Shown piece by piece: positions 1 through 59,712 of a DNA stretch of 59,712 nt. The notes below the pieces were generated by a model. The model was given only the letters and a program-made list of their open reading frames with translations, had not been told where the DNA came from and ran no database searches. Position 1 is the first letter of the stretch. Every line of letters starts with the position of its first letter. A program made the translations under genes and the position numbers. Where the stretch lies: NCBI GenBank assembly GCA_005798335.1, contig SYJV01000556.1, positions 1 through 59,712 of the forward strand, written 5' to 3'. Origin of the DNA: Planctomycetaceae bacterium (lineage in GTDB: Bacteria > Planctomycetota > Planctomycetia > Pirellulales > Pirellulaceae).

Positions 1-103
1 GAAGCACTAGCGAGTGTATGCCAGGATTGACGCACTCGCATTGCGCATCGGGCTGGTATTCGCTTAGGCCTTGGTAAATTCCCATCTGCCGCTCGCCTAA
101 GTA
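1..103 (+). repeat. Inverted-repeat element, copy 1 (cut by window start)
   Basis: This is the right part of the repeat seen complete at 59573-59710. It shares the loop segment GGATTGACGCACTCGC, the tail GGCCTTGGTAAATTCCC and the terminal arm ATCTGCCGCTCGCCTAA. The left arm lies outside the window. It differs from the 59573 copy by several substitutions and one inserted base, so it is an older or diverged member. It ends about 20 bases before the probable promoter of the metal transporter operon. Confidence 0.85.
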
Positions 104-123
104 GCTTTGCAACTCACTACAAC

Positions 124-180
124 TTGACAATCGAAGTAGTTTTCGATTAATCTAAAAAAAGTTTCGACTGTTCGAAAACT
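124..180 (+). promoter_or_regulatory. Probable promoter with operator-like inverted repeat
   Basis: A perfect -35 hexamer TTGACA at 124-129 is followed 18 bases later by a weak -10 TAATCT at 148-153. Overlapping and following this are the arms AGTTTTCGA (138-146) and TCGAAAACT (172-180), which are exact reverse complements, and two shorter nested dyads built from TTCGA/TCGAA (131-146 and 162-177). The position just ahead of a metal transporter operon suggests an operator for a metal-sensing repressor; that link is inference. Confidence 0.42.
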
Positions 181-202
181 CAATTCCTTGAGGCAAGGTG
201 CG

Positions 203-1219
203 ATGATGGGCCGTCAATTGCTCGTGTTTTTCCATTTAGCTGTGGTTCTCTTCTGTGGTGGTTGCGGGAACAAGTTACCTACCCAAAAAAATGCAACACT
301 TCAAGAAAAATCGACGGCGACTTTTCGGGGCGAGTACCCAATTTCTGCCACTGTTACCGTCGGCATGGTCGCGGATTTGGTACGAGAAATTGGCGGCGAA
401 AAAGTCAAAGTTATGCAATTGCTTGGTGATGGTGTTGATCCTCACCTATACAAACCCACACGCGATGATGTGCAGGCGATCATGCGGGCGGACATCGTCT
501 TTTACAACGGTCTGATGCTTGAAGGTAAAATGGCGGAGACGTTAACCGAGCTGGGTAACTCTAAGACGTCTGTTCCTGTCGCCGAACTGCTCGAGCCGGG
601 TACATTGGGGAACGACCCTCAACATTCTGCGCATCCCGATCCTCACGTTTGGATGGATGTAAACCTGTGGAGTCAAGTTGGCAAAATTGTCGGTGAGCGA
701 CTCGCTCAATTTGACCCATCCAACGCTCAGCATTATCAACAACGCAGCGAAGCATTGCGCGCCAAGCTCGACCGATTGCATGTTTATGGCCAGCAAGTCA
801 TGCGGGCGGTTCCGGCTGAGCGACGAGTGCTGGTTACGTCGCACGATGCGTTTAGGTACTTTGGTAAAGCCTATGAAGTCGAAGTACAAGCTGTACAGGG
901 CATTAGCACGGAAAGCGAAGCAGGCCTTCAGCGCATCAACGAATTGGTAGACATGTTGGTCAGTCGCAATGTACAGAACGTATTCATCGAGAGCAGTGTT
1001 CCCAAGGAGAGCATCGAAGCGTTATTGCGCGGTGCCGCGTCGCGAAACCACAAAGTGAAGGTTGCCGGAGAATTATTTTCCGATGCCATGGGAAGAGACG
1101 GAACTTATGAAGGAACCTATATCGGCATGATGGACCACAATTTAACATCGATTGCCAAGGCGCTTGGTTCTGATCAAGTGCCGGCCAATGGATTTCGTGG
1201 TTTCGAGGCCTCTCAATGA
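203..1219 (+). CDS. Metal ABC transporter substrate-binding protein (TroA/YtgA/ZnuA family)
   Basis: Extracytoplasmic binding protein that captures Mn, Fe or Zn and delivers it to the transporter encoded downstream. The N-terminus is a hydrophobic leader ending in FCGGC, suggesting a lipid-anchored protein although the lipobox is not textbook. Metal-ligand candidates follow the TroA pattern: DPHLY, PHVWMD, SHDAF and a C-terminal DAMGRDGTYEGTYIG segment. No long His-rich zinc loop is present, which favours Mn/Fe. An in-frame TTG at 188 is possible, but ATG 203 has AAGG at suitable spacing, giving 338 residues. Its stop overlaps the ATPase start as ATGA, the first of three such couplings. Confidence 0.9.
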   Translation: MMGRQLLVFFHLAVVLFCGGCGNKLPTQKNATLQEKSTATFRGEYPISATVTVGMVADLVREIGGEKVKVMQLLGDGVDPHLYKPTRDDVQAIMRADIVFYNGLMLEGKMAETLTELGNSKTSVPVAELLEPGTLGNDPQHSAHPDPHVWMDVNLWSQVGKIVGERLAQFDPSNAQHYQQRSEALRAKLDRLHVYGQQVMRAVPAERRVLVTSHDAFRYFGKAYEVEVQAVQGISTESEAGLQRINELVDMLVSRNVQNVFIESSVPKESIEALLRGAASRNHKVKVAGELFSDAMGRDGTYEGTYIGMMDHNLTSIAKALGSDQVPANGFRGFEASQ

Positions 1220-2025
1220 AAACAACGGTCGTCTCATCCGTCGTCAAGATGTCCGCCGATGCACCGCTTTCAGTGCGAGATATTACCGTTGCCTATCATC
1301 GCAAACCCGTGCTCTGGAACGTTACCCTCGATGTACCCGGCGCGAGTATGGTTGGGTTGGTCGGACCCAATGGAGCTGGTAAAAGCACGTTGCTCAAAGC
1401 GATCGTCGGCATGGTCCCGCGCATCTCTGGCGAAGTCCGGATATTCGGCAAGGAGTACCATCACCATCGATCCGCGGTCGCCTACGTGCCACAGCGAGAA
1501 AGCGTGGATTGGGACTTTCCGGCGACGGCACTCGATGTCGTGATGATGGGAACCTACGGACAACTAGGTTGGTTTGGTCGGGTAACCAAAAAGGAACGAC
1601 AAGCGGCCCACGAAGCGTTACGGCAGATGGAAATCGAACATTTAGCCGAACGACAAATCAGCCAATTGTCCGGCGGTCAACAGCAAAGGACGTTTCTCGC
1701 ACGAGCACTGGTACAGCAGGCGGATTTATATCTCATGGACGAGCCATTCGCTGCCGTGGATGCCGCCACTGAGAACGCGATCGTAAATATCATGCGAACT
1801 TTGCAAAGCGCTGGCAAAACGATCGTCGTCGTACATCACGATTTGCATACGGCGCGTGAGTACTTTGATAGGATCGTGTTGCTGAATACTCGCTTGATCG
1901 CTGCGGGTAAGACTGCCGATGTTTTCACGGACGAAAATCTGCAAAAGACGTACGGTGGCAAATTGACTCTGCTGGAAGAAGTTGGCGATGCGATGCGCCG
2001 ACGCGACCGGAGCAACAGCCCATGA
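1216..2025 (+). CDS. Metal ABC transporter ATP-binding protein
   Basis: Cytoplasmic ATPase subunit powering metal import. All ABC motifs are visible: Walker A GPNGAGKST (about residues 50-58), a Q-loop in VPQRE, signature LSGGQQQR (151-158), Walker B LYLMDEP (171-177) and H-loop VVHHD (His 207). Length of 269 residues is normal for the ZnuC/MntB/YtgB type. The ATG overlaps the stop of the binding protein, and its own stop overlaps the first permease start, so translation is probably coupled. A downstream ATG (MSADAPL) is an alternative start. Zn, Mn and Fe subfamilies cannot be separated from sequence alone. Confidence 0.93.
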   Translation: MKTTVVSSVVKMSADAPLSVRDITVAYHRKPVLWNVTLDVPGASMVGLVGPNGAGKSTLLKAIVGMVPRISGEVRIFGKEYHHHRSAVAYVPQRESVDWDFPATALDVVMMGTYGQLGWFGRVTKKERQAAHEALRQMEIEHLAERQISQLSGGQQQRTFLARALVQQADLYLMDEPFAAVDAATENAIVNIMRTLQSAGKTIVVVHHDLHTAREYFDRIVLLNTRLIAAGKTADVFTDENLQKTYGGKLTLLEEVGDAMRRRDRSNSP

Positions 2026-3476
2026 ATTTTGTGGCCGTCACGCTCGAATTCATCGCTGGACAGACCGCCGCAGTCCCACTGATTCCTCGATCATGGGCTT
2101 GGCGAGTTCTTACGCTGAGCGACTACAACACGCGCGTGGTGCTTTATGGAACCACTTTGCTTGGCATCGCGGCGGGACTGCTGGGTGTTTACATGTTGCT
2201 GCGCAAACGCGCTTTGCTGGGCGATGCGATCAGCCATGCAACGTTACCCGGCGTGGCCGCCACCTATCTCTGGTCGGTCAGCGCGGGCTACGAAAAATCC
2301 CTGGCTTTGTTATTAATTGGTGCCGCGATTAGTGGTGGACTGGGCGGATTGACTGTGCTGGCATTGCGACATGTGGCCAAGCTGCGCGAGGATGCGGCGC
2401 TCGGTATTGTGCTGAGCGTGTTCTTTGGTGCGGGTGTGGCGCTGGTCGGTATCGTGCAACAAGACTCCGGCGGGAATGCGGCAGGTTTGGAGGGATTCAT
2501 CTACGGCAAAGCTGCGGCGATGACGGCCGAAGATGCGTGGCTCAGCGGCGGTGCCGCACTGCTGGTGATGTTAATCGTGTGGGCAATCGGTAAAGAATTA
2601 CAAATCCTGTGCTTCGATTCCGAACTGGCTCGATCACAGGGTTTGCCGGTTTTGCTTTTGGATACGTTGCTTATTGCGCTAGTCGTGGGTGTCACGATTG
2701 TCGGCTTGCAGGCGGTCGGATTGATTTTGGTAATTGCTCTCTTGGTGATACCAGCGGCAGCAGCCAGGTTTTGGAGCGACTCGCTCAAACAGATCCTCGT
2801 GGTCAGTGCATGTATCGGTGGAGCAAGCTGCTCAATAGGCACGTTGACCAGCGCCACGTTCGCCAAGTTGCCCAGTGGTGCGACGATTGTCTTGGTTGCT
2901 TGTGGTGGATTTGCTGTGAGTCTAGTGTTTGGGTCCGCTCGCGGAATAGTCTGGCAAGGCCTACGGCACCGACGGATGAGAGATCAGCAAGATTTCCAAC
3001 ATTTCCTTCGTTTTGCCTACGAGTATCTCGAATCGCAGAACAATGCTGGACCGTTTATCAAACCTGGCAGCGTTCCGATCGCGCTGAGCCATCTGATTCA
3101 TTCGCGTACGTGGAGCGCGCATCGCGTGCTCGCAGTTGGACAGCAACTGCAGAAATTGGACATGGTGGTCATGCGTCCCGACGATTGTATCGAATTAACC
3201 AAGCGCGGTTGGCTGGCGGCGCGACGCATCGTGCGCGAACATCGATTGTTGGAAATGTACTTGTTGCGCGAAACGGATGTCGATTTGGGGCAGGCCGATC
3301 GCGATGCTGACTATCTCGAGCACGGATTGATGCCGGAGCACTTGATGGATCTGGACGAGGCGATGCGCGCCGAGAGTTTGTTTGATGTACCCGCAAGTCC
3401 GCATCCCCTATTGCCAGAAACTGTGGCATCCGATTTGCCTAGTCGCGTTTTGCCTGAACAGGGAAAAACAGCATGA
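2022..3476 (+). CDS. Metal ABC permease fused to DtxR/MntR-like domain (YtgC-YtgR-like)
   Basis: Residues about 30-305 form an ABC-3 permease with multiple membrane spans and the family segment LLGDAISHATLPG. Residues about 325-450 are an added cytoplasmic module resembling DtxR/MntR regulators: a winged-helix-like stretch ending ELTKRGWLAARRIVREHRLLE, then DADYLEHG. His 407, Asp 430, Glu 433 and His 434 align with MntR metal-ligand positions, with Asp for Glu at one. This is the architecture of chlamydial YtgC-YtgR, where the regulator is released by cleavage (established for Chlamydia; inferred here). Total 484 residues against about 290 for plain permeases. Third gene of the overlapping operon. 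Confidence 0.9.
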   Translation: MNFVAVTLEFIAGQTAAVPLIPRSWAWRVLTLSDYNTRVVLYGTTLLGIAAGLLGVYMLLRKRALLGDAISHATLPGVAATYLWSVSAGYEKSLALLLIGAAISGGLGGLTVLALRHVAKLREDAALGIVLSVFFGAGVALVGIVQQDSGGNAAGLEGFIYGKAAAMTAEDAWLSGGAALLVMLIVWAIGKELQILCFDSELARSQGLPVLLLDTLLIALVVGVTIVGLQAVGLILVIALLVIPAAAARFWSDSLKQILVVSACIGGASCSIGTLTSATFAKLPSGATIVLVACGGFAVSLVFGSARGIVWQGLRHRRMRDQQDFQHFLRFAYEYLESQNNAGPFIKPGSVPIALSHLIHSRTWSAHRVLAVGQQLQKLDMVVMRPDDCIELTKRGWLAARRIVREHRLLEMYLLRETDVDLGQADRDADYLEHGLMPEHLMDLDEAMRAESLFDVPASPHPLLPETVASDLPSRVLPEQGKTA

Positions 3477-4783
3477 GCGCGGAACTGTCCTGGGAGATCG
3501 ATGGCTGGATAATTTTGGCGGGAGCATTGTGCGCCATGTCAGCAGCGCTGCTAGGCAATTTCTTGGTCCTGCGCCGGCAGAGCTTACTGGGGGATGCAAT
3601 CAGCCATGCAGTTCTACCTGGGCTGGCAGCGGCGTTCTTGTTGACAGGCCAGCGGCAGGGCTGGGTGATGTTTCTAGGGGCAGCATCGGTCGGTGTACTA
3701 ACCGTGCTGTTGACCGAACTTGCACGGCAGTTTGGGCGCGTCGATGAGAGCGCTTCGATAGGCGTCGTTTTCACCTTTCTATTCGCGCTGGGTTTGGTGA
3801 TGATTGTACAAGCGGCCGATAGCGTCGATCTAGATCCCGGTTGTGTGCTGTATGGGTCGATAGAAACGTCGATGATCAGAAAAATGCCCCTATTTGGCCT
3901 GTCGATCCCACGCGTGGTCGTTACGCTGGGTACAACGCTGACCATCAATTCACTGTTTGTGGCCGCGTTTTATCGGATGTTGAAAGTCAGCACTTTTGAC
4001 CCACAGTTGGCGCGTGCTCAAGGAGTTCCAGTCAATTTCTTGCATTACGCGCTTGCAGGATTAGTCGCGGTTACCAGCGTGGCGTCGTTTGAATCCGTTG
4101 GGAATATTCTCGTCGTAGCCATGTTCGTGGTTCCGCCTGTGGCAGCGTGGCTACTGACAGATCGTTTGAAGGTTATGATCGTCCTGAGCCTGGTGATCGG
4201 AGTTCTTAGCGCGGTGCTGGGGCATTTAGCAGCCATCAACGTGCCAATTTGGTTTGGTTACCGCAGTACCAGCACGGCGGGCATGATGGCCGTTGCTTCG
4301 GGAGGGTTACTGTTCTTCTGCGTGCTGTTTGCTCCGCGCAAAGGATTGTTATCGCAGTTGCTACGCCAGTGGGAAGTCTCGCTGCGCATACTCGGCGAGG
4401 ACGTGTTGGCGACTCTCTATCGCGCCGAAGTTGCTGGACAAAACGCGGTGCGGTTGGTAGGGTTGGTCCGATCCTTGCTGGTTACCAAACTATGGGCGCG
4501 CATTGTGATTGAGTTCTTGCAGTTGCGTCGGCTGGTTTCCCGAGAATCAGACGGGCTGCGATTGACAACCGCTGGTCGCAGTCGAGCACAGAACATCGTG
4601 CGATCGCATCGATTGTGGGAGCACTACTTGGCCAGTGAGGCAGGGATGTCGAACGAAGTATTGCACGATGGCGCCGAGCGACTGGAGCATTTCACCGATC
4701 GGCAAATGCGCGAGCGGTTGTTGGTCGAAAGCAATGCACCCAGTACTGACCCGCACGGTCGCCCGATACCACCGGAAGCATGA
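3473..4783 (+). CDS. Second metal ABC permease, also with a DtxR-like C-terminus
   Basis: Second membrane subunit of the metal importer. Residues about 10-290 are an ABC-3 permease (LLGDAISHAVLPG, many hydrophobic spans). Residues about 300-420 again resemble a DtxR family regulator: a helical region, LRLTTAGRSRAQNIVRSHRL, then AERLEHF. His 379, Glu 402, Glu 405 and His 406 match the MntR ligand pattern better than in the first permease. Having a regulator-like tail on both permeases is unusual; in Chlamydia only YtgC has one. The start overlaps the preceding stop as ATGA. The 436-residue length fits the extra domain. Last gene of the operon; no strong terminator was seen after it. Confidence 0.88.
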   Translation: MSAELSWEIDGWIILAGALCAMSAALLGNFLVLRRQSLLGDAISHAVLPGLAAAFLLTGQRQGWVMFLGAASVGVLTVLLTELARQFGRVDESASIGVVFTFLFALGLVMIVQAADSVDLDPGCVLYGSIETSMIRKMPLFGLSIPRVVVTLGTTLTINSLFVAAFYRMLKVSTFDPQLARAQGVPVNFLHYALAGLVAVTSVASFESVGNILVVAMFVVPPVAAWLLTDRLKVMIVLSLVIGVLSAVLGHLAAINVPIWFGYRSTSTAGMMAVASGGLLFFCVLFAPRKGLLSQLLRQWEVSLRILGEDVLATLYRAEVAGQNAVRLVGLVRSLLVTKLWARIVIEFLQLRRLVSRESDGLRLTTAGRSRAQNIVRSHRLWEHYLASEAGMSNEVLHDGAERLEHFTDRQMRERLLVESNAPSTDPHGRPIPPEA

Positions 4784-4963
4784 TAAGATTCTTTTCTCGC
4801 CCAGCGCATGATTTTCCTAGGGCGTCTCAGTACTCCGACAACGTGCCTCGCTCTCGATAGAATATTCAAATGGCGATCGGCAACTATCAAGAAAGACGTG
4901 TAGGCAACGACCCTGATTCGTTGAATCGTGGCTGGCAATTTTATCCAGAGGACTACCCAGACT

Positions 4964-6097
4964 ATGAATTTGGACACTGATCGAAAGCTGGGGACAGGGT
5001 GGATCAGCGGGACGGCTTCGGTGTCGTTGGCAACCATCGGTCTATGCGCAGTATTCTGCTTTCACTTCCCATCCTATCTTACGATTCCGGAAGCGCGTGA
5101 GTATTATCCCATCGCTTGGGTGCGCGGGCTTTTGCATATCATCCTAGTTTCGGGCTTTCTTCTAGGGTTGACCAGTGTCATGCTGCGCCACAGCAAGATC
5201 CTAGGAATGTCCGGAATGGGGATCGTGGGACTGGCTGCGTTGCTAGGTGGCTCCCGAGTTCAACTCGATACCGACTTGAAAAGTGATTGGTATTTGGGAC
5301 TCGATTACGCCCTGCTGATATTGATTGTTTATTCCCTGATCTTCATACCATTGGAAAAACTCTTTGGGCGACTCCCGCAGAGCGTATTTCGAAAAGGCTG
5401 GCGACTGGACGCTACCTACTTTTTCGTCAGCACGATGTTGGTCCAGTTAACGACGTACCTCACGCTCAAGCCGGCAGTTGTGCTATTTGGTTGGGCAGAT
5501 TTCCCAGCGCTCCACAATTTCATCAGGTCTCAGCCGGGGTGGTTACAGTTCCTGGAGATCATGCTATTGGCAGATCTGGTCCAATACTGGGTCCATCGCA
5601 TGTTCCATCAGGTTCCTTGGCTGTGGCGGTTCCACGCGATTCATCATTCCGCCGAAGTCATGGATTGGATGGCTGGAAATCGACTGCATATTGTTGATCT
5701 CGCCTTGACGCGCAGCCTGATTTACATCCCTTCGTTCGCACTCGGCTTTGACGAAATGCCTATGTACGCGTATATCGTATTCGTATCGTTGCACTCGGTG
5801 CTGATCCATGCAAACCTCGGTGTTAAGCTCGGCTGGTGGCGATTTTTGTTTGCAACTCCGCAGTTCCACCACTGGCATCATGGAGCTGAACCGGAAGCGA
5901 TCGACAAGAATTTTGCTGTGCATGTTCCATTGTTGGATTTATTGTTTGGAACTTTTTATTTGCCTGGAGATCGCTGGCCGCAATCGTATGGCGTGTTTGG
6001 CGAAAAGGTACCGGACCGCTTCTTGAGTCAGCTTGTGTATCCATTTCGGAGACCTCAAGCGGCCAAACAGACAGATCACCAACCAGCAGAATCCTAA
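4964..6097 (+). CDS. Sterol desaturase / fatty acid hydroxylase family membrane protein
   Basis: Membrane di-iron hydroxylase or desaturase acting on a lipid substrate that cannot be named from sequence. Several hydrophobic spans occupy the first 200 residues. The conserved histidine clusters are present in order: HRMFH (211-215), HAIHH (224-228), and FHHWHHG (from 301), with an extra HSVLIH at 277-282. An upstream GTG at 4928 is in frame, but ATG 4964 preceded by GAGGA gives the more natural 377-residue start MNLDTDRK. It is transcribed alone; the next gene converges on it. Confidence 0.85.
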   Translation: MNLDTDRKLGTGWISGTASVSLATIGLCAVFCFHFPSYLTIPEAREYYPIAWVRGLLHIILVSGFLLGLTSVMLRHSKILGMSGMGIVGLAALLGGSRVQLDTDLKSDWYLGLDYALLILIVYSLIFIPLEKLFGRLPQSVFRKGWRLDATYFFVSTMLVQLTTYLTLKPAVVLFGWADFPALHNFIRSQPGWLQFLEIMLLADLVQYWVHRMFHQVPWLWRFHAIHHSAEVMDWMAGNRLHIVDLALTRSLIYIPSFALGFDEMPMYAYIVFVSLHSVLIHANLGVKLGWWRFLFATPQFHHWHHGAEPEAIDKNFAVHVPLLDLLFGTFYLPGDRWPQSYGVFGEKVPDRFLSQLVYPFRRPQAAKQTDHQPAES

Positions 6098-6123
6098 CCG
6101 CTTGGTATTCTATCGGTGCGGCG

Positions 6124-6753
6124 TTAGGCGGAGCTTGGATGTTGAATCAATTTCCAAACAGGCGGAAGCTCCGGGTCTTTTTCCAATTTCTTGCGACACG
6201 CACACGCGGCAACGCTCATACCCACAATCGTGAATGAGAACCACCAAGCTTCCGCTTCAAATTCCGCCTTTGCATCCGGGAGCAACATACCCTGTGGCAG
6301 CCGACCAGCGATTGGCTGTTTTTCTCTTTCCGCTCTCAATTGTTCTAAATGTTGAAGGTGCCCAATTTCGTGAAAAACTGCTTGATGCTTGACGACACCC
6401 AACAATTCAGACGGAACTTCGTTCAAGCAATTCCTATCGAGGTATATGTTAAGTTGCTGGCTATGAAGGTTTGAAAACCCCAGCCAGGAAACGGCTGGAT
6501 TGTTGTAGTCATTGACTCGTGCATTGCTCAAATCAAATGGTACGATCGCAATCCGAGCTGTTCTTCCAACCACGATTTGTGCAGTGAATTTGCAAAAGTC
6601 AATCACTGCACGATTTACCTGTCGAGGCGTCTGAGAAGGACTGACAAAGAAAGACGACGCATGATACTTGTGTTCGTTTTTTTGGAGAAACGAATCCCAA
6701 ATTTTCCGCGCTTGCCTTGAAATCACAGCTTGACGGGTTTTACTTAGTGGCAT
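6124..6753 (-). CDS. Putative zinc metallopeptidase with HEIGH motif (IrrE/ImmA-like in pattern)
   Basis: A 209-residue protein with HEIGH at 128-132 and an acidic FEAEAWWF segment near 165-172, the order seen in ImmA/IrrE-type metallopeptidases (HExxH followed by a glutamate ligand). No signal peptide is evident. A short hydrophobic stretch (FSFTIVGMSVAACAC) follows. It lies 35 bases downstream of an unrecognised 168-residue gene on the same strand and the two look like an operon. The base composition appears AT-richer than the flanks, hinting at transfer. No HTH partner typical of ImmA systems is visible, so function in regulation, defence or stress is only a guess. Confidence 0.7.
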   Translation of the reverse strand: MPLSKTRQAVISRQARKIWDSFLQKNEHKYHASSFFVSPSQTPRQVNRAVIDFCKFTAQIVVGRTARIAIVPFDLSNARVNDYNNPAVSWLGFSNLHSQQLNIYLDRNCLNEVPSELLGVVKHQAVFHEIGHLQHLEQLRAEREKQPIAGRLPQGMLLPDAKAEFEAEAWWFSFTIVGMSVAACACRKKLEKDPELPPVWKLIQHPSSA

Positions 6754-6788
6754 GATGAATTGGTGTCGTCCTGGACTCGGATTATGGC

Positions 6789-7295
6789 TTAACCCGCAAT
6801 ATCATCTGCCGCTTGACTTAGCTTCAAGTATTCCCTTCGCTCGCTGTCAAAGTATTCGTTTTCATCGTCTGAAAGTTCTTTAGGAGCGGCGCAGAGTTGA
6901 TTGAGTGCCCGGTCTTGAAGGTAAAGCGTCAGCATAAGATCCTCGGGAGCATCTGTACCATCAATGCCAATCAAGCTACACTCGGAATCTCGCATCTCTT
7001 TTTTCCATGCTTCCTTGCTCGTACTAGGATCGCCGTCGTTCCAGTCGGGTGAAGGAAATGCATCCGAGATCGTTGCGTCGGAAATAAATAACAATCTAAG
7101 CAATTGGTCTTTATCAATCGTACCTAATAACGATTCGTCGGAAGTGCTAACCGATTCCGTGTTGATAAGTTCACCGTCAATATCGTTTTTGCGAATCAGG
7201 GCGACGATGTTCCGTGCCAACACCGATCTCCCGCCAAAAAGCAACGTAGCGTCGGGAAGGCATCTACCGGAATGCTTGGTATTATCTTCTGCCAT
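6789..7295 (-). CDS. Hypothetical acidic protein paired with HEIGH peptidase
   Basis: I do not recognise this 168-residue protein. It is rich in Asp, Glu and Ser, has no signal peptide or membrane span, and its central part carries LLRLLFISDATISDAF and LIGIDGTDAPEDLMLTLYL. The ATG at 7295 has an AGGA-type site just upstream. It is the first gene of a two-gene unit with the HEIGH peptidase 35 bases downstream; a substrate, inhibitor or sensor of the peptidase is conceivable but not shown. The composition resembles its partner rather than neighbouring genes. Confidence 0.6.
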   Translation of the reverse strand: MAEDNTKHSGRCLPDATLLFGGRSVLARNIVALIRKNDIDGELINTESVSTSDESLLGTIDKDQLLRLLFISDATISDAFPSPDWNDGDPSTSKEAWKKEMRDSECSLIGIDGTDAPEDLMLTLYLQDRALNQLCAAPKELSDDENEYFDSERREYLKLSQAADDIAG

Positions 7296-7734
7296 CGGAA
7301 CAATTCCTGTTGTGGATTCTCAGTAGCAATCTCGGGGACCTTACCAAGAGTATACACTCCGCCGAAATTAGTACGATCCACCGTACTGGATTGGGAGAAT
7401 AGCGACCAATATGGAATAGAGGGATACTTATAATCACCCCACCTCAAATGTCAACCCCCTTCAACCCCCTCATGCGAATGAATTGTCACATTTGCAATAA
7501 TGTGCGGGAAGAACTTCGAAATACATCTTCCACGAGGCCCATGACTTAACTGTTCGGCGGTTCGCGATATTATCGGACCCTCTCGAGCATTTCCAACAAC
7601 AGTTTTTCCGATACGCTTTGGACAGTTCCCAATTGTTGAGCGAATATCGAAATCCGAAATTCGTCGAGTAACCATAGGACTTCGTAAATTGCTCGTTGTA
7701 ATCCTGCGGCATCTCACCGTGGAAAAAATTAGAC
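7296..7734. other. Gene-free spacer of about 440 bases
   Basis: This spacer separates the two divergent genes. It looks AT-rich on the 7330-7440 side and contains an imperfect direct repeat of TCAACCCCC near 7450-7468. Short reading frames exist on the minus strand (for example 7769-7470), but they have no clear ribosome site or recognisable domain and one overlaps the start of the glycosyltransferase. Promoters for both flanking genes should lie here, but I could not identify them. Confidence 0.5.
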
Positions 7735-9054
7735 TTGTCAAAACAAAATTCTTCCCGACTAACTCCCAATCTATGGGCAGTGCCGTTGGCAATATTGTTG
7801 CTGGCATTGGGTGTACGCTGCGGAACTGTATATTATTGGCAGTCGAAGGCCGAAGTGGAACAGCGAGCCTTTCGTCTAGGTGATAGCCACAGCTACTGGA
7901 TTCTGGCTGGCCACATCGCGCGAGGCGAATCGTACGAGTACGGCAGCTCGGATTCGAAGATCTTTCGCGCACCTCTGTACCCCATCTTCCTTGCGCCGTT
8001 TACGTTGATCAACGACGAATCGCTTGGGATCTGGGTTGCCCGTCTGGCAGGATCGTTGATGGGAACCGCGGCGGTGTGGATCGTTTTTCTATTGGGTTGG
8101 CGCATGGGAGGATACGCTGCCGGGTGCTGGGCAGGTGTGTTAGCGGCTGTGTATCCTGGCGCGATCGGTATGAGCATCGTCATACTCAGCGAAGTCATTT
8201 TCTGTCCGCTAATGCTACTCAACATCTTGGCTTGGCAATCGGCGTTTGCATCCAAGTCCAACTCGAGTTTGTTGCGCTGGGCGAGTGTCGCCGGAGTCGC
8301 GGCAGGTTTGGGAATCTTGGCGAGACCGAGTTGGCTGCTGTTTGCTCCGGCGTTGGCAGCATTAGGTCTATTGTTTGGACCGCGCCGAAGTAAGCACTTG
8401 GTGGTCTTCCTGGTTTCGCTGGCAACCTGTTCGCTAGCAATGAGTCCGTGGTGGATTCGCAATGCTATCATCACTGGGCGATTTGTGCCGACAACACTTC
8501 AGGTAGGCCCAAGTCTCTACGATGGACTGCACGCGGGAGCAACCGGCGCCAGCGACGAGGGAATGAGCTTTTCGGTCGAGCACGCGAACAAATTGGCAGA
8601 AGAAGATCGCTTGGGGAACTTGGGACCGGAGTCTGAGATTGCCGACGGCGACGTTTTCGAGTACCGTCTCAACCAAAGAATGACCCGGTTGGCGCTGGAA
8701 TGGTCGCTTGAGAATCCGACAAGCGTCCTTTGGCTGGCAGGAGTCAAACTTACTAGAGTCTGGAGTTTGTGGCCAGACGGCAAGGAAGTTGGATCGACTG
8801 GACTGCGACTGGCGCTGACCGGTGCCTGCTTGGGCGTGCTGATACTGGCGCTGTGGGCCAGCCGTAGACTCGCGACACAGCATGGCTGGTTAGCGATGGT
8901 ATGTTGGATGCCAACTTTTTATTTTACGGTTTTGCATATAATTTTTGTGGGCTCGATTCGCTATCGTGAACCGGCGATCCTCGTGGCTACAGTCCTCGCG
9001 GGTTGTGCCATAGCCAGCATCCTACATAGTCGGCGGGAAATTCACGGCAGTTAG
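7735..9054 (+). CDS. GT-C glycosyltransferase (PMT/ArnT-like, GT39/83 type)
   Basis: Integral membrane glycosyltransferase that probably uses a polyprenyl-phosphate sugar donor and acts on the outer side of the cytoplasmic membrane. It starts with a membrane span, then an extracytoplasmic loop with the acidic pair region GDSHSYW, the family-like RAPLYPIFL segment, and about ten further hydrophobic spans. The 439-residue length fits small bacterial members. The start is uncertain: TTG 7735 is the longest in-frame choice, and a GTG about 40 bases further on is possible. The following AsmA-like gene begins 30 bases downstream, suggesting co-transcription and an envelope role. Confidence 0.78.
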   Translation: MSKQNSSRLTPNLWAVPLAILLLALGVRCGTVYYWQSKAEVEQRAFRLGDSHSYWILAGHIARGESYEYGSSDSKIFRAPLYPIFLAPFTLINDESLGIWVARLAGSLMGTAAVWIVFLLGWRMGGYAAGCWAGVLAAVYPGAIGMSIVILSEVIFCPLMLLNILAWQSAFASKSNSSLLRWASVAGVAAGLGILARPSWLLFAPALAALGLLFGPRRSKHLVVFLVSLATCSLAMSPWWIRNAIITGRFVPTTLQVGPSLYDGLHAGATGASDEGMSFSVEHANKLAEEDRLGNLGPESEIADGDVFEYRLNQRMTRLALEWSLENPTSVLWLAGVKLTRVWSLWPDGKEVGSTGLRLALTGACLGVLILALWASRRLATQHGWLAMVCWMPTFYFTVLHIIFVGSIRYREPAILVATVLAGCAIASILHSRREIHGS

Positions 9055-9083
9055 ATTTCTAACGATCGGACGAGAACAGGGAC

Positions 9084-12000
9084 GTGTCTCGCATTGCTTG
9101 TCAAAAAAACTCATCGACAGTCAAGCAACAGCGCGCGGCGCAGGGCGGGCGGGGTAGTGCCGTTCTGTGGCTGATCGTCGTTCTGGCAGCGGCGGCGGCA
9201 GTGCTGTGGATGCGTGTTTTGGATGTCCAAGTCGATCAACAATTGCGCTCGGCGGTTACGCAACGATTGCAAGCCATGTTTCCAAAACTGGTGGTGATGG
9301 TTGGCCGAGTTACCACGCCACGTGCAGGTGAAATACTTGCCAGCGATATCAAATTCTTCGTGCGCGAAGGGCAACTGCGGCATGAACTGCTCTCGATACA
9401 GCGGTGTGCTTGCCGAGGTGATTTGGATGTCGCTCATCTGATTCAGCAAACCATTCGTATCCAGGAAATCAACTTGGACGGAGTGGAGTTGAGCGTCTGG
9501 CAAACTCGCAGCGGTGCGTGGTCGTTGGAGTATTTCGTGGGTGCGAGTGGTGCGAGCGCTCAGTTGCCGCGCGTGCGCGTTCATGGCGGTGTAATTCGCA
9601 TCTATCCGGACGATCGACAAGCAAATGCAGGCATCACGCTCTACGACGTGATCTGCGATGCCCGCACTCCTCAATCTATCGACAATCTTCGCCAATTCCT
9701 GGAACCGGTGTCGCCAGCGGTATCGAAGCAACCCGCTAACCCAATGGTCATTTCCGTCCAAACCAAAGGTGGCGGCGTATTCGAAAAGCTGACCGCCCAC
9801 TGTGATTTGTCGGCGGATCGACAGCAATGGCAAGTGAAAGGCGAGCTGGAACAACTGAATTTCTCACGAGAGCTGATCGGCCGGTTGCCAAAGTCGTTTG
9901 CCAAATACTTGGAACAAGTATCCGGGCTGGACTGCAAGGCGTCGGCAACTTATGGGGTTAGTCGATCTGCCGCAGACCAGCCAGTGGCTTTCGAACTGGG
10001 AGGCAAAATTACCAAAGGGCGACTGCAAGACTCGCGATTGCCTTATCCTCTGGATGGACTTGAAGGAGAGTTTTACTGCAGTCCTTCGTTACTGCAATTG
10101 CGATCGATGCGGGCCCAGAGCGGCAAAGCTCAATTTGATTTGAGCACCGATATTCAAGGCTTTGGTCTGGACGCGCCCGTAGATTTGGACGCGACAGTTA
10201 GCGGACTGGAATTGGACGCTCGATTGTACAACTCGCTGCCACCAAAACTCCAAAATTTCTGGAATCGATTGCAATTGGAAGGGACCGTCGACGCCAACGT
10301 TCGATTGATGTCCGACGGAAAACAGTGGACGCCCAGCATCACGATTGATTGCAGAAAATTGTCGCTTGAACCCTGGTTATTTCCATATCGGTTAACTAAT
10401 GCGATCGGGCGAGTGACGTATCGAGATCATCAAGTCGCCTGCGACGAAATGGTTGGCCTTGCAGGTGGGCAGGTCGTTCGCGCAAACTGGAACTTCAAAG
10501 AGTCCAGCGGGCAGTGGTTCGGGCAATTGGATGTTCGCAGCGACCAAGCGATTGCCTTGGATGAGAAGTTCCTTGCGGCGCTCACACCTCGTAATGATCC
10601 TCGCAGCCCAGCAGAACGGTTCGTCCGTTCGCTACAACCCACTGGCAGCCTGCACGTTCATAAAGCCTCGTTTGCTCGCAGTGTTGATCAACCTCAATTC
10701 TGGCACAAGGAGATCGATGCTCAAGTATATGGCTGCACACTGCAATACGATGCATTTCGTTATCCAATCTACGACGTACACGGCCGCATCACAGCGCGCG
10801 ACCATCAGTGGGAACTCAAACAATTCGAAGGACGCAACGACAGTTGCCGCATTCAGTGCTCCGGCCAGTGGGTCACCAAACCAAGCCAATCAATTCCGTT
10901 GACCCTGAAATTCGAAGCGTATGCGTTGCCGATGGAAGAGGAACTGCTGCGCGCATTACCCACCGAAGCACAGCAACTCTGGGAACAGCTCCAACCCTCA
11001 GGCAGTATCGACAAGGCAATAATTGACATTCACCGCGGTGAAGGCGAAGCCACGATCGGCATTGAAGTCGCTCTGCATGAAGAACACAAGAAGAACTTCG
11101 AAACCGATCAATCGTTAAGGTTTTTCCCCAAACCCGTTCCGTATCTGCTGTCCGATGTCGCGTGCGATATCAGCTACCGGCCCGGTGAGATCACCATCGA
11201 GCGCGTATCTGCGTCGAACGGTGACAGCCATTTAGCGATATCTGGAAAGTGTGTGCGAACTGCCGACAGCAATTGGACCAGCGACATCCAGTGGCTGCCG
11301 ACGACTCGCGTAATTGTGGACAGCCAACTGATGCAGGCGCTTCCAGAATCCATGCGAAATTTCTTATCCAAGCTGGACGTGCGCGGTCCCATCAGTGCGC
11401 TGGGTGGTTCTCGAATCTTGTTCCAGCCCAGCAAGCCCAGCGAATTGCGCAGCTCCTTGGACCTCCAGCTCGATGTAGAAGACCTGGAAATCGGGGCCAG
11501 CAAACTCGCCAGTGGAATACGTGGCACGATTTGGTTGAAGGGACATGCGCATCCCAAAGATATTTCTTTGTCAGGTAATCTCGCCATTGACGCGATGTCG
11601 GTGCGTGGCGTGCCTGTGTCGCGATTGACGGGCCCCTATGCGATTATCGGCAATCAAATTCTGTTTGGTTCATATATTTCGCAAGCGATCCCGTCATTGA
11701 ATCAGAGCCAACTTCAGGATATGTCGGCCGCTGCGCTTTCTGGGAAAGTAGCGTTATCCGGATACGGCAGTATGGACACCGGCAAGTTTCAATTGCAGTC
11801 CAGCCTCGATGCGGCAGATCTCAGTCAGTTGCTCCAGGAATTAGGCGTGAACCACGTTCCGTCACAAGCCAACTGTTCGGCCAAATTGGATATCGGTGGC
11901 GTGCCTTGGAACCCACAAACTTACCTCGGTTCGGGAGTAATTCGATTGCGCAACGCCAAGCTTTTTGAGCTGCCAATCATGATGAGGCTGATGCGCACGT

Positions 12001-12374
12001 TGTCGGTCAGCCCAGCCGACGGAGCGGCATTTCATACCGCGGATATTAATTTCAATATTGATGGTGATCGGATCCCATTGCAATTGGCTTTCGATGGAGA
12101 TGTGCTCAGCCTACGCGGCAACGGGTCCACGAATCTGCGGCGCGAGCTGGACTTGGAATTGTACAGTTACGTCAGCCGTCGATTCTGGGTTCCCAATACA
12201 CTCACTCCATTAATTGCCGACTCGCGATTCGCAGCATTTATGATGATCGAAGTCGACGGATCGCTGGACAATCCTACGATGATAAAGCGCCCATTCCCGC
12301 AATTGACGTCTCAGCAAGTTTTTCCCGAAAAGGTGCGTGCCTCTGACAACGATTTTCCCAACGCAAGGAATTGA
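9084..12374 (+). CDS. Large AsmA-like envelope protein
   Basis: A 1096-residue protein with one membrane anchor near residues 25-45, and the rest predicted extracytoplasmic. The body is a long series of beta-rich segments, with repeated phrases about averaging over 'VDLDATVSGLELDARL'-type strands, and the C-terminus (MRLMRTLSVSPADGAAFHTADINFNIDG onward in shorter pieces) resembles the AsmA-like C-terminal domain. AsmA/TamB/YhdP proteins are bridge-like lipid carriers between the two membranes in Gram-negative bacteria; the same role here is inference. The start is GTG 9084 with AGGGA upstream. It follows the GT-C gene by 30 bases and precedes a small gene by three bases. Confidence 0.75.
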   Translation: MSRIACQKNSSTVKQQRAAQGGRGSAVLWLIVVLAAAAAVLWMRVLDVQVDQQLRSAVTQRLQAMFPKLVVMVGRVTTPRAGEILASDIKFFVREGQLRHELLSIQRCACRGDLDVAHLIQQTIRIQEINLDGVELSVWQTRSGAWSLEYFVGASGASAQLPRVRVHGGVIRIYPDDRQANAGITLYDVICDARTPQSIDNLRQFLEPVSPAVSKQPANPMVISVQTKGGGVFEKLTAHCDLSADRQQWQVKGELEQLNFSRELIGRLPKSFAKYLEQVSGLDCKASATYGVSRSAADQPVAFELGGKITKGRLQDSRLPYPLDGLEGEFYCSPSLLQLRSMRAQSGKAQFDLSTDIQGFGLDAPVDLDATVSGLELDARLYNSLPPKLQNFWNRLQLEGTVDANVRLMSDGKQWTPSITIDCRKLSLEPWLFPYRLTNAIGRVTYRDHQVACDEMVGLAGGQVVRANWNFKESSGQWFGQLDVRSDQAIALDEKFLAALTPRNDPRSPAERFVRSLQPTGSLHVHKASFARSVDQPQFWHKEIDAQVYGCTLQYDAFRYPIYDVHGRITARDHQWELKQFEGRNDSCRIQCSGQWVTKPSQSIPLTLKFEAYALPMEEELLRALPTEAQQLWEQLQPSGSIDKAIIDIHRGEGEATIGIEVALHEEHKKNFETDQSLRFFPKPVPYLLSDVACDISYRPGEITIERVSASNGDSHLAISGKCVRTADSNWTSDIQWLPTTRVIVDSQLMQALPESMRNFLSKLDVRGPISALGGSRILFQPSKPSELRSSLDLQLDVEDLEIGASKLASGIRGTIWLKGHAHPKDISLSGNLAIDAMSVRGVPVSRLTGPYAIIGNQILFGSYISQAIPSLNQSQLQDMSAAALSGKVALSGYGSMDTGKFQLQSSLDAADLSQLLQELGVNHVPSQANCSAKLDIGGVPWNPQTYLGSGVIRLRNAKLFELPIMMRLMRTLSVSPADGAAFHTADINFNIDGDRIPLQLAFDGDVLSLRGNGSTNLRRELDLELYSYVSRRFWVPNTLTPLIADSRFAAFMMIEVDGSLDNPTMIKRPFPQLTSQQVFPEKVRASDNDFPNARN

Positions 12375-12377
12375 TGT

Positions 12378-12689
12378 ATGCAAATTCAATCTCCCTTGGC
12401 GGCGGCCTCAATCGCCGCAGCAGCAGTCTCGCAATCCACTGCCAAGGACCGAGCATCGACTGCGGAAGCAGCTAACCATGGCCATGTATCATTCACAGCC
12501 GAGACCATCGGTCGAGCTGAGCAATCCAGTGCTGATCGCGATGCGCAAGGAGGCGGTGAGGGACTCGATCACGGGCTCCATCGACGCAGCCGATTACCTA
12601 GCAATACAACGGAACAGCCCGCAAGTATTGACCTCGAATTCAGAGCCACTGCGCCCGAACCACCAAGCCAACTCGATCTGCTCGGATAG
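12378..12689 (+). CDS. Small hypothetical protein
   Basis: A 103-residue protein starting at ATG 12378, three bases after the AsmA-like stop and preceded by a good AAGGA site inside that gene's end. It is rich in Ala, Ser, Gln and acidic residues, with no signal peptide or membrane span, and ends SQLDLLG. No domain is recognised. Its close coupling to the AsmA-like gene and its credible codon use support a real gene. An inverted-repeat element begins directly after its stop. Confidence 0.55.
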   Translation: MQIQSPLAAASIAAAAVSQSTAKDRASTAEAANHGHVSFTAETIGRAEQSSADRDAQGGGEGLDHGLHRRSRLPSNTTEQPASIDLEFRATAPEPPSQLDLLG

Positions 12690-12692
12690 TTA

Positions 12693-12848
12693 TAAGGCGA
12701 GCGGCAGATGGGAATTTACCAATACAAGCCCGCAGCGCAAGCGAGTGAGAGCCTGGATTGACGTGTGCTCTTTTAACGCGTGCTGGTTTGACGCACTCGC
12801 TTGCGCTTCGGACTTGTATTGGCAAATTCCCATCTGCCGCTCGCCTAA
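12693..12848 (+). repeat. Inverted-repeat element, copy 2 (symmetric type)
   Basis: The arms run from TAAGGCGAGCGGCAGATGG inward and are matched on the right by the complement ending CCCATCTGCCGCTCGCC. The middle carries GGATTGACG and a second TTGACGCACTCG separated by about 24 extra bases, so this copy has an enlarged loop. It fills the gap between the convergent small gene (stop 12689) and the trmB-like gene (stop 12853), so it may form part of both transcripts' 3' ends. Confidence 0.88.
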
Positions 12849-12852
12849 TAGC

Positions 12853-13665
12853 TTACGATCTTTTTCTGCGCGCTGGCCGCGATTTGCTCGCCCGCGTCCA
12901 ACCGGTACGATTCCGTTGCGGACTTGCTGCAAAGTCGGGTGGCGGTAGGTCGCGCACGATCGCACTAATTTGCTCGTCGCTGAGATCCTCGCGCCGAGTC
13001 GAGCACGATCGAAAAATTGGCAACCCTTGACTGCTGGCAATAATCTCGCGGCGCGATCGACCATGCGGATCATCGGGCCAAGCCGTCGTGACCTCTTGCC
13101 AATTCATGAGTTGACTAACCGACTGCTGCAAATATTGCCAGTAAGCTGCGTTGTCCGACTGTAGATAAAGTTGTCCAGACGGTCGCAGGGCATTATGTAC
13201 CAGCTCAAAAAAATCGGGTGTCAATAGACGCAGATGCTTGACTGCCGGATTCTGGTAGGGCTGAGGATGGTAAATATGAATCTCGGCCAAAGACCCTCGA
13301 GGTATATATCGGCGCAAGAACTCAGCGCCGCCACTGACGGCAAACCGAGTATTGTGTAAACCTCGTTGCCGCCCTCGGCGCGTAGCGTAACGAATTACGA
13401 CTGGCAGAATATCAATTCCAAGGTGATCGACTTCGGGACGGCGGACTGCCGATGTCACCACGAATCGTCCATTTCCGCAGCCGATATCCAGCACAACCGG
13501 TGATTGTCGCCCAAACAGTTTTTGAAAGTCGAGCGCCTCGCTCTCGGGCAGCCGATGCACAGCCGTACTGGCCCATTGTTCCGGTGGCAAAATGTGGCCG
13601 GGGATGGGATATCCGAGTTCATATTCAATATCGCCGACTCGCGGCGGTTGGTGATTGCCTGTCAC
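12853..13665 (-). CDS. trmB: tRNA (guanine-N7-)-methyltransferase TrmB-like
   Basis: SAM-dependent methyltransferase expected to make m7G46 in tRNA. The SAM site VLDIGCGNG lies at about 58-66, with an acidic residue in LGIDIL following, and the TrmB layout continues with LRRYIPRGSLAEIHIYHPQP and LRPSGQLYLQSDN. The usual TrmB motif PDPWPK is replaced by YHPQPYQN (132-139), so the active-site region is atypical. The C-terminus is extended and very basic (ASKSRPARRKRS), which could bind RNA. The GTG start overlaps the stop of the upstream gamma-carbonic-anhydrase-like gene as GTGA. Function is likely but the changed motif leaves room for a different target. Confidence 0.77.
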   Translation of the reverse strand: MTGNHQPPRVGDIEYELGYPIPGHILPPEQWASTAVHRLPESEALDFQKLFGRQSPVVLDIGCGNGRFVVTSAVRRPEVDHLGIDILPVVIRYATRRGRQRGLHNTRFAVSGGAEFLRRYIPRGSLAEIHIYHPQPYQNPAVKHLRLLTPDFFELVHNALRPSGQLYLQSDNAAYWQYLQQSVSQLMNWQEVTTAWPDDPHGRSRREIIASSQGLPIFRSCSTRREDLSDEQISAIVRDLPPPDFAASPQRNRTGWTRASKSRPARRKRS

Positions 13666-14186
13666 GATCGGTCCGTGTTTCGATAAGCTTGACCAGCAGC
13701 GACATAATGGTCGGCAGCCTGCCGAACACGCTCCATGTCGGCGTCGGTCAGCTCCCGCAGGACTCTGGCCGGGACGCCTACGGCAAGCGATCGTGGTGGT
13801 ATCACTTGGCCCTCGGTAACCACAGCTCCGGCGCCAATAATTGAATGCGCTCCGACACGGGCTCCGTTAAGCACCACCGCGCGAATGCCGATTAGGGAAT
13901 CGTCTTCGATGGTTGCCCCGTGCACCACTGCTGCATGGCCTATCGTCACTCGCTGGCCAATGATACACGGAAACCCAGGGTCCGCATGCAAGCAACAAAG
14001 ATCTTGTACGTTGGACTGGCTTCCAATGCGAATCGGTGCAGCATCGCCGCGTAGTACGGCCCCAAACCAGACACTGGCCATTTCAGCAATAAACACGTCA
14101 CCGATCAAGGTTGCGTTCGAAGCCACAAAGCTCGATGAGCTAACTAGATCAGGGCGAAAGTCAATTCTCAATTCGGAATGATCCAT
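13662..14186 (-). CDS. Gamma-carbonic-anhydrase-like hexapeptide protein
   Basis: Left-handed beta-helix protein of the PaaY/YrdA gamma-carbonic anhydrase family. Hexapeptide repeats span most of the 174 residues. The three zinc-ligand histidines are present: one in CCLHAD and two in TIGHAAVVHG. A longer frame begins at GTG 14240, but family proteins begin close to MDHSELRIDFRPD, so ATG 14186 is preferred. Members form trimers and may hydrate CO2 or bind CoA-linked substrates; which applies here is not visible. The stop overlaps the trmB-like start, so they form an operon. Confidence 0.85.
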   Translation of the reverse strand: MDHSELRIDFRPDLVSSSSFVASNATLIGDVFIAEMASVWFGAVLRGDAAPIRIGSQSNVQDLCCLHADPGFPCIIGQRVTIGHAAVVHGATIEDDSLIGIRAVVLNGARVGAHSIIGAGAVVTEGQVIPPRSLAVGVPARVLRELTDADMERVRQAADHYVAAGQAYRNTDRS

Positions 14187-14431
14187 GGGTTGTTTAAAGT
14201 CAAGAAGGTTACGATCTCGCGCTATCGTACTCAAAATCACCGCTGTTGAAGCAGCATTTCATTGTTTTAACCAGTTCAGCACTGCCCGTATATGGACAAT
14301 CTGCAATATCGCAGTGTGAACAGAGTTGACATATGTCATTCCTGCAGGAGTGGCTCATCAACTGAACTGTGGATACATTACAAGAAATGTACGGGTAAAC
14401 TATTTCAGGTTCGTTTAGTGACGTTCCCTAT

Positions 14432-14540
14432 TTGGACAGCGCCACTTTTTGCGGAATACAAGCCCGAACTTACTACGATTATGACAATTCACTCGCTTGC
14501 GCTTCGGGCTTGTATTCCGCAAAAAGGTGGCGCTGTCCAA
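14432..14540 (+). repeat. Related inverted-repeat element with different ends
   Basis: The outer arms TTGGACAGCGCCAC and GTGGCGCTGTCCAA are not found in the other elements, followed inward by TTTTTGCGGAATACAAGCCCGA and its complement. The inner part, AATACAAGCCCGA with CACTCGCTTGCGCTTCGGGC, is the same core as in the main family. The remaining gene-free stretch 14187-14431 shows no recognisable feature. The element ends 38 bases before the isomerase start, within its likely leader. Confidence 0.82.
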
Positions 14541-14578
14541 CTATTCTTGTCGTCGCAGCATAAATTTGGAGTACGTCT

Positions 14579-15637
14579 ATGAATCGCCGCGAATTGATGT
14601 GCCATGTTGGCGCGAGTGCAATAGCGACCAGCTTAACAATCGATGGCGCGCATGCTCAGCCCGCCAGCGGTCGAACTGGTATGGGACTAGTGACTTATTG
14701 TTGTTCGCTTCGGCGCAAGGATTCGATGGGCAATGCTCACGATTTATTTGAACCACAAACTTTTCTTGAACACTGCCAGCGAGTTGGTGCTGGAGGAGCG
14801 CAGTTGGCATTGGGCGTCATGGAAGTTGATCAGTGCCATGAGCTTCGCGATTGGGCCAGCCGCAGGCAGATGTACATCGAAGCGATAATTTCCGTGCCTA
14901 AGGATTCGGCCGATTGTGATCGATTCGAGGAAGAAGTCAAAACCGCTTCCGAAGCCGGCGCGCTGGCTGCTCGTACCACTATTATCCCGGGCAGAAGGTA
15001 CGAGCAATTTAATTCGCTGGAGGAGTTTCGTCAGGCCGAACTGCGGGGAAAAGCCGCTTTGCAGTTGGCGGCTCCGATCGTCGAGAAATATAAATTGCCT
15101 TTGGCTGTGGAGAATCACAAGGACCATCGCAATGACGAACGCGTGGCCCTGTTGGAATTTATCAGCAGTGAATATGTCGGTGCCTGTGTCGATACTGGGA
15201 ACAGCATCGCATTGCTGGAAGATCCTCTTGAGACAGTGCGCAAATTGGCACCTTGGGCTCGTTCGGTGCACATCAAAGATCAGGCGCTCGCACCGTACGA
15301 TGATGGTTTCTTGTTAGCGGATATTCCTTTGGGTCGCGGATATTTGGATCTGAGAAGCATGGTCGAAATTCTGCTGCAACAACATCCTCAGATTCGATTT
15401 TCTTTGGAATTGATCACGCGCGATCCACTACAGATTCCCGTGTTTACCCAAAAGTATTGGGCTACACTACCCGATTTGCCGGGAGAGAATCTGGCTCGTA
15501 CATTACGCCAGGTTCGGGACCATCCAGCTCGCAATCTCCAATATGTCAGTAGCCGGAATTTGCGCGAGCAAGTTGCTGCGGAAGACGACAACATTCGCAT
15601 GAGCTTGGAGTTCGCGGCAAAAAGATTGGGCATATGA
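14579..15637 (+). CDS. Exported TIM-barrel sugar phosphate isomerase/epimerase family protein
   Basis: Member of the xylose-isomerase-like TIM barrel family (AP endonuclease 2 fold), 352 residues. The N-terminus MNRRELMCHVGASAIATS is a probable twin-arginine-type leader ending near HAQ. Metal-ligand positions are apparent: Glu in AVENHKDHR, Asp in CVDTGNS, His in VHIKDQ and Glu in SLELITRD. ATG 14579 has GGAG upstream. The substrate is unknown; such exported members are abundant in planctomycetes and probably work on sugars or sugar acids. It stands alone between a repeat and a convergent thioredoxin gene. Confidence 0.85.
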   Translation: MNRRELMCHVGASAIATSLTIDGAHAQPASGRTGMGLVTYCCSLRRKDSMGNAHDLFEPQTFLEHCQRVGAGGAQLALGVMEVDQCHELRDWASRRQMYIEAIISVPKDSADCDRFEEEVKTASEAGALAARTTIIPGRRYEQFNSLEEFRQAELRGKAALQLAAPIVEKYKLPLAVENHKDHRNDERVALLEFISSEYVGACVDTGNSIALLEDPLETVRKLAPWARSVHIKDQALAPYDDGFLLADIPLGRGYLDLRSMVEILLQQHPQIRFSLELITRDPLQIPVFTQKYWATLPDLPGENLARTLRQVRDHPARNLQYVSSRNLREQVAAEDDNIRMSLEFAAKRLGI

Positions 15638-15673
15638 TCGTGTTCCGACCTAAAGTATGCTCCTCGCGGCGCG

Positions 15674-15711
15674 AATTCGTGCTCACCGCGATAATTCGTG
15701 CTCACCGCGAT
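15674..15711. repeat. 19-bp perfect tandem duplication
   Basis: The 19-mer AATTCGTGCTCACCGCGAT occurs at 15674-15692 and again immediately at 15693-15711. It lies in the spacer between the convergent isomerase and thioredoxin genes. No other copy was noticed, so it looks like a local slippage event. Confidence 0.85.
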
Positions 15712-15811
15712 GTAGATACCGCCTACGTGTACTGCGACAAACCGCTTTCTCTGGCCGTTCGAGAAGGACGTCAGATCGCGGCCTCGCAGGAACAAGCGTG
15801 AAACCTAGGAG

Positions 15812-16273
15812 TCAGCGTGTCACTGCGCCTTCTTTCCGCTTGGCCACGCGCGCTTTGGATAGCGAGTCGCTGAGCGCTTCAGGCGGAAAATATCCTTCGA
15901 GCCGGCTGATGAGCTTGCGTTCGGGCGAGAATAGCAGCGTGGTCGGATACACGCTCACTTGAAACTTCTCTACCAATACCTCGTTTTCTTCGGCTACGAC
16001 TTTCAATGGTACCCATTCATCAGAAACTTGCCTGACGATGCGATTATTCTGCCAGGTCTCACGATCCATGACACGGCAATAGTGACAGTTATTAGCGCCG
16101 ACGTACACTAGAATTGGCCGTCCAAGCCGTCTGGCGTCTGACGCAGCGTTATGTGGAACTCGCAACCAGCGCAAGCCCTCCGCATGACAATTGCCTGCCG
16201 ACGAAAACAGGGCCATCCAACTCAATAGAAATCCCAGGCAAAGATACCGATCCACGCAACGGTACTCAAACAT
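15812..16273 (-). CDS. Exported thioredoxin-like protein
   Basis: A 153-residue protein with an N-terminal leader (hydrophobic LCLGFLLSWMALFSSAG, cleavage probably after CHA) and a thioredoxin fold. The redox pair is CHYC at 63-66 in VYVGANNCHYCRVMD, and the cis-proline segment is VYPTTLLF. It matches the thioredoxin_7/DUF255-like group that reduces or isomerises disulfides outside the cytoplasm. The ATG has AAGGAG upstream. It is transcribed divergently from the cytochrome/DUF1549 operon, and may assist maturation of its exported heme-binding partner, which is inference from position. Confidence 0.85.
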   Translation of the reverse strand: MFEYRCVDRYLCLGFLLSWMALFSSAGNCHAEGLRWLRVPHNAASDARRLGRPILVYVGANNCHYCRVMDRETWQNNRIVRQVSDEWVPLKVVAEENEVLVEKFQVSVYPTTLLFSPERKLISRLEGYFPPEALSDSLSKARVAKRKEGAVTR

Positions 16274-16509
16274 GCGACACTCCTTTTACTGAAAAGATTG
16301 GATTATGCTGAGTCGAACAGTGCATCCTGCGACGAGAAGAATTCGTATGACATGCGGCGACCGCTTTTTGCCGACGCTGTCTCCATGGTGAAGCACATGG
16401 GAAAAGTGCGATCAGCTCGTTTCTGCAAAGGGATTGTAATAGGAATTGGTTGCAATTCGACCGCCCATTCGGTAAGGTATTAAAAATACTTCCTACCTGA
16501 GAGGATCTC

Positions 16510-18864
16510 ATGCGAATCCTACCCTGGTCCATGCTGACCTTGCTTTTGTTAGCTCAATTTATTTCGGCCCAAACCACACCGCACAGTTCAGAGGGGCTGG
16601 AATTCTTCGAACAAAAAGTTCGACCACTCTTGTTGCAGCGATGTTTTTCGTGCCACTCGCAACAATCCGGCAAGATCAAGGGTGGGCTGAAACTAGATTC
16701 CAGGGAATCGGTTTTGGCTGGGGGAGACAATGGTCCCGCTGCAGTGCCGGGAGATCTCGGCGCTAGCCTACTGGTCGATGCAATTAGATATGGTGAATCG
16801 TCGTTTCAGATGCCTCCGGACGGCAAATTGACTGACCGAGAGATTGCGATCTTCGAAGAATGGGTTCGCCGTGGCTTGCCGTTCACACCTCGGCAAAAAG
16901 TCGATTCCTCGAAGCGCACGATCGATATCCACGCTGGACGAATGCACTGGGCTTTTCTTCCTCTGGAAAACGTAGCGTTACCGTCTGTTCAGATGCATTC
17001 CTGGCCTCAGCGGCGCATCGACTACTTCGTGCTCGCGGCGCAGCAACAGCGCCAACTCGGCCCGGCACCGCCTGCCGCACGAGCCACGTTGCTCAGGCGA
17101 GCCAAGTTAGACTTATTGGGATTGCCGCCAACTGCGGAAGAAATTGACGAGTTTCTCGCGGACCGATCGCCGGATGCTTTCAGCCAGCGAATTGATATGT
17201 GGCTTGGTTCGGCTCATTACGGCCAGCGCTGGGGAAGATTTTGGCTGGACCTGGTCCGTTATTGTGATGTTCCCGAAGTTTGGTCGGAAGTCAAAGCCAG
17301 TTCGCATCATTATCGCGACTGGGTCATCCGAGCGGTCAACGACGACGTTGATTATGTTCGTTTTGTACGCATGCAGTTGGCGGCTGATCACGTGCCGGAT
17401 GCAGCACCTCAAGATCGTGCCGCGCTGGGATTTCTTGGTTTGAGCCCATCCTATTGGAAAGAACTACAATTGCCGGTCGAGATCATTAAATCGATCGTGT
17501 CGGACGAATACGAAGAGCGTGTGCATACGTTTTCTAGTACTTTTCTTGGATTGAATGTGGCCTGTGCTCGTTGCCACGATCACAAATTCGATCCGATTTC
17601 CGCAGAGGACTATTACGCGCTAGCGGGTGTCTTTGCCAACACGCGTCTTGCGGATCGAGCGATGATTCCAGGCGTTGATGATGCCGCGATCCTGGCAGCG
17701 CGCAGTCAGGTTGCCAATTTGGAAACTGAACTGAAAAAATTAACAGCCACAGCCTCCAAAAAGAAAGCCGAGAAGAATGAAAAAGACAAACAACCCGATT
17801 CGGAAACCAACCAGAAAATTGCCGAATTGCAGCAGCAAATTGCCAAACACAAATTGACACTAGGCTACGATGCGCCGATGACACCCGGTGCCCGCGATGC
17901 GAATTTGACAGTGCTGAACGCTGAGGGTACTCACGGAAGCCGGATCGTTTACCGCGACCAGCTTCAAGATATGTCCGTTGAAATCCGTGGCAATCCCAAC
18001 AAGCTGGGCGCTGCGGTACCGCGACGGTTTATTGCGGTGCTGTCGCGGGAAACGCCGCCTTTATTTTCGCAAGGTAGCGGACGTTTGGAGCTGGCCGATA
18101 GCCTGTTTTCCCAGTCCCCGGCACTAGTGGCTCGAGTCTTTGTCAATCGCGTATGGAAACTCCATTTTGGTGTGGGCATCGTCGACAGTCCCAGTGACTT
18201 TGGAGCGCAAGGCGATCGACCAACTCACCCGGAATTGCTGAATGATCTCGCCGCGCGATTTGTGTCCAACGGCTGGTCGCTGAAGTGGCTGCATCGCGAA
18301 ATCATGCTATCAGCGACCTATCAACAATCCAGTGGTCCAGGTTCCTCAGCCGATTCGGACTACCGTTACTACTCTCATTTCAAACGTCGGCCTTTGGACG
18401 TCGAAGCTTGGCGAGATTCGATTTTGATGGTGGCTGGAATTCTGGACAATCGCATCGGCGGACAGCCAACGGAGTTGCACGAACCGGCCAACCGCATGCG
18501 AACTGTCTACGGCACGGTGCGGCGGCGTGAATTGACCGACATGCTACGATTGTATGATTTTCCCGATCCAATAACTCACAGCCCCAATCGCGTGCCGACG
18601 ATTACACCATTGCAGCAACTGTTCACGCTCAATAGTCCATTCATGTATGCAGCGTCGGTTGCGATTGTAGACCGGTTACATGCCAAGGTGGGCAATGACG
18701 ATCAGCAACGCGTCGAACTGGCGTATGAATGGGTATTGGGGCGTAGGCCGCTCGAGCGCGAGCGCTTCCTGGCTCTTCAGTACGTGCGAGGTGGTGACGC
18801 TGGTGTATGGCATGAATTTGCGCAAGTGCTATTGGGCGGTAATGAATTGATGTTTGTGGATTGA
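16510..18864 (+). CDS. Cytochrome c-DUF1549-DUF1553 protein (planctomycete type)
   Basis: Exported 784-residue protein. A signal peptide (cleavage near SAQ) precedes a planctomycete cytochrome c domain with one heme motif, CFSCH at 45-49, and a distal MPPDGKLT loop that can supply the methionine ligand. DUF1549 covers roughly 160-370, including the conserved CARCHDHKFDPI, a second CxxCH-like pattern. A charged coiled coil (about 405-455) leads to DUF1553, which includes RVFVNRVWKLHFG and FDFPDP-like DFPDPITH. Start ATG with GAGAGGA upstream. It is followed after seven bases by a DUF1501 gene, the usual partner. The pair is thought to act in periplasmic breakdown of complex organics, but no reaction is proven. 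Confidence 0.92.
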   Translation: MRILPWSMLTLLLLAQFISAQTTPHSSEGLEFFEQKVRPLLLQRCFSCHSQQSGKIKGGLKLDSRESVLAGGDNGPAAVPGDLGASLLVDAIRYGESSFQMPPDGKLTDREIAIFEEWVRRGLPFTPRQKVDSSKRTIDIHAGRMHWAFLPLENVALPSVQMHSWPQRRIDYFVLAAQQQRQLGPAPPAARATLLRRAKLDLLGLPPTAEEIDEFLADRSPDAFSQRIDMWLGSAHYGQRWGRFWLDLVRYCDVPEVWSEVKASSHHYRDWVIRAVNDDVDYVRFVRMQLAADHVPDAAPQDRAALGFLGLSPSYWKELQLPVEIIKSIVSDEYEERVHTFSSTFLGLNVACARCHDHKFDPISAEDYYALAGVFANTRLADRAMIPGVDDAAILAARSQVANLETELKKLTATASKKKAEKNEKDKQPDSETNQKIAELQQQIAKHKLTLGYDAPMTPGARDANLTVLNAEGTHGSRIVYRDQLQDMSVEIRGNPNKLGAAVPRRFIAVLSRETPPLFSQGSGRLELADSLFSQSPALVARVFVNRVWKLHFGVGIVDSPSDFGAQGDRPTHPELLNDLAARFVSNGWSLKWLHREIMLSATYQQSSGPGSSADSDYRYYSHFKRRPLDVEAWRDSILMVAGILDNRIGGQPTELHEPANRMRTVYGTVRRRELTDMLRLYDFPDPITHSPNRVPTITPLQQLFTLNSPFMYAASVAIVDRLHAKVGNDDQQRVELAYEWVLGRRPLERERFLALQYVRGGDAGVWHEFAQVLLGGNELMFVD

Positions 18865-18871
18865 TCAAACC

Positions 18872-20236
18872 ATGATGAATGATTCGTATTTCACTCGGCG
18901 ACAGGTATTCCAGACTCTGGGTGGCGGTATCGGCACATTGGCGCTGGCCGACATGCTAGGCGCGGTTGCGCCGCAGCAGCGCGGACCACATTTCGCCCCC
19001 AAGGCCAAGAGGATCATCCACTTGTTCATGAACGGTGGTCCGTTTCACGGTGATCTTTTCGATTACAAGCCTGATCTAAATAAATACGCTGGTCAGAAAC
19101 CAGCGGGAGCCGACCTCCGCACCGAACGTCCGACTGGCGCGCTGATGGCCGTGCCGTTCAAGTTTTCTAAACACGGCAACAGCGGGTTGGAAATCAGCGA
19201 ACTGTTGCCACAAACGGCTCGCTGCGCCGATGACCTTTGCGTATTGAAGTCTCTTTACACCGACAATCCGAATCATGGTCCAGCTCTGTTCATGATGAAC
19301 AATGGAACGCTGACGCCCAACCGGCCAACACTGGGCGCTTGGTTGTCGTATGGTCTTGGCAGCGAGAACGAAAATCTACCGGGCTTTGTGGTGTGTTGCC
19401 CAGGCCGTCCAGTTCGTTTCGCAGAACTCTGGTCAAGCGCATTCTTGCCAGCGGAACATCAGGGAACGTTTGTGAATCACACAAATCTCGATCCCAAGAA
19501 AATGATCCCATACCTGACCAATCCTCAGATCGGGTCGGATGCCCAGCGAAGGCAATTGATGCTTATGCGCGAACTGAATTTGGAGCACCAATCGCAACGC
19601 TTGGGTGATCCGAATTTGGAAGCGCGCATTCGCTCGATGGAAACTGCGTACCGCATGCAAATCGAAGCATCGGATGCGTTCGATATTCAGCGCGAACCCG
19701 AGCATGTGCGAGATTGGTACGGGCGCGGGCATTTCGCCAACGGTTGCTTGCTGGCCAGGCGATTGGCCGAACGCGGTGTTCGATTTGTGCAGATTTACTA
19801 CGGGAATGGCCAGCCGTGGGACACGCATTCCAACCATACCGCATCCACTCGCAAACTGTGCTTGGATATCGATCAACCCATCGCCGCGCTACTGCAAGAT
19901 CTCAAACAGCGCGGAATGCTCGACGACACGCTCGTCATCTGGGGTGGCGAATTTGGACGCACTCCCACGACAGAAAATGCCGACGGCCGCGATCACAATC
20001 CATGGGGATTTTGCATGTGGATGGCTGGGGGTGGCGTGCGAGGTGGTATGTCCTACGGCGAGACAGACCAGTTCGGTTTTCGAGCCATGGTTGATAAGGT
20101 TCACATTCACGACCTACATGCAACGATCTTGCACTTGATGGGCTTCGATCACGAGCAACTAGTCTATCGGCACGCTGGTCGCGATTTTCGATTGACCGAC
20201 ATCGCAGGCCAAGTCGTGCACAAGATCATTGCATAA
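18872..20236 (+). CDS. DUF1501 protein
   Basis: A 454-residue exported protein of the DUF1501 family (sulfatase/alkaline-phosphatase-like fold). It has a twin-arginine-like leader TRRQVFQTLGGGIGTL. Family landmarks include HLFMNGGP near the start, GWDTH-type QPWDTHSNH, DLKQRGMLDDTLVIWGGEFGRTP and DGRDHNPWGF. An in-frame TTG at 18854 overlaps the upstream gene; ATG 18872 or 18875 is more likely. It lies seven bases after the DUF1549/1553 gene, and the two form the standard pair. A cluster of hairpins follows its stop. Confidence 0.92.
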   Translation: MMNDSYFTRRQVFQTLGGGIGTLALADMLGAVAPQQRGPHFAPKAKRIIHLFMNGGPFHGDLFDYKPDLNKYAGQKPAGADLRTERPTGALMAVPFKFSKHGNSGLEISELLPQTARCADDLCVLKSLYTDNPNHGPALFMMNNGTLTPNRPTLGAWLSYGLGSENENLPGFVVCCPGRPVRFAELWSSAFLPAEHQGTFVNHTNLDPKKMIPYLTNPQIGSDAQRRQLMLMRELNLEHQSQRLGDPNLEARIRSMETAYRMQIEASDAFDIQREPEHVRDWYGRGHFANGCLLARRLAERGVRFVQIYYGNGQPWDTHSNHTASTRKLCLDIDQPIAALLQDLKQRGMLDDTLVIWGGEFGRTPTTENADGRDHNPWGFCMWMAGGGVRGGMSYGETDQFGFRAMVDKVHIHDLHATILHLMGFDHEQLVYRHAGRDFRLTDIAGQVVHKIIA

Positions 20237-20241
20237 GAGTA

Positions 20242-20359
20242 GAGCAATTGTCCTCAATTGCTCCAAAAACTGCACTTTAGGACTGTTCCCCTAAAGTGCA
20301 GTCCAAAAACACTCAGCTCCACAAACACTCTGCTTGGGGAACGATTGAGGACAATCGTT
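20242..20359. repeat. Three adjacent hairpins, probable terminator region
   Basis: Left: GAGCAATTG-TCCT-CAATTGCTC at 20242-20263, a perfect 9-bp stem. Middle: ACTGCACTTTAGG at 20269-20281 pairing with CCTAAAGTGCAGT at 20290-20302. Right: AACGATTG-AGGA-CAATCGTT at 20340-20359, a perfect 8-bp stem followed by TTT. The left and right hairpins are also imperfect inverses of each other, so the whole region can fold as a larger nested structure. It sits between the convergent DUF1501 and MFS genes. The right hairpin recurs, inverted, at 41698. Confidence 0.75.
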
Positions 20360-20446
20360 TTACTCTCACGCCCTACGAGCGAATTCACTCAACTGCCTCG
20401 ATAATCAGACACGCGACCTAAGCAATCGCGAGATTAGTGAAACCAG

Positions 20447-21682
20447 CTAAGACCCGCGATCTCGAACTGCCAGCAACATCAGCGATGCAGCAAATGCCAG
20501 GCAGGCGCTGGTACCGAAGGCAGCCAATCCACCCGCTTGATCGTACAACATTCCAAACAGCAAACTTGCTGGAAGCGTACCCATACCAATCGTGGCGTGA
20601 TACCAGCCAAATGCTAGACCACGACGCTCGCTACCCACTAAGTCAACCACTAGCACTTTCTCCGCCGATTCGGTGCAAGCGTAGAAAATCCCATATCCCA
20701 GGAACAACGCCCAAGCATGCCATGCCGAATCGGCAAAAGCAAACAGCAGATAAACTAGTGAATAGATGCCCCAACCGACGACGATCAAAGCTCGGGGACC
20801 AACTCGTTCGACCTGCGGACCGATCAACCAGTTTCCCACGCACTTGACCACGTGAAACACACTCCAAAGTACCGGCAACCAAAAAATCGGAACGCCGAGT
20901 TCACCTGCGCGAACCAGCAGAAACGCATCGCTCGAGTTCCCCAGCGTGAAGACCAACAACGACAGCAGATATAGGCGAAATCGTCCATCGAATGGCGCGA
21001 GGGTAAGCCGCGGTGCCGGTTCGATCGCCTTGCTCGTTTGGTGATGCGGATCTCGCAATCCTGATGCCAACATCGCCAGCAGTGCCAAACCAGGGATCAG
21101 CGTCAATGCGAACAACCAACGATACTGGCCAGGAAAGATAATCAAGAACAAAGTGGCCAGCAATGGACCAAGAGTTGCCCCAGCATGGTCCATGGCGCGA
21201 TTGAATCCAAAAGCGCGACCTCGCTGGCTTGGCAAAGTAGAGTCCGCAATCAATGCATCGCGAGGAGCCGAGCGAACTCCTTTTCCAAACCGATCAAACA
21301 GTCGAGCCAATCCCACTTGCCAGGTAGCACTCATTAGCGCCATCGCCGGGCGAACGAACGAGGTTATCGCGTAGCCGAACAGAATAAACCGGCGACGCGA
21401 CCCAAGTCGATCCGACCAATGCCCAGCCAATAATTTCAGGAGACTCGCCAGCGAGTCGGCTGCTCCCTCAATAATGCCTAATGACATGCGACTGCCATGC
21501 AACACCGTCATAACAAAGTGTGGCAACAGTGGATACGCCATCTCGCTGGCTATATCATTCAGCAAACTTGCAAATCCCAGCAGCTTCACATTGCGAGGCA
21601 GTTTGCGTAAATTCGCCGGAGATTCTTCGCTAGGTGATTCTGTCACTGGTTGGGAAAATCCTGCAGTGTCCCGTAGAGACAA
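20447..21682 (-). CDS. MFS transporter
   Basis: Integral membrane transporter of the major facilitator superfamily, 411 residues with about twelve hydrophobic spans. The loop 2-3 motif is recognisable as GHWSDRLGSRRRFILFGY, and RFGKGVRSAPRDALIADS follows in the next part, a segment seen in the group with many planctomycete and proteobacterial uncharacterised MFS proteins. The substrate is unknown. The start is uncertain: TTG 21682 is the longest, GTG 21646 is an alternative. It lies 41 bases downstream of the glycoside hydrolase gene on the same strand, so it may import or export that enzyme's product. Confidence 0.86.
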   Translation of the reverse strand: MSLRDTAGFSQPVTESPSEESPANLRKLPRNVKLLGFASLLNDIASEMAYPLLPHFVMTVLHGSRMSLGIIEGAADSLASLLKLLAGHWSDRLGSRRRFILFGYAITSFVRPAMALMSATWQVGLARLFDRFGKGVRSAPRDALIADSTLPSQRGRAFGFNRAMDHAGATLGPLLATLFLIIFPGQYRWLFALTLIPGLALLAMLASGLRDPHHQTSKAIEPAPRLTLAPFDGRFRLYLLSLLVFTLGNSSDAFLLVRAGELGVPIFWLPVLWSVFHVVKCVGNWLIGPQVERVGPRALIVVGWGIYSLVYLLFAFADSAWHAWALFLGYGIFYACTESAEKVLVVDLVGSERRGLAFGWYHATIGMGTLPASLLFGMLYDQAGGLAAFGTSACLAFAASLMLLAVRDRGS

Positions 21683-21723
21683 GCTGTTGGTAGAGTACTT
21701 ACTGCAGTAGTGTTAACCATTGA

Positions 21724-23427
21724 TTATCGCTGCCGCAGCAGGGCCACGATATCGGCGCCTGACCAGGGAGCAGTGAGTTCTTGCCGAGCGCCGCCAAAGA
21801 TTTTGCCGCCGTCTTGCGTTTGACCATCTTCGGCTCGATACCATTCCAAGTTGAATTGTCCGGTTGCTAGTCGAAGGTCGAGGCGCATGCGGACGGTTCG
21901 GGTGGAGTTGACATTCGCCGCTCGCTCGTTGCCGTCGGCATTGGGATGGTATATCAGGAATTCGTCCATGTGGCGCCGCATCAGCTTTGGCGCATCAGCA
22001 TCGTTCTGCCCATTCAGGTCTTCAACCAGCGCATGATCAGGTTCGAACTCTCCCAAATCGACCGATCGCTGCTGAAAGAAGTCACGGATAAAACGTACTG
22101 AATCAAGTCCGGCAAGCAGTTGGCGGAAAGTGTTTTCGGGACGCCGATTATAGATGGCTGGTCGCGCACCGGATTCGCTGTAGGGGTGCACTGTCCACCA
22201 TCGACCTCCGTAATTCGTCGACCCACCGGAAAGCAACCATGCCCAAAACAGTCGCCGCTGCCAATAACGCATATGCAGTGGGTCCAGATTTACTCGGTCC
22301 TGTTCGTAGCGATCCTCGCCGAGGAATACGGGCTTGTTCAAGTCATGGTAGACCGCGTACTGCTGTGCTCCAAGGTCGTGGGCATGTTCGATATGCACGT
22401 ACGTTGCCCAGTCTTCTTTGCCGAAGTAGAACGGCAGGCGACGCGCGTGACCGGTCGATCGCGGATGCTGCCACGGATCATACTGCTGAAGATAACGACC
22501 GACCTCCCGGGCCATGGCGTTGCTGTTTGGGTGTTTTTCGCTGTAGTGGGCATCGTTCGTTCCCAACCAGAAAAGCTGCGGAAACGCTGCGAAACGCGCG
22601 ACCAAATTGCGCAGCAATCGCTCGCGCTGCTTGGCGGTTAGCGCCGTCCAGAATCGATCGTCTTGAGCGTATCCTTCCAGCGGGAACATGATCAACTGAA
22701 CCGCAATGTCTGGATACTCGTCCAACAACCAGCGCAAGCGGCGGTCAGCAGACTTGAGATTAGCGAGCTGCAATCGATCAAAGGTAGCGTCTTCGAAATA
22801 CCAGTCCTTCCATTGTTGATTCGATTCCGTAAATCCTCCTTTTTGACTCGCCAGAAAACAGCGGATCGATGTAATCCCGCGCGCGGTATCATCGCGCATG
22901 TATCGGGCTACATCATCTTCTGAGACAGGAGTTCCGTTGCCATCTTGGCGACATAGCAAGAAATAAGCCGTATCGTTGATGTTCAGAAACCAGCGTCCGT
23001 CTTCGGTGATCCACTGCCGCGCATTTTGCGGATGCGGCAGCAAACGTCCTCGCAAGTGGGAGGCTGCAACGTTGAAGGTCCCGTTCTGCCCATTCAACCT
23101 CCGATCCGTAGCGCTTGTTGCCGACCATGTCCATTGGCCAATTTCACTGGCGTAGATTCTTGCTCGCCAAGTACCGTCGCCATCAAAAAACGTATGGACT
23201 GTTTTCGCGAATTGGGCTCCCGACGGTGGTGTAAAGGTGACGGAGGAAATCGTATCAAACGGATTGGCCACGTTGCTTTCGCCCATCAGCACGATCTCAT
23301 GCACGCCAAATTTCACTGCCCGATTTTGGCCTTCGGAAAAGTTGGCTGAGAGTGCGATCGACGCGGAATGAATAGCGGCATAAACAACGATCAGATAGGT
23401 TACCATTACAACATGTCGGCGATTCAT
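21724..23427 (-). CDS. DUF5060/DUF4038-type glycoside hydrolase
   Basis: Exported 567-residue protein. A signal peptide (about 1-28) is followed by a beta-sandwich DUF5060-like region (FTPPSGAQFAKTVHTFFDGD, WRARIYASEIGQWTWSA) and a TIM-barrel DUF4038/apiosidase-like region (WFLNINDTAYFLL, YMRDDTARGITSIRCF, LFWLGTNDAHYSE, NKPVFLGEDRYEQDR). The acid residues in GTNDAHYSE and LGEDRYE are candidates for catalysis. Longer in-frame translation runs back into the repeat at 23567 and is not credible; ATG 23427 has AAGGTG upstream. It probably cleaves a plant or algal polysaccharide. The MFS gene follows. Confidence 0.83.
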   Translation of the reverse strand: MNRRHVVMVTYLIVVYAAIHSASIALSANFSEGQNRAVKFGVHEIVLMGESNVANPFDTISSVTFTPPSGAQFAKTVHTFFDGDGTWRARIYASEIGQWTWSATSATDRRLNGQNGTFNVAASHLRGRLLPHPQNARQWITEDGRWFLNINDTAYFLLCRQDGNGTPVSEDDVARYMRDDTARGITSIRCFLASQKGGFTESNQQWKDWYFEDATFDRLQLANLKSADRRLRWLLDEYPDIAVQLIMFPLEGYAQDDRFWTALTAKQRERLLRNLVARFAAFPQLFWLGTNDAHYSEKHPNSNAMAREVGRYLQQYDPWQHPRSTGHARRLPFYFGKEDWATYVHIEHAHDLGAQQYAVYHDLNKPVFLGEDRYEQDRVNLDPLHMRYWQRRLFWAWLLSGGSTNYGGRWWTVHPYSESGARPAIYNRRPENTFRQLLAGLDSVRFIRDFFQQRSVDLGEFEPDHALVEDLNGQNDADAPKLMRRHMDEFLIYHPNADGNERAANVNSTRTVRMRLDLRLATGQFNLEWYRAEDGQTQDGGKIFGGARQELTAPWSGADIVALLRQR

Positions 23428-23566
23428 AACTGCACCTTGATGACTCAACGCTGGCCAGTGACGGCCGGATCTCATGCCGGCTAACTCTCGACGGACGATC
23501 GTAATCTGCAAGCACTCGATTGCAAATAACGGTCGCCAACGTACACTGTTGTCGCAAGAATTCTGG

Positions 23567-23700
23567 TTAGGCGAGCGGCAGATGGGAATTAACCAATACA
23601 AGCCCGACGCGCCAGCGAGTGAGAGCCTGGATTGACGCGGCTTGACGCACTCGCTTGCGCGTCGGGCTTGTATTGGTTAATTCCCCACCCCTTGCCTTAG
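23567..23700 (+). repeat. Inverted-repeat element, copy 4 (symmetric type)
   Basis: The left arm begins TTAGGCGAGCGGCAGATGGG and the right arm ends CACCCCTTGCCTTAG, so the right terminus has decayed. Inside, GGGAATTAACCAATAC pairs with GTATTGGTTAATTCCC and GACGCGCCAGCG with the near-complementary CGCTTGCGCGTC. Compared with copy 2, both sides changed together at several pairs. It lies in the divergent spacer between the glycoside hydrolase and DUF2760 genes; the rest of 23428-23731 shows only the two leaders. Confidence 0.88.
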
Positions 23701-23731
23701 TGAATGATAACCGATGTACGAGGTTGTTGGC

Positions 23732-24313
23732 ATGTCCATTGGATTGGCGTTAAAGGCGTTTGTGGCTGTTCTGTCTAGCAAAGAGACCGCCCAGCGAATT
23801 CGCCAAGTCTTTCAGGGTGGCGATTCTCCGTCGGGCTCGACCGATCCGGCAAAGTCGCTCGAACACTCCAGCGCGACTACGAGCGAGAGTGTAAAACCAG
23901 CCGTGGTTGCTTTTCAATCGTCGCGCAGCGACGCGTTGACACTGCTGAGTACATTGCAGCGCGAAGCTCGATTTCTTGACTTGGTCGGTGAGTCGCTCGA
24001 CAGTTACGATGATGCTCAAGTGGGCGCTGCGGCGCGCGAGGTGATTCGCGACTGCCGCAAGTCGCTCGACCGCATGTTCGCAATCTCGTCACTGGACGAC
24101 CGTGAGGAAGGAACGACGTGCAAAGCCGAGGACACGTGCGCACTGCGAACTAGAATCATCGGCAATAATTCGGGAACCAACAATTCCGGAGTCATTGTGC
24201 ATCGTGGTTGGAAAGCGTCGCAATGCGCGGTGCCCGTGTGGACAGGAGCTGGCGAGGATCAATTGGTTCTCGCCCCAGTTGAGATCGAAGTTGGCAGTCA
24301 TGCAAATCGCTAA
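23732..24313 (+). CDS. DUF2760 protein of an Hsp70 cluster
   Basis: A 193-residue DUF2760 family protein. The N-terminus MSIGLALKAFVAVLSSKETAQRI is a possible amphipathic or membrane-associated helix; the middle is a low-complexity linker; and the conserved half runs from SDALTLLSTLQREARFLDLV through DDAQVGAAAREVIRDCR to IGNNSGTNNSGVIVHRGW. ATG 23714 is in frame but 23732 has GAGG eight bases upstream and gives the family start. The family is typically encoded directly before Hsp70-type genes, as here. Its biochemical role is unknown; a cofactor of the Hsp70 pair is the simplest guess. Confidence 0.83.
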   Translation: MSIGLALKAFVAVLSSKETAQRIRQVFQGGDSPSGSTDPAKSLEHSSATTSESVKPAVVAFQSSRSDALTLLSTLQREARFLDLVGESLDSYDDAQVGAAAREVIRDCRKSLDRMFAISSLDDREEGTTCKAEDTCALRTRIIGNNSGTNNSGVIVHRGWKASQCAVPVWTGAGEDQLVLAPVEIEVGSHANR

Positions 24314-26093
24314 GTACAGTATCGGTATCGACCTGGGGACTACCAATACTCTATTGGCCTTCGCTGAAATGCGCGTGGACCAACCTCGCGTTGATGTGTT
24401 GTCCATTCCGCAAGTTGTCGCGCCTGGTCAGATCGAATCGCTGGAGTCGCTCCCCAGTTTTGTTTATCTTCCTAGCGACTCGGATATTTCGGGCGGCATG
24501 CTTGCCATGCCTGGACGCACTGCCAAAGAACCAGTCGTGGGCAGTTACGCACGACAGATATCTGCGGAGCAACCCGATCGAGTTGTCGCGGCGGCGAAGA
24601 GTTGGTTATGTCACCATCAAGTTGATCGACACGCGGCGATTCTACCGTGGAACGCGTCCAAAGAAGTCGCGAAGATTTCGCCTGTCGAAGCGTCCCGCTT
24701 GATTTTGCAACATGTGGTAGCGGCATGGTCGGCAGCGTTTCCCGCAGCGCCGCTGGCCGAGCAGTATGTGACCCTAACAGTTCCTGCGTCGTTTGATATG
24801 GCCGCGCGCGAACTGACTCGCGAGGCAGCGATTTCGGCGGGACTGCCCGAGGATTTTGTGTTACTCGAGGAACCTCAAGCTGCGGTTTACCATTGGTTGA
24901 ACCGGAAGGGCGATCTATGGCGGCGCGAACTCACTGAAGGCGATCTGCTGCTGGTCGTGGATGTGGGAGGTGGAACGACCGACTTGACGCTGGTGCGAGT
25001 CACACAGGAATCAGGCGAGCTCGTTCTGCGCCGGTTGGCGGTGGGAAATCACTTGCTGGTCGGTGGCGATAACATGGATTTGACCCTGGCTCATTTCGCG
25101 GCGACCAAGTTTGCTGAAAAAGGGACCAAGCTGAATGCTTGGCAAGCGGTATCGCTATGGCATGCGTGCCGCAAGGCCAAAGAATCTTTGCTGTCGGCTA
25201 GTGACAAGAAGACAGAATCCATTTCGGTTCTTGGACGTGGTTCGAAGTTAATCGGAGGCACCGTAACCGTTGACATCGGTCGCGACGAAGTTCATCGATT
25301 GTTGGCGGATGGATTTTTCGCGCCCTCGAGTCTCGACGATCGCCCGGCTCGTGACGCGGCCAGCGGTTTTCAAGAACTCGGCTTACCGTTCGAAGTCGAT
25401 TCTGCCATCACTCGGCACATCGCAGCATTTCTTTCGGACAACCACGAGCCGAACCAGTCCAGCGCGCTGGCTACGCATGTCTTGCTCAATGGCGGTGTCT
25501 TCAAGTCCGCGCTGCTGCGCGAAAAACTGGCGGATGTTTTGGCCAGTTGGCACACGGCGAATGAACGACCGAAGTTGCTCGGCGGTGTCGACGATTTGGA
25601 TCGCGCGGTCGCGTGTGGCGCGGCATTCTATGGTTGGTCGAAACATCACGGCGGCATTCGCATTCGCGGCGGGACCGCGCGCAGCTATTACCTTGGCGTC
25701 GAAACGGCTGGTTTGGCGATTCCAGGAATTCCTCGGCCGCTCCAAGCGCTGTGCGTGGTGCCCTTCGCCATGGAAGAAGGCACGGAACTGGATGTTCCCG
25801 GCCGCGAAGTCGGATTGGTGGTCGGCCGGCAAGTTCGCTTCCGCTTTTTTGCATCGGCCAATCGCAAGAACGATAAGGTTGGTACGACCCTGCGCGATTG
25901 GGACGAAACGGAATTGCAAGAAACCGCGCCGATGGAGTTGACGTTTTCTGCCGAAGAAACGCCCCAAGAAGGATACGTTCCAGTGAGGTTTCACAGCCGT
26001 GTTTCGGAACTAGGCGTGTTCGAACTGTGGTGCAACAGTACCAAGGACGATCAACGCTGGAAGCTCGAATTCAACGTTCGGGAAGACAGCTAG
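24300..26093 (+). CDS. Hsp70-family protein, first of pair
   Basis: A 597-residue Hsp70-like ATPase. The nucleotide-binding motifs are present: SIGIDLGTTNTLLA (8-20), DVGGGTTDLTLV and the adenosine motif VLLNGGVFKSALLRE. The region after about 470 is a short beta-type substrate domain; the classical helical lid and C-terminal EEVD are absent. An in-frame extension to 24102 overlaps DUF2760 and is rejected because the phosphate-1 motif normally lies near the N-terminus. The start overlaps the DUF2760 stop by 14 bases, indicating coupling. It is not DnaK; no DnaJ or GrpE gene lies nearby. Confidence 0.9.
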   Translation: MQIAKYSIGIDLGTTNTLLAFAEMRVDQPRVDVLSIPQVVAPGQIESLESLPSFVYLPSDSDISGGMLAMPGRTAKEPVVGSYARQISAEQPDRVVAAAKSWLCHHQVDRHAAILPWNASKEVAKISPVEASRLILQHVVAAWSAAFPAAPLAEQYVTLTVPASFDMAARELTREAAISAGLPEDFVLLEEPQAAVYHWLNRKGDLWRRELTEGDLLLVVDVGGGTTDLTLVRVTQESGELVLRRLAVGNHLLVGGDNMDLTLAHFAATKFAEKGTKLNAWQAVSLWHACRKAKESLLSASDKKTESISVLGRGSKLIGGTVTVDIGRDEVHRLLADGFFAPSSLDDRPARDAASGFQELGLPFEVDSAITRHIAAFLSDNHEPNQSSALATHVLLNGGVFKSALLREKLADVLASWHTANERPKLLGGVDDLDRAVACGAAFYGWSKHHGGIRIRGGTARSYYLGVETAGLAIPGIPRPLQALCVVPFAMEEGTELDVPGREVGLVVGRQVRFRFFASANRKNDKVGTTLRDWDETELQETAPMELTFSAEETPQEGYVPVRFHSRVSELGVFELWCNSTKDDQRWKLEFNVREDS

Positions 26094-26102
26094 CCAAGCA
26101 AC

Positions 26103-28982
26103 ATGCCGTCGCAACCATCCATCGACTCAGCCTTTGAAAGCCGTGTCAGCCGATTCATCGTCGGCATCGACTTGGGAACCACTAACTCCGCACTCGCCTA
26201 CATCGATACTCAAGCGCGGCAGAGGAAGGTGCACAATTTCCCAATCGACCAATGGATTGATTTCGGCACGCGCGGACGATTGGATGTATTGCCGTCCTTT
26301 CATTACGAGGCCACGCCAGCAGAACGCAAGGAACTGGCAAAAAACTCGTTCAAGTCCAGCGATATGTTGCCGGCCGGTTCGATCGTTGGTTCACTTGCAC
26401 GCGATCGAGGTAATCAACAGCCCGGGCGCCAGATCGCATCGGCCAAGAGCTGGTTATGCCATGCAGGCATTGACCGCCAAGCGGCTGTACTGCCTTGGCA
26501 AAACGATGCCGATGTTGAACGACTGTCGCCTGTTCAAGCGAGCGCGCGGTACTTGGCCTATCTGCGCCACGTTTGGGACGCGGAGCATATCGACCATCCG
26601 CTAAACGAACAGGACGTTGTTCTGACTTTGCCAGCATCATTTGACGAAGTCGCGCGACGCCTGACCATACAATCCGCTCGAGATGCTGGACTGCCGCGCA
26701 TAATTCTGATCGAGGAACCCCAAGCAGCCTTCTATGCCTGGTTGCTGATGCACCAAGATAACTGGCAGACTATTCTGTGTCCCGATTCTACGATCTTGAT
26801 TTGCGATATCGGTGGCGGCACGACGGACTTTACCTTGATTCGAGTCCGTGCGCCGGACCAGCGGCAATCTTCTTCCGAGACTCTGCACGAAAGCCATCGC
26901 CAATTACTTTCGTTGCATCGCGTAGCGGTGGGCAAGCACCTGATCCTGGGAGGGGACAATTTTGATCTGGCACTGGCGAAATTGGTCGAAGCCAAAATCG
27001 TCGGTGAAGGAACACTGCCGCCACGTACCTGGGATGCTCTGCGACAATCGTGCCGATCGGCCAAGGAGCAATTGTTGGGCGAGAATCCGCCGCGGGAATA
27101 CACGCTGAACTTGCCTGGCAGCGGATCGAGATTGATCGGCAGCGGCACGCGGGTACCATTGGATTCCGGTGAAGTTCAGCAAGTTCTGCTCGACGGTTTC
27201 TTTCCCTTCGTCGACGTGCACGCACAGCCAGTCGGCCAGGCCGCCGGATTCCAAGAGTTTGGTTTACCGTATGCACAGGATCCGGCGATCTCCAAACACT
27301 TGGCCGATTTTCTGTGGCAGCATCGCTGGGACGGTAGATGCGACGACGACCACCAATCGTTGAGTGATTTGGTTGCTGCCAGGCCGGATTTCGTTTTGTT
27401 CAACGGTGGCGTGCTCTCGTCCAGTCAAATCCGCCAGCGTTTGATCGAGCAACTGACGCGTTGGTTCAATTCGACCGGCAGTGTGTCGGGAGTCAATTGG
27501 ACCCCTACGCTGCTAGAAAACGATCGGTTGGACTTGGCTGTCGCACGAGGCGCCGCGTACTTTGGTTTGGTTCGCAGAGGCGAAGGAGTGCGCATCGAAG
27601 CCAAATTGGCGCGATCCTATTACTTGGTCATCTCGCAAAATCCTCCACGAGCTATCTGCATCATGCCGGGAGCATCCAGCGCCGGAGATCAGATGCGACT
27701 TGCCGAAGTTCCGCTGGAGTTAACCGTCGGCGAACCGGTGCAGTTTTCGATCGCCTGTTCGAGTACGCGACTGGCGGATCGCCTAGGCGAAATGGTCGAT
27801 GTTGCGGGAGAGAGTTTCAATTTGCTGCCGCCCTTGCGAACGGTCTTGCAGTTGCCTGGCCGACGGCGGAGCGAACGCTTGCCCGTCATTCTGGAGGCCG
27901 ATTTGACTGAGATTGGGACGTTGCAAATGTGGTGCGCGGCCGTCGACGATTCCCATCGCTGGCAGCTAGATTTCGATGTTCGTTCGACTGTGGAAACAGA
28001 TCGGATCGCGGCCAGCAGCCAGGACTGCAGTACCATTGTCGAACAATCGTTGTGCGATGCCGCCAGAAGTGTATTGGAGCGAGCATTTGGTACTCACGGA
28101 GACTTGGAACCCGACCAGCTCATGCAGAACTTAGCCGAGTGCATGGGAACGGATCGGCAATGCTGGCCGCCCAGCCTACTGCGCGCGATCTGGCAGGACT
28201 TGCTCGAATTAATTGATGGCAGTCGACGCAGTCCGCAGCATGAAGCGCGCTGGTTAAACCTGTTGGGATATTGCCTGAGACCCGGCTACGGAGTTGCTGC
28301 CGATGATTGGCGAGTTGGACAAACTTGGCGGTTGGTCTATGGCAAGCTGGCTTTTACAGCGCCCAGCTCTCGTAACGAATCGTTGATTTTGTGGCGCCGT
28401 ATCGCAGGCGGATTCACTGCGGGGCAACAACTGGCAGTGTACCAACAGATCGCCAATTCGCTTCGCAATTTGCTCGATCCGGAAAAGCGTGCCAAAGGGA
28501 GTGCCAATCTGAGTATCGGAGAGTTTACGGAGTTGTTGCGTTTGGTCGGCTCGCTCGAACTATTGCCTAAGCAGGAAAAAACACAGCTCGGGAGATGGCT
28601 GCTCGATTTGTACGGCGTCAAGAAATGGGCAGCAGCGCGCGGCGCAATTTTGTGGACCATTGGCAGGCTGGGCAGCCGTGTTCCCGTCTATGGCCCATTG
28701 AATAACGTCGTCGAAATCGAAACCGTAATTGGTTGGCTGGAGCGTTTGCTGTTGCTGGAAAGCGACGAGCCGAATTGGGCACTGGCGATCATGCAATGTG
28801 CGCGACGGACGCACGATCGCTATCGCGATATTGACCACGGACTCCGACGTTCGATCATCGCTCGCTTGCACGCGGCACCCGCCCACTATTTGTCGCTGAT
28901 CGAGGAAGGAGGATCGCCCATCACTAGCGAAGCTACTCAAATTATCGGCGAATCGCTACCACTTGGACTGCGTCTGCGGTAA
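26103..28982 (+). CDS. Hsp70-family protein with DUF3731 C-terminus
   Basis: A 959-residue Hsp70-like protein. FIVGIDLGTTNSALAY (18-33), CDIGGGTTDFTLIRV and VLFNGGVLSSSQIRQ form the nucleotide site. A short beta-type domain follows, ending near WQLDFDVRS. The C-terminal third (about 650-950), with SLLRAIWQDLLELIDG, RWLNLLGYCLRPGYG and LGRWLLDLYGVKKWAAARGA, matches DUF3731, a domain found only behind Hsp70 modules. It begins nine bases after the first Hsp70 and resembles it throughout the first half, so the two are diverged paralogues that may work as a heteromer. Confidence 0.9.
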   Translation: MPSQPSIDSAFESRVSRFIVGIDLGTTNSALAYIDTQARQRKVHNFPIDQWIDFGTRGRLDVLPSFHYEATPAERKELAKNSFKSSDMLPAGSIVGSLARDRGNQQPGRQIASAKSWLCHAGIDRQAAVLPWQNDADVERLSPVQASARYLAYLRHVWDAEHIDHPLNEQDVVLTLPASFDEVARRLTIQSARDAGLPRIILIEEPQAAFYAWLLMHQDNWQTILCPDSTILICDIGGGTTDFTLIRVRAPDQRQSSSETLHESHRQLLSLHRVAVGKHLILGGDNFDLALAKLVEAKIVGEGTLPPRTWDALRQSCRSAKEQLLGENPPREYTLNLPGSGSRLIGSGTRVPLDSGEVQQVLLDGFFPFVDVHAQPVGQAAGFQEFGLPYAQDPAISKHLADFLWQHRWDGRCDDDHQSLSDLVAARPDFVLFNGGVLSSSQIRQRLIEQLTRWFNSTGSVSGVNWTPTLLENDRLDLAVARGAAYFGLVRRGEGVRIEAKLARSYYLVISQNPPRAICIMPGASSAGDQMRLAEVPLELTVGEPVQFSIACSSTRLADRLGEMVDVAGESFNLLPPLRTVLQLPGRRRSERLPVILEADLTEIGTLQMWCAAVDDSHRWQLDFDVRSTVETDRIAASSQDCSTIVEQSLCDAARSVLERAFGTHGDLEPDQLMQNLAECMGTDRQCWPPSLLRAIWQDLLELIDGSRRSPQHEARWLNLLGYCLRPGYGVAADDWRVGQTWRLVYGKLAFTAPSSRNESLILWRRIAGGFTAGQQLAVYQQIANSLRNLLDPEKRAKGSANLSIGEFTELLRLVGSLELLPKQEKTQLGRWLLDLYGVKKWAAARGAILWTIGRLGSRVPVYGPLNNVVEIETVIGWLERLLLLESDEPNWALAIMQCARRTHDRYRDIDHGLRRSIIARLHAAPAHYLSLIEEGGSPITSEATQIIGESLPLGLRLR

Positions 28983-29119
28983 TTGTGTGCGGTCCGACAT
29001 CGTAGATTATTAGGCGTTTCTAGATTCGCAAGATTTTGTGACGATCTCTGGGGAAAAAACATGCTAGTGTTGATTAGGGTTGTGAAGTCGGATATCCAAG
29101 GTCTCGCAAGAGTGCTGCC

Positions 29120-29344
29120 ATGAAACTCGATCCGGCCAATTTCAAGCTGACTCCGTTGCCGGTTTATTCACCCTGTTATTGCAACCAGTGCAAGCAACCG
29201 CTGGCCAGCGCCGGATTGGTTGAAGACAATCTAGCCTGGTGTCCGGATTGTAAGCAGCTCGTAATCACCTCGTACTTTCAAGTACCCGCGTGGGTTGTTG
29301 GAGTCGTCGTATTGCTGTGCAGCGAGTTGCTGCTGCTGAAGTAA
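29120..29344 (+). CDS. Small zinc-ribbon membrane protein
   Basis: A 74-residue protein. Two CxxC pairs, CNQC and CPDC, about 20 residues apart form a probable zinc ribbon, followed by one C-terminal membrane span (WVVGVVVLLCSELLLL). No closer family is recognised. It follows the second Hsp70 gene by about 140 bases on the same strand and may or may not belong to that cluster. Codon use and the coherent motif order support a real gene. Confidence 0.62.
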   Translation: MKLDPANFKLTPLPVYSPCYCNQCKQPLASAGLVEDNLAWCPDCKQLVITSYFQVPAWVVGVVVLLCSELLLLK

Positions 29345-29384
29345 ACGCTATAGCTCGGGAAAATGCGGTTCAAACAACCAGATT

Positions 29385-29444
29385 GTCGACTTTCGCTCCG
29401 CGAAAGCTCTGTCTTTTCCAATCTTTCGCGGAGCGAAAGGCGAC
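29385..29444. repeat. Long palindrome pair, probable bidirectional terminator
   Basis: CTTTCGCTCCGCGAAAG near 29390-29406 is matched exactly by CTTTCGCGGAGCGAAAG at 29423-29439, with a further GTCG/CGAC pairing outside. The loop contains CTTTTCC. Each arm is itself nearly palindromic. It lies between the convergent zinc-ribbon and TPR genes. TTTCGCGGAGCGAAA-type palindromes are a known kind of dispersed repeat in planctomycete genomes; only this pair was noticed in the window. Confidence 0.75.
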
Positions 29445-29445
29445 T

Positions 29446-30012
29446 TTAGAAACAAAGCCTAATGTTTGTGAGCTTATCGATGGCTTGCTGCAGTCCAGGG
29501 ATGATTGACGGGTCTTGCAACAGTGCTCGCCGCATTGCCAGTCGAAGTGCTTTGATTGCTTGTGCAGGTTGACCAGCGGCGGCGCATACGTCGGCTAACA
29601 TTGCCAGCCCGTGGGCATTCTGCGAGTTAGGCGAGCGGCAGATAGTTTCTTACCAATACAAGCCCGAAGCGCAAGCGAGTGTATGCCAGGATTGACGCAC
29701 TCGCTTGCGCATGGGGCTTGTATTCGCTGAGGCCTTGGTAAATTCCCATCTGCCGCTCGTCTTAGTGGCTTGCGTTGCATCGGCATGCCAGGGTTCAATT
29801 TCGAGAGCCGATTTGAATTTCATGATCGCGTCGGCAGGCCGACCACTTTTTAAGAGGACGAGCCCAATTTGGTACTTCATTTTGGCTTCGCGCGGTTCGA
29901 TCTCTTCAGCCTGAGCGTGCAGTCGCAGTGATTCTTCGAGTTTTCCATCGAGGAAGGACAGCCAAGCGAGCATGGCAACTCCATAAACGTCATTGGGATC
30001 GTCACAATCCAT
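29446..30012 (-). pseudogene. TPR protein gene interrupted by repeat element
   Basis: The N-terminal part (30012 to 29761) encodes two to three TPR-like units, including VAMLAWLSFLDGKLEESLRL and KYQIGLVLLKSGRPADAIMKF, ending HADATQATK. The C-terminal part (29628 to 29446) continues in the same reading phase with AHGLAMLADVCAAAGQPAQA and ends TNIRLCF. Between them lies a repeat element of about 139 bases. Translation through it in this frame meets a single TAA (about 29650), so the product would be truncated. The gene lies 34 bases downstream of the enolase-superfamily gene and was probably co-transcribed with it. Confidence 0.75.
29627..29765 (+). repeat. Inverted-repeat element, copy 5, inside TPR gene
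   Basis: This is the asymmetric subtype: the left side has GATAGTTTCTTACC and the right side GAGGCCTTGGTAAATTCCC. It begins TTAGGCGAGCGGC and ends GCCGCTCGTCTTAG. It is nearly identical to the copy at 59573: I count two differences over about 137 bases, which suggests recent movement or homogenisation. The two halves of the TPR gene on either side remain in phase. Confidence 0.9.
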
Positions 30013-30046
30013 GATCCTATGTTCATTAAGCCGCTTGGCTTTGTCT

Positions 30047-31336
30047 TCAACTTATGATTTCTACGCGCCGGGCACGTTTTACAAAGTCTGGCTCTATGCG
30101 CACGCCAAACCCTGGACCGGTCGGACAGCGCACGATCCCATTCTCAGCCTTCAACGACGAAGAGGAACACTCCACTGGCAATGCCGTGTTGCCCTTGAAT
30201 TCCATAAAAGGCCCGATGTTCGGAGTGAACGACGCAAAGTGCACAACGTCCATGTAACCCAAGCCGCCACCGGACATATGCGGAACGACTTGCATCCCTG
30301 CCAGCGCGCCCATGCGAGCAACTTGTGTCGCGCGAATAAAGCCGCCACCATAATGCAGATCCGGTTGCAATATGTCCACTCCGCGGTTTTCAACCATCCA
30401 CATCCAGTTGCGCATGCTAAACTCTTGTTCACCGCCTGCTACTGGAATCGTCAACGCGTCCGCGACGTCTTTGGTTTCCCATAACCAATCGAACGGGCAA
30501 GGTTCCTCGTAGAATCCGTATTGATATTCTTCCATGATCTTACCGATGCGAATTGCATTGGCGGTATCGTAAGAACTGTTCGAATCAGCATACAAAGCCA
30601 TAGCGTCGCCGAAGGTTTTTCTGACTAGCGGAATTAGCGCCTCGGTACGTCCTGGCAGCGAGTCCTCATTGCGACTCATTCTTCCGCCAAGCCTGAATTT
30701 GATTGCCTTAGCACCCGAGTCCGCAACCAGTTTCTGCAAGTATTCGATTTCTACTTCAGGTTTATTTCCGCGATTGCCACTGGCATGATAGACGGCGATG
30801 TCGCGCTTGCGTTGGCCACCAAAAAAATCGGCTACCGGACGCTGACTCGCTTGGCCAAGCAACTCCAACAACCCGATCTCCGCAGCGGCGACACCTGCCC
30901 ACAACGCGATTCCCTGCAATTTGTAGTTGCTACCATGTCGGTAAACTTCCCACAGCAACTGCTCAAGTTCGCGAGCATCTCGGTTAATGAAAACCGGCGC
31001 GATGTTTTTTAGAAAAATGGGATAAGCTTCAGACATCCGCGTTGGATTGGGCGCCGTGACTACCTCCAGTCCGCTTGTAGATCGCGTGCGCAGCAGATAC
31101 TCCTTGCCAGCTTTCAGCAATTCCATCGACTTTACCACCACGGGTTGCTCGACGAAGTGCAAATCCAAAGTTGGCTGGCTTAGCACACGATCCAATTCCG
31201 CCTTCGTTGGGCGGCGAGACTGCTGGTCAGCACCCAGGCACATAGAGTCATTTTCAACTGTTGCGACCAAAGCAGCGGCGGCTGCCAAGCTCAAGCAATC
31301 CCGTCGCGTTGGGATCTGTCGATTCGAGAATTCCAT
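30047..31336 (-). CDS. Enolase-superfamily enzyme (mandelate racemase/muconate lactonizing type)
   Basis: Exported 429-residue enzyme of the mandelate racemase/muconate lactonizing group, which abstract a proton alpha to a carboxylate. The leader carries a twin arginine, TRRDCLSLAAAAALVA. The barrel shows AIKFRLGG (KxR-like catalytic region), metal ligands LYADSNSSYD, FYEEPCP and VAGGEQE, and the late His segment VVPHMSGGG. A longer frame to 31378 exists, but ATG 31336 has GGGAG upstream. The substrate is probably an acid sugar. It shares a strand with the esterase-like gene 48 bases upstream and the broken TPR gene downstream. Confidence 0.86.
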   Translation of the reverse strand: MEFSNRQIPTRRDCLSLAAAAALVATVENDSMCLGADQQSRRPTKAELDRVLSQPTLDLHFVEQPVVVKSMELLKAGKEYLLRTRSTSGLEVVTAPNPTRMSEAYPIFLKNIAPVFINRDARELEQLLWEVYRHGSNYKLQGIALWAGVAAAEIGLLELLGQASQRPVADFFGGQRKRDIAVYHASGNRGNKPEVEIEYLQKLVADSGAKAIKFRLGGRMSRNEDSLPGRTEALIPLVRKTFGDAMALYADSNSSYDTANAIRIGKIMEEYQYGFYEEPCPFDWLWETKDVADALTIPVAGGEQEFSMRNWMWMVENRGVDILQPDLHYGGGFIRATQVARMGALAGMQVVPHMSGGGLGYMDVVHFASFTPNIGPFMEFKGNTALPVECSSSSLKAENGIVRCPTGPGFGVRIEPDFVKRARRVEIIS

Positions 31337-31384
31337 AACATTTACTCCCGCGGAAGAGACGTATCGATCTAACGGCAAGCTCCA

Positions 31385-32698
31385 CTACTTCATGTCGCGA
31401 ATATGTTCAATGGCGGCTTGTCGCATAAAGCGGCTGGCTGCTGGAGTGCTCGTGTGTCCCGCCAAAACGTCGGTGTGAATTGATTTGGGAATTCCAAGTG
31501 CGTTATATGCCGCATAGACGCTGGTGGGCGGGCACGTAGTGTCGATAAACCCAACCGTAACGGCTGCTCCTTTGCACTTGGCGCGCGTGGCAAAGTTGAC
31601 ACAGTCGAAATAACGCGCAGTCCTTTCGGATTCGGTGTTAGGCTTGCCGGATGCGTCAGTTGGAACCAATTTTGGCCAACCGTTAACTCTGCCGACACTC
31701 GCACCAGTGTGGTCACATCCGGCAGGAACTCCGGCGCACAAGAATGTTACACGAAGATCGAGACCACCCGCAGCGAAGGCTTGGAATCCACCTTGGCTGC
31801 TGCCGTAGACTATCATCGTCTTGCCGTCCCATTCAGCTTGTTGCGCCAGAAAGTCGATCGCTCGAATCAATCGCGAAAACATCCCTTTGAAATAGCACTT
31901 CTCGCGATCCTCGCGCCCACTGCTTCGATAATCCTTCAATTCTCCGGTGGAAAGCTGTGTGTAGTATTCTGCCGGCTTGCCATTAGGAATGCCATGAGCG
32001 TTGATGTCCAGCGCCAACATGCCACCCTCCTCGAGAGCCCAGCTCGCGTTGCCGAGGCTGGCGCTGCGCACACCGGCGCCATGCACAAACAGAATCGCGG
32101 GCAGCGACTTCGGCTTGGCATTTCGCGGTCGGCTGAAATATCCCGAAACAGGTGCCCCGAGGCAATCGACTTGCACGTCAAATGATTCGATATTATCCAT
32201 TGCTGAATCGACAGGTGTGAGTGTGGCGCGAACTGCGATCGCCGCCAAAGCAGACTTTTGAGCAGACCAGAACTGATCGAAATCGTCCGGAACCGGAAGA
32301 CTTGGTTTCAATTGAAGCGGATCGAATCCCGCCGAAACCAAGGCAGTCGATTTGCCAAATGTCGCGCGCAGCAACAGAAAGCCCGGTTCGGAGAGCTTGC
32401 CCTGCACCGTCGCCGTACCATTGATCAATTTCAAACTTTGAGCTGCCTTAGGCTGCACGCCATCCTTGGAGAACACACACTCAACCGAGCCCTCTTCGAC
32501 TGGTCTATTGTTTAGCGACACAACGATTGAAAAAGTTGCGGTTTCGCCAACCTTGTAAATCGCGTCAGCTCGGTCCGTCGTAGCCTTGATCGCGATCGTA
32601 GACTTCGCTTCCTGTGCTCGGGCGACCGTCATCGGCCAGGGAGAATTCATCCACAGCGCCACGGCGATAACGAGAGTCTGCGAAAATCGGGTGCTCAT
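31385..32698 (-). CDS. Acetyl-xylan-esterase-like exported hydrolase
   Basis: A 437-residue alpha/beta hydrolase of the acetyl xylan esterase (AXE1) group. After a signal peptide (to about VARAQ) comes a beta-sandwich-like region (about 30-130), then the hydrolase domain with LFVHGAG (oxyanion region), nucleophile elbow GSSQGG, acid VGFIDTTCPP and catalytic His LAGHTSTP. The shorter start MSTRFSQ at 32698 with AGAGAT upstream is preferred to the frame opening at 32722. It probably deacetylates oligosaccharides outside the cytoplasm. It is first in an operon with the enolase-superfamily gene. Confidence 0.86.
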   Translation of the reverse strand: MSTRFSQTLVIAVALWMNSPWPMTVARAQEAKSTIAIKATTDRADAIYKVGETATFSIVVSLNNRPVEEGSVECVFSKDGVQPKAAQSLKLINGTATVQGKLSEPGFLLLRATFGKSTALVSAGFDPLQLKPSLPVPDDFDQFWSAQKSALAAIAVRATLTPVDSAMDNIESFDVQVDCLGAPVSGYFSRPRNAKPKSLPAILFVHGAGVRSASLGNASWALEEGGMLALDINAHGIPNGKPAEYYTQLSTGELKDYRSSGREDREKCYFKGMFSRLIRAIDFLAQQAEWDGKTMIVYGSSQGGFQAFAAGGLDLRVTFLCAGVPAGCDHTGASVGRVNGWPKLVPTDASGKPNTESERTARYFDCVNFATRAKCKGAAVTVGFIDTTCPPTSVYAAYNALGIPKSIHTDVLAGHTSTPAASRFMRQAAIEHIRDMK

Positions 32699-33158
32699 CG
32701 AAATCTCTTTGCAAGTAGTCAATTGGTTGCCAGAAGTTAGCGTTCAATAATGTACCCTGATCACTCATTTGCTTGTTGGCGGCACGATGAATTTTTTGTT
32801 TGCCAGAAGCGAAAAACGCAGGCGTCAGATAAGCACCTGGCTGCTACCTCTGCGCAGTTAGTTTCTTTCCCGCTAACCAGTTCAACTATCTTCCGTGCCC
32901 TTCTTTTCATAACTCTGTGTTTTTCACTCGTTGCGTATTTGTTATACTGAATCGCAATATTGCGCAACTGTAATGCACAGCAAGTTCCTGAGTCTTATTC
33001 GGTCTTGTTTGAACCTCAGGGCCGTTCAATTGTTAACACGTGTTGGGTGGATTTGATCAATTGGAAAGAGTGAATTACAGGTCGCCTGTGCAGAGGAATC
33101 GCGCATAGCAAATTTGAACCCGTGTTTTTATCTATCATTATTTGGAAAGGGCATTGAA
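32699..33158. other. 460-base divergent spacer
   Basis: This separates the esterase-like gene from the DUF1559 gene. It contains a TATACT -10-like hexamer at 32943-32948 and a perfect 12-bp palindrome CGCAATATTGCG at 32953-32964, both about 200 bases upstream of the DUF1559 start, so a long leader is possible. A 66-codon frame at 32750-32950 is not supported by a ribosome site or domain. Confidence 0.45.
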
Positions 33159-34154
33159 ATGAATAACGGTTCGCGCAGCTCGAAGGGATTTACATTGGTT
33201 GAGTTGTTGGTGGTGATCGCTATTATTGGTGTGTTGGTCGGCTTGCTATTGCCAGCGGTCCAGGCGGCTCGCGAGGCAGCGCGAAGAATGCAATGCACCA
33301 ACAATCTGAAACAGATTGGCTTGGGCATGCACAACTATCATGACGTGCACAAACAATTTCCGCCTGGAATTGTGCAGCAACATGCTGATCCTCATTACCA
33401 ACCCGCTGGTAACAACGTGGTCACGGATGTTGAGAGTTGGGCGTGGGGTGCGTTCTTGCTCCCATTTATCGAGCAAGGAAATCTCTATGATCAAGCTGGG
33501 ATTGGCCGCGGTGAATTGTTGCAAAACATGACGCGATTCGCCAACACTCCTTTGGCAGTCTATCGTTGCCCCAGCGACAACGGGCCAGTGCTGCGTCTAG
33601 CGCAACCGGGAATTTCCTTGCGATTCGCTCCTTGGGCGCTTTCCAATTACAAAGGCAATTGCTCACACGCCGGTTGCGGCATCGACGGCTCGACAGGAGT
33701 CTTTTGGCGCGCGGGGTTTTCAAACAGTGGATCTGGTGCGTTCGTGCAGCATAAGATTGGTATTTCCAAGTTGACCGACGGAACGACCAATACGATTCTC
33801 GTGGGTGAAGTCTGTTGGACCCGGGGACCATGGATACATCGCGCCGCAGTTTGGGCCGGTTGCATGCAGGGTCAGCAAGGTAATTGTGCCGACGATGTGC
33901 TGGCATCCGGACGAGCGGCGATCAATCATGCAGTTGCTCCAGCACCAGGCAACGCAGACCAGATGGCCGAAAGCTACAGCAGTCACCACACCGGTGGCGC
34001 GAACTTTGTGTTTGGAGATGGATCGGTACGATTCGTCTCGCAGAACATCGACTACATTTCCAACGGTCCCAGCAATTCAAGCAACGCCGACAGCGCTTAC
34101 GAATATCTGATGCATCGCGAGGACGGCCAAGTGATCGCCAACTTCGGCGATTAA
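33159..34154 (+). CDS. DUF1559 prepilin-like protein
   Basis: A 331-residue DUF1559 protein. The N-terminus is a type IV prepilin-like leader: short basic part, the peptidase site before FTLVELLVVIAIIGVLVG and the following LLPAVQAAREAARRMQC. The rest is an exported globular domain ending GGANFVFGDGSVRFVS, the family signature. Such proteins are highly multiplied in planctomycetes and may form pseudopili or surface structures, function unproven. ATG 33159 has AAGGG upstream; the longer frame from 33114 is unlikely. A clear terminator follows. A second paralogue lies at 41841. Confidence 0.92.
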   Translation: MNNGSRSSKGFTLVELLVVIAIIGVLVGLLLPAVQAAREAARRMQCTNNLKQIGLGMHNYHDVHKQFPPGIVQQHADPHYQPAGNNVVTDVESWAWGAFLLPFIEQGNLYDQAGIGRGELLQNMTRFANTPLAVYRCPSDNGPVLRLAQPGISLRFAPWALSNYKGNCSHAGCGIDGSTGVFWRAGFSNSGSGAFVQHKIGISKLTDGTTNTILVGEVCWTRGPWIHRAAVWAGCMQGQQGNCADDVLASGRAAINHAVAPAPGNADQMAESYSSHHTGGANFVFGDGSVRFVSQNIDYISNGPSNSSNADSAYEYLMHREDGQVIANFGD

Positions 34155-34210
34155 CGTTGCTTGAAAGCAGACTCGTTTTGGAAAGCTTGCTCCGTCGATC
34201 TCGTTCGAAC

Positions 34211-34247
34211 GTGGCCGCAATAACGCCCAGTTAATGCGGCCACTTTT
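34211..34247 (+). terminator. Rho-independent-type terminator
   Basis: GTGGCCGCA (34211-34219) pairs perfectly with TGCGGCCAC (34235-34243), followed by TTTT. It lies 57 bases after the DUF1559 stop and fits as its terminator. Confidence 0.7.
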
Positions 34248-34436
34248 GAATTTAAGCCGATTTCAGGATTCAGAAACAAGTCACTATTGAGTCGAAATCC
34301 CATTGTCATGAGATCGCATTCCTTGCCGAACTTCCATATAAAGTGACTGAGGATTATGGCAGGCTACAATACCGGTCGACTTCCCATTTGAATCCAGAGT
34401 AGGCTACGCGAGTGCCGGATTGCCTAATGACAGTAA

Positions 34437-34940
34437 TCAATTTGCTTCGGTGCGAGGTACGTGAACATTGGCATACGCTTCCAACGCAATTAAGAGGCCT
34501 TCGAGGCGATTAACGGCGACGGGAAGTTCCGATTCAGCTAAGTCCATAACGCGCTGTAGTTTTGCTTGCAGTTTGGTGGCCTCGCGATGCCACACCAAAT
34601 TTGCCTCGCGAGCCAAGCGCACTTGCCGCTCGCACAGCGATTGTCGCTCGGTAGCTTTGGCAAGGTGTTTTCGCTGCTCGGTGCAAGGACGCTTTTCCGA
34701 TTCACGCACATAGGACTCGCATCGCGCCAGCGATTCCTTTGCCTCGCGCCACACTCGATTGGCGGTTTTCAATTCGTCTTGCCAATACGCTTGGGCTCCG
34801 TCTTCGATCCAAGAGGCGATTTTCCTCATTTCCAATTGCAGATTTTCAAGTTCGCGCAACAGATTTACGCGAGTTCGTTCGCATTTCTCGCGCAGAACTT
34901 GCATCTGGGCCATCGAGCGAACATCAGCCGTAGAACTCAA
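34437..34940 (-). CDS. Coiled-coil protein paired with WXG100-like protein
   Basis: A 167-residue, strongly helical protein rich in Glu, Arg, Gln and Leu, with heptad-like patterning along most of its length and no signal peptide or membrane span. I do not recognise a named family. The start is TTG 34940 with GGAGA at ideal spacing upstream, giving MSSTADVRSMAQMQ; ATG at the internal Met is the alternative. It lies 64 bases downstream of a WXG100-like gene on the same strand, so it may be a second helical partner in the same export or contact system. Confidence 0.68.
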   Translation of the reverse strand: MSSTADVRSMAQMQVLREKCERTRVNLLRELENLQLEMRKIASWIEDGAQAYWQDELKTANRVWREAKESLARCESYVRESEKRPCTEQRKHLAKATERQSLCERQVRLAREANLVWHREATKLQAKLQRVMDLAESELPVAVNRLEGLLIALEAYANVHVPRTEAN

Positions 34941-35004
34941 TTCGATTCTCCAAAATCCAGTTGGCCGCGACGTCGACGCCGTTGCCTGGTCGTGGCGTAG
35001 GTAA

Positions 35005-35274
35005 CTACCTTTGCAAATATTGATCGATAATTTGCGCCTTCTTCAGCAAATAGGGTACGTGCTGGTCAGCAGTTTCTACGATTTTCTGAATCGCTTTGAG
35101 ATGCTCTTCGAAGTCGTCAGCGAACTTGCGATGCTCTTGATCGCGCCACGAATCGGACAGTTTGCCCAGCGCTTGAGCCAGGGTGCTTGTAGAATCGCGA
35201 AGCTGTTGGTTATAGCGTTTTAGCAATGCAGCAAACTGCCGCAGTTGCTCGGGATCGACGATCGCTTGAGACAT
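35005..35274 (-). CDS. WXG100-family-like protein
   Basis: An 89-residue helical hairpin protein. The turn contains SDSWRDQEHRKF with Trp 43, in the place of the WXG turn of ESX/type VII substrates, and each side is a long amphipathic helix. WRD replaces the strict WxG, and the usual C-terminal YxxxD/E export signal is not evident. The ATG has AGAGGA upstream. It is probably co-transcribed with the downstream coiled-coil gene. No EssC/EccC ATPase lies in the window, so secretion is not established. Confidence 0.7.
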   Translation of the reverse strand: MSQAIVDPEQLRQFAALLKRYNQQLRDSTSTLAQALGKLSDSWRDQEHRKFADDFEEHLKAIQKIVETADQHVPYLLKKAQIIDQYLQR

Positions 35275-35300
35275 GATTATTTTCCTCTTCTCTTCTCAGC

Positions 35301-36692
35301 TCAGTATTGTACCTCGATCACGCGCATCGATTTCCACTTGCCTTGAAAAAATCGTCCACCGAATGCGATTGCCATTGCCAGCACCCATAAGGCGATGACC
35401 CACCACCACAGCATGACACTACTGCCAAACCGGATTTCATAGGCGACTCCCAGGAGCACCACTCCAAAGGACAGAACCGTTGTGGCTAACAGCACGAACC
35501 AAGTGTCGCCCGCACCCTTGATTGCACCCACGTAGACAATTTGAAATCCATCGATCACGCAATAAAGTGCAATAATTCTCAGCAGCGGCACTAGCATCGG
35601 ACGCATCTGCTCAAATCGTTCGGCGTCCGTACCCCACGAATAAATGGCCACCATGAAATCGGGAAACAGTCCCAAGAGAATTGCAAATATTCCGGTATAA
35701 CATCCTGCCAGTACCGATGCGCAGGTTACCGTCCGCTCAGCCAAATCGATTCGATTCTCGGTCAAACGTTGACCGACCAGTACTCCTACGCCGATCCCCA
35801 GACCCATCATCGGCACAAAAGCTAGAACATTCAATCCTAGCGCCAGCGTCGTAGCTGCCATGGGTAGCTCGCCCAGCTTTCCAACTTGCAACATGATGAT
35901 CGTAAACGCTCCTGCCTCGGCCAGCATTTGCAGCCCTGCTGGCGCTCCAAAGACAACCAATCGTTTCAGTAGCGCTGGCTCCCATGGACTCGCGCGATTA
36001 AAACACAGTTCGCTTCCCATCGCGGAATCACTGTGAATCAACCAATGTGCCATAGGGACTTTGATCCAAAATGATATTGCAGTTGCTACGGCTGCTCCCA
36101 GCACGCCCATGGCGGGTATTGGCCCCCAGCCAAAAATCAGTATGAAGTCCAGGACCAAGTTGACAACTGTGGCAAGTGCATCGATCAGCATGACGGCTTT
36201 GGTTCTGCCTAAACCTGTCAGCAGCCCGCCTTGAGCGCTGTAGATCAAGACAGCTAAACCACCTACCAACAATACTCGCAGATAGGTCGTCTCCATTTCT
36301 CGCAGTTCTGGGGCGTGTCCGGCAAGAGCGAACAGGCTAGGTGCGAACACCAAACAGAGTAGCAGCAATGGCACAATAATCCAGGCTAAACGCATCGCAT
36401 GCTGGTAGGCTACGCCGATGCGATCTCTCTGCTTCGCGCCAACATATTGCGATACAAAGACACTTACATAGCCCAGCAGCCCGGTCGGCAAACAGATAAT
36501 GCACCAATATACGGAACCGGCACCCATCGCGGCCGATGCAGCTTTTTCAGATTGCCAATATAAGAGCGTTCTGTCGGTGAATAAAGTTAACGACACGAAC
36601 GCTGTAGAGGCCATTAGTGGTAGAGCCAATGAGATCAATGGGCCGGGTCCCCATTCGGACTTCCACCACTGGCAAACTCCGCCTTGAGTCAT
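35301..36692 (-). CDS. MATE family efflux transporter
   Basis: Integral membrane protein of 463 residues with about twelve hydrophobic spans in two related halves, typical of MATE multidrug/toxin exporters driven by Na+ or H+. Recognisable segments include PLMASTAFVSLTLFTDRTLL near the N-terminus, SVFVSQYVGAKQRD, and in the second half MMGLGIGVGVLVGQRLTENR. The start ATG 36692 has GGAG five bases upstream and is better than the frame start at 36716. It is divergent from the PQQ-propeller gene. Its stop lies only 27 bases from the WXG100-like start, so read-through into that pair is possible. Confidence 0.9.
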   Translation of the reverse strand: MTQGGVCQWWKSEWGPGPLISLALPLMASTAFVSLTLFTDRTLLYWQSEKAASAAMGAGSVYWCIICLPTGLLGYVSVFVSQYVGAKQRDRIGVAYQHAMRLAWIIVPLLLLCLVFAPSLFALAGHAPELREMETTYLRVLLVGGLAVLIYSAQGGLLTGLGRTKAVMLIDALATVVNLVLDFILIFGWGPIPAMGVLGAAVATAISFWIKVPMAHWLIHSDSAMGSELCFNRASPWEPALLKRLVVFGAPAGLQMLAEAGAFTIIMLQVGKLGELPMAATTLALGLNVLAFVPMMGLGIGVGVLVGQRLTENRIDLAERTVTCASVLAGCYTGIFAILLGLFPDFMVAIYSWGTDAERFEQMRPMLVPLLRIIALYCVIDGFQIVYVGAIKGAGDTWFVLLATTVLSFGVVLLGVAYEIRFGSSVMLWWWVIALWVLAMAIAFGGRFFQGKWKSMRVIEVQY

Positions 36693-36785
36693 TCCTGCTC
36701 CAACATTCTGCAACATTCATATAATCCATGGTTCAATCGGTGCGGTCATTACTCTACACTGCATCTACTCACTGTTGAAGTCAAA

Positions 36786-38105
36786 ATGTCCACAAGGGTT
36801 CGCGCTATGTCGTTGTCATTCGCAAGAATTGCTGCGTTTTGTTCTTTGAATATGCTCATTGCCTACCATCAGATCCCATTGGCCATAGCGCAAGAACGCG
36901 GCATTGGAGATTTCCCAAAGTTGTCCGAAAGCTCAGACTGGCCCTGGTGGCGCGGGCCATCGCGCAACGGCCAGGTCGCCGCGGCACAGTTGCCGATCGA
37001 GTTTGGCCAAGAGAAAAATTTGCTGTGGAAGTCGCTGGTTCCTGGACGAGGGCATAGTTCGCCAATCGTTGTCGGAGGACGAGTATTCTTGACGACTGCC
37101 GACAAGGCTTCACAAATTCAGTCGGTGGTCGCATTCGACTTGGTTTCTGGCAAACAGTTGTGGATCGAGCAAATCAACCAGGGCGGATTTCCCGAACATA
37201 ATCATCGCAATAACACAGAAGCAACTCCGACGATCGCCAGCGATGGTGAGCGGTTGTTCACCGTTTTCTTTAATCACAAAACCACGCAAGCGACCGCGCT
37301 AGGGCTCGATGGCAAACAACTTTGGCAAAAGACCGTGGGGCCATTCAATCCCAAGCGATTCGAGTACGGTTATGCTCCGTCTCCACTGATCTACCAAGGA
37401 CTAGTGATCGTTGCCGCAGAACATGACGGTGAAAGTTACCTAGTTGCACTCGATCGCCAGACGGGGACTCCAACCTGGAAGACAGAGCGTCCTGCCAGTA
37501 TTTCTTTCTCGTCACCGGTAGTAGCCCATGTCGCCGGTAAGGACCAACTGCTGATCAGTGGTATGGATCAGGTCTGGTCCTACAATCCGGCGTCCGGCAA
37601 ATTGAATTGGTCCGCGCCTGGTACCGCCACCGCGACTTGCGGTACAGCCGTTTGGGAAAAGGACATTGTGCTTGCCAGTGGCGGTTTCCCGAAAAACGAA
37701 ACTGTGGCGATTCGCGCCGACGGCAGTAAACGAGTACTGTGGAAGAATAATAAGAACTGCTATGAACAATCAATGATCGTCCACGATGGACACTTGTATG
37801 CGCTAACCGACGGGATTTTCTTTTGCTGGCGCATAACAGATGGAAAAGAAATGTGGCTGAAACGACTCCCCGGTGCCGTCAGCGCCTCCCCAATTCTCTC
37901 CGCCGGAAAAATTTATTGGGCGAACGAAGGAGGTACGATGTATGTAGTTGCCGCGAATCCATCCCGATTTGAACTACTTGCCGAAAACAAGATCGGTGAC
38001 GAAGCCTTCGCCAGCCCAGCGGTCAGTGGCAATCGTTTGCTGCTGCGAGTTGCTTCGAATCAAGATGGCAATCGCCAAGAGTGGTTGTGTTGCTTTGGGA
38101 ATTGA
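36786..38105 (+). CDS. Exported PQQ-type beta-propeller protein
   Basis: A 439-residue protein with a signal peptide (ending near LAIAQE) and a beta-propeller of BamB/PQQ-like blades: repeated segments of the form VVAFDLVSGKQLWIEQ, ALGLDGKQLWQKT, LVALDRQTGTPTWKT and VWSYNPASGKLNWSA. The conserved DWPWWRGPSRNG near residue 50 is typical of the planctomycete outer-membrane-assembly-BamB-annotated group. Quinoprotein ligands are not evident. Two starts are plausible: ATG 36786 and ATG 36807, the latter with AAGGG eight bases upstream. An exact TATAAT at 36720-36725 may be its -10. Confidence 0.87.
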   Translation: MSTRVRAMSLSFARIAAFCSLNMLIAYHQIPLAIAQERGIGDFPKLSESSDWPWWRGPSRNGQVAAAQLPIEFGQEKNLLWKSLVPGRGHSSPIVVGGRVFLTTADKASQIQSVVAFDLVSGKQLWIEQINQGGFPEHNHRNNTEATPTIASDGERLFTVFFNHKTTQATALGLDGKQLWQKTVGPFNPKRFEYGYAPSPLIYQGLVIVAAEHDGESYLVALDRQTGTPTWKTERPASISFSSPVVAHVAGKDQLLISGMDQVWSYNPASGKLNWSAPGTATATCGTAVWEKDIVLASGGFPKNETVAIRADGSKRVLWKNNKNCYEQSMIVHDGHLYALTDGIFFCWRITDGKEMWLKRLPGAVSASPILSAGKIYWANEGGTMYVVAANPSRFELLAENKIGDEAFASPAVSGNRLLLRVASNQDGNRQEWLCCFGN

Positions 38106-38235
38106 GCCCGAATCTCAGGTGCTTCTCAATGTCCTGTAAAGCTTCGCTATTTTCTATTCGTTGACATTTACGCTAGTATTACTTTGAGTTTTCCACGAAT
38201 CGATCGCTAATTCCCTACCTCCATTGGACCCCGCC

Positions 38236-39639
38236 ATGCCAATGAACCAGTTCTCCGAGTCGACCAGCAATGGACATGCCCAACAACATCGTCTCGCGTC
38301 TGGCTCCAGTCCATTCGGTCCTCCAGGCCAAGACTTGATTCACATAGGAAATCGCAGGTGGTTCCTGCAAACTGGACTGGGCGGAATCGCTGGTGTCTCT
38401 GTGCCGCTGCTGTTGTCCGCCAAGGCCCGCGCCGCCAGCCAAGGCCGACCGACTAAGTCTACGTCGATTATTCAAATCTGGCTTTCCGGCGGGCCGAGCC
38501 AAATTGATACTTGGGACATGAAGCCCGAGATGCCGGAGAACATCCGAGGACCTTTCCAGCCGATACCGACTTGCGTTCCTGGGATTCAGATCTGCGAGCA
38601 CATGCCGTTGCTGGCCAAGTATATGGACAAGTTCACTATTATTCGGTCGATGGATGCCAGTTCCAGCAACCATACTCCCATTACGTTTCAGGCGGGGAAC
38701 CCAAAAGCACAGCGTACAGATATCGGTCGACAGGGAGGTGGCTATCCGTCGATGGGCTCTGTAGCTGCAAAATTTCACGGTCCGAATTCTCCTGGTATGC
38801 CACCATACGTTGCTCTAGCGAACAGTTTAGCGGCAGATGTCTACGGAGCCGGGGACCTCGGTCAAGAATATGAGCCGCTCGATGGTGGTCGCGTGGAGGG
38901 CCGCTTTGCGATGCCCAAAGGACTGGACATTCCACGTTTACGAGACCGAGAACAATTGCGATTGGAGTTTGATCGTTACCGCGAGCAGGTTGAGCATTCA
39001 AACGGTTTCGCTCGTCAGGACAAATACACACAAGAGGCGTTCGAGTTAGTGCTCGGAGGAGCTGCTCAGAGTGCTTTCGATTTATCTCAGGAACCGGATT
39101 CGATTCGCCAACTTTACGGGCGCGATTCTTTGGGAGAAAAGGCGCTATTGGCGCGGCGACTTGTCGAAGCCGGCGTGACCTACGTTACCTTGAGCGACGC
39201 GTGGGGACATTGGGATCATCACGGCGACGAAGTTCGTTGGGGTGGAATCTCAAAAGGGCTGGCTCCGATGCTACCGGTGCTCGATCGTGGTATTACGGCA
39301 CTAGTAAATGACCTCGACCAACGCGGAATGCTCGAGACAACTCTCGTTTTAATTATCGGTGAATTTGGTCGCAGCCCAGTAATGACCAAGACTGCCGGTC
39401 GCGATCACTGGCCACAAGTAATGTCCATGCTTGTCGCTGGCGGAGGCTCACGCGGTGGCCAAATCATCGGTGCAACCGATCGTCGCGGAGGCGCAATTCA
39501 ACAGCGGCCACTCGGGCCCAGCGATCTAGCTGCAACAGTCTTCGAACATTTGGGAATCAATCCCTACGATCACTGGATCAATCCTTCAGGTAGACCTACT
39601 GCCCTGGTCGAAGGTGGTCAGCCAATTGCCGAACTGTAG
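38236..39639 (+). CDS. DUF1501 protein
   Basis: A 467-residue exported DUF1501 protein. The leader is long: a polar stretch of about 40 residues before RRWFLQTGLGGIAGVSVPLLL. Family landmarks: IIQIWLSGGPSQIDTWDMKP, GWD-equivalent AWGHWDHHGDEV, DLDQRGMLETTLVLIIGEFGRSP and AGRDHWPQVMS. An in-frame TTG at 38224 precedes ATG 38236, which is preferred. No DUF1549/1553 partner is adjacent, so it is an orphan member. The frameshifted hydrolase gene follows on the same strand after about 70 bases. Confidence 0.9.
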   Translation: MPMNQFSESTSNGHAQQHRLASGSSPFGPPGQDLIHIGNRRWFLQTGLGGIAGVSVPLLLSAKARAASQGRPTKSTSIIQIWLSGGPSQIDTWDMKPEMPENIRGPFQPIPTCVPGIQICEHMPLLAKYMDKFTIIRSMDASSSNHTPITFQAGNPKAQRTDIGRQGGGYPSMGSVAAKFHGPNSPGMPPYVALANSLAADVYGAGDLGQEYEPLDGGRVEGRFAMPKGLDIPRLRDREQLRLEFDRYREQVEHSNGFARQDKYTQEAFELVLGGAAQSAFDLSQEPDSIRQLYGRDSLGEKALLARRLVEAGVTYVTLSDAWGHWDHHGDEVRWGGISKGLAPMLPVLDRGITALVNDLDQRGMLETTLVLIIGEFGRSPVMTKTAGRDHWPQVMSMLVAGGGSRGGQIIGATDRRGGAIQQRPLGPSDLAATVFEHLGINPYDHWINPSGRPTALVEGGQPIAEL

Positions 39640-39708
39640 TGGGCAATTGCCTCGTTAATAACTTCTCATGATTGCGGTTCGGTGCGATCTAGGAGGTGTG
39701 TCGTTGCT

Positions 39709-40785
39709 ATGCATCTCCGATGCACGTGTTTGTTAATCGTTTTCTGTGGCACCTTGATCGTCAGCGGGCGGATTGCTGGACTCGCTGTCGCCCAAGATCG
39801 CAATCGTGCTCCAACAGTCGACGAATCGATTCGGAAATGGGCTCAGGACGCTCCGCTATCGCTTCGTTTTCAAGGAACGACGGCTGACCAATGCCGCCAC
39901 TGGCAAACCGATTTTGCGGACAAGTTACGCAAGTCGCTTGGCGAGTTTCAACCACCCAGATCTTGGACACAGACGGTGCTACGCCGAATCGAACACATCG
40001 ATCACACGTTTGAAGATTTATTGCTCGAGAGCGAAGGGAAAGTTCTGCCCCTATGCATACTGACTCCCAAGGGAGCAAGCGAGCAGAAATATTCTGGCAT
40101 CTTGGCGCTACACGGCCACGGACCTCGCGGTCATCTGGCGATCGGTGAGGGCGACAGTGGAGAGACCTTGGTGCGAGCGGGATTCGTGGTGGTCACTCCT
40201 TGCTTTGCGCCGTTCGGAGTACGGCTGGGTGATCCCGAAGCGTATGGCAAACAAGACCCGTGCGGCGTGACATTCGTGCGCATGCAATTGCTGGGCAAGC
40301 TGCTGATCGCGGAAAACCTACGAGACAGCTTGTGGGCACTGGAATTTTTGATGAAACAACCCACGGTCGATGCGGATCGAGTTGGCTGTGTTGGCTTGTC
40401 GTACGGTGGCCGCATGACCATGTTGACAGCGGCGCTCGAACCGCGCATTAGAATTGCCGTCGTTTCTGGAGCCCTCAACGTCATGCAGGAGCGCATTGAG
40501 CAGCGATACAGTTGTGGCGCGCAAGTGATTCCGGGCTTGCTGGCTTTTGGTGACGTTCCGGAAATCGCTTCCTTAATTGCTCCGCGCCCCGCCATTTGGC
40601 AAATCGGTTCGAGCGATTCTTTAATCAAACCCGACTGGGCGACAGCGGCCATCGAACGCATGCGACGTAGCTATCAGGACCTTGAAGGCCAGCGATTCGC
40701 TGGTCATCGATCGATTCGAGGGTGGCCACCAGTGGAATTGGCAGCTTGCCCTACCCATGTTGCAGCAGGTGTTGCAGCACTCTGA
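39709..40785 (+). CDS. Exported alpha/beta hydrolase, C-terminus frameshifted
   Basis: Dienelactone-hydrolase/abhydrolase_7-like protein with a signal peptide (to about AVAQD), GILALHGHGPRG, nucleophile elbow GLSYGG and QIGSSDSLIKPDW as the acid region. After codon 325 (about 40684) this frame reads GQRFAGHRSIRGWPPV and ends at 40785. The +1 frame from the same point reads ASDSLVIDRFEGGHQWNW and QLALPMLQQVLQ, ending with TAA at 40799-40801. That alternative contains the expected GGH catalytic His and a typical final helix. One extra base near 40684-40688, real or a sequencing error, therefore breaks the gene. AGGAGG lies upstream of ATG 39709. Confidence 0.85.
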   Translation: MHLRCTCLLIVFCGTLIVSGRIAGLAVAQDRNRAPTVDESIRKWAQDAPLSLRFQGTTADQCRHWQTDFADKLRKSLGEFQPPRSWTQTVLRRIEHIDHTFEDLLLESEGKVLPLCILTPKGASEQKYSGILALHGHGPRGHLAIGEGDSGETLVRAGFVVVTPCFAPFGVRLGDPEAYGKQDPCGVTFVRMQLLGKLLIAENLRDSLWALEFLMKQPTVDADRVGCVGLSYGGRMTMLTAALEPRIRIAVVSGALNVMQERIEQRYSCGAQVIPGLLAFGDVPEIASLIAPRPAIWQIGSSDSLIKPDWATAAIERMRRSYQDLEGQRFAGHRSIRGWPPVELAACPTHVAAGVAAL

Positions 40786-40843
40786 CGCCTCTAGACAGTA
40801 AGAAAGGAGAGGCAAACCTAACTGTCAAGCTCAAGGGAAACCG

Positions 40844-41158
40844 ATGCCACGTCCCGACTTTACCAACGAAGAAAGATACTTAATCGAGTCCATCAAATCA
40901 CGTGACTCGGCTAGTGTTCTGAACTCAAATGCATGGAGCTACGTCATTTGCAGTGCGCTGATTGCCGGCTCCGCAGCGTACTACGGTGATATCGCCATGA
41001 TGACCATAGCGTTTGTCATCATCTGTGGTTACCGATTTTACGAATGGAAACAACAGCAGAAGTGGGATCCGATTTGGCGTTCAATTATCGAAAAATTTGA
41101 ATCCGCGACCATTGAAGTTGATGAAAAACCGTACGATTCAACAATTCTGCCCGGATGA
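40844..41158 (+). CDS. Small membrane protein
   Basis: A 104-residue protein with two hydrophobic spans (about 33-60: YVICSALIAGSAAYYG and MMTIAFVIICGYRF) between charged ends. No family is recognised. ATG 40844 has AAGGGA upstream at good spacing. It follows the hydrolase by about 45 bases on the same strand. The coherent layout and ribosome site support a real gene; function unknown. Confidence 0.62.
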   Translation: MPRPDFTNEERYLIESIKSRDSASVLNSNAWSYVICSALIAGSAAYYGDIAMMTIAFVIICGYRFYEWKQQQKWDPIWRSIIEKFESATIEVDEKPYDSTILPG

Positions 41159-41269
41159 AGAGCGAAAGTGAAACAAAATACTTGACGGCGGAACCAGTTA
41201 ATGCGACTATTAATCGAGCGTAATTGTCGCGTTACCTTCAAGTGCGAGCACATTTGGGTGTTGGATCGT

Positions 41270-41665
41270 ATGAGCCTCCTTCGGCAAATCGTATGCTTTC
41301 TGGCCTTGGCGATTGCCAGCGCCGGTGCGATGCCGTTGTGGCTGCATCATCATGCTTGTCATTTGAATTGCAGAGCTGAAGCCGCTGTCTGCGATACACG
41401 GCACAGCAGTCATTGCTGCTGTTCGCACAGCGGCACCCAGGCATCTCTCTCGGCAGACAAGCAAGCGACGGGCGGGTTGGAAATTGTCGCGCCCCACGAT
41501 GATTGCCAAATCTGTTTTCACTTGTCGCAGGCTACCGCGCGTCCCACGTCTGTGCCTTTGATATCGGAATGCGAACTTTCGAGTGAATTTGCACACTTCT
41601 ACCGGCAAGATGCTCATCTACAGGTAAGAACCACCAATCTTTCTCGCGGACCTCCGGCCGCATAG
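41270..41665 (+). CDS. His/Cys-rich exported small protein (DUF2946-like)
   Basis: A 131-residue protein starting MSLLRQIVCFLALAIASAG, a signal peptide or anchor, followed by clusters LHHHACHLNC, RHSSHCCCSHSG and DDCQICFHLSQA. The abundance of His and Cys suggests metal (Cu, Zn) or heme-related binding; the DCQIC segment resembles DUF2946-type proteins found beside copper genes. An in-frame upstream extension to 41201 would bury the signal peptide and is rejected. It lies between unrelated genes, so context does not help. Confidence 0.6.
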   Translation: MSLLRQIVCFLALAIASAGAMPLWLHHHACHLNCRAEAAVCDTRHSSHCCCSHSGTQASLSADKQATGGLEIVAPHDDCQICFHLSQATARPTSVPLISECELSSEFAHFYRQDAHLQVRTTNLSRGPPAA

Positions 41666-41697
41666 CACCACTTCTGAGTCAACTGGTGTTCTCTTCG

Positions 41698-41717
41698 AAC
41701 GATTGTCCTCAATCGTT
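41698..41717. repeat. 20-bp hairpin repeat
   Basis: AACGATTG-TCCT-CAATCGTT is a perfect 8-bp stem with a 4-base loop. Its reverse complement is exactly the hairpin at 20340-20359, and a variant is at 20242-20263. It lies 33 bases after the stop of the His/Cys-rich gene. Confidence 0.75.
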
Positions 41718-41778
41718 GTTTGAGCGATGCCCCCAATTGTGATTGAGCAATTGCGGTAATTTGCTCAACTGCGCGCCC

Positions 41779-41800
41779 CTCGAAAAGAGATTTTTTCGAG
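41779..41800. terminator. AT-rich hairpin, possible terminator
   Basis: CTCGAAAA (41779-41786) can pair with TTTTCGAG (41793-41800) around a short AT-rich loop. It lies 40 bases before the second DUF1559 gene, so it could end the preceding transcript or act in the DUF1559 leader. Confidence 0.35.
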
Positions 41801-41840
41801 CAATGATTTTATCGTACATTTCTATTTATTGGTGCAAATA

Positions 41841-42749
41841 ATGAACGAACTGAAAATGCGAGCCTTCACGTTAGTGGAGCTGCTCGTCGTGATTGCAATT
41901 ATTGGTGTCTTGGTGGGACTGCTACTTCCAGCCGTACAAGCAGCCCGAGAAGCCGCGCGTCGCATGCAGTGCTCCAACAGCGTTCGTCAACTGGGACTTG
42001 CGATCCATAATTACGAGTCCACATACAAACGACTGCCGTCAGGTTTTGTCTCCCATGGTTCGACGGGCGAGCCTGGATGGGGATGGGCGGCGGCTCTGTT
42101 GCCGTTTATGGAACAAACCAATTTGGCCAGCCGGATAGACTTCCGCGTGCCAATCGAAGCAGACGTGCATCGCGAAGTACGCGTGGCGGTGATTCCTACG
42201 TTTATCTGCTCATCGGATATTGGTCCGAACCTCTTTGAAATAGCCGAAGGCGATGGACATAGCCATGGAACGAACAGCCATGCCGCTCGAACAACTCGTC
42301 TCGCCGGAGTGGATGACGATGGTGACAAACTGTTTCCAATCGCCAAGAGCAATTTCATGGGGATGTTTGGTACTTTCGAACTAGAAGACGCTCCGTTTCG
42401 CGGAGACGGCATGTTTTTTGGGAACAGCCGTATTCGATTTAGCGATGTGCTCGACGGACTTAGCAACACGATCATGATTGGCGAACGAGGCAGCCGATTG
42501 GGTAGTGGTATATGGCATGGCAACATCCCTGAAGCCGCTGAACCTCATGCGCGCATCTTGGGAGTCGCCGATCACGCGCCCAATGACCCGGTGGGTCATT
42601 TTGAAGACTTCAGCAGTTACCATCCCGCTGGCGTTAATTTCATGCGCGCAGATGCTTCGGTTTTCTTCGTGCCCAATACGATTGACCATCGTTTGTATCA
42701 AGCGATCGCGACGCGCGCCGGAGGTGAGATTGTCAGCAGTAATGAATAA
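41841..42749 (+). CDS. DUF1559 prepilin-like protein
   Basis: A 302-residue paralogue of the protein at 33159. The leader is short: MNELKMRA before FTLVELLVVIAIIGVLVG, followed by LLPAVQAAREAARRMQC, nearly identical to the first copy. The exported domain differs more, and ends AGVNFMRADASVFFVPNTID in place of the usual FGDGSVRF, so the C-terminal signature is altered. ATG 41841 is chosen over an in-frame TTG at 41829. Function as a pseudopilin-like surface protein is inferred from the family. Confidence 0.9.
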   Translation: MNELKMRAFTLVELLVVIAIIGVLVGLLLPAVQAAREAARRMQCSNSVRQLGLAIHNYESTYKRLPSGFVSHGSTGEPGWGWAAALLPFMEQTNLASRIDFRVPIEADVHREVRVAVIPTFICSSDIGPNLFEIAEGDGHSHGTNSHAARTTRLAGVDDDGDKLFPIAKSNFMGMFGTFELEDAPFRGDGMFFGNSRIRFSDVLDGLSNTIMIGERGSRLGSGIWHGNIPEAAEPHARILGVADHAPNDPVGHFEDFSSYHPAGVNFMRADASVFFVPNTIDHRLYQAIATRAGGEIVSSNE

Positions 42750-42879
42750 CTGACTGCTGCTGGCTGTGAATCGCCACATCGTGTTTCCGTCGAGATAGAC
42801 AACATCCTGCAAAGTGATTTCGTTATACTCGTACCCACCTCGGAAACATGATGCTCTTCAGTTCGAATTGAGAAAGTGC

Positions 42880-44064
42880 ATGAGAATGTGGCAAACAAAG
42901 CGAATGCGTTTGTTAGACTCGTTACTGTGCCTGACTACTCTCTTTGTTGCAGCAATGCCGGGCAGTTACGCGTTCGGGCAATCTAAATCGGAAGATAAGA
43001 TGATACCCTTTTATATTGGAACCTATACCGGACCCAAGAGCGAAGGGATTTATCGCAGCCAACTCGACCTGGCCAGCGGCAACCTGGCGGAACCGCAACT
43101 GGTTGCCAAACTGGATAATCCGTCCTTCCTGACGATTCATCCGACTAAACCCGTGCTTTACGCGGTCAGCGAAGTGCGTCGCGGAGATCAGCGGCATGGT
43201 GCTCAAGTGATGGCCTATCGCATGGAAGCCGATGGCAAGTTAACGGAAATTGGCGGCCAGCCATCTGCGGGTCAAGGGCCTTGCTATGTCTCCACAGACC
43301 AAACTGGTACGGTTGCGCTTGTGGCAAACTATGGCAGCGGCAGCATAGCGTCGTTGCCGATCAACGATGACGGCTCACTTGCTCCACCGGCCAGTGGAAT
43401 TCAGCACGAGGGCAAGAGTGTCAATCCACAGCGGCAAGAGGGCCCTCATGCTCACTGCATAATAAGCGATCCCAGCAACGAGTTTGCGTGTGCGGTGGAT
43501 CTCGGGTTGGACCAAGTACTGGTGTACAAATTACACCACGGTACCGGCAAACTTGAGGCACAACCCAGCGGGAATTATCGTGCCGCTCCCGGTAACGGTC
43601 CTCGTCACCTCGCTTTTCATCCCGACGGCAAGCACGCTTTTGTCAATCATGAAATCGCGTCCAAACTGTCGTCCATCCGCTGGCAAGCGGGTCGGTTTCA
43701 TGAACTTGAAACACTGTCCACGCTTCCGACTGACAATGCCGACTCCAACTCAACTGCGGAAACGCTGGTACACCCCAATGGCAAATTTGTCTACTGCTCC
43801 AACCGCGGCCACAACAGTATCGCGATCTTTGCGTTCGATGCTGCGGCAGAGAAACTCACTGTAGTCGGTCACGCGTCGACGCTGGGCAAGACTCCGCGCA
43901 ACTTCAGGATCGATCCAACCGGCCATTACTTATTAGCAGAAAACCAGGGTTCGGATTCGATCGTCCCGTTCCGCATCGATCCAAGCTCTGGCCAACTAAC
44001 GCCAACCGGAAACTCAATTTCCGTTGGCGGTCCATGCTGTATTAAGTTCGTCCTGGCCAAGTAG
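42880..44064 (+). CDS. Exported lactonase-type seven-bladed propeller (6-phosphogluconolactonase-like)
   Basis: A 394-residue protein of the YbhE/Pgl beta-propeller lactonase family. A signal peptide (cleavage near AFGQ) shows it is exported, unlike cytoplasmic Pgl, so its substrate is probably another lactone. Landmarks: FYIGTYTGPKSEGIY at the mature start, NPSFLTIHPTKPVLYAVSE, GPHAHCII, GNGPRHLAFHPDGKHAFV and PRNFRIDPTGHYLLAENQ. The frame opens at 42814, but ATG 42880 is a more sensible start. The DUF1501 gene downstream converges. Confidence 0.87.
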   Translation: MRMWQTKRMRLLDSLLCLTTLFVAAMPGSYAFGQSKSEDKMIPFYIGTYTGPKSEGIYRSQLDLASGNLAEPQLVAKLDNPSFLTIHPTKPVLYAVSEVRRGDQRHGAQVMAYRMEADGKLTEIGGQPSAGQGPCYVSTDQTGTVALVANYGSGSIASLPINDDGSLAPPASGIQHEGKSVNPQRQEGPHAHCIISDPSNEFACAVDLGLDQVLVYKLHHGTGKLEAQPSGNYRAAPGNGPRHLAFHPDGKHAFVNHEIASKLSSIRWQAGRFHELETLSTLPTDNADSNSTAETLVHPNGKFVYCSNRGHNSIAIFAFDAAAEKLTVVGHASTLGKTPRNFRIDPTGHYLLAENQGSDSIVPFRIDPSSGQLTPTGNSISVGGPCCIKFVLAK

Positions 44065-44092
44065 ATAGCAAACTGGGTACGAGCAGAACTGA

Positions 44093-45436
44093 TCAAACCA
44101 GTTCGCTGATTGGTGATTGCTCGACCAGTCGTTGAGGTCTTCCACTTGGGTCGATGATGGTTGCTGTGCCAACATCGATACCAAGGTTGTGGTACAACGT
44201 CGCGATGATCTCTTGCAAATGGACGGGTCGGCCAACTGCGAACTCGCCGAGCCGATTGGTTGACCCGATCGCTTGCCCCACTCGCATACCGCCGCCAGCC
44301 AGCCAGGCACAGCTAACATTGGACCAATGATCGCGACCTGCTCCGTTATTGATTTTTGGGGTTCGACCAAACTCGCCCCAGACCACCACTGTGACATCGT
44401 CCAGCATGCCTCGTTGGTCGAGGTCTTCGACCAAGGCACTCAAGCATTGATCTAGTTTGCCACCGTGATCACGAACCAGCGCAAAGTTTTGCCCGTGACT
44501 ATCCCAGCGCCCGTAGCTGAGACTAACGCAACGTGCACCGGCCTCCACCAAGCGGCGCGCAATCAGCAGATGTTCATTGCAAGTTGGCGCGCCATCGTAT
44601 TGATAGTTGTAAGGCTTGCCATCGCCATAGCGCGCAACAATTTTCGGATCTTCCTTGGACAGGTCGAGCGCGTCGAGTAACTTGCTGCTGGTGAGAACAT
44701 CCAGTGCCTTGGAACCGAACGCATCCATGCTCTCCATCACACCGCGAGCATCGAGGTCGCGGCGCAGCCGGTCGAGACTACCGATCAACTGCTTGCGATT
44801 CTGTAGTTGCTCTAGCGATATGCCATTGAGTTTCATGTTCTCCATACCCGGTCCATCGGGCTTGAATGGCGAGTAAGCTGCACCGAGAAACCCGGCGTTT
44901 CCCGAGTCCGACCAAGGCACATGTTGGGTGCGATTGGCCAACCCAATGTAAGCCGGAACGGACGAATCGCACGAGCCCAGCATTTTTGCTGCTGCGGAAC
45001 CGACCGACGGCCTACCTCCGAGCGCTTTCATATCGTCGTTCAGCCAGCCGCTCATGCACTGATAAGAATCGTGGCGATCTCGGCAACCGACTACCGATCG
45101 AATCACGACCGATTTGTGCATCAAACTGGCGAGCTTGGAAAAAACTTCACAAATTTGAATTCCGGAAACGCTTGTCGGTATCGGACGAAATTCTCCGCGA
45201 ATTTCGCTAGGTGCGTCGGACTTGATTTCCCACATGTCTTGATGGGGAGGTCCGCCCGCCAAAAACACATTGATGACTGCCTTGTGTCTTTGCGCTCGGC
45301 CGGTTGTGGCTTCGGCACGCATTAGGTCAGCGAGCGAAAATCCAGCTCCACCGAAGCTGAGCCCGCCGATTTTCAGAAAACTACGTCGAGAAACGCCGTC
45401 GCAAAAACGTTGATTTCCGCCAAGGATCGTCAGCAT
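44093..45436 (-). CDS. DUF1501 protein
   Basis: A 447-residue exported DUF1501 protein with a twin-arginine leader SRRSFLKIGGLSFGGAG. Landmarks: INVFLAGGPPHQDMWEIK, RWDSHGQNF, DLDQRGMLDDVTVVVWGEFGRTP and AGRDHWSNVS. It is the third DUF1501 in the window and lacks a neighbouring DUF1549/1553 gene. It converges with the lactonase gene (28 bases between stops) and is divergent from the large membrane protein. Confidence 0.92.
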   Translation of the reverse strand: MLTILGGNQRFCDGVSRRSFLKIGGLSFGGAGFSLADLMRAEATTGRAQRHKAVINVFLAGGPPHQDMWEIKSDAPSEIRGEFRPIPTSVSGIQICEVFSKLASLMHKSVVIRSVVGCRDRHDSYQCMSGWLNDDMKALGGRPSVGSAAAKMLGSCDSSVPAYIGLANRTQHVPWSDSGNAGFLGAAYSPFKPDGPGMENMKLNGISLEQLQNRKQLIGSLDRLRRDLDARGVMESMDAFGSKALDVLTSSKLLDALDLSKEDPKIVARYGDGKPYNYQYDGAPTCNEHLLIARRLVEAGARCVSLSYGRWDSHGQNFALVRDHGGKLDQCLSALVEDLDQRGMLDDVTVVVWGEFGRTPKINNGAGRDHWSNVSCAWLAGGGMRVGQAIGSTNRLGEFAVGRPVHLQEIIATLYHNLGIDVGTATIIDPSGRPQRLVEQSPISELV

Positions 45437-45742
45437 GGCAGCATCCAGTTGTTGAGGTGGGAGAATTTGATGGGCTTATATTCAAATCGGATTTCGAACC
45501 GCGAAACTACTAGCTTTCGCGCCAAGTCGTCAAAATCATCGAATTCCGTTCCCGCTAAGTCAATAGCATACACCAATTTCGGTCAGACTGCTTGAGTTGA
45601 ATGACTTTACAAGTGATCGCGGCGAAGTCGTTGATTCCGGGTACATGGGAAAGGTGGAACCGAAGTTCGATCGGAATCCTTGATACGCGTTCGAATAGGC
45701 AAACTGGCTTTGCCTTGTCGTGTCCAATATGATTTTGGCATC
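45437..45742. other. Divergent spacer of about 300 bases
   Basis: This lies between the DUF1501 and large membrane protein genes. No convincing promoter, repeat or short gene was seen. The in-frame extension of the downstream gene to 45680 has no good ribosome site. Confidence 0.4.
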
Positions 45743-47977
45743 ATGACTCCATCTCTGCCCACAATGTACCTATTCAACTATCGGCAGCGTGTAGTTCGCT
45801 GGGTGCTTTCGACAACCGCCTTGCCGCTCGCGTTGGCAATGTGGTGGACGGCAGTCCATTTCCCTATCTCCAGTTTGGATTACTGGTTTGATGTTAAGTG
45901 GATCGACGACCGCTTCGTGGTGATCCAGCATCAATACTTGCCTTATCGCCACGGCATGCTGCGACCACATCAGTGCGTGTTTCGAGAATATCTGGTTGAT
46001 TGTGAACGCAGAGTTCGAACGCAGTTGAACGGAAAGACATCAGAGCCAGATTTTTTTTACTCGGCCAAGTTGCCTGAAATATCTCCGGGCGGAAGTATTG
46101 TTCGGACTAGTCATCGCTACAACCGTTTCTGGCTTCAACAAATTGATCCTAGCACTCGGAAGTCACGCGTTCGATCTGTTGGTAAATATTCATCCGCTCT
46201 CGTTGGGAGTCGATATCTTATCTCACAGGGGCAGCACGAATTCTCGAATCAGACGTTCCTGGAATGGCGCGATTTGCTAGACCCAGAATTTGCAATTCGA
46301 CGGCGACCGTTCGAAGCGTTTACCAACCATTTGGTGCCAATTGTCGGCGCACCGGCTTTTTTTGCCGTTCCACTTGTTGGCAATCTTCCTTGGTATAAGG
46401 ATTCAAACGATATACCAAACTCAACGGTGGTTTGGATTGACGAACTGCGCCGTCCAGATCGACTGCATCCAACACCCATTCCGAATTTCCAAGGGTATGT
46501 CGAAATGTTGGTGCTCTACAAAATGTCCGATCAGGGACCAGAGTATGTTTCCCGCTGGCCTGTAGTTGGATGCAGTGGATTAGTCACCGTCCAAACCTCA
46601 AGCGGTCTGATATCTTCGCTTCGACCCGATGCTACAGCCATCGACGTTCGGGATGCGATGACTGGCAAGATAGTCTCCAGCGTGCCCGTTCCACCGAGCG
46701 CGCTACCGCCGGATTGCCGTCCAAACTGGCGATTGCACGAGAAATTTCTAACGCTGTTCGATATCAACAGGAAACCTGTTCAGACTTTGGACGCAGCGAC
46801 TAATACGATTATGCCGACGCAAGGTGCATTGGACGGTAGGGTGTATGACCAAGTAGGCAAGAACTATTTGACCATTCGAGACGCGGACTTGTCCAAACCT
46901 GAGAGTTGGCCATTGACCTTTCAAGTACGGGAGTTGCCCACAGGCAACATTCTGACAAGCTACAAATATTCTGGATTGAATTTTTCCTCACCCAAATTCA
47001 CATTAGATGGAAAGCAAGTGAAATACATTGGTGATCGGGAGCGGGTGATCTATGTCGACGCCCTCAATGGAAAAATCGTTCGCGTCATCGAAGACACAGT
47101 CGGCAGGCGCGCGCTGATTGGAGTCTGTACGAGCCTTTTCGCAATCGCGTGGTTGGTATTGTTTATTGGTGAATGTCGACGTGCGGGCGTTTCGGACCTG
47201 GTGCGTTCTTTGCTTCTTACGAGCGTCCTATTGGGATTTCTCGTCGCGCGGCTCTATTTCAGCGGCAACCATCAGAATTACAATCGCGTCGCATGGCAGG
47301 TCATTGGTGCTTTAAAGATCGCCTGGGGCATCGCAGTAGCGTTGCGATTGGCATCGCCAGTCACAGATTTGCGGTACCGTACTCTGCAGGGCTTTGTATT
47401 TCTCTTGATTTGTTGGGGATTGGGAACCGCGCTGGTCGAAAGCGGATGGGAAATGTACTGGGCCGTTTATCAATTCATCGTCATGGGTGGATTACTTTTG
47501 ACTTGGGCGGTGGGCTTGCGACTGCTGGGTAAGCTACCACCTCGGGAATGCGCGTTGCGTCGCAGGAAGACATATTCGCTTCGTTTGTTGTTTATCTGGA
47601 TAACGCTAGCCGCGATCGTAGCAGCGTGGGCCAATCGATTCAATTGGCGCGGTTTGTTAGATTATTTGACTCCTCAGACTGCATTGGTTGGCGCATTGGA
47701 GGTTAGTGCGCGGGTCTTCGTTGCACTTTCTGTTGTGTGGGCAACTCGTCATATAGTTCAACGGCCTATGTTAAGTGTGGCTTTGGTCGCGACAGTTCTT
47801 GTGCCAGCCATCTTTGGCCAAACCCATTATCGATCGCTTGGATTTCATCCAGACTATGTAGCTGATGGATTTTTATACGCTTGCTGGCACTTTGTTTCGA
47901 TCGTGATCATAGTCGCAATAGGATTCTCTTCAGGCTCGAATTCTCACCATCCAAAGAAAGGCCTGATTTGGGCCTGA
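45743..47977 (+). CDS. Large unrecognised membrane protein with propeller-like region
   Basis: A 744-residue protein I cannot assign. One membrane span near the N-terminus (WVLSTTALPLALAMWW) is followed by about 400 residues of beta-rich sequence, probably extracytoplasmic, with phrases such as TAIDVRDAMTGKIVSSVPV and VIYVDALNGKIVRVIED that recall WD/PQQ-like propeller blades. The C-terminal 280 residues hold about eight hydrophobic spans and include YSLRLLFIWITLAAIVAAW, a segment type frequent in planctomycete membrane proteins. The start is uncertain among ATG 45743, ATG 45764 and 45680. It appears to be transcribed alone. Confidence 0.7.
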   Translation: MTPSLPTMYLFNYRQRVVRWVLSTTALPLALAMWWTAVHFPISSLDYWFDVKWIDDRFVVIQHQYLPYRHGMLRPHQCVFREYLVDCERRVRTQLNGKTSEPDFFYSAKLPEISPGGSIVRTSHRYNRFWLQQIDPSTRKSRVRSVGKYSSALVGSRYLISQGQHEFSNQTFLEWRDLLDPEFAIRRRPFEAFTNHLVPIVGAPAFFAVPLVGNLPWYKDSNDIPNSTVVWIDELRRPDRLHPTPIPNFQGYVEMLVLYKMSDQGPEYVSRWPVVGCSGLVTVQTSSGLISSLRPDATAIDVRDAMTGKIVSSVPVPPSALPPDCRPNWRLHEKFLTLFDINRKPVQTLDAATNTIMPTQGALDGRVYDQVGKNYLTIRDADLSKPESWPLTFQVRELPTGNILTSYKYSGLNFSSPKFTLDGKQVKYIGDRERVIYVDALNGKIVRVIEDTVGRRALIGVCTSLFAIAWLVLFIGECRRAGVSDLVRSLLLTSVLLGFLVARLYFSGNHQNYNRVAWQVIGALKIAWGIAVALRLASPVTDLRYRTLQGFVFLLICWGLGTALVESGWEMYWAVYQFIVMGGLLLTWAVGLRLLGKLPPRECALRRRKTYSLRLLFIWITLAAIVAAWANRFNWRGLLDYLTPQTALVGALEVSARVFVALSVVWATRHIVQRPMLSVALVATVLVPAIFGQTHYRSLGFHPDYVADGFLYACWHFVSIVIIVAIGFSSGSNSHHPKKGLIWA

Positions 47978-48061
47978 CGATACGAATCGATGGTGTGCCA
48001 CGCTCGAATATGGCAATCCAAAGGCCGCGTGCCCAGTCAAGTAAACTCAAGCATTACGCCT

Positions 48062-48943
48062 TTACTTGCGGTCTGCTTGTCCGGCTGCTTTCGCTGCCAA
48101 TTCTCCTAATTGGCGCGAGAGTTCGGGGTTTGGCTTGGCCATAGCTTCACTGTCGGCGCCAATCCAATTGATCGCTGCCAGAATGGATGCCAGGAACTGC
48201 TTGTTTTGCCAAGTGTCAGGTCGGTGGCCGAGGTTGTTGTAATAGATTCGTCCTTGGCCCCACTGTTTGACCCACGCGATGGGTACGTGCTCGGGGCGTT
48301 TGAGTTCGGTCTTCTCCATATCCAAGCTCATCAAAACGCGGACATTTTCTGGTCGCCAGTTGCGATATTGATAAATCTCTTCTTTCATGGTGATCTCGCG
48401 TCCGAATGGAAGCATGGTGGGGTGATTTGGTTCGTGGACAGAAATCGTTACTTGGGTATTTGCGCCCCATGGATGTCCAATAAACGAACCACCAATCATC
48501 TCGTAATACAATTTGTTTTCTTTGAACGTGTCAGTTGAGGAATGGACACCAATGAACCCATGTTTCGCTTGTTTGAGCCAGTCGTTGATGAAGTAATTCA
48601 TGTTCTCAGCGCTGATGGGCAAATCACCGCTGGTATAAAACATGACGATGTCAAACTTCTGCAAGTTTTCGCGAGTCATGTCGGCTGCGGCGTCTTGAGA
48701 AGTCTGCAACGTGAAAACGCCAGACTGCACCGACAGTTGGCGCATCGCTAGTTCGCATTCGGCTAACTGGCCTTCTGGGCGCTTTACAGGTTGGTGCACA
48801 AATCCTTTGCTCTGCGTAATCATCAGCACTCGCGGCTGGCCATCCGCCGCCAGACAAGGCGGCGAAATTGCCAACACGGACAAGCCAATAACGCTGGCGC
48901 CGATTACCAGCAAGTTCCTACCGAATGACCGAGCGATTCTCAT
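48062..48943 (-). CDS. Exported ThuA-like protein
   Basis: A 293-residue protein with a signal peptide (ending near CLAADG) and a ThuA-like domain of the class I glutamine amidotransferase fold: RVLMITQSKGFVHQPV, FDIVMFYTSGDLPIS, HGFIGVHSSTDTF and GQGRIYYNNLGHRPDTW. The nucleophilic Cys of amidotransferases is absent, as is normal for ThuA. The family is linked to trehalose and other carbohydrate utilisation. ATG 48943 with GAGAT upstream is preferred; ATG 48958 is an alternative. Confidence 0.86.
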   Translation of the reverse strand: MRIARSFGRNLLVIGASVIGLSVLAISPPCLAADGQPRVLMITQSKGFVHQPVKRPEGQLAECELAMRQLSVQSGVFTLQTSQDAAADMTRENLQKFDIVMFYTSGDLPISAENMNYFINDWLKQAKHGFIGVHSSTDTFKENKLYYEMIGGSFIGHPWGANTQVTISVHEPNHPTMLPFGREITMKEEIYQYRNWRPENVRVLMSLDMEKTELKRPEHVPIAWVKQWGQGRIYYNNLGHRPDTWQNKQFLASILAAINWIGADSEAMAKPNPELSRQLGELAAKAAGQADRK

Positions 48944-49073
48944 GATTGCATCTCGCATGAATAACCACGACTTTGAACTCGCACAAGTTGAGGCATTCTG
49001 CATTTCGAAAGCGCGCTTGGCAAGTACCTAGGGTCGGGCTGATAAAAAGTGAACCGCTGGTGCTAGCCACTGG

Positions 49074-49865
49074 CTAGACGGGACTTACCGGATCCGACTC
49101 ATCGAGGCTGGACCAGACATTTAGGCTGGGGAATTCAGTTCCGAGGAATTGTGCTAACTGATCCATAGCAAATTTCTCGCTGGCAAAGTGTCCGATCAGG
49201 ACTAACGACACACCGGTCGCTTTGGCTTCGAGGCAGTGGTGAAAAGTTGCTTCTCCAGTTAGCAGTACGTCACAACCGGCCGCTAATGCAGCCGGGAGCA
49301 GGCTGGCGCCGCTGCCGCAGGCGATCGCAACTTTAGAGATCGATTGGCCAGCATCGACGACTCGCAACCGGCTGTGCGGGATCGTGCTTTTAGCCATCCG
49401 TGCAAAGGAAACTAGATCAGTTGGCGAGGTCAACGTTCCGTACCGTCCTGCGCCAAGCTCGTTGGAAAATAACTTGGTGCAAGGAATGAGGGGTTCCGCG
49501 GATTGCAAAGACAATCGCTGCGCGATTTGGGCATTAATACCGGCCGCAGCAGAGTCCCAAGCGGTGTGAGCCGAGAATACTGAGATGCCCGCTCGCGCCA
49601 AATTCCAGACTAGTTTTCCGCTGGCGGATTCAGTTGTGATACGACTGAGCGGTTTGAACGGAAGGGGATGGTGCGAGATAACCATCTCGGCTCGCCGAAC
49701 AATGGCTTCTTGAACGCTTTCGGGTGTCAGCGTCAAGCAAGTCATCAGGCGCTGGACGCTGGACGACGGGTCGCCAAGAAGTAGTCCGACATTATCCCAT
49801 GACTCGCTTAGTTCTAACGGTGCGATGCGTTCAAGGGTTTGGGCGATTTCACGGACCGTCGCCAT
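49074..49865 (-). CDS. Nif3-like dinuclear metal centre protein
   Basis: A 263-residue member of the Nif3/YbgI/YqfO family, which forms hexameric toroids with two metals per subunit. Ligand segments are visible: ISHHPLPF (His 65, 66), SAHTAWDSA (His 100, Asp 104) and near the C-terminus IGHFASEKF with His and Glu. The length fits the short form without the PII-like insert. GTP cyclohydrolase I-related activity has been proposed for the family, but the role is not settled. It is five bases downstream of an unknown gene on the same strand, so they are probably coupled. Confidence 0.9.
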   Translation of the reverse strand: MATVREIAQTLERIAPLELSESWDNVGLLLGDPSSSVQRLMTCLTLTPESVQEAIVRRAEMVISHHPLPFKPLSRITTESASGKLVWNLARAGISVFSAHTAWDSAAAGINAQIAQRLSLQSAEPLIPCTKLFSNELGAGRYGTLTSPTDLVSFARMAKSTIPHSRLRVVDAGQSISKVAIACGSGASLLPAALAAGCDVLLTGEATFHHCLEAKATGVSLVLIGHFASEKFAMDQLAQFLGTEFPSLNVWSSLDESDPVSPV

Positions 49866-49870
49866 GGAAT

Positions 49871-50461
49871 TTACTCATTTTCGGGCCGTGGCAGGTCGCG
49901 AGGAAATGGAGCAAACTCAGCTTCAGGCAGCGATTCGAAATTGTTCTCCAGCCACTGCATCCGCTCGCTTTCGGTCGCGTAATATCGCAACCAAACATCC
50001 ACATCGCCTTCGTCCACGCAACGCCAATGAAGGTAATTGTCTGGCAGGTCGAGTTTCTTTTCGCATGACGGCAGAATGTCGCGCAAGATCAGCGTGTACA
50101 ACTGTCGATCCGAAAGATGCTCGGTCATGTCCAACACGATTCTTGCGCTAAACAATCGGTCGATGGTATCGTACAACAGCACGCGCAGTACGTCGTCGTC
50201 CAGCGATTCCGGCGTGGGTAATGTCAACTCTGGAAAGAACCACTTGCTGATCGGCAGCGCCGGCGCGCGTTCCCAAGCCAACATCGACTCAAGAAACTCG
50301 TTCTCTTTGTCCAACGGCATGCGCTGGAAACTCACAATTGCGAAAGACTCGTCAATGTAGGGTTCGAGTTCATCTCGCAAACGAGCATTCCTTAGCAGCA
50401 GTTCAACTTCGTCGGCGGCTGGAGAAGGCATGTGACTCATGGATTCGTGTTGGCCGTTCAT
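49871..50461 (-). CDS. Conserved-looking hypothetical protein upstream of Nif3-like gene
   Basis: A 196-residue acidic cytoplasmic protein with no recognised domain. It is largely helical, with LLRNARLRDELEPYIDESFAI near the start and ALPISKWFFPELTLPTPESL in the middle, and ends in a proline-rich acidic tail. Start candidates are ATG 50461, 50440 and 50431; the longest frame from 50500 is less likely. It ends five bases before the Nif3-like start. Position suggests a shared transcript but not a function. Confidence 0.65.
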   Translation of the reverse strand: MNGQHESMSHMPSPAADEVELLLRNARLRDELEPYIDESFAIVSFQRMPLDKENEFLESMLAWERAPALPISKWFFPELTLPTPESLDDDVLRVLLYDTIDRLFSARIVLDMTEHLSDRQLYTLILRDILPSCEKKLDLPDNYLHWRCVDEGDVDVWLRYYATESERMQWLENNFESLPEAEFAPFPRDLPRPENE

Positions 50462-50637
50462 CCGGGTTAAACAAACGCGTAAAGCGCGTCGGACCTGCAA
50501 ATTAGCCGATCACGACGCCGACACGTTCCAGGGTATACGTTTCCCTTTTTGACTCAATGGTGAACTTAATAAATTGCGTTCGAGAAATTAAAAGTCGTCA
50601 CAGCTTGGACGTTAGAAGCGACAGAATCCGCAATTCT

Positions 50638-51090
50638 TCAATGCTCGGTCTGGCGGCTCTCCAGCTCGGCGATTTTCTCCAGCCGCCGTGAATGCCGTCC
50701 GCCTTCGAATTCTGTGGATAGCCACACTCGCACCAAGTCGGTCACGGGACGATTGCCGATCATATCGCCAGGCAGGCAGAGCACGTTTACATCATTATGT
50801 TTGCGCGACATTTCCGCCATGATTTCGTCATTGCAACTGGCGGCGCGCACACCGGGAAATTTGTTCGCTGTAATAGCCATGCCGATACCGGTACCGCAAA
50901 TCAATATGCCGCGATCGACTTGGCCATGGGCCACTAATTTCCCGACAGCTTTGGCATAGTCGGGGTAGTCTACGCTTTGTTCACCATGGGTACCTAGGTC
51001 TTCGACGGAATGCCCATCAGCGGCCAAAGCTGTTACAAGCTTGGCTTTGATCAATACGCCTCGATGATCGCTGGCAATCGCAATTCGCAT
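50638..51090 (-). CDS. rpiB: Ribose-5-phosphate isomerase B
   Basis: A 150-residue RpiB/LacAB family enzyme interconverting ribose 5-phosphate and ribulose 5-phosphate in the pentose phosphate pathway. Landmarks: IAIASDHRGVLIKAKL, DLGTHGEQSVDYPDYA, LICGTGIGMAITANKFPGVRAA (catalytic Cys in the CGTG loop) and SRKHNDVNVLCLPGDMIG. It lies 68 bases downstream of the YrdC-phosphatase fusion on the same strand, reproducing the ywlC-ywlE-rpiB order known in Bacillus subtilis. Confidence 0.94.
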   Translation of the reverse strand: MRIAIASDHRGVLIKAKLVTALAADGHSVEDLGTHGEQSVDYPDYAKAVGKLVAHGQVDRGILICGTGIGMAITANKFPGVRAASCNDEIMAEMSRKHNDVNVLCLPGDMIGNRPVTDLVRVWLSTEFEGGRHSRRLEKIAELESRQTEH

Positions 51091-51158
51091 GTTCTATTTA
51101 CTAGATGAGCCACAAGATAATGGCGCGGCTATCAAGCCGCCAGTTCGCCCTTAAGTGA

Positions 51159-52313
51159 CTAGCTTAACTGACCAATCCAATTTGGAAACCAACTTTCGTC
51201 GATGCGCTGCACCCATTGGACCAAGTAGCTCTCGATTTGTTCGGCACAAGCCGAATAAACGGAACTGTTTCCGCCAAATGGGTCGGCGGTGTCTTGCCCA
51301 TCTCCACTGAGAAGATTTGTTTTGCTCGCAAATTCTGGCCATCGATCGATGATTGCCCGGCGATGCGCAGCGGTCATGGTCAATACCAGATCTGCATGGC
51401 GCAGTAGACGTTCCGTCACAGGCCGGCTCTGGTGCTCCTGCAAGTTGAGCCCGCGTTTGTTCATCACCGCCATTGCTTCTGGCGAGGCATGACCACCCGG
51501 ATAGGCACTCAGTCCCGCGGACCCAGTAAGCGTTGGCTCTGGCTGGCCAGGTCGATAAAGCTTGGGAAATTTCTTCTTGAGCAACTCCCTTAAGATCGCT
51601 TCGGCCATTGGACTGCGGCAGGTATTTCCCGTACATACCAGCAATACGTGCAGTTGCGCCATGCCTATCAACACGCTTTGGTCGAGCACTCCGCTATGAA
51701 TCAACGAAACCCGGTTACCATCGACTCGAATCGCAGTTGCGAAGCCACCAAAGTGCGTTTGGCCATCCTCGATCAACAACGACAAATCGTTCGTCGCGTC
51801 TGCTGCCACCGACTGACCATAGCACGCGGCCGCTCCAGCGCGATCTTCTAACGGTGCGGCTATCAAGGGGCCCGGCATGAGCTGCATGGCTTGTGTCAAC
51901 GCTTCGTGCGCTGCCACGCGCAGCGACAAGAATCGATTGTCCACGATAAGATTTTTCTGCGTTTGCGCAGGAAGCTGTCGAAATACGCTCCCCTCGTCGG
52001 TCGCAGGCAGTTGGACGACCATCGGCCCCGGCCATGCTCGATTGACGATCCGCAAGGCCACTCGCGACATTTGCGAGCAGTAATCCAGCGACTCTTCGGG
52101 ACTGCGGAGAAATATACAAGGCACTCGGCTGGGACTGCGGCGCGGATAGCTGACTAATCTATTGACTGCCTCGGGATTAAGTCCGCTGGCAACTAAGTGA
52201 TATGCCGTCTCAGCAGGCAAGGCCACCAATTTTCCTTCGACCAAGGACTGTACGATCACATGCACGACGTCGCGAAGGTCGTCGTTTCGCTTCCAATCAA
52301 GGGTCCGCACCAT
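51159..52313 (-). CDS. Degenerate YrdC/Sua5 domain fused to YwlE-like protein-arginine phosphatase
   Basis: A 384-residue fusion. Residues about 10-210 have the YrdC/Sua5 fold (GKLVALPAETAYHLVASGLN, AWPGPMVVQLPA, SLRVAAHEAL), but the usual PTDTVYGL and SANxSG motifs are altered to PAETAYHL and APLEDRAG, so threonylcarbamoyl-AMP synthesis is doubtful. Residues about 218-384 are a low-molecular-weight phosphatase: CTGNTCRSPMAEA (Cys 227, Arg 233), SAGLSAYPGG and DPFGGN (Asp 344). Thr between Asn and Cys in the loop is the residue that selects phosphoarginine in B. subtilis YwlE. ATG 52313 has GGAAG upstream. It is followed by rpiB. Confidence 0.87.
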   Translation of the reverse strand: MVRTLDWKRNDDLRDVVHVIVQSLVEGKLVALPAETAYHLVASGLNPEAVNRLVSYPRRSPSRVPCIFLRSPEESLDYCSQMSRVALRIVNRAWPGPMVVQLPATDEGSVFRQLPAQTQKNLIVDNRFLSLRVAAHEALTQAMQLMPGPLIAAPLEDRAGAAACYGQSVAADATNDLSLLIEDGQTHFGGFATAIRVDGNRVSLIHSGVLDQSVLIGMAQLHVLLVCTGNTCRSPMAEAILRELLKKKFPKLYRPGQPEPTLTGSAGLSAYPGGHASPEAMAVMNKRGLNLQEHQSRPVTERLLRHADLVLTMTAAHRRAIIDRWPEFASKTNLLSGDGQDTADPFGGNSSVYSACAEQIESYLVQWVQRIDESWFPNWIGQLS

Positions 52314-52358
52314 GCTGACTTCCGTCCAATGAAAACTGTCCTGCCCACTCGAAAATGT

Positions 52359-52388
52359 ACTATAATGCCATCTGACGCATGCGCACAA
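52359..52388 (-). promoter_or_regulatory. Possible promoter of the YrdC-phosphatase/rpiB operon
   Basis: Read on the minus strand, TTGTGC (52388-52383) and TATAGT (52364-52359) are 18 bases apart, 45 bases upstream of ATG 52313. On the plus strand the same spot reads TATAAT (52361-52366), which may serve the opposite gene. Match to consensus is moderate. Confidence 0.32.
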
Positions 52389-52437
52389 CCATGCTCATTA
52401 CCTGCTTTTAGCGCGAATTCGCTGCGGGCGCCAGGTC

Positions 52438-52564
52438 TTAAGGCGAGCGGCAGATGGGAATATACCAATACAAGCCCGACGCGCAAGCGAGTGAGAGCCT
52501 GGATTGACGCACTCGCTTGCGCGTCGGGCTTTATTGGTAAACTCCCATCTGCAGCTCGCCTAAG
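52438..52564 (+). repeat. Inverted-repeat element, copy 6 (symmetric type, shortest)
   Basis: It begins TTAAGGCGAGCGGCAGATGGG and ends CCCATCTGCAGCTCGCCTAAG. The stem core GACGCGCAAGCGAGTG pairs exactly with CACTCGCTTGCGCGTC around the loop AGAGCCTGGATTGACG, so this copy shows the minimal loop. It ends nine bases before the NHL-protein start codon, meaning it lies in that gene's leader and separates it from the divergent promoter region. Confidence 0.9.
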
Positions 52565-52573
52565 TTATGCAAC

Positions 52574-53614
52574 ATGTGTTTGCTGAATCTCGGACAGAAT
52601 TCGACGTGCGCTTTGTCTCAAACAGTGACTCAACATTCTCGACGCAAGTTCTTGCAAGATGGCACGCGCATGGGTTTCGCCGGCGTTATGGCCGCCTCCG
52701 CGCTTGGCGTATTGACTGGATGCGGCAGGCCCAGTCGCGAAATCGTCCGAACTCCGGACCTGGTATGGGGTCGAAAAGCTCGCACACGCGACGCAATTGG
52801 CATGTTTCACAAACCGCGAGCCATGGTAATAGACTCGCAAGACAACGTTTATATCGTCGACTTGATGGGTAAAGTACAAGTGTTCGACGCGGACGGAAAT
52901 TACCTACGGAGCTGGTTGATTCCTCTGATCGTACAAGGCAAACCCACAGGAATCGGTTTGGCTAAAGATAATTCGATCATGGTCGCGGACACGCATTACT
53001 TTCGAGTTTTGTTTTACTCGCGCACTGGCCAACTTGATCAACCTCGCACTATCGGCGGCGTGTTTGGTGAGAATCCTGGCGAGTTTCACTTTGTTACGGA
53101 CGTTTGCCAGAATCAGCGAGGTCACATTTTTGTTGCCCAATACGGACAAATTGATCAAATTCAAGAATTCGATGCAGACGGTGTCTTCTTGCGCCGTTGG
53201 GGCAAACAGGGACGCAGCGAAGGCGATTTCGCCCGGCCGCAGGCACTAGCGATCGATCGGAATCAGTTGCTATGGATCGTTGATGCCCATAATCACCGTG
53301 TGCAGGTTTTTCGTACCGATGGTCCACATCCGGAAAAAGTGATGCAGTGGGGTTCACCTGGCAATCGGCCCGGCGAATTGCGTTATCCCTATGGAATCGA
53401 CTTTGATATAGATGGTTCGGTGTTGCTTGCGGAGCTAGGCAATCATCGCGTTCAGCGACTTTCGCAGGAAGGCAAACATCTAGAAATGTGGGGGGGTCCG
53501 GGCTCGAAGCCTGGTGAGTTCAGCAGTCCGTGGTCATTGGCGATCAACTCAAAACGCCAGCTTTTTGTATTGGATTCGCTAAATAACCGCGTCCAACGAT
53601 TCGCGTTAGCCTGA
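52574..53614 (+). CDS. Exported NHL-repeat beta-propeller protein
   Basis: A 346-residue protein with a twin-arginine leader that also has a lipobox: SRRKFLQDG then LGVLTGCG, so a Tat-exported lipoprotein is likely. The rest is a six-bladed NHL propeller with repeated units such as KPRAMVIDSQDNVYIVDL, QGDF-like SEGDFARPQALAIDRN, IVDAHNHRVQVFRTDG, RPGELRYPYGIDFDID and LAELGNHRVQRLSQEG. These proteins bind ligands or scaffold complexes rather than catalyse a known step. The start at 52574 is nine bases after an inverted-repeat element and has no strong ribosome site. Confidence 0.85.
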   Translation: MCLLNLGQNSTCALSQTVTQHSRRKFLQDGTRMGFAGVMAASALGVLTGCGRPSREIVRTPDLVWGRKARTRDAIGMFHKPRAMVIDSQDNVYIVDLMGKVQVFDADGNYLRSWLIPLIVQGKPTGIGLAKDNSIMVADTHYFRVLFYSRTGQLDQPRTIGGVFGENPGEFHFVTDVCQNQRGHIFVAQYGQIDQIQEFDADGVFLRRWGKQGRSEGDFARPQALAIDRNQLLWIVDAHNHRVQVFRTDGPHPEKVMQWGSPGNRPGELRYPYGIDFDIDGSVLLAELGNHRVQRLSQEGKHLEMWGGPGSKPGEFSSPWSLAINSKRQLFVLDSLNNRVQRFALA

Positions 53615-53639
53615 GCCTGCAATCCTTGCAGCACAGGTC

Positions 53640-53739
53640 GCAAACTCGTTTGACCGCGGCCGAAGGCGAGAATTATTGTGAGTCGGCGCGAAATCTGACT
53701 GCAATCCTCGCCATCGGCCCGCAGGTTAAACGAGTTTGC
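53640..53739. repeat. Long imperfect inverted repeat in 3' spacer
   Basis: The left arm GCAAACTCGTTTGACCGCGG continuing to GGCGAG (53640-53670) is matched by a right arm starting CTCGCCATCGGCCCGCAGG and ending GAGTTTGC (53707-53739), with about four mismatches or bulges over 32 bases and a 36-base loop. A smaller hairpin CTGCGC/GCGCAG follows near 53743-53760. It lies after the NHL gene in a 366-base spacer with no gene. It could end the NHL transcript or be a mobile miniature element. Confidence 0.75.
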
Positions 53740-53980
53740 AGCCCTGCGCGCCTAGCGCAGCGGCTTTGCTAATACTGGCTAGATCACCTATTTTAAACCG
53801 GAATCGTTGACACTCGGAACTGCGCCCAATTATATTGCTAATTGCCATTACCACTTTTGGCATTCGCCGAAGACTTGTCCGCGTTCATTTGGGTGGAACA
53901 TATTGCACTGGATAGGTCCGTTTTTTGTATTGAGTCGGACTATTAACTTCTTGTCAAGCCAATAAATAGAGCGGATGTCG

Positions 53981-54502
53981 ATGACTTTCTTGGGCAAAGC
54001 ATTCACGGCACTGATATTGTTCTTCAGTGTCGCCTTTTTCACATTGGCGACTGCTGTGCACTGGACTAGTGTCGACACGCGGGCCATGGCGGACAAACGC
54101 AAGGCGGATGTCGAGCGACTGAATGCTCAGGTTCAACAACTGACCGAGATGTTGGAAAAGCACAAGGCCGAGTTGGCGATCGAGCAAATTGCGCGTCGTT
54201 CAGTGCTAGCGGCGCTGCAGACACAAGTCGAACAAATGGAATTCGAAGTCAACGAAAAGCTTAAGAACCTTGAACAGATTCAGACCGCGTACACGGAACT
54301 GGCGCAAACGCATCGACAGACTGAAAAAGAGAGATTTGACAAGGCTGCAGAAGTTGCTGCCCAGCGTGAAGCACTAACAAAAACCATCGCCGCTCGTGAC
54401 GCACAGTTTAAACAGTTGACGGAATTGACAGATCAACTGCATCGATTGCAGGGCAACCTGCGAACTTTGGAATCTCGTCACGCTGCTATGGTTAGCAATT
54501 AG
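53981..54502 (+). CDS. Membrane-anchored coiled-coil protein, first of paralogous pair
   Basis: A 173-residue protein: an N-terminal membrane anchor (about 1-25) then continuous coiled coil to the end (LNAQVQQLTEMLEKHKAEL onwards). It resembles the first 170 residues of the next gene (MTFLGK versus MTLLGR start, IARRSVLAALQTQ versus TARRTVVSLLQTQ), but lacks the folded C-terminal domain of that protein. By alignment the start is ATG 53981; ATG 53975 is equally possible. It is probably co-transcribed with the next two genes. It may form a structural envelope filament; function unknown. Confidence 0.75.
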   Translation: MTFLGKAFTALILFFSVAFFTLATAVHWTSVDTRAMADKRKADVERLNAQVQQLTEMLEKHKAELAIEQIARRSVLAALQTQVEQMEFEVNEKLKNLEQIQTAYTELAQTHRQTEKERFDKAAEVAAQREALTKTIAARDAQFKQLTELTDQLHRLQGNLRTLESRHAAMVSN

Positions 54503-54554
54503 AGTTACCACATCCTTTCGAATTGCTGAGCACCTTTGGTTTAGGTGAAAATAT

Positions 54555-55379
54555 ATGACACTGCTCGGACGTGTAATGATTTTCTTGGTTCTGTTGTTCA
54601 GCATTATTTTCTGCTTGATGTCGATCCTCGTTAATGCAACTCATCGCAATAACCGTGTCGTTGCAGAGAATCTGCAGAAAAAACTCAGCGAAGAGGAAGT
54701 CGCCAAGAAACAGGTGCAAGAGCAACTGGAGTCGGCCAACAACAAACTGGCCATCGAAGCGACCGCTCGTCGAACTGTTGTCTCGTTGCTGCAAACGCAA
54801 TATAAAGACAAAGACGAACAACTAACGGCTCTGCAAGCCATCAACAGTCGATTGCAATCAACGCATACTGAACTCGATCAGACTCATAAGGAACTGGTCA
54901 GCAAGCGCGAGGCGGAAATCAAGGAAAACGAGCAGATTCGCAAGCAGTTGATGGATGCGCTCGAGGATCGCGATTTAATGCACAAACGATATGGTGATCT
55001 GACCGACATGTTGTTCCGCACGCGCGGCAGTCTGCTCGCGCTCGAAGAGCGCTACGCAACAGTCGCTACCGACTATACCTCTGCTAAAGAAAAGCTTGAC
55101 ATTCTTGGCATCAAACCCGATACCAAGTTGGATGGGTTGCCGCCGGGCGTCAACGGGCTGGTGAGTGCCATGAGTACCAACGGCCGAGTCGAAATCAATT
55201 TGGGGCGAGACGATGGAGTTCGGGTTGGGCATACGCTGGAAGTAAGTCGAAATTTCCAGTACTTGGGACGAATCAAGATACTCACGGTCTCGGATAATAG
55301 CTCGGTGGGCGAAATTCTCCCGGGATACCAGAAGGGATACATTCGTGAAGGCGATCGCGTCGATTCAAAGTTGTACTGA
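54555..55379 (+). CDS. Membrane-anchored coiled-coil protein with MreC-like C-terminal domain
   Basis: A 274-residue protein: membrane anchor (about 1-25), coiled coil (about 30-185), then a compact beta domain with GVNGLVSAMSTNGRVEINLG, DDGVRVGHTLEVSR and GDRVDSKLY, which recalls the beta region of MreC-type or secretion-accessory proteins. The family seems planctomycete-enriched and its role is unknown. It follows its shorter paralogue by 52 bases and precedes a 39-residue membrane protein by 43 bases, all on the same strand. Confidence 0.78.
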   Translation: MTLLGRVMIFLVLLFSIIFCLMSILVNATHRNNRVVAENLQKKLSEEEVAKKQVQEQLESANNKLAIEATARRTVVSLLQTQYKDKDEQLTALQAINSRLQSTHTELDQTHKELVSKREAEIKENEQIRKQLMDALEDRDLMHKRYGDLTDMLFRTRGSLLALEERYATVATDYTSAKEKLDILGIKPDTKLDGLPPGVNGLVSAMSTNGRVEINLGRDDGVRVGHTLEVSRNFQYLGRIKILTVSDNSSVGEILPGYQKGYIREGDRVDSKLY

Positions 55380-55422
55380 ATCAACTGGTCCCATTTCGAT
55401 TTTCTAATAAGAGTCGCGATTC

Positions 55423-55542
55423 ATGAGCAGTTCAAATACCCCCACCAAACAACTCAATGTTTACACGGTCATGCTGATCTGTTCCAGCATTTTCATGCTT
55501 GTGGCATGTATCATGATGGGACTAGAGTGGGCACGGGGTTAG
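55423..55542 (+). CDS. 39-residue single-span membrane protein
   Basis: A short gene starting MSSSNTPTKQLNVYTVMLIC, with one membrane span (about 14-33) and ending GLEWARG. Reading frame is open from ATG 55423 to TAG 55540-55542. It has no strong ribosome site, but its place directly after the coiled-coil gene, its clean polar-span-polar layout and the KQLNVYTVMLI start, a pattern I associate with small planctomycete proteins next to such genes, support it. It may be a subunit or stabiliser of the coiled-coil complex. Confidence 0.6.
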   Translation: MSSSNTPTKQLNVYTVMLICSSIFMLVACIMMGLEWARG

Positions 55543-55806
55543 AATCCCACAGGTTAGACCGCGGGGATTTAATCAATATTGGATTGTGGCCGCCTGTTCA
55601 GCGACTGGTCAGATAAAAGTGTGCCGTTGGCGCTATCGTTGGGCGTCAGTATATTGCCCGCCAATGTATGGAAATCGTTCCAAGTGATTTCGTACTTCGA
55701 TTGGCGAGTCAAAGCGCAACACACGCGACGTCCGAAAGGCTAGCGCTAACGGTACACCTTTATCAGCCCGCGCAGCGACCTGCAAATTGCGGCGAAGGCG
55801 TTTGCG

Positions 55807-57228
55807 ATGAATGGAAACTATCGCGGAGGAAATGGTCGACTGCTTGTCAAGCAGCTCGATCTGTCTGCTTGGCCGATCGCCTGGCTCCAATCGCGCGGCG
55901 AGATCGTCTTTATTAACAAGGCCATGTGTGAAGCAGCCCAGGTCGAGGCTGCCGAATTAGTAGGATTGAAGTGTTCCTGGGAACTCCCTGCCGATGCGTC
56001 TGCTTTTCGGGAGCTACTGCTGGCAATTGCTCCACCTCAAGCGGTATTGAACGGCAATATGGTGACTCGCCAAATTTCTTGGCCACCGGTCGCTCCTACC
56101 GGTCAGATCGCCCAGTACTTTGTTCCGATTGCTGGGTCCGGGGAGAATGATCGCAATTTCTTAGTGTTGCATGCAGTTGATCAAGGGTTATCATCCACGC
56201 CGATCGATGTGCCTGCGAAATCAAGAGTATCTCAAGCGACGGATTGGTTAATGCGATTTCGGTCGCAGTGGATCCACCTTGACGGCCTGCTGCCAATGTT
56301 GGGAACATCGCCAGCAATCCAGTTCGCCATGAAGCGCGTACAACTCGCCATCGCATCTCAGGCCGATCTTTTCTTGTGGGGCGCCAAGGGAGTCGGCAAA
56401 CTCGATGTTCTGCGCGCCATCTTCGTGGCACGATTGAAGAACCTGGGGTTGCCGCTGGCCGCTGGGCGTTTTTTTCCAATCGATTGTGCGACATTAGACG
56501 AGTCGTTGTGCGGCGATATGTTGGAAGTTTTCCAGTCCTTGCTATCCCCAGACTCTCCTTCGGAAGCGCACCAACTGGTTCTTGAACGAATTGACCAAGC
56601 GGAAGCTTCCGTAGTGGGGCGTATCCAGCACTGGCTGGCCGAAATTGAACCACGCTGCTGCCTCGCAGCCACTAGCCGCACATCGGTGAGCGAACTGTCT
56701 GCGCGAGGTGATATCTGGTCAACTTTAGCATCGCGGATCGGTATATTGGAAATTGAGCTCCCATCTCTCGCGGCGCGGCGCGAAGATATTTCGATTCTGC
56801 TCCACCAAGTGCTCGCAGCAGTGGCGAGCCGTCAGCAACGGGCCCCACCGGTTATTAGCTCCGCGGCACTGGACCTGCTGACCGCCTATGACTGGCCTGA
56901 AAATGTTGCGGAGCTACAAAAATTCTCTCAAGATATTTTGGGGCAACTGGTTCACTCGAATTCCATTCAACCCAATCATCTACCGCTGGCGATTCGAACA
57001 TTTGGAGGGACCGTACTCGGCGGTTTGCAAGCGTTCGATCCGATCGACTTGGATCAAGTGCTGCTGGAAGTGGAACGGACCATGATTGGACGAGCCCTGA
57101 AACTGTCGCCTCGGAATCGCGCCCAAGCAGCGCGCTGGCTAGGCATCAGTCGCCCTAGATTGCTCAGGAGAATCGTCGAACTAGGCTTGGCCGATCTACC
57201 CGAGGCTGACCAACACGACGAGCATTGA
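55807..57228 (+). CDS. Degenerate sigma-54-activator-like regulator (PAS-AAA-Fis)
   Basis: A 473-residue protein with the order of an NtrC-type regulator: PAS-like N-terminus (WLQSRGEIVFINKAMCEAA, 26-45), AAA-like core (about 165-390) and Fis-type HTH (NRAQAARWLGISRPRLLRRI, 438-457). The core has lost key residues: Walker A reads GAKGVGKL with Leu instead of Ser/Thr, Walker B reads LERID instead of lDEi, and no GAFTGA loop is present. It is therefore unlikely to hydrolyse ATP or remodel sigma-54 and may be a DNA-binding scaffold or repressor. ATG 55807 has GAAGGCG upstream. Confidence 0.8.
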   Translation: MNGNYRGGNGRLLVKQLDLSAWPIAWLQSRGEIVFINKAMCEAAQVEAAELVGLKCSWELPADASAFRELLLAIAPPQAVLNGNMVTRQISWPPVAPTGQIAQYFVPIAGSGENDRNFLVLHAVDQGLSSTPIDVPAKSRVSQATDWLMRFRSQWIHLDGLLPMLGTSPAIQFAMKRVQLAIASQADLFLWGAKGVGKLDVLRAIFVARLKNLGLPLAAGRFFPIDCATLDESLCGDMLEVFQSLLSPDSPSEAHQLVLERIDQAEASVVGRIQHWLAEIEPRCCLAATSRTSVSELSARGDIWSTLASRIGILEIELPSLAARREDISILLHQVLAAVASRQQRAPPVISSAALDLLTAYDWPENVAELQKFSQDILGQLVHSNSIQPNHLPLAIRTFGGTVLGGLQAFDPIDLDQVLLEVERTMIGRALKLSPRNRAQAARWLGISRPRLLRRIVELGLADLPEADQHDEH

Positions 57229-57236
57229 GGACCGCA

Positions 57237-57299
57237 CTAGTGCTTTGACGGTTTCCGTTACGGCCTCAACGCTAAATCGTGGCTTTATTAAAGCACTAG
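57237..57299. terminator. Inverted repeat between convergent genes
   Basis: CTAGTGCTTT (57237-57246) pairs exactly with AAAGCACTAG (57290-57299). Inside, CGGTTTCCGTTACGG contains further short pairings. The right arm includes the stop codon of the M19 gene. The position between the convergent regulator and dipeptidase genes suits a bidirectional terminator. Confidence 0.5.
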
Positions 57300-58633
57300 C
57301 TTTCGTTCGCTTCCCACACTCGCAGCACGTTTTGACCGAGGACCTTGCGAATGGTTTCGTCCGCATGACCGCGTTGCACCATACCGACGGTAAACAGTGG
57401 CCAGTTGACCCACGACAAGCTGGCGGTTGCGTCAGCGCTTGCGCGAAAGTCATCGGCGGGCCAGAGGTGTTCCCAACGGGACGGCCGGTTCGACATGAAT
57501 GAATTGCCATTGGTGCGCTTGGGCAATTTCGCCCGCTCCACTGATTCATTGCGGGATACATAGGCGACATCGGTACCGATCGCGACGTGATCAGCACCGA
57601 ACTTCTTGATGGCATAGTCGATATGGTCGAGAAATGCCGTGATGTCCCCATTACCTCCAAGAAATCGTGGAATGCAACAAATCCCGATCACTCCGCCGGT
57701 ATCACAAATCGCCTTGATCGTATCGTCTGGCTTGCCACGATAATGTTTGTGCAACGAAGCGCAGGCGGAGTGGCTGGCAACCATAGGACGCTTCGAAGCC
57801 TTGGCGGCCTCAAGACTGGTGCGCCATCCCGAATGAGCGACATCGACAATGATTCCCAGCCGATTCAATTCTTGGATTGCCGTTTTTCCGAAATCGCTCA
57901 GCCCGGCGTCGTTGGCCTCGCCTGCACCATCGCCCAGTGGGTTGCGACGATTGTAGGTCAAGTGCATCATGCGCACTCCCATTTGGCGAAATAGTTTGAC
58001 GTGTCGCAATTCGTCACGCTGATCGATCCACTGTTGTCGCAAAGGGACACCATTGGTCGTGAACGCCAAGCAGAATCGGCCAGCGGCTTTCGCGGCCACT
58101 ACGTCCGACGGCCGAATGGCTTTGGTCAAGTCGGGGGCCATTTGGTCCACCGTGAACTGATATCGCGCCAATCGCTTGAGCAACCGTAGCGGGTCGTTCC
58201 CTTCTTCGCCACAATTTTCGAAGATGCACGTTACGCCGACCGAACGCATGGCGTCGAGAAACTCGTGGCGTTCGACATCGTTTGTAGCGCAACGAGTCAT
58301 CGTCATTTCTTCGCGTAGATCGACCAATTCGTCGTCGCTGGCACCCGATTCGATCGCTTGACGATATTGATCACCATCGATCGCGGCGCGCGGGGCGAAT
58401 CCATAGGATTCAAAGACTAAGGATTCTTCGTGCAGTTGTAATCCGTGACGCAAATCCCGTTCACTGGGCTTGAGCAATTCCAAAGCAATTTGTCGTGGTT
58501 TTTGAATAGATGGATTGTCGCTGGCCAGCGGACCGCACCACACGCGGCGCCCTATTGCAGCCGACAACAGCGACGCAGCACCTGCCGAAAGGCGAATCCA
58601 CGTTCGACGATTCGTATACGTTGAGGTTGACAT
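57296..58633 (-). CDS. Exported membrane dipeptidase (peptidase M19 family)
   Basis: A 445-residue zinc dipeptidase-type protein with a twin-arginine leader NRRTWIRLSAGAASLLSA. M19 landmarks: RMMHLTYNRRNPLGDG, GIIVDVAHSGWRTSLEA, RPMVASHSACASL and GADHVAIGTDVAYVSRN. The first metal motif, usually HxD near the N-terminal part of the barrel, is not obvious: the region reads LVFESYGFAPRAAIDGD, so a ligand may be altered. Family members cleave dipeptides or hydrolyse lactams. ATG 58633 is followed by a normal leader. It converges with the regulator gene. Confidence 0.86.
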   Translation of the reverse strand: MSTSTYTNRRTWIRLSAGAASLLSAAIGRRVWCGPLASDNPSIQKPRQIALELLKPSERDLRHGLQLHEESLVFESYGFAPRAAIDGDQYRQAIESGASDDELVDLREEMTMTRCATNDVERHEFLDAMRSVGVTCIFENCGEEGNDPLRLLKRLARYQFTVDQMAPDLTKAIRPSDVVAAKAAGRFCLAFTTNGVPLRQQWIDQRDELRHVKLFRQMGVRMMHLTYNRRNPLGDGAGEANDAGLSDFGKTAIQELNRLGIIVDVAHSGWRTSLEAAKASKRPMVASHSACASLHKHYRGKPDDTIKAICDTGGVIGICCIPRFLGGNGDITAFLDHIDYAIKKFGADHVAIGTDVAYVSRNESVERAKLPKRTNGNSFMSNRPSRWEHLWPADDFRASADATASLSWVNWPLFTVGMVQRGHADETIRKVLGQNVLRVWEANES

Positions 58634-58756
58634 TTTTTTCCTTCTCCATTATTTCGACAGACGAAGCGCCCTGAACCGCAATGCCAGCATTGTAACCTGC
58701 TGAGCAGCGGTTTCGCGGTCGCCAGTCCAGGCGTTTGAGTGCGTAGGAGGTTTACT

Positions 58757-59527
58757 GTGTCGCAAGTTCAACACGGAACTACCAGAACCGTGACTGCCGA
58801 TCGCTCGCTGGTGCTTGACCTTCTTTATTTTTCGCGGAAAGTGCCATCATTTAGCGTCGAGCGCTGGTTCGATGTTGCGGAAATTGCCGAGGCTCGCTGC
58901 CTATTGGCTCAGCGAATTTCCTGGGCGGCAATGTTTATCAAGGCAATGGGGTTGGCCAGTCGTGATGTTCCTGAACTGAGGCAATTCTATTTACCTTACC
59001 CTTGGCCAAGAATCCATCAAACGGTTTACAGCGTAATTTCACTCTCAATCAACCGTGTAGTAGATGGCGCCGATCGGTTGTTTTGGGGGCGCTTTCAATG
59101 CCCCGAGCGTACGCCTCTGCTGGACATTCAAGCACAGCTAAGTCGATTTCAATTCGAGGACCCGAGAGTTGTTTTCAAACGACAATTTCTATTGGCAAAG
59201 TTACCGATGCCTCTGCGTAGGGTCGGGTGGTGGTGGCGACTGTTCTGCGATCCTGGGCAGCGGGCTCGACGATTGGGATCGGCTAGCATATCGACGCTGT
59301 CATCACAGGGTGTTTTAAATCGTACACACCCGAATTTATTGACCGCTTCACTCGACTATGGCCCACTACAAGCTGATGGACGAATGTGGATTACTCTACT
59401 TTGCGATCATCGCGTACTGGATGGTGTCACCGCAGCGCGTGCCGTCAATGCTATTAATTCCAATCTATGCGAGCGCGTCCTGCGCGAACTTCGGGGGCAG
59501 GCCGATCATCGCAGTCAAGCTGCGTAG
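58757..59527 (+). CDS. Stand-alone E2-type (2-oxoacid dehydrogenase) acyltransferase-like protein
   Basis: A 256-residue protein with the catalytic fold and DHRVLDG motif (217-223) of 2-oxoacid dehydrogenase E2/chloramphenicol acetyltransferase-like enzymes. The lipoyl and peripheral-subunit-binding domains of true E2 are absent. The front half (RKVPSFSVERWFDVAEIAEA, ISWAAMFIKAMGLASRDVPELR) also matches the E2 core. The start is GTG 58757, with AGGAGG six bases upstream; the longer frame from 58739 would include that site. It may be an O- or N-acyltransferase with another donor. No E1/E3 genes are nearby. Confidence 0.8.
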   Translation: MSQVQHGTTRTVTADRSLVLDLLYFSRKVPSFSVERWFDVAEIAEARCLLAQRISWAAMFIKAMGLASRDVPELRQFYLPYPWPRIHQTVYSVISLSINRVVDGADRLFWGRFQCPERTPLLDIQAQLSRFQFEDPRVVFKRQFLLAKLPMPLRRVGWWWRLFCDPGQRARRLGSASISTLSSQGVLNRTHPNLLTASLDYGPLQADGRMWITLLCDHRVLDGVTAARAVNAINSNLCERVLRELRGQADHRSQAA

Positions 59528-59572
59528 CGAATTTGGCTCAGCGGAAGCCGTGCCCACTTTTCAAAGAGCTTC

Positions 59573-59710
59573 TTAGGCGAGCGGCAGATAGTTTCTTACC
59601 AATACAAGCCCGAAGCGCAAGCGAGTGTATGCCAGGATTGACGCACTCGCTTGCGCATCGGGCTTGTATTCGCTGAGGCCTTGGTAAATTCCCATCTGCC
59701 GCTCGCCTTA
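59573..59710 (+). repeat. Inverted-repeat element, copy 7 (asymmetric type, complete)
   Basis: Complete copy from TTAGGCGAGCGGCAGATAG to GCCGCTCGCCTTA. It is nearly identical to the copy at 29627 (two differences seen) and similar to the partial copy at the window start. It lies 46 bases after the acyltransferase stop. Short frames running through it are artefacts of the repeat. Confidence 0.9.
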
Positions 59711-59712
59711 GA

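Follow-up and report, generated by a model that had tools for sequence, protein, structure and literature searches.

DtxR-type C-terminal domains lacking the DNA-reading signature on both permeases of a planctomycete metal ABC importer

Among the closest described systems is the chlamydial permease YtgC, from which YtgR is released and represses operators (PMC7755916, PMC6504234 and PMC5599777); according to the second of these, no iron-dependent regulator other than YtgR has been identified in Chlamydia. The review among them (PMC5599777) places permease-regulator fusions in 11 phyla and likens YtgC to a membrane-anchored LacI. In MetNI and ModABC, C-terminal sensing domains sitting on the ATPase trans-inhibit the ABC importers (PMC10710835). 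Single permease-DtxR fusions are already known; what is new in the operon described here is a pair of tails without the DNA-reading signature.

The window, the whole stretch of 59,712 nucleotides analysed (Planctomycetaceae bacterium, contig SYJV01000556.1), contains a metal ABC importer operon encoding a binding protein, an ATPase, a TroC-type permease (P1) and a TroD-type permease (P2). The P1 gene (2022–3476, 484 aa) and the P2 gene (3473–4783, 436 aa) each overlap the preceding gene by 4 bases, and both products were identified as ABC-3 permeases (PF00950, E values of 8e-57 and 5e-42, respectively). The features are:

140..157, no strand assigned, operator-like imperfect palindrome TTTTCGATTAATCTAAAA with 8/9 base pairs matching, 31 bases 5' of the first start codon
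188..1219, + strand, substrate-binding protein of the ZnuA/TroA type (PF01297); the assigned TTG start codon is doubtful and ATGs follow closely 3' of it
1216..2025, + strand, ABC ATPase (gene call and domain search)
2022..2939, + strand, TroC-type permease part of P1 (PF00950)
2943..3038, + strand, P1 tail, predicted continuous helix from the end of the last membrane segment to sensor helix 1, with H327 at position 8
3084..3197, + strand, P1 tail, predicted winged-helix fold without the DtxR DNA-binding signature (model and HMM)
3198..3365, + strand, P1 tail, DtxR metal-binding/dimerisation domain (PF02742) with H407, E411, D426, D430, E433 and H434
3473..4324, + strand, TroD-type permease part of P2 (PF00950)
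4346..4432, + strand, P2 tail, predicted continuous helix with D310 at position 8 (model and alignment)
4454..4564, + strand, P2 tail, predicted winged-helix fold without the DtxR DNA-binding signature (model and HMM)
4565..4771, + strand, P2 tail, DtxR metal-binding/dimerisation domain (PF02742) with H379, E383, H398, E402, E405 and H406

Both permeases are fusions of an ABC-3 permease with a C-terminal DtxR metal-binding domain. PF02742 (Fe_dep_repr_C), with a curated cut-off of 27 bits, matched P1 at 36.2 bits (residues 393–448) and P2 at 69.7 bits (residues 365–433), P1 being the weaker DtxR match of the two; the domain search gave no match to the FeoA domain in the window proteins. At positions 8, 79, 83, 98, 102, 105 and 106, which we take from DtxR/MntR work to be ligand positions, the residues are H, H, E, D, D, E and H in P1 and D, H, E, H, E, E and H in P2, and from these residues the tails may be expected to bind metal. 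Among the relatives described below, E105 and H106 are conserved in 96% and 91% of P1 tails and in 100% and 100% of P2 tails, with the residue at position 102 being variable among P2 tails. The window P1 tail lacks the Trp that follows H-R-L in 98% of P1 tails. Of 49 double-tailed loci, 8 have a P1 tail that has lost several ligand residues, and the P2 tail has lost some as well at 4 of the 8.

The predicted fold points the same way. For either tail the leading hits of a PDB sequence search were DtxR-family proteins (best E values of 1.1e-5 for P1 and 1.3e-12 for P2), which argues that the relationship is not due to chance. AlphaFold models of the tails had mean pLDDT values of 81.9 (P1) and 93.6 (P2), and structure searches with them returned DtxR-family proteins in all 50 listed rows for P1 and in 48 of 50 for P2, both remaining rows being 2x4h chains (a hypothetical protein from Sulfolobus). 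By these models, both tails have the overall DtxR/MntR fold. The initial annotation had proposed DtxR/MntR-like C-terminal domains on both permeases, hence two regulator-like halves from one operon, had suggested structure prediction of each tail as a check, and had named H407, D430, E433 and H434 in P1 and H379, E402, E405 and H406 in P2; all of this agrees with our results, as does its comparison in kind with the chlamydial YtgC fusion, i.e. a permease with a C-terminal DtxR-type domain. To the named residues can be added E411 and D426 in P1 and D310, E383 and H398 in P2, with D310 (position 8) presumably corresponding to MntR D8.

The DNA-binding half differs. PF01325, the N-terminal DNA-binding domain, had no match in window P1 or P2. 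We counted 124 full-length P1 and 62 full-length P2 tails from relatives in seven phyla, together with 74 standalone DtxR regulators. At E values up to 0.1, PF02742 matched 122/124 P1 tails, 62/62 P2 tails and 74/74 standalone regulators, and PF01325 matched 8/124, 0/62 and 74/74, respectively. Models of the HTH and of the metal domain were built from 31 planctomycete standalone regulators and applied with a threshold of 10 bits. The HTH model reached at least 10 bits in all 43 held-out standalone regulators, themselves found with a whole-length planctomycete standalone model, and in none of the 124 P1 and 62 P2 tails, and the metal-domain model did so in 43/43, 114/124 and 62/62. In a matched control, the metal domains of 7 standalone regulators diverged most (10.7–22.4 bits), yet the same proteins scored 19–42.5 bits for the HTH, whereas the HTH score never exceeded 6.2 bits in the 172 tails whose metal domain scored at least 15.8 bits. 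At a metal-domain identity of 0.5–0.6, HTH identity was 0.19 and 0.20 in the tails versus 0.38 in standalone regulators, and fewer than 20 of 26 HTH residues were kept in 8/62 P2 tails versus 0/74 standalone regulators. Mean net charge over positions 34–51 was +3.4 and +2.6 in the tails versus +1.2 in standalone regulators, as might be expected if the tails contacted DNA or some other acidic partner. In the window tails the DtxR recognition-helix signature is absent, a winged-helix fold is predicted and the basic third helix is kept, and contact with DNA is therefore still conceivable. IdeR reads DNA by indirect readout (PMC8464063), so that loss of signature residues is no proof of lost DNA binding. 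With the metal half retained and the DNA-reading signature lost, the tails probably slow the importer itself instead of switching genes.

The spacer is nearly constant: counted from the Gly that follows the final membrane segment up to the first ligand position, it has 18 residues in 111 of 124 P1 tails (10 had no pattern match) and 60 of 62 P2 tails, or in 99/124 and 53/62 when counted alignment-free. In the models of both window tails this region is predicted to form one continuous helix. The idea that a conserved internal ATG lets the tails be made as separate proteins was rejected, as a spacer Met occurs in only 32/124 P1 and 18/62 P2 tails.

Relatives were collected by a contig search with a fused-protein query, of which the best 80 of 544 were used, and from planctomycete loci picked partly through PF02742 hits; the counts given here thus describe these loci and give no frequency of fusions in nature. 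The same operon is present from two sources in some cases (e.g. L054/L139 and L082/L146), and partner permeases scored as absent may reflect contig ends, split operons or class labels. There was no chlamydial record among the best 80 of 544. Besides the full-length tails there were 17 short ones (14 P2 and 3 P1), most consisting of the wHTH-like half without the metal half, which did not enter the Pfam and HMM counts; one of them, the P1 tail of L045, reaches into the metal half. In a tree, P1 tails grouped with P1 tails in 101/108 rows and P2 tails with P2 tails in 54/58 rows, the exceptions being a single-permease group (8 rows with mixed labels), L083, L084 and L085. Standalone regulators lay on one side of a branch with a support of 99, or 97 with metal-domain columns alone, and the view that the tails were recently copied from the DtxR of this genome was rejected on these grounds; both trees were quick, with short alignments and many unresolved forks. 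The window's own tails obey the P1/P2 split, P1 falling on a long branch (1.25) among the P1 tails of other genomes and P2 among their P2 tails, and the earlier proposal of a tail duplicated locally is therefore wrong. Nor was its idea of an ancestral trait shared by Planctomycetes and Chlamydiae supported as one confined to the PVC superphylum, since the fusion is also found in Bacteroidota, Acidobacteriota, Hydrogenedentota and Latescibacterota among the matches listed. The P1 'D..D' ligand variant is not limited to loci with a tailed P2, as it also occurs in Verrucomicrobiota with a tailless P2.

A standalone regulator is present at 43 of 80 named loci. PF01325 proteins above the cut-off were found in 18/18 genomes, namely the bacterium's own and those of the remaining retrieved loci that have an operator-like box (18 of 19, G219 being left out as its permeases have no tail). 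Such a protein is encoded no more than about 4 kb from the fused permease in 8 of the 18, and all 29 PF01325 matches over the 18 genomes fall outside the fused permeases. The palindrome at 140–157 is the only place in its own genome matching the pattern without mismatch (the whole-genome box scan gave 4 places versus 2 for a reversed control pattern), and similar boxes precede some related operons; a promoter scan gave 4 matches versus 3.3 in shuffles. Of the genomes having one class of box, 5/7 contain an MntR-type standalone regulator, versus 0/11 of those having the other (p = 0.0025), or 6/7 versus 2/11 (p = 0.013) when three more distant MntR-like proteins are added, the box classes having been defined from the same upstream regions that were later counted. 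By these counts, operator class tracks the type of standalone regulator.

We give about even chances to the view that the tails are cytoplasmic metal sensors kept on the permeases, feeding back on transport beside a separate repressor. It is suggested by i) the keeping of the metal half while the DNA half diverged, ii) the near-constant 18-residue spacer in a predicted continuous helix, iii) the separate regulator in 18/18 genomes, whose type the operator class follows, and iv) the precedent of MetNI and ModABC for trans-inhibiting C-terminal domains. A fuller version, held more tentatively and at somewhat under even chances, is that a DtxR/MntR sensor has moved to direct transporter control, its tails on rigid helices pairing on metal and shutting import beside a separate DtxR. 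In the view given even chances, cytoplasmic metal would fill the sites and the ligand on helix 1, predicted to run unbroken from the last membrane helix, would be clamped to the metal-binding domain. The P1 and P2 tails would pair once metal-filled, which is plausible, and the transmembrane dimer would be held in an import-slowing state, i.e. feedback or trans-inhibition. Transcription of the operon would be left to the separate DtxR/MntR regulator acting on the upstream palindrome. Counting against feedback sensing are the ligand loss (8/49 loci) together with the variable position 102 of P2, the location of known trans-inhibition domains on the ATPase and the chlamydial relative being a released DNA-binding repressor; the short tails with a wHTH-like half but no metal half are left unexplained by a pure metal-sensor role.

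That the tails are cut off and act, like YtgR, as homo- or heterodimeric metal-dependent repressors of their own operon appears unlikely. The chlamydial precedent cited above, the fold predicted to be intact, the basic helix 3 and the palindrome before the operon are in keeping with it, but none of the 186 full tails reached 10 bits with the HTH model, a spacer of nearly fixed length, predicted to lie in an unbroken helix, is not what cleavage would require, and L044, L094 and L095, near relatives of the window in their tails, carry the other operator class. Moreover, separate regulators occur in 18/18 genomes, whereas YtgR is described as the only iron-dependent one of Chlamydia. The released-repressor action implied by the initial annotation is accordingly unsupported, neither tail having the recognition-helix signature; the loss of DNA-binding residues from both winged helices, which it had named as evidence to the contrary, is largely borne out in sequence, although the fold is predicted and helix 3 is basic. 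Rather improbable, too, is a structural or assembly role (holding the permeases together or building the complex, with structural metal) or slow decay as relics: tail completeness ranges from none through the wHTH-like half only to both halves, the window P1 tail is long-branched and P1 ligands are lost in the 8 loci, but E105/H106 are among the most conserved residues family-wide, more than a relic needs. Least probable, and in our view very doubtful, is a membrane-tethered regulator in which attached tails bind DNA or sequester the standalone DtxR through mixed dimers. PF02742 is described as a metal-binding and dimerisation domain, the genomes also encode a separate DtxR and the membrane-anchored LacI offers a parallel; tails and standalone regulators nevertheless form separate tree groups (support 99 and 97), and the DNA-binding signature is absent.

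To our knowledge, how bacteria halt ABC import of Mn, Fe or Zn faster than by transcriptional repression is poorly understood, and these fusions are a concrete, widely distributed candidate for fast import arrest, with named residues to mutate. If the feedback sensor is real, a repressor fold would serve for trans-inhibition by transition metals in at least seven phyla, and other YtgCR-type fusions might control transport besides genes. The chlamydial literature treats such a tail as a repressor; the organisms surveyed here lack the DNA-reading signature in their tails, and every genome checked (18/18) has a separate DtxR-family regulator.

Compared with known systems, YtgCR is like P1 in that a ytgABCD-like operon encodes a TroC-type permease ending in a DtxR-type domain, YtgD presumably having no tail. 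It differs in that here the tail is not confined to the first permease, the DNA-binding signature is lost and the genome has another regulator of the family, a separate DtxR. DtxR, MntR and IdeR regulators (DR2539, B. subtilis MntR and IdeR) share with the tails the fold, the metal-binding/dimerisation domain and most ligand positions, whereas the tails are joined to permeases by a predicted helical spacer of nearly constant length and lack the recognition-helix signature, the window tails having PF02742 without PF01325. The C2 domain of MetNI and ModABC resemble the proposal made here in that a cytoplasmic C-terminal domain would bind the imported substrate and slow import, an arrangement with which the anatomy of the tails is compatible; there the ATPase carries the domain, whereas in this operon the permeases carry it and its predicted fold is that of DtxR.

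The window opens with a metal importer operon of four genes, in which neighbouring genes overlap by 4 bases at each junction:

188-1219, binding protein (operon gene 1)
1216-2025, ATPase (operon gene 2)
2022-3476, permease P1 (operon gene 3)
3473-4783, permease P2 (operon gene 4)

P1 is called TroC-like and P2 TroD-like, after the tro/ytg gene order; in relatives, permeases were assigned to P1 or P2 by similarity to those of the window. Besides an ABC-3 permease part, each protein carries the C-terminal DtxR/MntR-like domain (the tail) proposed in the initial annotation, with PF02742 above its curated cut-off in both and the MntR-like ligand residues at the positions it had named. AlphaFold models (mean pLDDT 81.9 with 79 sequences for the P1 tail and 93.6 with 24 for the P2 tail) likewise agree with the DtxR fold it had presumed, both tails retrieving DtxR, MntR and IdeR structures and containing a predicted winged helix. 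The best match was MntR for P1 (E 2e-4) and DR2539 for P2 (E 6e-8, TM 0.78 to query, rmsd 1.5).

At the ligand positions 8, 79, 83, 98, 102, 105 and 106, the window's P1 tail carries H, H, E, D, D, E, H, and its P2 tail carries D, H, E, H, E, E, H. Where both permeases have full tails (49 loci, L054 and L139 being the same operon), the P1 pattern x-H-E-D-D-E-H was found in 39 and H79, E83, H98, E105 and H106 in the P2 tails of 45, while several of these residues are lost from the P1 tail in 8 (L048, L069, L075, L078, L086, L087, L141 and L169). L075, L078, L086 and L087 belong to one planctomycete family (f26), with P1 tails devoid of the metal-site His residues and P2 tails lacking part of the helix-turn-helix (HTH). 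Asp occupies position 8 in 88% of P2 tails; standalone (unfused) regulators have Asn there in 79% of cases. The P1 tail of the window (2940-3476) has a branch of 1.25, versus 0.34-0.48 for L174, L154 and L044, and has no Trp after H-R-L, and may therefore be drifting or specialised.

From 60 stretches of planctomycete genomes and 80 named loci (the best 80 of 544 relatives), we compared 124 P1 and 62 P2 full-length tails with standalone regulators, of which same-class genomes supplied 31 and the named loci 43 (74 in all). At E <= 0.1 in Pfam, PF02742 was detected in 122/124 P1 tails, 62/62 P2 tails and 74/74 standalone regulators, and the DNA-binding domain PF01325 in 8/124, 0/62 and 74/74, respectively. 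Mean column information was 1.30 (P1), 1.20 (P2) and 2.72 (standalone) bits at HTH positions 25-50, and 2.54, 2.59 and 2.99 bits at metal-domain positions 67-110. As a control for divergence, HTH identity was compared between pairs of equal metal-domain identity: it was 0.19 in P1 and 0.20 in P2 versus 0.38 in standalone regulators at metal-domain identity 0.5-0.6, and 0.33 and 0.34 versus 0.66 at 0.7-0.8. With models built from the 31 same-class regulators and recognition set at >= 10 bits, the HTH model recognised 43/43 held-out standalone regulators, 0/124 P1 and 0/62 P2 tails, and the metal-domain model 43/43, 114/124 and 62/62. Even the 7 standalone regulators that had diverged most (metal domain 10.7-22.4 bits) reached 19-42.5 bits with the HTH model; among the 172 tails whose metal domain scored >= 15.8 bits, the HTH maximum was 6.2. 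The base-contacting residues of IdeR, according to an excerpt of PMC8464063, are Ser37, Pro39, Thr40 and Gln43; over positions 37-43 the window's P1 tail has S, A, H, R, V, L, A and its P2 tail T, K, L, W, A, R, I, and the standalone DtxR of the same genome has S, P, S, S, V, T, S, a comparison qualified by the paper's conclusion that IdeR recognises DNA indirectly. The DNA-binding signature is lost, with the caveat that the tail helices are basic. Short permease tails with a winged-helix-like half and no metal domain occur at several loci (L053, L076, L077, L080-L082, L099, L112, L116, L162, L163, L165 and L177), this half standing alone on both permeases in L162 (Anaerolineae) and L177 (Larsenimonas).

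In both models a single unbroken helix starts just past the last membrane segment and continues into helix 1, the site of the first ligand position (H327 in P1, D310 in P2). Between the Gly following that segment and position 8, the distance is 18 residues in 111/124 P1 tails (3 of the others have another spacing and 10 no match to the pattern) and 60/62 P2 tails; an alignment-free pattern gave the same distance in 99/124 and 53/62. This constancy across phyla and between both permeases suggests, by inference, that permease and tail are rigidly coupled and that a single ancient fusion took place no later than the P1/P2 split.

Of the 136 loci that have a full tail on one permease or more, 49 have it on both. 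A full P1 tail is accompanied by an untailed P2 in 44, by no P2 call within the locus in 19 and by a short-tailed P2 in 12, and a full P2 tail by no P1 call in 9, an untailed P1 in 2 and a short-tailed P1 in 1. By record title (many records being metagenome bins) and among the best 80 of 544 relatives, full ligand-bearing tails occur in Acidobacteriota, Bacteroidota, Hydrogenedentota, Planctomycetota, Verrucomicrobiota, Omnitrophota and Latescibacterota, and double fusions in the last four. Full-length tails without most ligands were seen in L163 and L165 (Thermomicrobiales) and L173 (Symbiobacteriaceae). In trees made from short alignments by a quick method, standalone regulators split from all tails (support 99; 97 with the metal domain alone), and P1 and P2 tails form largely separate groups. 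The two tailed permeases lie at separate places in some planctomycete genomes, each keeping its tail (L062/L063, L064/L065, L096/L097), and on different contigs in G052. In the class sample, PF02742 matches within a single long frame (514-666 codons) in 11/14 same-family genomes, and the six loci examined (L035-L040) have a fused importer with a single permease. No such copy was found in the window's own genome at E <= 1e-25. The window operon is nearest to genomes of another family (f10), which suggests exchange or differential loss.

Elsewhere in the window's genome, the sole other protein above the PF02742 cut-off is a complete 229-residue DtxR (L001) with PF02742, PF01325 and FeoA domains; a second PF01325 match, on contig C201, is partial (29.3 bits). 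PF01325 exceeded its cut-off in 18/18 genomes searched (this one and 17 others with the operator-like box described below), and on comparison of positions the fused permeases account for 0 of the 29 matches. A PF01325 protein lies within about 4 kb of a fused permease in 8/18, and a standalone regulator inside the fetched stretch in 43 of the named loci (best 80 of 544 relatives); in Bacteroidota it is often first among the same-direction genes.

An imperfect palindrome of 18 bases lies at 140-157; allowing <= 2 mismatches, its pattern occurs at 4 places in the whole genome versus 2 for the reversed control. Boxes of two classes lie ahead of related operons, in 17/116 (0.45 expected) and 16/116 (0.7 expected), figures that flatter the motifs since the classes were set after inspection of the upstream regions. 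An MntR-type standalone regulator is present in 5/7 second-class versus 0/11 first-class genomes (p = 0.0025), or 6/7 versus 2/11 (p = 0.013) when three more distant MntR-like proteins (72-83 bits, in G135, G163 and G222) are added. In the window, a first-class box goes with a DtxR-type regulator. L094, L095 and L044, whose tails are near relatives of the window's, carry a box of the second class.

The retained metal site, lost DNA-binding signature, near-constant helical link and separate regulator fit tails that would sense metal and act on the transporter itself, a reading that we put at an even balance. That they are instead DtxR-like repressors, as YtgR is once released from the chlamydial permease fusion YtgCR, seems improbable, and keeps what likelihood it has because of the intact predicted fold and the basic helix 3. 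Among titles and abstract openings, in a coverage with subscription journals mostly outside it, we found no published report of a paired or signature-less DtxR-permease fusion. For a tail sensor acting on its own transporter, the trans-inhibition of MetNI and ModABC, as outlined in an excerpt of PMC10710835, offers an analogy.
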